A stretch of 21,221 nucleotides of DNA, taken from a virus. This document shows positions 1-21,221 of the stretch, one piece after another. The stretch lies in IMG/VR virus record IMGVR_UViG_3300047586_000186, positions 1-21,221 of that record; one strand, given 5' to 3'. A program made the translations under genes and the position numbers. The notes under the pieces were generated by a model. That model saw only the letters and a program-made list of their open reading frames with translations. It ran no database searches and was not told the DNA's origin. Each line of letters starts with the position of its first letter. The first letter of the stretch is position 1.

Positions 1-134
1 GCTTGCTCGTAGTAGCGGCCCTGGCTGTCGGCGTTGGCGAGACCGCCCATGCGCGTCGCACGGAGGGGCATCGCCGAGCCGTCGGGCTGCACGTTCAGTC
101 CGACTCGGGCCTGAGTCGTGTCGTAGAGTCCCAT
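1..134 (-). CDS. N-terminus of an unidentified phage protein, cut by window edge
   Basis: An open frame starts at the ATG complementary to 132-134 and runs off the left edge after 44 residues (begins MGLYDTTQARVGLNV). A good ribosome site (GGAAAGGAG) lies about 8 bases upstream of the ATG. The visible part is polar, with no signal peptide or membrane segment. Its place after the capsid and two probable head proteins suggests a virion or head-tail protein, but this is inferred from position only. I do not recognise the family. Confidence 0.6.
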   Translation of the reverse strand, partial: MGLYDTTQARVGLNVQPDGSAMPLRATRMGGLANADSQGRYYEQ

Positions 135-182
135 GTGAGCGGCTCCTTTCCGAGCCTATAGAAGAGGGCTCCGATAAAGGAG

Positions 183-590
183 CTACGTGGTGTAGGGGAA
201 CGCGCCGACGGTGGTGCCGATGCAGCCGAGGATGACCCAGCCGATCGTGTCGTCGATGTAGAGCAGGGTCACCGTGTCCTTCACGGTGTGGAACTTGAGC
301 GTGGCGAACCCGGTGCAGGTTGCCGGTGTGAGCGTGCCGTCGCCGCCCGTCGCGACGAGCGTCAATACGAGTACCTGGCCCGGCGCGCCGTTGGCGAGGG
401 TCAGGGCTTCGGCGCCGGAGGTTGTCATCAAGCAGACGCGGCCAGTGATCGGGACGACGAGCGTGCCGCCGGCCTTGGTGGTCGAGCCCGCAACGGCGAC
501 GATGCCGTTAACGACCTTGGACAGGTCGCTCGCGAGGACGAAACGGAGGTTGCCACCAACCCACTGGGACTTGACGTTGGTTACTGGCAT
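183..590 (-). CDS. Probable small virion protein (135 aa)
   Basis: Complete frame, ATG at 590, TAG at 183-185, with a GGAG ribosome site upstream. The sequence is rich in Gly, Thr, Val and Leu in alternating hydrophobic stretches (for example GAPGQVLVLTLVATGG and TVTLLYIDDTIGWVILG), a pattern typical of beta-rich phage decoration or fibre domains. No catalytic motif is visible. It is the second gene after the major capsid gene and is separated from its upstream neighbour by a strong hairpin, so its level may be set separately. A structural role is inferred from position and composition; no family is recognised. Confidence 0.6.
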   Translation of the reverse strand: MPVTNVKSQWVGGNLRFVLASDLSKVVNGIVAVAGSTTKAGGTLVVPITGRVCLMTTSGAEALTLANGAPGQVLVLTLVATGGDGTLTPATCTGFATLKFHTVKDTVTLLYIDDTIGWVILGCIGTTVGAFPYTT

Positions 591-649
591 CGGATGGTCT
601 CCATACGCTGTTGGCGTTCAGAGCCGTGGTTCGGCTCCTGGTCGAAGCT

Positions 650-681
650 GGGCCCGGAGGTTCCGGGGGGCCTCCGGGCCC
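650..681 (-). terminator. Perfect 11-bp hairpin between two virion genes
   Basis: Bases 650-660 and 671-681 are exact inverted complements (11 bp, all but one pair G-C) around a 10-base loop. The stem begins about 8 bases after the stop of the gene at 690-1163. No T-run follows on the minus strand, so this is not a classical intrinsic terminator. It could be a U-less terminator or partial terminator, or an mRNA-stabilising 3' structure. Confidence 0.45.
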
Positions 682-689
682 GTTTGGGT

Positions 690-1163
690 CTAGACGATGG
701 CCGTGAGCCCGGCCGCGGTGCGGAACCGCAGCTCGCCCTGGAGAATGAGGATCCCGCCGAGCACGGAGACGGCGACCGACTCGACCGAGGTCAAGCGGAC
801 GTAGTTGTAGCCGAGGGCTGCGAGATCTTCGGCGCGGACTTCGATCGCATAGAGCTGTGAGCTCCCGGCGGTCGTGACGAAACCGGTGGCCGCCACCTTG
901 GTGAGCGTGCCTTCGGTGTCGCCGGCGGTGATCGCGCGGTAGTAGAAGGGGATGGCCGTGTTGTTGGCGCCGGCAGCGGTGCTGCAGGCCTCGGCGGTGA
1001 TCGTGGCGGTGCCGGTCGTGCCGACGCCCTTGTAGATCACGAACACCGTGCGTTCGGCGTTGGCCATGTTCACGGCCTGGCTGGAGACCGTGCCAGCGAA
1101 GGCGTTGGCGACGGGGTCCAGACCCTTGACGAGGTGGAGCTGCTCCATCAGCAGTCCGCTCAT
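690..1163 (-). CDS. Probable capsid-associated or decoration protein (157 aa)
   Basis: First gene after the major capsid gene, 42 bases downstream. ATG at 1163 is preceded by GAAAGGAAC, a good ribosome site; an internal Met at residue 6 is less likely. The protein is Ala/Thr/Val/Gly rich with no charged low-complexity tail, membrane segment or catalytic motif. Stretches such as RTVFVIYKGVGTTGTATITA and YVRLTSVESVAVSVLGGILI look beta-stranded. Gene order and composition fit a head decoration or head-completion protein; the exact role is inferred. Confidence 0.6.
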   Translation of the reverse strand: MSGLLMEQLHLVKGLDPVANAFAGTVSSQAVNMANAERTVFVIYKGVGTTGTATITAEACSTAAGANNTAIPFYYRAITAGDTEGTLTKVAATGFVTTAGSSQLYAIEVRAEDLAALGYNYVRLTSVESVAVSVLGGILILQGELRFRTAAGLTAIV

Positions 1164-1205
1164 TGGATCGTTCCTTTCTGCCCGATCAAGCGGGGCGGCT
1201 GATGA

Positions 1206-2576
1206 TTAGCGAGCTGCCAGGACGACGAAGGAGCTGAGGGTGGCCGAGCCCTTGAACGGGGTGATCGGCTTCACGCGGTTGGGCTGGCCGTTGGTGCGCA
1301 GCACCCAGCGGAAGGTCATCTCGTCGGTGAGGAAGAGCACGTGGATCGAGGACGCGGTCTGGATGCCGCCCTTCTCGATCAGGGTGTAGTCGTTCCAGTC
1401 GGCGAGGATGATGTCGCCCACGCTGCCGAGGGCCGAGGCCTGCTCGATCGGGATGATCGGCCGGCCGAGCAGCGAGCCGTTGGGGCTGCTACTGAACTGG
1501 CCCTGCGGGACGAACATCGGCACGCCGCCGGTGCCGACCGCGATGCTCAGCGCGAAGATCTGGGGCCAGCACTCCTGGTTGATGAACCAGGCAGCGTCGC
1601 CCTTGGTCAGGCCGCGCGGGAACATCCTGGTGTACATCTTCATGATGTTCTCGGAGACGATCGTGGCCGCGCTCTGGCCGGTCTCCTTGGTCACGGTGAC
1701 GAGAGCAGGGGAGTTGAGGATGCCCAGCGGCATGCCGGCTCCGGTGCCCTCGATCATCGCGTCGTCGAGCTTGAAACCGAACTCGTCGGTGAAGGCCAGC
1801 TCGGCAACGGCGCCGAGCGCGACGTTGTCCTGGAGAAGCTCGTCGGTCGCGTAGAAGAGGCCGATCAGCTTGCTCAGCTGGATCTCGATGCGCCGGAACT
1901 TCGGCCGGCTGCCGGTCAGAGCCGCGGCTTCGGGGAGCCAATAGCCCAGCACGGCGCCGTAGCGGGATCCGTCGACGCGGCTGGTCTCGTCGATGACATT
2001 CGCGATCAGGCCGTTGGACTGGGCTCCAATCGGCACATGGGTGGCGCGGCTCGTGAGGACGCCGGTGTCGAAGGTCTTCTTCAGCAGATCGTTGCTGAAG
2101 TCCTTCTGGACGGTGAAGCCGCCGTCCGCGCCTACGGACTCGCCGGCACCGGAAGGCCCGACGGCCTTCATCTCGGCCGCGGCGTGATCCATGATCGCGA
2201 CGAGGCGAGGATCCGGGGCTCCGCCGTGCTTGGCGGCAATGGCGGCGGCCGCGACGGCCTGCATCTGCTCGCCGAGCGTCCGGAACGGCAGCGGCGACTT
2301 GTCGGACGCCGATGAGATCACGGGCTCGATTACGAGCGCGCCGGCCTCCGGCAGCGCCGGCGCCTGGCGGTCGCGCGCCTTGCGAGCCTCTTCGCGGGCG
2401 ATGTCCGCCGCGAGCGACTCGGGAGCCGACGCGTCGAACTCCTTGTGGATTGCGTCGAGGCGGGCGCGCTGCTCAGGGGCGAAGACCCCCCCAGCGGCCT
2501 CGACCGCGGCGATGATGCCGTTCTCTTCGGCTCCGAGCACTCGCTTGCGCTCGAGCAGCTGGGCGTACAGGGACAT
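1206..2576 (-). CDS. Major capsid protein, HK97 gp5 family
   Basis: 456 residues from the preferred start. The frame is open upstream to a TTG at 2657, but the ATG at 2576 has a strong ribosome site (GAAGGAG, 7 bases away), so I start there at MSLYAQLLERKR. Residues 1 to about 75 are charged and helical (ERKRVLGAEENG, EEARKARDRQ), as expected for the scaffold-like delta domain removed by the prohead protease. The rest is the HK97 coat fold: about residues 271-288 carry the family hallmark DDAMIEGTGAGMPLGILN, and further on come SLLGRPIIPIEQ and DWNDYTLIEKGGI. The protein forms the icosahedral head shell. It follows the S49 protease and portal genes, the standard order, with a stand-alone HTH gene inserted between protease and coat. 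The leader carries two inverted repeats. Confidence 0.95.
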   Translation of the reverse strand: MSLYAQLLERKRVLGAEENGIIAAVEAAGGVFAPEQRARLDAIHKEFDASAPESLAADIAREEARKARDRQAPALPEAGALVIEPVISSASDKSPLPFRTLGEQMQAVAAAAIAAKHGGAPDPRLVAIMDHAAAEMKAVGPSGAGESVGADGGFTVQKDFSNDLLKKTFDTGVLTSRATHVPIGAQSNGLIANVIDETSRVDGSRYGAVLGYWLPEAAALTGSRPKFRRIEIQLSKLIGLFYATDELLQDNVALGAVAELAFTDEFGFKLDDAMIEGTGAGMPLGILNSPALVTVTKETGQSAATIVSENIMKMYTRMFPRGLTKGDAAWFINQECWPQIFALSIAVGTGGVPMFVPQGQFSSSPNGSLLGRPIIPIEQASALGSVGDIILADWNDYTLIEKGGIQTASSIHVLFLTDEMTFRWVLRTNGQPNRVKPITPFKGSATLSSFVVLAAR

Positions 2577-2685
2577 GGGGCTGCTCCTTCGAACAGGGAC
2601 AGAAGGGATCGCAGACACCGCGGCTGCTCTTCGGAGCGCCACGTTCGCCAGGCTCAACGGAGCTGGCTACGTCTTATGGCGCTAA

Positions 2686-2705
2686 CCGTAGCTGGGAGGC
2701 TACGG
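2686..2705 (-). promoter_or_regulatory. 7-bp inverted repeat in capsid gene leader
   Basis: CCGTAGC (2686-2692) and GCTACGG (2699-2705) pair perfectly around a 6-base loop, 110 bases before the preferred capsid start. It could be an mRNA hairpin in the capsid leader or a weak terminator behind the small HTH gene. No T-run follows it. Confidence 0.4.
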
Positions 2706-2714
2706 CTTGTGAAG

Positions 2715-2730
2715 CGTGATAAATATCACG
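2715..2730. promoter_or_regulatory. 16-bp palindrome upstream of capsid gene, operator candidate
   Basis: CGTGATA-AA-TATCACG is a perfect dyad with 7-bp arms and a 2-base centre. It sits in the only sizeable gap between the protease gene and the capsid gene, directly downstream of a LuxR-type HTH gene. Its AT-rich centre stands out in this GC-rich DNA. It resembles a binding site for a dimeric helix-turn-helix protein; the adjacent HTH protein is an obvious but unproven candidate. Confidence 0.4.
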
Positions 2731-2731
2731 G

Positions 2732-2944
2732 TCAGGCGGGGATCGCGAGCCAGCCCATGGCCTCAGCGGCGCCCAGAGCGCAGCTCACGCCGAGCTTGTG
2801 GTTGATGTCGCACAGTGCGTTGCGCAACCGGCCCTCAGTCACACCGAGGTCCCGGGCCGCTACCTTGACGTTCTTCCGTCGAAGGTAGGCTTTTAACTGG
2901 CGCACCTCGCGCGGCGTGAGTTCGGTCGGGCCATAGGTTGCCAT
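2732..2944 (-). CDS. Stand-alone LuxR/GerE-type helix-turn-helix protein (70 aa)
   Basis: The whole protein is one DNA-binding domain. It starts with the LuxR-like LTPREVRQLKAYLRR, followed by KVAARDLGVTEGRLRNAL (scaffold and recognition helices) and INHKLGV, which matches the usual KLGV end of the GerE fold. There is no receiver or ligand-binding domain. The recognition helix lacks the usual TVKxH, reading GRLRNAL instead. The tail (ALGAAEAMGWLAIP) closely matches that of a second such protein at 13190-13402. ATG at 2944 lies 3 bases after the protease stop and has no clear ribosome site, so translation is probably coupled. It is likely a phage transcription regulator; placement inside the head operon is unusual. 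Confidence 0.8.
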   Translation of the reverse strand: MATYGPTELTPREVRQLKAYLRRKNVKVAARDLGVTEGRLRNALCDINHKLGVSCALGAAEAMGWLAIPA

Positions 2945-2947
2945 CGG

Positions 2948-4060
2948 TCAGCGCGAAGCCCGCTCGTCGATGGCTGCACGAAGCCGAGCCCAATCTGCCT
3001 CGCCCTTCACCGGCGGGGCCTCCTTTGGCATTGGGCCGGCCGGTTCATCGGCGGGCGTCGCGGCGAGCATGGCTTCAGCCTCGGCCAGCTGGCCAGCGAT
3101 GGCGGCGGCAATGACCGGCGCATCTTCCCGAGCGGCTCGCTGAGGATCGAAATCGATCGCGACGAGTCGATAGCCCGACGCCCCGGCCGCCATTCGGGAC
3201 TGGACCTTGCCCGACGCGACACGGGCGATCGCCTGATCGAGCGTGCCGATGCGATCGGCCAGCCCCGCGGCTACAGCTCGCTTCGCTGGCAGCGCCAGGC
3301 CCTCGCCGTAGCCGTCGGTCACCGCTGAGACTGACACGCCCCGCCCCTTGGCGACATCGGCGACGAAGAGCGAGTAGAAGTCGTCGACGTCGGCCTGAAC
3401 GTGGGCGAGCGCCTCTTCCGACAGCGGCTCGAACTCGTTGCGTTCGGTCTTGAACTTGCCCGCGCTGATGAGCGTCGTCTTGACGCCGGCCTGCTCGTCG
3501 GCCACCGAGAAGTCCTCATGCACCGTGAAGAGGCCGATCGAGCCGACCTGACCCGACGGGCTGACCATGACCTCGTCGGCCTGGCAGGCGAGCCAGTAGG
3601 CGGCGCTCGCGCACATTGTGTCGGCCACGGCAACGATCGGCTTGGTGCCGCGGGCTGCTCGGATCTGAGCGGCCATCTCGGGAACGCCGTCCACCGTGCC
3701 GCCGGGCGAGTCGACGTCGATCACGATGCCCTTGACCTCGGGGCTGTTGAGGGCCTGGGAAAACGCGGCTCCGAAGCGATCCAGGGGCGCGCCGCCGGAC
3801 ATGTCGCTCATCATCGAGACGCGCTGGCAGATGATGCCGTAGAGCGGGATCACGGCGATCGAACCGGCCGACTGCGCGCCGGTCCGCGGGCCGTTCGCCG
3901 CGGCGGCCATCGCGAGTTGCTCGTCGAGCTCGTCGCGGCTCAGCGTGACGCCCCCGACGCGACGCGAGACGATCTCGCACAGGGTGTCCATCGTGGAAGG
4001 CAGGATGGCCCAGGCATGGTCGCGCACGAAGGCAACGACGTGGGCGTAGCGGATGCTCAT
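2948..4060 (-). CDS. Prohead maturation protease, S49 (SppA/SohB-like) family
   Basis: 370 residues. In tailed phages this serine-lysine peptidase assembles inside the prohead and removes the capsid delta domain. Visible marks: GIVIDVDSPGGTVDG (residues 111-125, the conserved beta-strand and turn), the nucleophile Ser152 in MCASAAYWLA, and the general base Lys204 in ISAGKFKTERN. The 52-residue Ser-Lys spacing equals that of bacterial SppA. VGSIGLF (172-178) is another family motif. About 90 C-terminal residues are Ala/Glu/Pro rich and could act as a small scaffold. ATG at 4060 overlaps the portal stop as ATGA and has a strong GAGGAGG ribosome site inside the portal gene, so it is co-translated with the portal. 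Confidence 0.92.
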   Translation of the reverse strand: MSIRYAHVVAFVRDHAWAILPSTMDTLCEIVSRRVGGVTLSRDELDEQLAMAAAANGPRTGAQSAGSIAVIPLYGIICQRVSMMSDMSGGAPLDRFGAAFSQALNSPEVKGIVIDVDSPGGTVDGVPEMAAQIRAARGTKPIVAVADTMCASAAYWLACQADEVMVSPSGQVGSIGLFTVHEDFSVADEQAGVKTTLISAGKFKTERNEFEPLSEEALAHVQADVDDFYSLFVADVAKGRGVSVSAVTDGYGEGLALPAKRAVAAGLADRIGTLDQAIARVASGKVQSRMAAGASGYRLVAIDFDPQRAAREDAPVIAAAIAGQLAEAEAMLAATPADEPAGPMPKEAPPVKGEADWARLRAAIDERASR

Positions 4061-5673
4061 GGGATTGCCTCCTCGGCATTGGCGGCCAGGTCGGCCAGAT
4101 AGGGGACTCGTTCGATTTGCCAGGTAGCCAGAGCCGCAGCGCCCTGGCTGAGCAGATCGTCGACCTGGGCATCGCAGTAGAGCCGCGCGTCGCCCGCCGA
4201 GATCTGCAGGACCCGCGCGACGAAGGCCGCGTGCTCGTCGTAGAACTTGCGGACGCCCGCCTCGAAGGCTGCCTCATCCGCAGCGGTCCGGAGGGCGAGC
4301 TTCGACATCACCGCGAGTTCCTTGTGAATGACGCGTTGGGCCGCGTCGCGGGCGAAGGCTGCGAGACGTTGGGGCGGCACTTCCCCGACAGGATTGCCCT
4401 GGCCGCTCTGGTCTTCCTCGTCCTGATCGCTGGGGCTGCTCGCAGGCACCAATGTCTGGCCAGCGGCGTCCTCGGTGCCCATATTGAGCGGCGTCCAGTA
4501 TTCCTTGCCCCGGCCGTCCGATCGCGGGTTCATGTCTTCGAGCGTCCGGATCTCGTCGGCGTTCAGCCAGCCATCGAGTCGGCCGTTGTGGTAGTAGGTG
4601 CTCCGCGCGACCGAGTCGCCGCGCATCAGGCCCTGGATCTTGAACCGCGCGTAGTAGAGCCAGGGAGCGATCATCAGCTGCTTGGCGATCGCCTGCTCCC
4701 AGCGGACCGCCCACGGCATGAACCCGTCGATCACGAAATCCATGCCCTGGACCTCGATGTTGTTGTTCGTCGAGCGCTCGAGGCGCGCCAGCTTGTGCGG
4801 CGGAATGGCGAACCAGCGGGCCCAATCGTCGACGGTCCACTGCATCGTGGCCACGAACTCGGCATCGGCCACCGTCATGCCGATCTGCTGCCACTTCATG
4901 CCCTCATCGAGAAGGGCGATGCCGCCGGCGTTCTCGGGTCCGGCGTGGACCTTCTCGAGCTCCTGGCGCAGCCGTTCACGGCCCGGGCCCGCGATGACCT
5001 TGGGGCTCTCGACGACAGCCGAGGGCCGGGCGCCATGGGCGAAGGTCGAGGCCCCGTAGCGCATCAGGGCGAGATTCATCCCGATGGACTCTTTGGCGAC
5101 GTCGATGATCGACAGGCCGCCGTAGGGCCCGCGGATATGGAACATGTCCTCGCCCAGGATCGCGCGCTTGGTGCCGTCGGGCTTTGCGAACCAGAAGCGC
5201 CGACCACCGCCGGGCAACGGCTCGCCGTTCTTGGGAGTGATCCGGTCCGGGTGCAACGGCACCAGCTGATCGACGGCGCCACGGGGTCCGGCGATCTTCT
5301 CGCTGTATCCGTGGCCGCGGATGAGGGCGTGGTTCATCATCATCTCGCGCCACTGGAAGCTGTCCTGGTCGTCGTTGGGGCTGTCGTGCAGGACGTGGTA
5401 GAGCGGATGGGCAGGGTAGGGGTCGCTGCCGCCGTCGGGCCGGTTGCGGTAGATGACGAGCGGCAGCTTGGCGGTCGTCGAGGAGAGCAGCTCGACGGCG
5501 CGCCAGAACGCGGAGATGCCCAGAGCCGTCTCGGGACTGACGACGACGTTACCGACCATGCCGCCGCCCGCCCACGTGTCGTAGTTGCGATCGTCGAGCG
5601 GATTGAGCATCGTCGGGGCGACGTCGGCGAAGACGCGGCCGACCTCAGCGACTGCGCGAGTGATGAGGCTCAT
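4057..5673 (-). CDS. Portal protein, HK97 family
   Basis: 538 residues. It forms the ring at one vertex of the head through which DNA is packaged and ejected. Family features include the N-terminal ISAFWRAVELLSSTTAKLPL (about 53-72), then LYHVLHDSPNDDQDSFQWRE and MMMNHALIRGHGYSEKI. The core has FAIPPHKLARLERSTNNNIE (about 287-306), which matches the FGVPPxxLG.....Nxe signature, followed by helices of the wing and clip. The C-terminus beyond about residue 400 is a variable charged extension. ATG at 5673 has CAGGAGG upstream and overlaps the preceding small membrane gene as ATGA; its own stop overlaps the protease start in the same way. Confidence 0.93.
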   Translation of the reverse strand: MSLITRAVAEVGRVFADVAPTMLNPLDDRNYDTWAGGGMVGNVVVSPETALGISAFWRAVELLSSTTAKLPLVIYRNRPDGGSDPYPAHPLYHVLHDSPNDDQDSFQWREMMMNHALIRGHGYSEKIAGPRGAVDQLVPLHPDRITPKNGEPLPGGGRRFWFAKPDGTKRAILGEDMFHIRGPYGGLSIIDVAKESIGMNLALMRYGASTFAHGARPSAVVESPKVIAGPGRERLRQELEKVHAGPENAGGIALLDEGMKWQQIGMTVADAEFVATMQWTVDDWARWFAIPPHKLARLERSTNNNIEVQGMDFVIDGFMPWAVRWEQAIAKQLMIAPWLYYARFKIQGLMRGDSVARSTYYHNGRLDGWLNADEIRTLEDMNPRSDGRGKEYWTPLNMGTEDAAGQTLVPASSPSDQDEEDQSGQGNPVGEVPPQRLAAFARDAAQRVIHKELAVMSKLALRTAADEAAFEAGVRKFYDEHAAFVARVLQISAGDARLYCDAQVDDLLSQGAAALATWQIERVPYLADLAANAEEAIP

Positions 5674-5858
5674 GGCTTGCCCCTCCTGAAGCTAAGGCCG
5701 AGCGAAGCCGCGACGAGGACGGCACCAGGCACGATGAAGGCCCATCCGGCCCCGAACTCGATCAGGACGCCTGCGGCCAGGATGACTAGGCTGAGGAAGA
5801 GGACCAGGCCGCGGCGCACGTCTGCGTCGGAGAGCGTCGGAACCGGTCGCCCGATCAT
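5670..5858 (-). CDS. Small membrane protein with two transmembrane segments (62 aa)
   Basis: Residues 17-34 (LVLFLSLVILAAGVLIEF) and 38-54 (AGWAFIVPGAVLVAASLG) are two hydrophobic segments joined by a short turn, with charged ends (DADVRR, SFRRGKP). It lies between the terminase and portal genes and overlaps both by 4 bases (ATGA), so it belongs firmly to the packaging operon. A small membrane protein here is not part of the core head-assembly set; a holin-like or superinfection-exclusion role is possible but nothing shows it. The ATG has only a weak G-rich ribosome site. Confidence 0.7.
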   Translation of the reverse strand: MIGRPVPTLSDADVRRGLVLFLSLVILAAGVLIEFGAGWAFIVPGAVLVAASLGLSFRRGKP

Positions 5859-7702
5859 CGCCGGCCCCCGCTCTGGCTCAGGCTGAGGCTCTTGCTACGG
5901 TTGCGGGCTAACTCGGGCTCGGTGATCGGCTCGGCCGTGGGCTCGGGCTCCCCGACCGAGCCGGCCTCGTCGGTGTCGGGCGGCCGCAGGAAGATGCTGC
6001 GGTCGGGTTCGCGGTCCCAGATCGAGACCAGATCGTCCTCGAGCTTCTCGGGCATCGTGGCCGCGGCCTCTGACGCCAGGACGTCGGCGATCGCCCCGTC
6101 GATCTTGTCGCGGTCGTCGCCCTTCACGAGCACGTAGTAGGTCCGGTTGTCGTTCGGGTCATCGGTGCCCCGGACCTTGCGGAGCGCCGCGGCCTTGATG
6201 TGGGCGCCGTTGCCGTCGTGGCTGTAGCTGCCCTCATTGAGATCGGTGAGCCAGCGATCGACGGCGGGCGCGAAGCGGTGGCTGATGTAGGTCGGGAACT
6301 CGATCACGATCTCGTCGCCGTAGGTCGCCTGCCAGGTCTCGCCCTCGGTGCGCCACTTCGGCGGGTCATACATGAATCGACCGACATCGAAGTACCCGAA
6401 CATCCAGGCCACGCGCTCGTTGACCTCGCGCCGCGGGACGCTCCAATTGCGGCCGGGATGCGCATCGCGCCAGCGCGTCATCTCGTCGCCGATCGGCCGA
6501 TCCCATTGCCCGATCACGAAGCGGTAGCCATCGGCCGTGCAACCGCGCAGGACCGTGGAGTCCTCCGAGATCGACCCGTCGAAGCCGGCGCCGATCCGGA
6601 TGCCTTCGGGTGGCGCGAAGATGGTGAAGCCCTCGACCAGGATCGGTGGGAAGGGCGGCAGCCGGACCAGACGGTCATAGCTCTCGGCGTCGACGGCCGC
6701 TCCGGACCCGGCGGTCAGGATGTTCCCGAAGAAGCGCGCCGCCTGGGCCGGATCGTGCTCGGCCATTGACGCCGCCTCGGCTTCGATCGAGTCGAGAGTG
6801 ACGTGGCCGCCGTTCTCGCGGAGGGTGTCGGGCTCGTAGACGATCCGGTGGATCTTGTGGCGCTCGCGCTTGTCGCCATACGAGAGGTTCGCCGGTGGCT
6901 GGATGAACTGGCGGTAAACGTCGGTATCGGGGCTCGTGAACTCGCGCTGGGCGATCGAATGTTGCGCGGGGTCGTAGGCGTTCGCGGTGAGGCTCGCCCG
7001 CCCGTCCATGCCGGCCAGGTTGCGGTACTGGGTGTCGGCGAGCTTGGTCATCTTATTGGAGGCGGTCCAGAGCTCGAGCTGGTCCTGCGGGATGAAGGTC
7101 GCGCGCTGGCCAAGGCGGCTCTGGGCCGAGCTCGTGACGGTGTCGATTCGGCACGCGGTGTCGAGATCGAAGCCCAGGCCATAGAGGTCGGGCAGCCGGA
7201 TGAAGTCCTCGCCGGTGTGCGGGATCAGGTCGTGCAGCGGCCCGAGATCGATCATCGGCCGGAGGGCGTCGTAGGTGTTGCCGGTGCTGTCTTCGGAAAA
7301 CCCGGTGATCTGGATGAGCGGCGTCGGCCGGGGCATGCCCATCGGCTCGCCGGGCTCGTATCGCCGTTCCCAACCGCAATGGCAGCCGTGGTCGGCACAC
7401 ACATAGCCTTCGTCCTTGCCGGCAAAGCCCGCGAAGACCGACGGCCCGACGCCCTCGAGACAGACCTGGGTGGCGATCAGGGGATTTTTCCCCGCCTTTT
7501 GCGGCGCGATGAGAAGGCCCCGGCGGTAGACGAACGCCGAGCCCAAGAGCGGGTTATCCGGGATCCAGCGCGCATCGCCACGGATGAGATAGAAGTTCGC
7601 CAGATAGCGGCCCTGGTAGTGATAGAGCCGGAAGGGAGCACCGCGGCGGAAGCCGTCGGGCACGATGCAATGCGCCTCGACCCAGTCGAGGGCGACCCAC
7701 AT
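5855..7702 (-). CDS. Terminase large subunit (TerL)
   Basis: 615 residues from the preferred start. It is the ATP-driven motor and nuclease that packs DNA through the portal. The Walker A-type loop is APQKAGKN (about 66-73). The Walker B position reads ATFIPQDQLELW (about 201-212), with Gln where the catalytic Glu is usually found. TANAYDP (about 239-245) is the coupling motif. Nuclease residues include Asp375 (GFDGSISEDST) and Asp446 (FMYDPPKW). A Cys-rich stretch (CADHGCHCGW, about 102-111) lies between Walker A and B. The frame is open to a TTG at 7810. I prefer ATG 7702, which has TGAGG 8 bases upstream and starts 10 bases after the TerS stop; ATG 7726, overlapping TerS by 14 bases, is the alternative. 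Confidence 0.9.
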   Translation of the reverse strand: MWVALDWVEAHCIVPDGFRRGAPFRLYHYQGRYLANFYLIRGDARWIPDNPLLGSAFVYRRGLLIAPQKAGKNPLIATQVCLEGVGPSVFAGFAGKDEGYVCADHGCHCGWERRYEPGEPMGMPRPTPLIQITGFSEDSTGNTYDALRPMIDLGPLHDLIPHTGEDFIRLPDLYGLGFDLDTACRIDTVTSSAQSRLGQRATFIPQDQLELWTASNKMTKLADTQYRNLAGMDGRASLTANAYDPAQHSIAQREFTSPDTDVYRQFIQPPANLSYGDKRERHKIHRIVYEPDTLRENGGHVTLDSIEAEAASMAEHDPAQAARFFGNILTAGSGAAVDAESYDRLVRLPPFPPILVEGFTIFAPPEGIRIGAGFDGSISEDSTVLRGCTADGYRFVIGQWDRPIGDEMTRWRDAHPGRNWSVPRREVNERVAWMFGYFDVGRFMYDPPKWRTEGETWQATYGDEIVIEFPTYISHRFAPAVDRWLTDLNEGSYSHDGNGAHIKAAALRKVRGTDDPNDNRTYYVLVKGDDRDKIDGAIADVLASEAAATMPEKLEDDLVSIWDREPDRSIFLRPPDTDEAGSVGEPEPTAEPITEPELARNRSKSLSLSQSGGRR

Positions 7703-7712
7703 CGTGCGGGCC

Positions 7713-8171
7713 TCAGGCGCCTCCATCGATGACCCCGAATCTCTCTCGCGCCGAGCCGGCTGCCATCTTGCGCGGAGCGGCCGCCGGCGCAGAGGCCCCA
7801 GCGCCGCCAATGATCCAGCGATGCTTCGCCAGGCCCGACATGGAGATGCCGAGATCGTCGGCGAGCATCCGCATCAGCGTGCCGTCGGCGGCCTGGTGCT
7901 TGGGCCCCTCGAACCGATACATCGCCCGGACGTAGACGGCGACCTCTTCCTCGAGGTGTTCGCGCTCCCACATGACCGCCTGGGGCCGTTGCCACTCGCG
8001 CGCCCACAGGGTCTTCTCGCGCACCGTTGGCTTAGCCAGCGGCCAGGGCGGCGGATCGCTCTGGCGGCCGCCCTCCGGCAGATGGTCCCACTGGTCAGCA
8101 TCGCGCTCCCGACGCAGGGCATTCGGATCCGGAGGCGGGCCGGACCGGACGCGAGCTCCGCCGCGAGGCAT
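7713..8171 (-). CDS. Terminase small subunit (TerS), probable
   Basis: 152 residues. It recognises phage DNA and loads TerL. The N-terminus is proline-rich (MPRGGARVRSGPPPDPNALR), followed by RERDADQWDHLP, PPWPL and ELW-like WAREWQRPQAVMWE (about 58-71), a pattern I associate with small terminase proteins of actinobacterial phages. A helical oligomerisation region (EEEVAVYVRAMYRFE) and a helix-turn-helix-like segment (MLADDLGISMSGLAKHRW) follow. The start is the ATG at 8171 because it overlaps the upstream HNH stop as TGATG and has a G-rich ribosome site; the frame is open further upstream. It lies directly before TerL, as expected. Confidence 0.8.
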   Translation of the reverse strand: MPRGGARVRSGPPPDPNALRRERDADQWDHLPEGGRQSDPPPWPLAKPTVREKTLWAREWQRPQAVMWEREHLEEEVAVYVRAMYRFEGPKHQAADGTLMRMLADDLGISMSGLAKHRWIIGGAGASAPAAAPRKMAAGSARERFGVIDGGA

Positions 8172-8518
8172 CAAGCTGCCCCCCGTACCCGGGCAAGGCC
8201 CGGCGCGGCCCGGTTGCAACGGCGATGCTCAGGGCCCGTCCAGTCGGTTCGGTCGGCGATGTGACCGAGATCCCAGAACTCGCCGGCTTCGATCGGCCTA
8301 CCGCAGCGAGCGCAGTTCACGAGACCCGCCTCGACGTCGAAACGCCATCGTTCGCGTTCGGCCTGATGAGGGCGGCCATAGCCGCGCGTCGCCGCGGATC
8401 CGCGGCGACGTTCCATCTCGCGCCGGCAATCGGCGCAACGCGAGTCAGAGCTGAGAGCCGACCCCCCGTTCCGGCCGGAGGTGCAGGCCCGATCGGGAAG
8501 GCCCAGGCAGAGGCGCAC
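8171..8518 (-). CDS. HNH endonuclease adjacent to terminase
   Basis: 115 residues starting at a GTG (8518) with TAGGT 6 bases upstream. Paired cysteines (CADC at 28-31, CARCGRPI) hold a zinc site. The HNH core reads GHIADRTDWTGPEHRRCNRAAPG near the C-terminus, with the GPEHRxCNR form common in phage HNH proteins next to terminases. RGYGRPHQAERERW in the middle is also typical of this group. In several HK97-like phages the terminase-neighbouring HNH protein works with the terminase in cutting concatemers at packaging; the same job is likely here. It is one-base coupled to TerS. Confidence 0.85.
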   Translation of the reverse strand: MRLCLGLPDRACTSGRNGGSALSSDSRCADCRREMERRRGSAATRGYGRPHQAERERWRFDVEAGLVNCARCGRPIEAGEFWDLGHIADRTDWTGPEHRRCNRAAPGLARVRGAA

Positions 8519-8526
8519 GGCAACAC

Positions 8527-8772
8527 CTACGCGCCCGGCGTGAACTCGAAGTTCCCGTCCTTGTTCCGCAGGTAGGCGCCGGAGCCGTACCGAACTACCT
8601 CGACGTCCACGGCCACTTCCTGACCGTCGCGCGGACCACCTATCAGCACATGACGGCCTGCCGGGTACTGGAACTCCGGCACAGCCTGCTGCTGCACCTT
8701 CTCGGTTGGAACAGCCCGTTTGGCGGTGGCCCTCTTGGGACCGCTGGCCCTGGTCGAAGATCGTCTAGCCAT
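8527..8772 (-). CDS. Small conserved phage protein with GGPRDG motif (81 aa)
   Basis: The frame is open far upstream, but the real gene starts at the ATG at 8772 (MARRSSTRASGPKR), which has AGGAG about 9 bases before it. The N-terminal 25 residues are Arg/Lys rich. The C-terminal half (YPAGRHVLIGGPRDGQEVAVDVE... LRNKDGNFEFTPGA) contains the HxxGGPxDGxxV motif seen in many small uncharacterised phage proteins. Function unknown. It stops 8 bases before the HNH start. Confidence 0.65.
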   Translation of the reverse strand: MARRSSTRASGPKRATAKRAVPTEKVQQQAVPEFQYPAGRHVLIGGPRDGQEVAVDVEVVRYGSGAYLRNKDGNFEFTPGA

Positions 8773-8783
8773 CTCTTCTTCTC

Positions 8784-9017
8784 CTAACTTGGCAGGACGA
8801 GGCGGCTGCGGGCCTGCTGCTCGGGGGTCTGCTCGATGGTCATGGCGGGCAGCTTCGCGATCTCGCCGATCATCACGAGCGCATCCTCGGCCGAGAGCGG
8901 CCGGGGAACGTTGATGAAGGCGATCTTGCCGGACGGCAAGGGCATCTGACCCTGGATCCGCGCCTCGGGTCTCGGTTCTGCGGCTCGCTTCATGGCGAGA
9001 TCGATCGGATCGTTCAT
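8784..9017 (-). CDS. Small protein of unknown function (77 aa)
   Basis: ATG at 9017 with GGAGAAAGCG upstream. The protein is soluble and acidic to neutral: MNDPIDLAMKRAAEPRPEAR, then a short beta-like segment (GKIAFINVPRPLSAEDALVM) and a helical end (IEQTPEQQARSRL). No family recognised. It is followed 11 bases later by the 81-residue gene and belongs to the packaging operon by position. Confidence 0.6.
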   Translation of the reverse strand: MNDPIDLAMKRAAEPRPEARIQGQMPLPSGKIAFINVPRPLSAEDALVMIGEIAKLPAMTIEQTPEQQARSRLVLPS

Positions 9018-9200
9018 CGCTTTCTCTCCGCATTCGAGCGCGGGCGCCTGCGGCCAGTTTCTGCGAGTCCGGATGACCGTGGACCTGCGGGCAGACCCAC
9101 GACTCGGCTTCGTTGCCGTGAGGCCGGACCAGCTGACGGCCGCAGTCGTGGCAGGTCAGGACCTCAGCCGGGTGTCGAGTGTGATGTGAATCTCAGCCAT
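9018..9200 (-). pseudogene. Frameshifted zinc-finger-like small gene
   Basis: From the ATG at 9200 the frame reads MAEIHITLDTRLRS and stops at 9156-9158. Shifting by one base near 9165 gives a natural continuation, EVLTCHDCGRQLVRPHG then ESWVCPQVHGHPDSQ, with C-x2-C followed by C-x4-H-x-H, a zinc-knuckle-like arrangement. This second frame has no start of its own and no stop before the next gene. It looks like one small gene damaged by an indel, or a sequencing error; no slippery heptamer is seen. Confidence 0.35.
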
Positions 9201-9270
9201 TGGCGTGCCCACAAGTTGAGAATGGCCGCAGATGACCGGCTGCGGAGCCCGGGGCCGCCATGGGGGCACG

Positions 9271-9287
9271 CGACTCCCTGGGAGTCG
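9271..9287. repeat. 17-base inverted repeat between holin-like gene and frameshifted ORF
   Basis: CGACTCCC and GGGAGTCG are exact inverted arms around one T. As RNA it would form a stem of about 6 bp with a 5-base loop. It lies 38 bases after the stop of the membrane protein at 9325-9630, in the longest stretch here without a convincing intact gene (about 9018-9324). It could be a protein-binding dyad or a 3'-end hairpin; no T-run follows. Confidence 0.35.
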
Positions 9288-9324
9288 TATCAAGGTGCGC
9301 AGCAGCGCGGGCGGCCAGCATGAT

Positions 9325-9630
9325 TCAGCCCTTGACGAGCTGGGGGGGCTTGGTACCGACCCGGGCGGTGTAGACCAGGCCGAGCTGCGCAAGGATCCAA
9401 GCGAGCAGCGGCGGCAGGACCTCGACCCGGATGATGGCGAGGACGGCGAGAGCGGCCGCGGTGATGGCCGTGAGCGCTTCGGCCTTCGCCTGATCCAGAG
9501 AGCCGGGGATGCCGAGGTTCAGCACCGCGACCGCGGCGATGGCGCCGAGCACCGCGTCCCGGGCGGCCTTGCGCGCCCATGTGGGCAGCGCATTCCACGC
9601 GTTGATGATGGCGGCGATGATCTTTGCCAT
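9325..9630 (-). CDS. Holin-like small membrane protein (101 aa)
   Basis: Two or three hydrophobic segments are visible: residues 23-45 (ARDAVLGAIAAVAVLNLGIPG), 53-68 (ALTAITAAALAVLAII) and 71-88 (VEVLPPLLAWILAQLGLV). The N-terminus (MAKIIAAIINAWNALPTWARK) is amphipathic and the C-terminus is short and basic. ATG at 9630 has GGAGACAACAC upstream. Size, topology and location after muralytic and peptidase genes fit a holin that permeabilises the membrane at lysis. This is inference; holins share little sequence. Confidence 0.6.
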   Translation of the reverse strand: MAKIIAAIINAWNALPTWARKAARDAVLGAIAAVAVLNLGIPGSLDQAKAEALTAITAAALAVLAIIRVEVLPPLLAWILAQLGLVYTARVGTKPPQLVKG

Positions 9631-9640
9631 GTGTTGTCTC

Positions 9641-9703
9641 CTAGACCAGCTTCACGATGATGAGGATGATGAGCACGACGACCAGAAGCGTTACGAGGCT
9701 CAC
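9641..9703 (-). CDS. 20-residue hydrophobic single-span peptide
   Basis: GTG at 9703 is preceded by AGGAGG at a 5-base spacing, overlapping the stop of the peptidase gene (TAG 9712-9714). The peptide, MSLVTLLVVVLIILIIVKLV, is almost entirely one transmembrane helix with a lysine near the end, and stops at TAG 9641-9643, 10 bases before the holin-like ATG. It is too short for usual gene calling, but the ribosome site is among the best in the window. It may be a membrane micro-protein that tunes lysis or a coupling leader for the holin-like gene. Confidence 0.6.
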   Translation of the reverse strand: MSLVTLLVVVLIILIIVKLV

Positions 9704-9711
9704 GGCGCCTC

Positions 9712-10776
9712 CTATGGGGTGAGGAAGCCCGTTACGTCGATGACGAAGCGGGCGAGGGGCTGGATGGAGTAGACGGTGAGCTTGCCGTTGGTCAGCAGGG
9801 CGGTCGGGAAGCCGTCCTGGATCTGGCCGGCGTTGTAGTCGAGCGTCGACGTTGAGGGCACGCCGCCCTGGTCCGGGCCGACATAGACCCAGCCTGCAGC
9901 GCCCGGGAGCACGGCGCGGACGATAGCGACGATGCCGGTGGCTGTTGCGGGGATGCCGAAGGCTCCGGCGACGGTGAGGATCTCGGTCACCTTGGCGGGG
10001 AGCGGACCATCGAAGATGCGGACGGGTTTGGGTAGAAGCTGCACGGTAACCTCCGAGACGGGCAGGAGCTTGGCGATCTGGGTGTAGGCGGAGAGCGGAC
10101 TTTCGAGCATGGAGTAGGGGAGCCAGAAGAAACCGCCCTTGCCCCAGCCGGTGCCCCAGGAGTTCTGACCGCCGACAGCGGGGACTCCTGGGGCGGGAAC
10201 GCCGGGGGGGGCGCCGACTGGCAGGGTGCCGTCATCGCTCCAGCCCCAAACGTCGAAGATGTGGTAGCCCGCCAGGACGCCCGACCGAGGCGGCAGAACA
10301 CCGTTGCTACGCGGGTTGAACCAGGACTCGTCCCAAGCGACCGCCAGCCCGACGAACTGCTCCGCCATGAGGGCCGACTTGAGGCCGACCAGGGTCGAGA
10401 TGTTCTGGCAGGAGGCGACCGGCTTGCGCTGGCTGGCGTCGGGGCCCGTCGTACAGAGAGCGCCGGGGCTCAGGAGCGCTGCTTCGATGCCCGCGGTGGT
10501 GGCGCCGCCTGATCCGCCGCCTCCGAGACGAAAGATGTCGCCGGGGTCGAAACCATCCTGGCCGACCGGGGGCTGCGTGATCCGCCGGCCGGTGACGGCG
10601 GTGTAACCCTCGCACTGAGGGGTCGAGCTCTGATTGAGGACCGGGGCCTGAACCGTCCGGGCGTAGGTGGCCGGTAGCGCGACGGGGACGGCCGCGTATT
10701 CGACGGCCAGGGGCGGCCCGGGGATATGGCCGAGGCCGTACTGCAGGTGGTCGGGGTGAGTGCAGAGTCTGGTCAT
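9712..10776 (-). CDS. Papain-like (C1 family) cysteine peptidase with C-terminal surface-type domain
   Basis: 354 residues from ATG 10776, which overlaps the upstream stop as ATGA and has TGAGG before it. The papain fold is marked by Gln49 and Cys55 in LNQSSTPQCEGYTA (oxyanion Gln six before the nucleophile), His172 in AGYHIFDVWGWSDD, and Asn205 in GQNSWGTGWGKGGFFWLPY. All three catalytic positions are intact. From about residue 255 a separate domain reads FDGPLPAKVTEILTVAGAFG, GIPATATGIVAIVRAV, STSTLDYNAGQ and ends VIDVTGFLTP. This matches the beta-rich domain common in secreted actinobacterial proteins (GVPxxAtAVvlNVT... VDVtGYF). No signal peptide is seen. It could be a lysis enzyme, a virion protease acting on the host surface, or a protease used inside the cell. 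Confidence 0.85.
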   Translation of the reverse strand: MTRLCTHPDHLQYGLGHIPGPPLAVEYAAVPVALPATYARTVQAPVLNQSSTPQCEGYTAVTGRRITQPPVGQDGFDPGDIFRLGGGGSGGATTAGIEAALLSPGALCTTGPDASQRKPVASCQNISTLVGLKSALMAEQFVGLAVAWDESWFNPRSNGVLPPRSGVLAGYHIFDVWGWSDDGTLPVGAPPGVPAPGVPAVGGQNSWGTGWGKGGFFWLPYSMLESPLSAYTQIAKLLPVSEVTVQLLPKPVRIFDGPLPAKVTEILTVAGAFGIPATATGIVAIVRAVLPGAAGWVYVGPDQGGVPSTSTLDYNAGQIQDGFPTALLTNGKLTVYSIQPLARFVIDVTGFLTP

Positions 10777-11324
10777 GGGAGCCTCAGTGCGAGCACGCCG
10801 CTCGCGTTGGTGGAGGGGATGGGCTGCCACTCGGGGTGCCTACCGGCCGCGTCGTCATGCACGCGTTGCCAGTTGGCGAGGAAGGCAGAAACGAGCCCAG
10901 CATCGCTGCGAACGCTGAAGGTGTTGTCCTGACTCTCGGCTGACAGGCTGAAGTTGAACGAGCCGAAACCAACACAGGACGCCGGATCGGCCGCGCCGAG
11001 CTCGCCGTCGACCACGATGTACTTGGAGTGGTCGATCCCGCCCCGCGCCGACACGCCGACTAGGAGATCGATCCCGGCGTCGCACAGCCGCTGAAGTTGC
11101 GGCTTCTCGGTCGTCCCCATCGCCTGGCTGTGGTCGGCCACGATGTTGACGTGGACGCCAGCGGCGTCGCGCTCGATCAGGGCGTCGATGAGTGGGCCAA
11201 AGGTCAGACCGTAGATGTCCAGGTGGATGCTGGTGGTTGCGGATTTCGCCAGACTGACCAGGACGTCCGACACATCGTCGTATGGCGCGAAGTAGGTGGC
11301 GTCGGTGACCAGGACCGGGCTCAT
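10773..11324 (-). CDS. Phospholipase D-like protein with single HKD motif (183 aa)
   Basis: His99, Lys101 and Asp106 in IDHSKYIVVDG form the HxKx4D motif, followed by the expected GSFNFSLSAESQDN (121-134), which positions the partner residues. The N-terminal half has the usual alternation (TSIHLDIYGLT, DALIERDAAGVHVNIVAD). Single-HKD proteins dimerise to make one active site; relatives include Nuc-type nonspecific nucleases and phospholipases. The chain has no signal peptide. It overlaps its neighbours as ATGA on both sides, placing it in the lysis-like operon. Whether it cuts DNA or lipid cannot be read from the sequence. Confidence 0.85.
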   Translation of the reverse strand: MSPVLVTDATYFAPYDDVSDVLVSLAKSATTSIHLDIYGLTFGPLIDALIERDAAGVHVNIVADHSQAMGTTEKPQLQRLCDAGIDLLVGVSARGGIDHSKYIVVDGELGAADPASCVGFGSFNFSLSAESQDNTFSVRSDAGLVSAFLANWQRVHDDAAGRHPEWQPIPSTNASGVLALRLP

Positions 11325-11509
11325 TGCGCCACCGGCACGATCAGCGCCCGCTTGACGCGGTGGCCCTCAAAGGGGACGGACAGGCCGAGCATGAAGCAGA
11401 CCTTCTCGCACTCGAAGTACGTGTCGGGTTCCGTCCAGATGAACTCCTCGCCCGATTCGGCGTCCCAGACGACGAGGACGCGCCACTGGCCCGCGTACAG
11501 GCGGCTCAC
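11321..11509 (-). CDS. Small protein of unknown function (62 aa)
   Basis: The frame is open upstream, but the preferred start is the GTG at 11509, which overlaps the preceding stop as GTGA and has GAGGGAAG upstream. The protein (MSRLYAGQWRVLVVWDAESG, then EEFIWTEPDTYFECEKVCFM) is soluble with two cysteines and aromatic residues. A longer form from an in-frame ATG at 11542 is possible. No family recognised. It overlaps the PLD gene start by 4 bases. Confidence 0.55.
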   Translation of the reverse strand: MSRLYAGQWRVLVVWDAESGEEFIWTEPDTYFECEKVCFMLGLSVPFEGHRVKRALIVPVAQ

Positions 11510-11625
11510 CAGGTCACTTCCCTCTGGCAGCGGGGGCACCATGCCTGCGGATGCAAATCGCTCGGATCGACTGGCTCGGGACGATGGCCGAACCACCAGC
11601 AACGGAACCGGCGCAGTAGGCTCAT
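11506..11625 (-). CDS. 39-residue CxxC microprotein
   Basis: ATG at 11625 with GGAGACGAAGCC upstream, overlapping the previous stop as ATGA. It begins MSLLRRFRCWWFGHRPEP and ends with WCPRCQREV, so it has a CxxC pair plus another Cys and a His at about 9 and 14, enough for one zinc site. Short proteins of this LLRRLRC..FGHR.....WCPRC type recur in actinobacterial phages, to my knowledge without assigned function. Confidence 0.6.
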   Translation of the reverse strand: MSLLRRFRCWWFGHRPEPVDPSDLHPQAWCPRCQREVTW

Positions 11626-11825
11626 GGCTTCGTCTCCGTGTGCGTCGCTTCGATCTCCTGCTCCGCGTCGATGAGGTCGCCGGAGGTCGAGTCGTGCCAC
11701 ACGCCGAGCGCGTCGCGCATCTGCGCGGCTTCGCGACGGTCCTGGACCTCGATGTAGACGAGGCCCAGCAAGCAGATGAGGAAGGCGCCGCCGAAGCAAG
11801 CGGCGATGAACAGCAAGTCGTTCAT
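11622..11825 (-). CDS. Membrane-anchored small protein (67 aa)
   Basis: One N-terminal membrane segment (LLFIAACFGGAFLICLLGLVYI, about 4-25) is followed by a charged helical tail (EVQDRREAAQMRDAL, then DLIDAEQEIEATHTETKP). It is coupled on both sides by ATGA overlaps. In the lysis-like block such a protein could act as a holin partner or anti-holin, but that is inferred from topology and position only. Confidence 0.55.
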   Translation of the reverse strand: MNDLLFIAACFGGAFLICLLGLVYIEVQDRREAAQMRDALGVWHDSTSGDLIDAEQEIEATHTETKP

Positions 11826-12172
11826 CGGCGCGCCAGAACTTGGGCGACGATCGGGAGGACGGCCTGGGCGAGGACTCCGGCCCCGCCGAGCGCCGCAATC
11901 GCGATGCCGACCTTGAAGCGGTACGTCAGGACGTGCCGCCCGACGTCATCCGACCTGGCGTCGGCGACCTCTTTGGCGGCAACGACGAGCGCCTTAGCGA
12001 TCGCCTGTGTCGTCTCGACCGTGCCGATCCGGCTGTCTACGACGTCCAGCCTCTTGTTCACGCCCCGGAAGTCTTCCTTGACATCCTCGAAGCGGCGGCC
12101 CATGTCGGCGAGAAGGTCGTCGCCCACCTTGTCGATCCGGCCCAGGAGGATGTCAGTCTGTGTGGGGGTCAT
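11822..12172 (-). CDS. Coiled-coil protein with C-terminal membrane segment (116 aa), XhlA/holin-like
   Basis: The frame is open upstream, but ATG 12172 has GGAG 8 bases before it and overlaps the previous stop as ATGA. Residues about 5-75 are a long amphipathic coiled coil (ILLGRIDKVGDDLLADMG, DFRGVNKRLDVVDSRIGTVE). Residues 90-112 (VGIAIAALGGAGVLAQAVLP) form one membrane span, with RR at the end. This coil-plus-C-terminal-anchor layout resembles XhlA-type lysis accessory proteins. The match is architectural only. Confidence 0.55.
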   Translation of the reverse strand: MTPTQTDILLGRIDKVGDDLLADMGRRFEDVKEDFRGVNKRLDVVDSRIGTVETTQAIAKALVVAAKEVADARSDDVGRHVLTYRFKVGIAIAALGGAGVLAQAVLPIVAQVLARR

Positions 12173-12381
12173 TCCGGGGACTCCAAGGGAGATTCCAGCG
12201 GGGGCGGTGGAGGCGGCGGGTCTACGCGCGTCCTTCCGTGGCAGTAGAGACACAGCATGTGGTCATCCGGCCCACGAGGGCAGAGGATGGGGCTCCAGCA
12301 AGGCTCGCTCGTGGAGAGGTGCCAGCGCCCGGCGCCGCGGCATACGCCGCACACGATCTGCTCGAAGTAACGGACGTCCAT
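12169..12381 (-). CDS. Zinc-ribbon protein with proline-rich tail (70 aa)
   Basis: Two CxxC pairs, CGVC (about 11-14) and CLYCHG (about 45-49), the second followed by GRTR, form a zinc ribbon of the DnaJ/cold-finger kind. The tail is VDPPPPPPPLESPLESPE. ATG at 12381 is my choice; an in-frame GTG at 12390 is equally possible (TAGG upstream). It follows the lysozyme-like gene by 13 bases and couples by ATGA to the next gene. Function unknown. Confidence 0.55.
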   Translation of the reverse strand: MDVRYFEQIVCGVCRGAGRWHLSTSEPCWSPILCPRGPDDHMLCLYCHGRTRVDPPPPPPPLESPLESPE

Positions 12382-12394
12382 CTCAATCACCGGC

Positions 12395-12928
12395 CTACCA
12401 CCGGCCATGGGCGGCCCAGAACGCCCAGGCTGCCGACAGGCTGCCGTACTTGTGGCGGGCGTAGGGGATGACGTAGAACTGCAGCTGCTCGATGGGCTCG
12501 ACTCGCCAGTCCGGCAGCGTGGCGGACATCTTGGAGCACGGCCAGAACTGCCCGAGCCCACACGCGCCGGAGCGCCGGTTGACCGCGGCCGGGTCCCACT
12601 TGCTCTCGGACCAGACGATCCAGTACAACGCGGTGTAGTCGTTCGCCGAGAGCGTCGCCAGCGCCCAGGCCTGGGCGTCGGCTACCGTCTCCGGCGGGTC
12701 CGGGGCGATGCGGTTCGGGCGAGGCGGCTGGACTACCACCGCTGGCAACAGGACCAATAGCGTCGGGGCAGCGAGGTCCGGCGTGGTAGCACTGGCAGCC
12801 GTTGCAGAAGTAAGTGAGGTCGCCATACCAGGGGATGGGTTCGAGGGTGGTGTAGCCAGAGCCGTGGACCCGAACCCGACAGTCGCCAGCAGCGCCGCGC
12901 CAGCCAGGGCGCGCCTCAATGGGCCCAT
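12395..12928 (-). CDS. Secreted lysozyme-like lytic transglycosylase
   Basis: 177 residues from ATG 12928, which overlaps the stop of a 19-residue ORF as TGATG. Residues 1-26 are a signal peptide: MGPLRR, hydrophobic ALAGAALLATVGFG, and an AxA-type site at STALA/TPP. A Thr/Ala/Pro linker follows to about residue 80. The catalytic domain has Glu108 in WSESKWDPAAVN, then SGACGLGQFWPCSKM (120-134), the substrate-binding turn of soluble transglycosylase and ApfA-like domains, here with two cysteines likely bridged. It ends YGSLSAAWAFWAAHGRW, a usual family end. It should cut host peptidoglycan outside the membrane. The linker overlaps, in another frame, a Cys/His-rich sequence. Confidence 0.85.
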   Translation of the reverse strand: MGPLRRALAGAALLATVGFGSTALATPPSNPSPGMATSLTSATAASATTPDLAAPTLLVLLPAVVVQPPRPNRIAPDPPETVADAQAWALATLSANDYTALYWIVWSESKWDPAAVNRRSGACGLGQFWPCSKMSATLPDWRVEPIEQLQFYVIPYARHKYGSLSAAWAFWAAHGRW

Positions 12929-12987
12929 CAGGTCCATTCGCATTCGTGGTCGCCGGCGTACCAGGTGAAGCACCAGAGGCAGAACAT
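12928..12987 (-). CDS. 19-residue Cys/His micro-ORF preceding lysozyme gene
   Basis: ATG at 12987 is preceded by GGAGG at an 8-base spacing. The peptide MFCLWCFTWYAGDHECEWT has C-x2-C and H-x-C, spaced like a zinc knuckle, and its TGA overlaps the lysozyme-like ATG (TGATG). The strong ribosome site and tight coupling suggest it is translated, at least to couple or tune translation of the lysozyme-like gene. Confidence 0.5.
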   Translation of the reverse strand: MFCLWCFTWYAGDHECEWT

Positions 12988-13014
12988 GGGGAGACCTCCG
13001 ATCGAGAGGACGCG

Positions 13015-13040
13015 CCGGGCACGCCGTCACTCGTGCCCGG
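13015..13040 (-). promoter_or_regulatory. 9-bp GC-rich hairpin in leader of lysis-like operon
   Basis: CCGGGCACG (13015-13023) and CGTGCCCGG (13032-13040) are exact inverted complements around an 8-base loop. The hairpin lies between a terminator-like structure and the first micro-ORF of the block, so it may be a leader structure or a second, U-less terminator. Confidence 0.4.
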
Positions 13041-13069
13041 GCCGTGCCGGAGGGAGGAGAGGAGTTCAG

Positions 13070-13095
13070 GGGAAAGTGAAAGGGCGTTCACGCCC
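13070..13095 (-). terminator. Terminator-like hairpin behind the early genes
   Basis: On the minus strand GGGCG-TGAA-CGCCC forms a tight 5-bp stem, followed at once by TTTCACTTTCC, the most T-rich trailer seen here behind a hairpin. It lies about 95 bases after the stop of the HTH gene at 13190 and before the lysis-like block, a sensible place to end an early transcript. The dyad GTGAA-N6-TTCAC overlaps it (13076-13091). Confidence 0.5.
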
Positions 13096-13189
13096 GCGAC
13101 CACACGGGCGGAACCGCATGGGCTGTCAGTCGACGCGGACGGAACGCCTTTCACAGCTCCTGAGGGTAGCTGTGGTTAGCCCCTGGCAG

Positions 13190-13402
13190 CTATCCTCCCG
13201 AAGTGTTAGGCACGATCAGCCAGCCGAGCACCTCAGCAGCCTGGCTGGCACAGTCCACATCGAGCTTGCGGTACAGGTTCTGGCAGTGGTTCTTCACCGT
13301 CTGCTGACTGATCCCGAGCTCGTAACCCGCCAGCTTCTGCGATCGATGGCGCAGACAGGCGGCGAAGACCTGGAGCTCGCGGGCGGTGGGCGGACGGCTC
13401 AT
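13190..13402 (-). CDS. Stand-alone LuxR/GerE-type helix-turn-helix protein, second copy (70 aa)
   Basis: Single-domain DNA-binding protein: PTARELQVFAACLRHRS, then KLAGYELGISQQTVKNHCQN with a canonical TVKNH recognition helix, then LYRKLDVDCASQAAEVLGWL. It shares the LGxS/T turn, the KLxV end and the unusual CAxxAAExxGWLxxP tail with the protein at 2732-2944, so the two are paralogues, but this copy is closer to the LuxR consensus. It has no regulatory domain. ATG 13402 overlaps a preceding 51-residue frame as ATGA. It stands at the likely early/late boundary and is a candidate late-gene regulator. Confidence 0.8.
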   Translation of the reverse strand: MSRPPTARELQVFAACLRHRSQKLAGYELGISQQTVKNHCQNLYRKLDVDCASQAAEVLGWLIVPNTSGG

Positions 13403-13554
13403 GCCGCCCCGTCCGCAGAACTTCCCGCAACGCCCCGGCGCTGAGTCACGTCCAGCACCTCCAGCACGCCGATTTCGCGATGAGTGGCACCATCCATGAG
13501 GCGGGTGTTAGAGTTGGAAATACTCCCCGAATCACCGCCCGGCCCGGAAAGCAT
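13399..13554 (-). CDS. Possible 51-residue ORF of unknown function
   Basis: Runs from ATG 13554 to a TGA overlapping the HTH start (ATGA). The second half is plausible as protein (MDGATHREIGVLEVLDVTQR); the first part (LSGPGGDSGSISNSN) is low-complexity. There is no clear ribosome site. Its main support is that it fills the gap between two coupled genes in the phage's usual overlap style. Confidence 0.35.
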   Translation of the reverse strand: MLSGPGGDSGSISNSNTRLMDGATHREIGVLEVLDVTQRRGVAGSSADGAA

Positions 13555-13585
13555 CGAGAACATCGTCGGGCATCTTTGCCATCAT
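13532..13585 (-). CDS. Possible 17-residue micro-ORF
   Basis: ATG 13585 overlaps the stop of the 90-residue gene as ATGA and has GAGG 4 bases upstream. It encodes MMAKMPDDVLDAFRAGR, helical and amphipathic, then TGA. It overlaps the start of the 51-residue frame. It may be real or only a coupling sequence. Confidence 0.35.
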   Translation of the reverse strand: MMAKMPDDVLDAFRAGR

Positions 13586-13854
13586 TCGCCTCGCAACTTC
13601 GCGGCCGGTTGGCCATGTGTATCCCAGGCGTGGAGATAGAGCGCGTCAGCGACCATCCGGGCGTTATAGGTACCGACCGCCATATCCGCCGCATCGATGA
13701 AGACATGGATCGCCAGTGGGTCCGCATCGTCGTGTTCGTAGGACAGATCGACCTGATGGCCTTCTGGCGTCTCGAAGCGTTCCGTGTGCCGATGCCAGCC
13801 AGTCTGGGGCGTGAACGGCAACGGCGGCACGTGGATCGTAACTAGCTGCATCAT
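13582..13854 (-). CDS. Hypothetical protein (90 aa)
   Basis: ATG 13854 with GGGAGGCGG upstream, overlapping the preceding stop as ATGA. The protein is soluble, His- and Asp-rich: MMQLVTIHVPPLPFTPQTGW, HRHTERFETPEGHQVDLSYE, then a helix-forming end (ARMVADALYLHAWDTHG). No motif I can assign. Reading-frame quality and coupling argue that it is a real gene. Confidence 0.6.
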   Translation of the reverse strand: MMQLVTIHVPPLPFTPQTGWHRHTERFETPEGHQVDLSYEHDDADPLAIHVFIDAADMAVGTYNARMVADALYLHAWDTHGQPAAKLRGE

Positions 13855-14336
13855 CCGCCTCCCGTCTTGCGCAGCTTCGCGGCTAGGGCGTGGAGGGCGG
13901 CGGCAGGGGCCATCGGCTCGGTTTGAACCATGCGCGAACCCCGTTTCCTGAGCCGGGCATTTGAGGCGGTGGCGATGCAGTCATCGGGGCCCCACCAGGT
14001 AACGGCGAAAGACCAGTCCCGGTCGGGCATGGCCTTGATCGCTGCCTCGGCCTCGGCCCATGCGGCATCGAGAGAGTCGGGGGCTGGAGGAAGCATGGCG
14101 AGGGCCTGCCCCCGCAAGTCGCCGATCAGTTGGGCTTTCCGGTCGTCCATCATCGTCCTCCAATCGCTTCGTCCAGCGCGCTCACGCAGTAAAACGAGGA
14201 ATGCCGCACGTTCCGCGTCGGCTCCGGCCTTCGCGGCCGTATAGCCGTTGCGGGCCTCAACCCGATCTAACTCAGCCATGTCGTCTTCGGTGACGCCCAA
14301 GGCATCAAGGATGGCGCGGCGGTTGAGTTCAGCCAT
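13851..14336 (-). CDS. Hypothetical helical protein (161 aa)
   Basis: ATG 14336 follows GGAGGC and overlaps the upstream stop as TGATG. It starts MAELNRRAILDALGVTEDDM, continues as charged helices (RVEARNGYTAAKAGADAERA), then has a distinct region AWAEAEAAIKAMPDRDWSFA and VTWWGPDDCIATASN. An internal MMDDRKAQLIGDL could be a second start. It ends in a basic helix. No family recognised. Confidence 0.6.
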   Translation of the reverse strand: MAELNRRAILDALGVTEDDMAELDRVEARNGYTAAKAGADAERAAFLVLLRERAGRSDWRTMMDDRKAQLIGDLRGQALAMLPPAPDSLDAAWAEAEAAIKAMPDRDWSFAVTWWGPDDCIATASNARLRKRGSRMVQTEPMAPAAALHALAAKLRKTGGG

Positions 14337-14596
14337 CACTTGCCTCCGATCGCTGCATCGAGCGCATCGGCCGTTGGGCGGGCTCGCTCCTCGATCGCCT
14401 GGCGCAGGTAGACGACCAGGTCGAGCGCTTCCTGGTAGGCGTCCACCAGGGCATCGCGCCCGTTGTGGGCCTGCAGCGGTGTGCCGTAACGCAGACGGCC
14501 AACCTGGTCGCGTTCGACCATGTCGGCGATGACCAGCTCCCAGATCGGGGGGCCAGCGGTAAGGACCGGGGCGGGCTGGTCGCTGATCTTGCTCAT
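14336..14596 (-). CDS. Small helical protein, possibly MazG-like NTP pyrophosphohydrolase (86 aa)
   Basis: Begins MSKISDQPAPVLTAGPPIWE, followed by LVIADMVERDQVGRLRYGTP and LQAHNGRDALVDAYQEALDL, then VVYLRQAIEERA. The block xADMxxRDxxGRxRYGTPLQxxNGRDAxxDAYxEALDLxVYLR is one I know from many phage small proteins. The DAYQEALDLVVYLR helix resembles those of all-alpha NTP pyrophosphohydrolases, but the full MazG EExxE motif is not visible. Its ATG overlaps (ATGA) the stop of the VRR-NUC remnant upstream, showing that it once followed an intact nuclease gene. Confidence 0.6.
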   Translation of the reverse strand: MSKISDQPAPVLTAGPPIWELVIADMVERDQVGRLRYGTPLQAHNGRDALVDAYQEALDLVVYLRQAIEERARPTADALDAAIGGK

Positions 14597-14640
14597 CGCA
14601 GCACCGCCGCGATACGGTCGAAGTCGGACGGCCGGAAGAG
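14593..14640 (-). pseudogene. C-terminal remnant of a split VRR-NUC gene
   Basis: The minus strand ends an open frame with LFRPSDFDRIAAVLR and a TGA that overlaps the next gene as ATGA. This matches the end of the intact VRR-NUC protein at 15236-15559 (LFRPSELPQIAELLR). Upstream of LFRP the frame runs into the opposite-strand HNH gene and stops making sense. It fits the far end of the gene whose N-terminus survives at 15985-16089. Confidence 0.7.
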
Positions 14641-14642
14641 GG

Positions 14643-14651
14643 TGCTATAAT
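14643..14651 (+). promoter_or_regulatory. Extended -10 promoter of plus-strand HNH gene
   Basis: TGCTATAAT is a perfect extended -10 element (TGn plus TATAAT), the only consensus sigma-70-type -10 I noticed in the window. Seven bases separate it from the ATG at 14659, so transcription should start at or next to the A of the start codon, giving a leaderless mRNA. There is no good -35 match (GTCGGA at the expected distance). Confidence 0.65.
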
Positions 14652-14652
14652 G

Positions 14653-14666
14653 GGTGGCATGCCACC
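14653..14666. promoter_or_regulatory. 14-bp perfect palindrome over the HNH start codon
   Basis: GGTGGCATGCCACC is its own reverse complement and is centred on the ATG of the plus-strand HNH gene, directly after its -10 box. It could be an operator for self-repression or a 5' fold limiting initiation. Part of the symmetry could be chance. Confidence 0.35.
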
Positions 14667-15243
14667 TCTTCACACACCCGAGAGCTTCTGGCGATCGGTG
14701 GCCAAGTCCAACGGTTGTTGGATCTGGACCGGCCATACCGATCGCGGTGGCTATGGCGCGCTGCGATACCAAGGCCGCATGGTCAAGGCTCACATCCTGG
14801 CCTATGAACTCATCGTCGGGCTGGTGCCGGAAGGCCTCGAACTGGACCATCTTTGTCGTGTCCGAACGTGCGTCAACCCGGCTCATCTGGAGCCGGTGAC
14901 CCACCAGGAGAATGTCAGACGCGCCTTCGCGCTCAAGACTTCCTGCCGGAATGGACACCCCTACGCTGATGCCAACAATCTGGTCATCAACGCGGCGGGA
15001 GCCCGTCTCTGTCGGCTGTGTAGGAACAGCTTCGACGCGGCCCGCCGGCGCCGAGTGCGGCGCGACCGGGGATTGCAGACGCCGCGCGGCGAGCAGCACC
15101 ACAACGCCAAGCTGACGGAGGCTCATGTCCGCGCCATCCGAGCAGCGAGCGGAACGCTTGACGAGGTTGCCGCGCGATTTGGCGTGAGTCGAAGCAACGT
15201 CGGCCTCATTCGACAGCGCAAGTCCTGGGGTTGGCTCACCTGA
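14659..15243 (+). CDS. HNH homing-type endonuclease with C-terminal DNA-binding domain
   Basis: 194 residues, the only plus-strand gene. It begins MPPLHTPESFWRSV and CWIWTGHTDRGGYG, the usual start of this HNH group. The catalytic block is LELDHLCRVRTCVNPAHLEP (Asp63, His64, Asn73, His76). A zinc module follows (C96-x3-H, C118-x2-C). Residues about 148-192 (KLTEAHVRAIRAASG, DEVAARFGVSRSNVGLIRQR) form a helix-turn-helix that would fix target specificity. The start is ATG 14659 because the upstream in-frame ATG at 14650 overlaps the -10 box. It lies where a VRR-NUC gene is interrupted, on the opposite strand to all neighbours and with its own promoter, as expected for a mobile endonuclease gene. 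Its stop overlaps the intact VRR-NUC stop convergently by 8 bases. Confidence 0.9.
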   Translation: MPPLHTPESFWRSVAKSNGCWIWTGHTDRGGYGALRYQGRMVKAHILAYELIVGLVPEGLELDHLCRVRTCVNPAHLEPVTHQENVRRAFALKTSCRNGHPYADANNLVINAAGARLCRLCRNSFDAARRRRVRRDRGLQTPRGEQHHNAKLTEAHVRAIRAASGTLDEVAARFGVSRSNVGLIRQRKSWGWLT

Positions 15244-15559
15244 GAAGCTCGGCAATCTGAGGCAGTTCGCTGGGCCGGAAGAGATGCGTCTCGACGCCCG
15301 GACAGGCGTGGAGCATCGAGAGCCAGCGGTCCTGATGCGGCGTCGTCTTGCCGTTCTCGCGCTTGAGCTCGATGAAGACGAGCCGCGGCGGTCGGCACAA
15401 CGCGAGATCCGGCCAGCCGCGTTCGCTCCACTTGGAGAGCATCGGGTGATACAGAGCCCAACCGAACAGCTTCGCTAGATCAGTGACCTGCCTCTGAAAG
15501 TCGCGTTCGGTGATAGCGGGCAGCTTGGTCAGTGAGGAGTGCCGTGCGGTAGCCCGCAT
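15236..15559 (-). CDS. VRR-NUC domain nuclease, intact copy (107 aa)
   Basis: A PD-(D/E)XK-superfamily nuclease; family members act on branched or structured DNA. Catalytic residues are visible as Asp51 (SERGWPDLAL), Glu64 and Lys66 (LVFIELKREN) and Gln76 (TTPHQDRWL), the usual VRR-NUC arrangement. The N-terminus MRATARHSSLTKLPAITERD, FQRQVTDLAKLFGW matches the fragment at 15985-16089 (KLPALSEANFQRQVLDLARILGW), and its C-terminus matches the fragment at 14593-14640. GGGAGG touches the ATG at 15559, too close for an ideal ribosome site; I place the start by homology to the fragment. The first 80 bases overlap the HNH gene upstream in another frame. Confidence 0.85.
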   Translation of the reverse strand: MRATARHSSLTKLPAITERDFQRQVTDLAKLFGWALYHPMLSKWSERGWPDLALCRPPRLVFIELKRENGKTTPHQDRWLSMLHACPGVETHLFRPSELPQIAELLR

Positions 15560-15953
15560 CCTCCCGGTAGCGCCGGCGACGTTGCCCGTCCCGACAGGAT
15601 CGGCAGTATGCGAGCGTCCCATCGCGCTTGAACTGAAGGTTCGTCCGGTCATGCTGGCACCGCAGCCGATGTGGTTGCCGTCGCACGTTTTCCGCGCCTG
15701 TCACTGGTTCGAGGTGCGCTGGATTGCAGCAGGCGGTCACGCGGCAAAGATGGTCCAGATGCAGACCGTCGGGGATCGGGCCTACCACAAACTCGTAGGC
15801 CAGCCGGTGGGTATAGAGCACGACGCCGCCCCGGCCGCCAGCGCCAATCCGACCATAGCCCGCCTTGTCGACGAACCCTGTCCATAGCCAGCAATCGCCC
15901 TTCTGAACCTTCGGCCAGAAGCGGGTCGCAAGTGGGGTGAAGCGTGGTGGCAT
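15480..15953 (-). CDS. HNH homing-type endonuclease, shortened C-terminus (157 aa)
   Basis: Paralogue of the plus-strand HNH protein: MPPRFTPLATRFWPKV, CWLWTGFVDKAGYGRI, then LHLDHLCRVTACCNPAHLEP (Asp67, His68, Asn77, His80) and the zinc module C99-x-H and C117-x2-C. It lacks the C-terminal helix-turn-helix; instead its last 26 or so residues are encoded by DNA that is also the start of the VRR-NUC gene in another frame. The start is ATG 15953 rather than an in-frame ATG at 15977, because a -10 box lies between them. It interrupts the reading frame of a VRR-NUC gene after the LGW codons. Confidence 0.88.
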   Translation of the reverse strand: MPPRFTPLATRFWPKVQKGDCWLWTGFVDKAGYGRIGAGGRGGVVLYTHRLAYEFVVGPIPDGLHLDHLCRVTACCNPAHLEPVTGAENVRRQPHRLRCQHDRTNLQFKRDGTLAYCRSCRDGQRRRRYREDAGYRTALLTDQAARYHRTRLSEAGH

Positions 15954-15962
15954 CGTATGTGT

Positions 15963-15971
15963 ATTGTACCA
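15963..15971 (-). promoter_or_regulatory. Extended -10 promoter of minus-strand HNH gene
   Basis: Reading the minus strand, TGGTACAAT is an extended -10 (TGn plus TACAAT, one mismatch to TATAAT). Nine bases separate it from the ATG at 15953, so the transcript should be leaderless or nearly so. It mirrors the promoter of the other HNH gene in form and spacing. Confidence 0.55.
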
Positions 15972-15984
15972 TCCCATGAGCGGA

Positions 15985-16089
15985 CCAACCGAGGATACGC
16001 GCCAGGTCGAGTACCTGCCGCTGGAAGTTGGCTTCAGACAGCGCCGGCAGCTTGTCGGCTCGGGAGTGGGCGGCGCGCTCGGTGCTCAT
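15985..16089 (-). pseudogene. N-terminal remnant of a split VRR-NUC gene
   Basis: ATG 16089 overlaps the previous stop as ATGA. The first 35 residues (MSTERAAHSRADKLPALSEA, NFQRQVLDLARILGW) match the intact VRR-NUC N-terminus, then the frame runs into the HNH gene and continues only as an out-of-frame translation. With the C-terminal remnant at 14593-14640, which keeps the downstream ATGA, these look like the two ends of one original gene. Confidence 0.7.
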
Positions 16090-16244
16090 GTGGGCGTTTT
16101 CTCGTCCAACGGTGGAGCGATGTCCATCGTTCCGGGTCGTGCCTCGGGGGTGGCGATGTGGGTACCGTCCAATAGCGGAAGGGTTGCCTTCGTCGTCTCC
16201 TTGGGCTCCGGCGCGAGCAGCGCGGCGAGAAGATCATCATTCAT
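16086..16244 (-). CDS. Small acidic protein of unknown function (52 aa)
   Basis: MNDDLLAALLAPEPKETTKA, then TLPLLDGTHIATPEARPG and an acidic end. ATG 16244 overlaps the end of the repeat-protein gene by 8 bases, and its stop overlaps the VRR-NUC start as ATGA. The ALLAPEP segment and its DNA (23 bp at 16202-16224) recur at the end of the gene at 17747-18490, so part of this gene was duplicated or exchanged. No function assigned. The long proline-repeat extension of this frame upstream is an out-of-frame reading of the neighbour. Confidence 0.5.
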   Translation of the reverse strand: MNDDLLAALLAPEPKETTKATLPLLDGTHIATPEARPGTMDIAPPLDEKTPT

Positions 16245-16833
16245 GGTCGTTCTCGAAGATCGAGGGGCTCTCCGGCGTCCAGCGACAGCCACATTGTTCG
16301 GCGTGAAGGGCCAGGATTGCGGGGTAGTTGGCGGCGTAGGCCTTGGTCCCGGCGGCGTAGGCCTGCCTCCTGGCAGCGTCGGCCTTGGTCCGGGCGGCGT
16401 CGGCCTTGTTCCAGGCGGCGTAGGCCTTGGCCCAGGCGGCGTCGGCCTTGTTCCAGGCGGCGTAGGCCTGCCTCCTGGCGGCGTTGGCCTTGGTCCCGGC
16501 GGCGTCGGCCTTGTTCCAGGCGGCGTAGGCCTTGGCCCAGGCGGCGTTGGCCTTGGTCCCGGCGGCGTAGGCCTGCCTCCTGGCAGCGTCGGCCTTGGTC
16601 CAGGCGGCGTCGGCCTTGTTCCAGGCGGCGTAGGCCTTGGCCAAATCCGGGATGGACGAAAGATCGGCGGGCCTGAAGCGCAGCAAGCGCTCGGGACGCT
16701 CGCTCTCCGGCTTGACGGTGTTGATATCGTGCAAACGGCGGGCGGCACTCTCCGGCGTCTCGGGGCTCAGGCAGACACCGTGGTGCCAGTGGTGCCAGGC
16801 GGCCTCGACGTTGGTCCAGTCGTAGTCAGTCAT
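16237..16833 (-). CDS. Heptad-repeat helical protein with LHAEQC..W end (198 aa)
   Basis: ATG 16833 has ACAGGAG upstream. Residues 1 to about 62 form an N-terminal region (MTDYDWTNVEAAWHHWHHG, PERLLRFRPADLSS). Then come fifteen 7-residue units of the form x-x-K-A-(Y/D/N)-A-A, arranged as three copies of a 35-residue block (WAKAYAA, WNKADAA, xTKAxAA, RRQAYAA, xxKAxAA), which should make one long Ala-rich helix. The C-terminus is ILALHAEQCGCRWTPESPSIF. The combination of Ala/Lys/Tyr helical repeats and an LHxxxCxxxW...IF end is one I recall from other phage and bacterial proteins of unknown role. It may be structural or scaffold-like. Confidence 0.75.
   Translation of the reverse strand: MTDYDWTNVEAAWHHWHHGVCLSPETPESAARRLHDINTVKPESERPERLLRFRPADLSSIPDLAKAYAAWNKADAAWTKADAARRQAYAAGTKANAAWAKAYAAWNKADAAGTKANAARRQAYAAWNKADAAWAKAYAAWNKADAARTKADAARRQAYAAGTKAYAANYPAILALHAEQCGCRWTPESPSIFENDHE
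16330..16644. repeat. Fifteen 21-bp tandem repeats, organised as three 105-bp blocks
   Basis: On the plus strand each 21-bp unit starts GGCGGCGT(A/C/T)GGCCT. Units 2, 7 and 12 are alike (GGCCTGCCTCCT ending), units 4, 9 and 14 share a GGCCTTGTTCCA ending, and units 5, 10 and 15 a GGCCTTGGCC ending. The array is therefore a 5-unit, 105-bp block copied three times (16330-16434, 16435-16539, 16540-16644). It stays in frame in the minus-strand gene. Slippage or unequal recombination is the likely origin. Confidence 0.9.
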
Positions 16834-16849
16834 CGGTCGGCTCCTGTAG
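16831..16849 (-). repeat. Repeated start-site module, copy 1
   Basis: The 19 bases on the minus strand, CTACAGGAGCCGACCGATG, contain the ribosome site and start codon of the heptad-repeat gene. They are identical to those at 18488-18506 before another gene, so the same translation-start module was copied. Confidence 0.7.
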
Positions 16850-16873
16850 ATGGTTTGATAGGGTTCCGGCGCT

Positions 16874-17042
16874 TCATTCATCGGCCTCCATCCACGCCTC
16901 GACCGCATCGGCCAGTTGGATCAGGGCCTCGGGGATCGTTTGTCCTCCGGCGACGCAGCCGGGCATTGAGGGCACCTTCGGCCGTCCACGAACCGTCCTC
17001 CAGTTCGGGATAGACACGAACCGTGAAATCACACCAGTGGTC
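16874..17042 (-). pseudogene. HicB-like domain interrupted by a one-base frameshift
   Basis: In one frame the minus strand reads HWCDFTVRVYPELEDGSWTAE; in the frame one base off it continues VPSMPGCVAGGQTIPEALIQ and LADAVEAWMEADE to a stop at 16874. Joined, this is a classic HicB-type antitoxin fold (YPELEDGSWTAEVPxxPGCVAxGxTxxEAL). An extra G near 16976 (GAAGGTG for GAAGTG) breaks it. It may be a real mutation or a sequencing error. No HicA toxin gene is seen beside it. Confidence 0.55.
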
Positions 17043-17750
17043 CCCATGTCGTAACTCTGAGTCATCCATAACGGGTGGTAATTCGCCCGGGGAGATGTCT
17101 ACGTGTTGTGTGAACACCGGCTCGTACACGCCGTAGGAGTCCGGTTCGCCCCAGACAGCGGTGATCTTGTCGCCCAGTTCCGTCCGGGCTCCGAACCTAT
17201 CTAGGAACTCCGGCGACACACGAACGAGCCGGGCCCCCATCGAAGCCCTTTCGATAGCCCCAGCGCGTACCCGCTCGTCGTGTTGGGTTCCGGCGGCGGC
17301 GAGGTCGGCGAGGACGGCACGAAAAGCTACCCACCGCTCAGCCTTGCCATTGAGACGTTTGATCTGTTCGATCATCGGCAGATCCCCAGCCCCGATGACA
17401 TCGCCAATCTCGGCGCTCATGACTTCGGGCAGAACACCGCGTGCTGTATCGACCAGCGCGGCCAGCCGAAGATTTGCCCATTCGAGTTCGTTCCGTGTGA
17501 CAACGTAGTCGTGCTCGGCCTCATCTTTTGCGGCTTCGGCTTCGGTGAGAGCGGCGAGGAGTTGGTCGTAGAGTGGCGCGGGGATGCCGTATATCGCAGC
17601 GGTCGGTGCCCCGTCCTTCGGGATCGTGCTGTATTTAGTGACGAACACTTGCCGTTCCAGATCGGCGCGGAGGTCGGTGCGGCCGCGGCTAGAAACTGCA
17701 AGGTTCTCTGCAATACTTGCTGTCAGCGCCGGATCCCTATCGGTGCTCAT
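16878..17750 (-). CDS. Helical protein fused to a HicB-like region (290 aa, frameshifted tail)
   Basis: ATG 17750 overlaps the preceding stop as ATGA, with GGAG upstream. Residues about 1-60 contain RGRTDLRADLERQVFVTKYS and IYGIPAPLYDQLLAALTEAE; a coiled coil follows (EAAKDEAEHDYVVTRNELEW), then LADLAAAGTQHDERVRAGAI, a segment shared with the next gene upstream. A C-terminal part (YPELEDGSWTAE) begins a HicB-like domain, but the frame changes near 16976, so the last 30 or so residues (ALNARLRRRRTNDPRG) are probably not the original ones. Function unknown. A HicB-like end in an otherwise helical protein would suggest protein or DNA binding. Confidence 0.6.
   Translation of the reverse strand: MSTDRDPALTASIAENLAVSSRGRTDLRADLERQVFVTKYSTIPKDGAPTAAIYGIPAPLYDQLLAALTEAEAAKDEAEHDYVVTRNELEWANLRLAALVDTARGVLPEVMSAEIGDVIGAGDLPMIEQIKRLNGKAERWVAFRAVLADLAAAGTQHDERVRAGAIERASMGARLVRVSPEFLDRFGARTELGDKITAVWGEPDSYGVYEPVFTQHVDISPGELPPVMDDSELRHGDHWCDFTVRVYPELEDGSWTAEGALNARLRRRRTNDPRGPDPTGRCGRGVDGGR
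17273..17299. repeat. 27-bp dispersed repeat, copy 1
   Basis: Identical to 17917-17943; both lie inside neighbouring genes and encode the shared AAGTQHDE segment on the minus strand. This points to duplication or recombination between the two genes. Confidence 0.7.
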
Positions 17751-18490
17751 GTGGGCTCCGGCGCGAGCAGCGCGTCGCGGGGGGCGTCGCGGCACTCGCA
17801 GACGGGCCATAGGCACTCACCCGACAGATGGTCGCCCCACCAATGGCTGCACTTCGGGCACCGGGCCTGTTCCCAGTGTTCGCAGGTCATCACTTGGACC
17901 GCCTCTTTGCGGACCTGCTCGTCGTGTTGGGTTCCGGCGGCGGAGAGGTCGGAGAGGAGACGTTGCGCTACAGCTACAGGACAGTCGTTCTCGGGGTCAT
18001 CCCGCTCGTGGGGCTCACCCTCGCAATAGAGGCACTCCCCCGACTCCATGATATTCGCCGGATCGCAGAGTGGACGTAGCGCCTCCAGCAGCGCCGCTAC
18101 TTCGGCTTCGTCGGCACGCGCCTCGGCCGCGTCGGCACGAGCCGCCTGCTTATCCCACTCCTGACCAGCCGCGGTTAGCGCGTTTTGGAGGCCAGCAATC
18201 CCCTGTTCGGCGTCGGTGGGGTCGGCGAGGAGGTCACTCTCAATGGCAGCGCACAACTTGCGGAGTTCCTGTTGCAGATATGCCTCCGGCGCGGTTAGGG
18301 CGACGAACCACAGACCCTCGTCCTCGGCTTGCTGATCCACCAGAGATCGCAGTGCCGCTACCCGCGACTCGGCGGCGGCGAGAGCGGCGAGGGCGCGGCT
18401 GGCGTCACAGGGCCAGAGCCCAACGCACCATCGGCAGAACTCGTTGTCACTCGGCTGGTGCCGTTCCAGCGCGGCGCGGAGGTCATCCAT
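17747..18490 (-). CDS. Coiled-coil, Cys-rich protein of unknown function (247 aa)
   Basis: ATG 18490 sits in the repeated start module with AGGAG. The N-terminus (ALERHQPSDNEFCRWCVGLW, PCDASRALAALAAAE) has a CxxC pair and is a block common in small phage proteins. The middle is a coiled coil (DKQAARADAAEARADEAEVA). Further CxxC-type sites occur in MESGECLYCEGEPH, MTCEHWEQARCPKCSHWWGD and CLWPVCECRDAPRD, probably binding zinc. LSAAGTQHDEQVRKEA is shared with the next protein. It ends DALLAPEPT. It appears assembled from modules also present in neighbours; function unknown. Confidence 0.65.
   Translation of the reverse strand: MDDLRAALERHQPSDNEFCRWCVGLWPCDASRALAALAAAESRVAALRSLVDQQAEDEGLWFVALTAPEAYLQQELRKLCAAIESDLLADPTDAEQGIAGLQNALTAAGQEWDKQAARADAAEARADEAEVAALLEALRPLCDPANIMESGECLYCEGEPHERDDPENDCPVAVAQRLLSDLSAAGTQHDEQVRKEAVQVMTCEHWEQARCPKCSHWWGDHLSGECLWPVCECRDAPRDALLAPEPT
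17917..17943. repeat. 27-bp dispersed repeat, copy 2
   Basis: Exact match to 17273-17299, in the same reading phase, within the 247-residue gene. Confidence 0.7.
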
Positions 18491-18797
18491 CGGTCGGCTC
18501 CTGTAGGGCTGCTCTGAGATGGTCTACTGCATCTTGGAGGCCAAGCCCAAAGCGTTCACGCACCACGTCCAGCGCGGCATCCTCGATGTGGCGCAGCCGC
18601 TCGTTCTCGCCAGTAAGGGCGAGGATTGCGTTGTGACACCGCTCGTTCTCCCGCTCGGCGGCGGCGCGGGCCTGCGCTTCGATAGCGAGGATGGCAGCGA
18701 CGTGTCGGCGGCTTGCCCAAGGGGCCAGGGCCAGGCGTTCATCCATCTCGGTTTTCAGCAGCGCCCGTCCTGCCTCGGTGCTAGGTGTGTCGCTCAT
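18483..18797 (-). CDS. Coiled-coil protein (104 aa)
   Basis: ATG 18797 has AAGGAG upstream and overlaps the replication gene stop as ATGA. After MSDTPSTEAGRALLKTEMDE and RHVAAILAIEAQARAAAERE, the protein is a helical coil rich in Glu, Arg and Ala (NERCHNAILALTGENERLRH). A final helix (ERFGLGLQDAVDHLRAALQE) follows. No family recognised. It overlaps the next gene by 8 bases. Confidence 0.65.
   Translation of the reverse strand: MSDTPSTEAGRALLKTEMDERLALAPWASRRHVAAILAIEAQARAAAERENERCHNAILALTGENERLRHIEDAALDVVRERFGLGLQDAVDHLRAALQEPTDG
18488..18506 (-). repeat. Repeated start-site module, copy 2
   Basis: Identical 19-base ribosome site and start codon as at 16831-16849. Confidence 0.7.
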
Positions 18798-19303
18798 TGG
18801 TGCACTCCTTCAACGGGACCGACCTGTTCCTGGAACTCCGTCTTTTGGGTTCCGGCGCGTTCACGCGCACTACCCTTTACATACCCTTCCCTTTTCCCTT
18901 TACTTACCGTCACGGGGGGTCGCGGTTCCTCGCGGTTATTCGCGGTTGTCTGCGGAGCAAGGCAGTTCTTCTGGTGGTCTCGCCACTCCGTGTGGATTCT
19001 CCTGTCGGGTGCCGGGAGGTGTTGGTGCTTGGTGAGGTGTGGTATCTCGACGTGCCCGCAGGGGTGGGAAACGAGCCGCTCGACGCCCTCTAGTTCGTAG
19101 CGCCACGCCTCAATACGTCTCTCCCGCGCCTTCCGTGGCTCGCCCCCATAGAGTTCGCAGCCGATCCGGTAGGCATCCCATCGGAGCCAGCCAGCGTCGT
19201 CCGCTTGTCCCCACAATCCGATGTAGAACAGGCGGGCGGAATAGGGGAGTCCTGCCATCACGGCGTCCGTCCAGAAGGAGGGCTTCACTTGGCGAATGCG
19301 CAT
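18794..19303 (-). CDS. Replication initiation protein, winged-helix type (169 aa)
   Basis: Begins MRIRQVKPSFWTDAVMAGLP, then YSARLFYIGLWGQADDAGWL and RWDAYRIGCELYGGE, followed by GHVEIPHLTKHQHLPAPDRR. This N-terminal pattern (IRxxKPxFWxD...lp...RLfyiGLW..ADDaGw.r.d...i) is that of phage replication or replisome-organiser proteins with a winged helix-turn-helix DNA-binding domain. The C-terminal 65 residues are low-complexity and charged (TANNREEPRPPVTVSKGKRE), encoded by an unusual region with 10-bp repeats and a pyrimidine-rich tract, possibly the replication origin. No helicase-loader or ATPase motif is present, so it probably only binds the origin and recruits others. ATG 19303 has GGAAG upstream. 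Confidence 0.75.
   Translation of the reverse strand: MRIRQVKPSFWTDAVMAGLPYSARLFYIGLWGQADDAGWLRWDAYRIGCELYGGEPRKARERRIEAWRYELEGVERLVSHPCGHVEIPHLTKHQHLPAPDRRIHTEWRDHQKNCLAPQTTANNREEPRPPVTVSKGKREGYVKGSARERAGTQKTEFQEQVGPVEGVHQ
18855..18957. other. Candidate replication origin inside the initiator gene
   Basis: Starting at 18921, the 10-bp unit CGCGGTTnnT/C occurs three times in exact 10-base register (18921, 18931, 18941), with a partial fourth (TGCGGAG at 18951). Beside it, 18871-18908 is a nearly pure pyrimidine tract on the plus strand, about 58 percent A+T in GC-rich DNA. Next comes a hairpin, GCGCG-TTCA-CGCGC (18855-18868). Iterons next to an easily opened tract within the initiator gene is the lambda O/ori layout. 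Coding constraint on an Arg/Glu/Pro-rich stretch is the alternative. Confidence 0.45.
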
Positions 19304-19310
19304 GGCGGCG

Positions 19311-19808
19311 TTACTTCCAGTCCTTCAGCCAGGCAATATTGTCATCACAGGTCCGGCAGCGGTCTGAGGGCGTGCGCCCATCGGCGTTCTCCCAGACGCT
19401 AACAACCGTAAGATGGCCGGAGCAACAGAGGCCCACCCATCCTCTTATCCAATCCCATGAGTCTTTACCGTGCAGAAGAAGGCCAAAACCATTCGAATAG
19501 ACTAGCCAACAAAACGGTTCCTCAAGGCTATTGAAGAGTACACGCACCTTGGTGGCAAAATCGTCGATTAGTTGGTGCCTGGCTTCTCTGTCATCTAGCC
19601 ACGGTTTGACTTCGATGTAAGTCCTCTCTCCCACCCTGAAGTCTGGGATATACATGCCCTCCTCGTAACGGAATATGCTCGGTTCGTACTTCCATTTGAG
19701 GCGTCCGTAATCCATCCACTCAGCTATATGCGCCTCAAGTCGGGAGGCCATCTGCACCCCGTGGTAGGCAGTCGGCTTGGCCTTGATTGCGTAGGGGTAA
19801 GTTCTCAC
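19311..19808 (-). CDS. PD-(D/E)XK nuclease (165 aa)
   Basis: Starts at GTG 19808, which overlaps the previous stop as GTGA and has AAGGAGG upstream; the ORF itself is open further. N-terminus MRTYPYAIKAKPTAYHGVQM, ASRLEAHIAEWMDYG. The catalytic core is KYEPSIFRYEEGMYIPDFRV followed by ERTYIEVKPW, giving Asp56, Glu66 and Lys68, the PD...ExK signature of restriction-like and TnsA-like nucleases. A C-terminal CRTCDDN may bind zinc. It lies directly upstream of the replication gene and is likely a recombination or DNA-processing endonuclease; the exact substrate is unknown. Confidence 0.75.
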   Translation of the reverse strand: MRTYPYAIKAKPTAYHGVQMASRLEAHIAEWMDYGRLKWKYEPSIFRYEEGMYIPDFRVGERTYIEVKPWLDDREARHQLIDDFATKVRVLFNSLEEPFCWLVYSNGFGLLLHGKDSWDWIRGWVGLCCSGHLTVVSVWENADGRTPSDRCRTCDDNIAWLKDWK

Positions 19809-20032
19809 GCCGCGCCCTCCTTCTCGCGCCGGTACCACATCGCGCGGGCCTTAGCCTCAAGTGTTAGGCGTACGGTGCGCGGCGAACAAACCCCCTCCAT
19901 CCACTCGTACTCACAGTCGCGGCAGGGTGACTCGTGCCGTTGCGAACCGCACCAGAAGGCGTATTCCTTGGCGGTCATGCAGGGCAGGGTCAATTCGTCT
20001 GTGAGGGTGGGTAGGGTCCCGGCGTGGCTCAT
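19805..20032 (-). CDS. Small Cys-rich protein (75 aa)
   Basis: ATG 20032 overlaps the preceding stop as ATGA; the open frame upstream is not used. Cysteines fall at LPCMTAKEYAFWCGS, SPCRDCEYEWMEGVC, so five Cys including one CxxC could hold zinc. The C-terminus is a basic helix (RLTLEAKARAMWYRREKEG). It resembles small zinc-binding phage proteins of unknown role. Confidence 0.6.
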   Translation of the reverse strand: MSHAGTLPTLTDELTLPCMTAKEYAFWCGSQRHESPCRDCEYEWMEGVCSPRTVRLTLEAKARAMWYRREKEGAA

Positions 20033-20127
20033 TTGAGGCTCATTCCGAGCGCCAGACCCCAAAACAAACCAACTCCGATCCAGAAATACCACAGGCCCTC
20101 AAACAGGTCCCCCTTCATGTCGTTCAT
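20029..20127 (-). CDS. 32-residue single-span membrane peptide
   Basis: ATG 20127 has GGAGACGCG upstream and overlaps the previous stop as ATGA; its own stop overlaps the next start in the same way. After MNDMKGDLFEG the chain is one aromatic-rich membrane span (LWYFWIGVGLFWGLALGMSL). A membrane micro-protein in the early region; role unknown. Confidence 0.6.
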   Translation of the reverse strand: MNDMKGDLFEGLWYFWIGVGLFWGLALGMSLK

Positions 20128-20459
20128 CGCGTCTCCAGCGCCGCTGCGAGGGCCAGGTAGGCTTCGGTGGGCGTGGAACCGAAATACACCCAGGTCGAGT
20201 TCTCGGGTGTGTCTGTGTTGTAGGCGTAGACCTCCCAACTCGTTGGGTGGTAGGGCGATAGCAATAGGCGCCACTTCTTCGGCAGCAGCGCCTCGCAGCG
20301 CTCCCGCGCGGCCCGCTCGCGGGCGTACCCAATGACCGCTTGGAAAGTTTCGTTCTCTTCAAACCAGCTCGCGATCTCGTCCAGACGTTCGAGCGTCAGG
20401 GTGTTCATTGATGGGGCTCCGGCGGTGTTAGGGCGGCGATCCGGCGTATCTACGTTCAT
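20124..20459 (-). CDS. Hypothetical protein (111 aa)
   Basis: Two starts are credible: ATG 20459 (ATGA overlap, AGGA upstream), used here, and ATG 20408 (MNTLTLERLDEIASWFEENE, with GGAG 8 bases upstream). Residues after the second Met look folded: a helix (FQAVIGYARERAARERCEAL), then strands (WRLLLSPYHPTSWEVYAYNT) and a final helix (TPTEAYLALAAALETR). No family recognised. Confidence 0.6.
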   Translation of the reverse strand: MNVDTPDRRPNTAGAPSMNTLTLERLDEIASWFEENETFQAVIGYARERAARERCEALLPKKWRLLLSPYHPTSWEVYAYNTDTPENSTWVYFGSTPTEAYLALAAALETR

Positions 20460-20764
20460 GCGTCCTGCGTCCACCTGCAGTCCATCTCCGTGCAGCCCCA
20501 GAATGGCTTGTATGCCTTGCCGGTTTTCTTTGAGGTTCCGGCGGGCACGAATTTAGAGGTGTGGTGTGTGGGGCACGTCGGGTTGACGCGCGTCGTCGTG
20601 ACGGGTTGGTATGGCGGAATGATCTGCTGGACGGGGAGGGGAGCGGTCGGCTGTTCCGCGACGATGGAGTCGAGTTCCGCTGCGAGTTCCTTGGGGTCCG
20701 GCTCGGAGTCGGCGAAGGTCACATCCGCCCCGGTCGGAACCTCGATGGTGATTACTACTTTCAT
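20456..20764 (-). CDS. Protein with C-terminal zinc-ribbon (102 aa)
   Basis: The N-terminus is beta-like (MKVVITIEVPTGADVTFADS), a Pro/Gln-rich linker follows, and the last 40 residues form a zinc ribbon: CPTHHTSKFVPAGTSKKTGK, FWGCTEMDCRWTQDA. The Cys/His spacing and the PFWGC end resemble topoisomerase-type ribbons found in phage DNA-metabolism proteins. It couples by ATGA to the RecB/Cas4-like nuclease upstream, so a DNA-related role is plausible. Confidence 0.65.
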   Translation of the reverse strand: MKVVITIEVPTGADVTFADSEPDPKELAAELDSIVAEQPTAPLPVQQIIPPYQPVTTTRVNPTCPTHHTSKFVPAGTSKKTGKAYKPFWGCTEMDCRWTQDA

Positions 20765-21221
20765 GCCTCAGTCCTTTCCACCTTGCCGAGGACGACGGAC
20801 TTTGCCCGCCCCTCGGTCCACTCATGAGCCGCCTTGATCGCGAGGAACGTTTGGTAATCCTCATCTGTCACTTGATATTCGATGAGTGAGTAATCATCGT
20901 CCTGGAGGTGCAGTATCCCGAAGCGCGTTGCCTTGGGCGAAGGTATGAGCATCGCGGGTTCATTGGGCTCCGGCCCGTTTGTCCACTCGGCGTAGTGGAG
21001 GGCCGCCAACTGTAAAGTCATATCCGGGTAGACGCCTCGGCCAGTTTTATAATCCAGCAGCCAAAGGTCGCCGTCGAGGTATGCCCAAGCGTCCGCCGTT
21101 CCCGCATACGCTTCTGTGAAGTTGACCACCATCATTTCAGAGCCGACGAAGCGCGGCTGCCACTCATTTATGAACCGCAGGTACTGGCGGACCTTCGGGT
21201 TCTCCTGGTCCTCTGCGGAAA
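20761..21221 (-). CDS. RecB/Cas4-like PD-(D/E)XK nuclease, partial
   Basis: The frame is open to the right edge; about 153 C-terminal residues are visible. Key motifs: GTADAWAYLDGDLWLLDYKT gives the metal-binding Asp of GxxDxx and the DYK catalytic pair, followed by QLAALHYAEW, the QxxxY helix of RecB-family nucleases. Such phage proteins act as exonucleases in recombination or replication. The N-terminus is outside the window, so a start cannot be given. It is translated just ahead of the zinc-ribbon gene (ATGA). Confidence 0.85.
   Translation of the reverse strand, partial: SAEDQENPKVRQYLRFINEWQPRFVGSEMMVVNFTEAYAGTADAWAYLDGDLWLLDYKTGRGVYPDMTLQLAALHYAEWTNGPEPNEPAMLIPSPKATRFGILHLQDDDYSLIEYQVTDEDYQTFLAIKAAHEWTEGRAKSVVLGKVERTEA

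Follow-up and report, generated by a model that had tools for sequence, protein, structure and literature searches.

A VRR-NUC nuclease gene of a virus (IMG/VR record IMGVR_UViG_3300047586_000186, positions 1 to 21,221; the window analysed here is this whole stretch of 21,221 nt) has an HNH endonuclease gene against each of its two ends, and beyond each HNH gene lies a displaced copy of the corresponding gene end. Read along the minus strand, the locus consists of p52, FN, HNH1, VRR', HNH2 (on the opposite strand), FC and p86, where FN and FC are the N- and C-terminal VRR-NUC fragments and VRR' is an intact VRR-NUC gene whose present ends are designated VN and VC (Table 1). In other words, an endonuclease gene lies between the intact target gene and a displaced terminal fragment twice over, as FN-HNH1-VRR' and as VRR'-HNH2-FC. 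The explanation that we favour, with a probability of about 0.58, is that a single VRR-NUC gene has received two separate but related HNH homing elements, one at either end, and that each of them brought a substitute for the end concerned.

Table 1. Features of the VRR-NUC locus (positions in the window)
Feature	Position	Strand	Basis or remark
p52, upstream neighbour	16086..16241	-	ORF; stop overlaps FN start (ATGA)
FN, displaced VRR-NUC N-terminal fragment (MSTERAAHSRADKLPALSEANFQRQVLDLARILGWSA)	15979..16089	-	PSSM and tblastn; ATG at 16089, homology ends at about 15979-15985
TCGGTTGG, left copy of 8-bp match shared with VRR'	15985..15992	-	sequence
TGGTACAAT, extended -10-like element	15963..15971	-	9 nt before HNH1 ATG
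HNH1, HNH_3 endonuclease	15480..15953	-	157 aa from MPPRFTP; ORF open to 15977
VRR', intact VRR-NUC gene	15236..15559	-	start codon uncertain, about 15559 or 15652; ORF open to 15652
VRR' N-terminal end, proposed substitute 5' end carried by HNH1	15466..15532	-	overlaps HNH1 3' end
TCGGTTGG, right copy, in VRR'	15458..15465	-	sequence
CTCTTCCGGCC, left copy of 11-bp match flanking the HNH2 element (LFRP)	15273..15283	-	sequence
VRR' C-terminal end, proposed substitute 3' end carried by HNH2	15236..15272	-	identity, GC3
HNH2, HNH_3 endonuclease, C-terminal HTH-like part	14656..15243	+	195 aa as taken; ORF from 14650
TGCTATAAT, extended -10-like element	14643..14651	+	7 nt before HNH2 ATG (ATGCCACC)
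CTCTTCCGGCC, right copy, at FC start	14630..14640	-	sequence
FC, displaced VRR-NUC C-terminal fragment (LFRPSDFDRIAAVLR, then stop)	14593..14640	-	PSSM and nt match to L001; stop overlaps p86 start (ATGA)
p86, downstream neighbour	14336..14596	-	ATGA-coupled to FC

The sequence and its open reading frames agree with a preliminary description of the locus in the gene order, in both ATGA couplings of the fragments, in the HNH genes between the fragments and in the intact VRR-NUC copy that remains. That description had also taken the fragments for the two ends of a single VRR-NUC gene, which is supported: both are in frame, both are coupled to a neighbour and both have L005 as their closest relative (18/24 for FN, 11/15 for FC). 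Of the neighbours, p52 (51 residues plus stop by its ORF coordinates) had no match in a Pfam search, and p86 matched phrog_7609 (1.3e-15), a common phage gene of unassigned function, and had 68 viral relatives. No intrinsic terminators were found in 13800-16800.

To test the fragments against chance, their position-specific scores, built from relatives only, were compared with those of about 30,000 six-frame windows. FN scored 50.0 and the next non-VRR window 1.1; FC scored 35.5, against 26.5 for the intact copy and 10.2 for the next non-VRR window. FN is 78% identical to L005 over 23 aa (tblastn, E 4e-8) and FC has 86% nucleotide identity to L001 over 42 nt. Both fragments are real, standing far above chance and in the expected frames. 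The catalytic core is wholly absent from them and is supplied by VRR' alone, which has the catalytic residues PD...ExK (WPD and ELK are conserved in A1) and matches L001 at 76%. VRR' matched the phrog_93 endonuclease family (4.8e-12) and Pfam VRR_NUC (5.6e-5; 23.6 bits, just below the cut-off of 23.8); searches of solved structures with both family profiles gave no match.

HNH1 and HNH2 are 42% identical and belong to the same family (Pfam HNH_3 at 4e-14 and 1.6e-13, phrog_826 at 4e-43 and 1.2e-52, respectively). The domain residues DH...N...H are intact in both proteins, which share the stretch LDHLCRVxxCxNPAHLE. HNH1 more likely starts at 15953 than at 15977; HNH2 starts at 14650 or 14656. 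The 3' end of HNH1 overlaps the 5' coding end of VRR', and the HNH2 stop lies within the final VRR' codons. Also common to the two genes are an MPP..TP start and a -10-like motif: TGNTANAAT occurs just twice in the 21,221 b, once before each HNH gene, where 0.18 occurrences are expected. These elements are putative promoters of HNH1 and HNH2. The idea that such a promoter is conserved across the HNH family was rejected; TGnTAnAAT near the start was found only in HNH1 and HNH2.

If each HNH gene brought a new end, the core of VRR' should have been linked to the displaced ends and not to its present ones. At the C-terminal side the match of VRR' to L001 runs to 15273 and then resumes in FC, not in the 3' end of VRR'. 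After LxRP the mean nucleotide identity to the family is 62% for FC and about 49% for the VRR' C-end, and the correlation with the profile of the VRR' core is 0.90 for FC against 0.15 for the C-end, whose final 11 codons are a poor match to the family, FC being a better one. Within LFRP the Phe codon (TTC) occurs only in VRR' and FC, while 21/21 relatives have Trp. Third-position GC (GC3) in VRR' is 0.67 at the N-end, 0.64 at the C-end and 0.88 in the core; the values are 0.69 for HNH1, 0.73 for HNH2, 0.76 for FN, 0.82 for FC and 0.74-0.88 for other phage genes.

Four linkages were compared by maximum likelihood (best of three seeds), giving lnL values of -4581.2 for FN+core+FC, -4582.8 for VN+core+FC, -4586.5 for VN+core+VC and -4588.1 for FN+core+VC. 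FC is thus preferred over VC by 3.8-6.9 lnL, on tested segments as short as 63 and 33-45 nt. In controls of modest power, a wrong double linkage stood at least 5.3 above the true one in 1/44 pairs, and when one end at a time was linked, the wrong choice won in 6/22 pairs for the N-end and in 9/22 for the C-end. Protein likelihoods did not discriminate among the linkages; nor did profile scores (VRR' 154.4, joined native gene 154.0, VN+core+FC 158.5), which were dropped as a linkage test. Because of the likelihoods, the Trp-to-Phe codon that VRR' and FC alone have, and the third-position GC, it is moderately supported that the VRR' core originally belonged with FC and not with the present C-terminal end.

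An N-terminal swap may also have occurred, the evidence for it being weaker than at the C-end. The VRR' N-end is 63% identical to FN at the nucleotide level, and the likelihood difference of +1.5 or -1.6 lnL gives no decision between FN and VN. GGT-TGG is present in 0/21 relatives, the GGT codon (of GW) being common only to VRR' and FN. An early idea that GGTTGG was the exact N-side crossover was weakened because, past the repeat, FN may read GWSA where VRR' reads GWAL; an N-side crossover, if any, would for the same reason lie downstream of GGTTGG at a point that is not pinned.

Originally, p52, a single gene for a VRR-NUC nuclease of the PD-(D/E)XK type and p86 would have formed an operon (p52-VRR-p86) with ATGA couplings. 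A pair of HNH genes, related but distinct and each preceded by a putative -10-like promoter of its own, would then have entered this nuclease gene by homing, one at either end. The 3' end of each HNH gene abuts the working gene; HNH2 would have supplied a new C-terminus and HNH1 a new N-terminus. In each event the HNH protein would cut the uninterrupted gene at a conserved site close to one of its ends; the predicted sites are near the LWRPSD codons for HNH2 and near the GWxxYHP codons for HNH1. A co-infecting phage with the element would serve as template for repair of the break, and recombination inside the gene would join the core of the recipient to the end of the donor, with the HNH gene coming along. 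The recipient's own end would be left outside, pushed outward and still coupled to its neighbour. The gene stays open and, its end having changed in sequence, would presumably resist the HNH nuclease.

The same anatomy is found at other phage genes. In a scan of 169 HNH loci for flank duplications, 8 scored at least 28 bits where 1.05 were expected; HNH2 of the present locus reached just 21.9 bits. Inspection gave three N-terminal cases (L096, at a DNA methylase gene, L156 and L281) and three C-terminal ones: L186 (exonuclease family), L187 (Holliday junction resolvase family) and L226, in which a full-length Sipho_Gp157 gene is followed by an HNH gene and then by the displaced C-end. HNH2 is antisense to its target gene, unlike the HNH genes of L186, L187 and L226. 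Several other loci were set aside: L100, where the duplication may be a zinc finger associated with HNH; L009, L195, L257, L285 and L094, whose matches were of low complexity or too weak for clear target ends; and L148, a short coiled-coil-like match. Nor were L163 (a tandem pair of HNH genes whose leaders are repeated), L190 (an antisense N-end type whose intact copy runs off the contig) or L284 (an N-end type whose target reading frame stops early) clear cases. The chances seem even that there is, among the HNH genes of phages, a widespread and so far undescribed class of homing genes that replace the 3' or 5' ends of genes for nucleases, resolvases, methylases and others, two of which have here swapped both ends of one nuclease gene.

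At separate VRR loci half of the arrangement is seen: in L132 an HNH gene lies upstream and is fused, and in L008 one lies downstream and is convergent, in both cases beside an otherwise complete VRR gene without fragments. Searches with the terminase, p86, HNH1, HNH2 and VRR found no sister locus and no close kin in the collections, where an uninterrupted VRR-NUC gene between p52 and p86 was also not found. None of the p86 loci had the VRR family of this locus, and among 50 records (47 of them p86-bearing) VRR_NUC gave 3 weak matches, none above the cut-off.

The preliminary description had proposed one mobile unit that travels with its own replacement nuclease. The separation of the fragments by HNH genes and the intact copy are supported; less supported is the single cassette, an 'HEG island' in which HNH1-VRR'-HNH2 moved as a block and a whole foreign VRR-NUC gene replaced the native middle, because the VRR' core and FC behave as one gene and the VRR' C-end does not. 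The nucleotide difference of 37-42% between VRR' and the fragments would suit such a cassette, as would the continuous L001 match over the N-end and core of VRR' and the start and -10-like motif that both HNH genes share, and essential phage genes bracketed by homing endonuclease genes have been proposed as mobilised cargo (PMC10448857). We nevertheless regard it as unlikely. Only VRR' and the fragments have the TTC and GGT codons, the GC3 of the VRR' ends is unlike that of their own core, and among about 24 VRR loci neither a second copy of the block nor its conservation between unlike phages was found. Moreover, one-sided elements at other genes make a cassette unnecessary. The locus is better explained by two end-replacing elements, because the core pairs with FC and because half-arrangements and one-sided versions occur elsewhere. 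A mixed history, in which the N-end and part or all of the core came with HNH1 by co-conversion and the C-end alone was replaced in a separate event by HNH2, is likewise improbable: the VN+core+FC linkage it predicts lies 1.5 lnL below the best one and has the best profile score, but the GGT codon shared by VRR' and FN and the lower GC3 of the N-end relative to the core argue against it.

Degenerate gene pieces are common in phages, and a tandem or ectopic VRR-NUC duplication could have decayed, with HNH genes inserted in the spacers by chance; L008 and L132 show that an HNH gene can lie beside a VRR gene without fragments. This seems very improbable, since each fragment has one boundary at the 5' end of an HNH gene, the two represent different gene ends and preserve their couplings, and the pattern recurs beside unrelated genes above chance. 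Phage homing endonuclease genes can also split genes whose products reassemble (PMC2988022), and the fragments might similarly function in pieces, as with Aeh1 nrdA and mobE, or be rejoined by intron or intein splicing. Such a split gene is hardly credible, FN and FC being without any of the catalytic core, which is found only in VRR'. A group I intron or intein was not found: there was no Rfam match in the window and no intein domain in the Pfam scan.

Homing genes that lie within a useful gene mostly depend on an intron or intein to be harmless. Bringing a substitute gene end, as has been reported for yeast WHO elements and fungal mitochondria, is a third way out, and we know of no such system that replaces 5' ends. 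If it is repeated in phages at both gene ends, it would explain how free-standing HNH genes enter compact operons without breakage, why some phage gene ends have a history unlike that of their cores, and why short orphan ends lie beside HNH genes. The flanking duplicated gene end is also a genome-wide signature that can predict HNH target sites.

The closest parallel is with the WHO elements of Torulaspora and Lachancea yeasts, whose homing replaces the 3' end of a gene (Coughlan et al. 2020, PMC7282813). There too the endonuclease gene has on one side a full-length target whose 3' end derives from the donor and on the other the displaced 3' fragment of the recipient, and the replacement is proposed to give resistance (PMC7282813). 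WHO proteins are, however, intein-like endonucleases with a zinc finger, related to HO, and act in yeast, mainly on FBA1 and on 3' ends only (PMC7282813). The proteins described here are HNH_3 proteins and so fall outside the WHO family proper; they are found in phages, at both gene ends, one of them is antisense, and their cleavage is predicted. In Glomus mitochondria, mobile ORFs (mORFs) at atp6, atp9, cox2 and nad3 combine an endonuclease ORF with a foreign C-terminal end into a hybrid gene that is transcribed, with the native C-end left downstream (Beaudet et al. 2013, PMC3630166, which also cites a mobile ORF at Allomyces atp6); they differ in encoding LAGLIDADG or GIY-YIG enzymes, in being mitochondrial and in affecting the C-terminal end only. 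The ShiLan domain of actinobacteriophage DNA methylases is likewise a phage HNH insertion in a gene, the first 11 residues of which resemble the flank beyond the insertion site, but it is internal and in frame, the methylase reads through it, and a displaced gene end is not described in the available text (Arsenault et al. 2025, PMC11855218). The free-standing endonuclease genes of phage intronless homing and HEG islands (T4 seg and mob) convert flanks and can bracket cargo, while the available portions of those sources do not describe a substitute end with a displaced native end (PMC2988022, PMC10448857). Within the literature searched, the phage version, its 5'-end mirror image and the occurrence of both on one gene appear to be new.

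The window, a complete IMG/VR virus record of 21,221 bases, appears to be a fragment of a tailed phage, with PHROGs matches to terminase, portal, head protease and major head protein. On the minus strand the genes follow the order p223, p52, the N-terminal VRR-NUC fragment FN, HNH1, the intact VRR-NUC gene VRR', HNH2 (on the opposite strand), the C-terminal fragment FC and p86. As the preliminary description had it, the start of FN overlaps p52 and the end of FC overlaps p86, both as ATGA. The genes that it placed between the fragments, namely an HNH gene, an intact VRR-NUC gene and an opposite-strand HNH gene, were borne out by matches to HNH_3 (HNH1, 4e-14; HNH2, 1.6e-13), Pfam VRR_NUC (VRR', 5.6e-5, just under the cut-off) and phrog_93 endonuclease (VRR', 4.8e-12). 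Repeat-rich proteins of kinds other than p223 immediately precede VRR-NUC in L120 and L121; in L186 such a protein follows HNH.

FN and FC were compared with chance using scores derived from relatives only. Among about 30,000 windows scored for the N-end the top two were VRR' (61.2) and FN (50.0), the next scoring 1.1; among about 32,000 scored for the C-end they were FC (35.5) and VRR' (26.5), the next scoring 10.2. The nearest relative of both fragments, L005, shares 18/24 residues with FN and 11/15 with FC.

The most likely origin of this arrangement, judged from sequence comparison, is the replacement of gene ends by two separate HNH elements, each with a substitute gene end. Close to one end of the target gene, an HNH enzyme would cut at a conserved site, and repair from an element-bearing phage would bring in, along with the HNH gene, the donor version of the cut end. 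Recombination within the target gene would restore the open frame, leaving the recipient's own gene end outside; in the window phage this would have taken place at both ends of one gene. HNH cutting, the repair route and resistance are what we infer.

Which pieces originally belonged together can be judged from relatives. The nearest relative of VRR', L001 (76% aa), can be aligned with VRR' over 15529-15273, after which its match continues in FC (86%, 42 nt), not in the 3' end of VRR'. Past the LxRP motif, FC has a mean nucleotide identity of 62% to the family, against 49% for the VRR' end; the corresponding correlations with the profile of the VRR' core are 0.90 and 0.15. A maximum-likelihood comparison of four end-core linkages, all on one data set, put FN + core + FC first (-4581.2), followed by the present N-end + core + FC (-4582.8), the present gene with both VRR' ends (-4586.5) and FN + core + the present C-end (-4588.1). 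In controls a wrong double linkage was ahead by at least 5.3 in 1/44 pairs; the single-end controls had modest power. Tryptophan stands in LWRP in 21/21 relatives and phenylalanine only in VRR' and FC, where its codon sits inside an identical CTCTTCCGGCC; likewise GGT in the GW motif occurs in 0/21 relatives and in both VRR' and FN. In third-position GC the ends of VRR' (0.67, 0.64) are nearer the HNH genes (0.69, 0.73) than the VRR' core (0.88) or the fragments (0.76, 0.82). We regard a swapped C-end of VRR' as moderately supported and a swapped N-end as plausible on weaker evidence, the segments compared being short.

Alignment-based scans found the VRR subfamily at 24 viral loci and in one Chloroflexi bin, with the core YHPxLSKWSERGWPD invariant across the ten nearest members. 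HNH_3 directly adjoins VRR at two distinct loci: in L008 it is convergent at the VRR stop, the position of HNH2, and in L132 it lies upstream as an in-frame fusion, the position of HNH1. A displaced VRR fragment was found at neither. None of the p86 loci inspected carried a VRR of the window's subfamily, and therefore no uninterrupted sister locus was found.

Replacement of gene ends by HNH elements predicts that HNH genes elsewhere should have a version of one gene end on either side. Among 169 distinct HNH loci, same-strand flanking protein-level matches of at least 28 bits numbered 8 (1.05 expected from unrelated pairs), and of at least 26 bits 12 (2.58 expected). Because some were of low complexity, individual cases were inspected, a modest number in all. 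They comprised loci with a duplicated gene end (C-end type) or gene start (N-end type) flanking HNH. Among the loci checked, the displaced copy kept its neighbour-gene overlap on the 3' side in L186 and L226 and on the 5' side in L096, the same as FN and FC; in L187 it overlaps the next ORF.

Features of the window and of comparison loci from other phages and viral records
Locus	Position (strand)	Feature
Window	13190-13402 (-)	Stand-alone 70-aa LuxR-type (GerE) helix-turn-helix protein, Pfam 1.2e-10, in a phage; similar protein in L024, ~700 nt upstream of its p86
Window	16237-16908 (-)	p223; long Ala/Lys/Asp-rich repeat (AYAAWNKADAAWTKADAARRQ)
Window	19311-19838 (-)	Second nuclease-like gene; phrog_945 endonuclease 9.6e-7, phrog_9019 Holliday junction resolvase 3.7e-6, no Pfam match
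L132	3491-4306	One 271-aa HNH_3 + VRR-NUC protein, Pfam 9.2e-17 and 5.4e-5
L008	5996-9470	VRR-NUC phage related to L009; HNH + 346-aa gene block placed differently relative to 480-aa gene, HNH C-terminal part unlike, HNH genes at rearrangement boundary
L009	5996-9413	VRR-NUC phage compared with L008
L226		C-end type; Sipho_Gp157 gene (positions 1-162 of 162 matched), HNH, displaced C-end; LIPGVEVTRSQRLEIR vs IVPGTEVTRGTRLEIK
L187		C-end type; Holliday-junction-resolvase-family gene; IIDWQVFKELIEGSDYE vs IIDWEVFKELIRDSDYE
L186		C-end type; exonuclease-family gene; QSARDGGPGCPG in two copies (36 nt, only synonymous differences), displaced copy fused to HNH C-terminus
L096		N-end type; DNA methylase; displaced N-end fused to HNH, intact gene next; MTAVVLRGDARRLPLP vs MTAIVIRGDAAHLPLP
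L156		N-end type; small cysteine-rich protein
L281		N-end type; MPEITFRLPG vs MPDLTFRLPG
L163	1676-3239	Tandem pair of HNH-like genes, similar stretch ahead of each
L190	1-870	Antisense HNH between two N-terminus versions of one gene, MTLEETPIIEAPVVAKQLAPRKLQVTRLSSE and MNTEQVLEEISPLPIAKQLAPRRIQVTRLNSE; second copy runs past contig end
L284	1950-2464	Duplication of N-terminal type; HNH-fused VNLSDARTELGDR followed by MNLSDARAEVGERGF; second copy ends after 15 codons

The element TGNTANAAT has two copies only in the whole record (0.18 expected; two copies in 0/100 shuffles), 7 nt before the HNH2 ATG and 9 nt before that of HNH1. Since it occurs only there and was absent when sought in other HNH relatives, each HNH gene may carry its own, possibly leaderless, putative promoter.

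The HNH and VRR-NUC proteins are by sequence members of known families. The phage literature within our scope, which left most subscription journals outside, covers intronless homing, gene splitting, HEG islands and the ShiLan insertion (PMC2988022, PMC10448857, PMC11855218, PMC12724721); neither a substitute gene end accompanied by the displaced native one nor a 5'-end version was found in it, which is weak evidence. For the WHO elements of yeast the same model has been published: there the outcome is a chimeric FBA1, a WHO gene and an FBA1 3' fragment that has been displaced (PMC7282813); the tandem in L163 is possibly a stacked cluster resembling the WHO gene clusters. The mobile ORFs (mORFs) of Glomus mitochondria also match the proposed model (PMC3630166). 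The mechanism would be alike in all three, although the HNH elements of the window fall outside both of these families.
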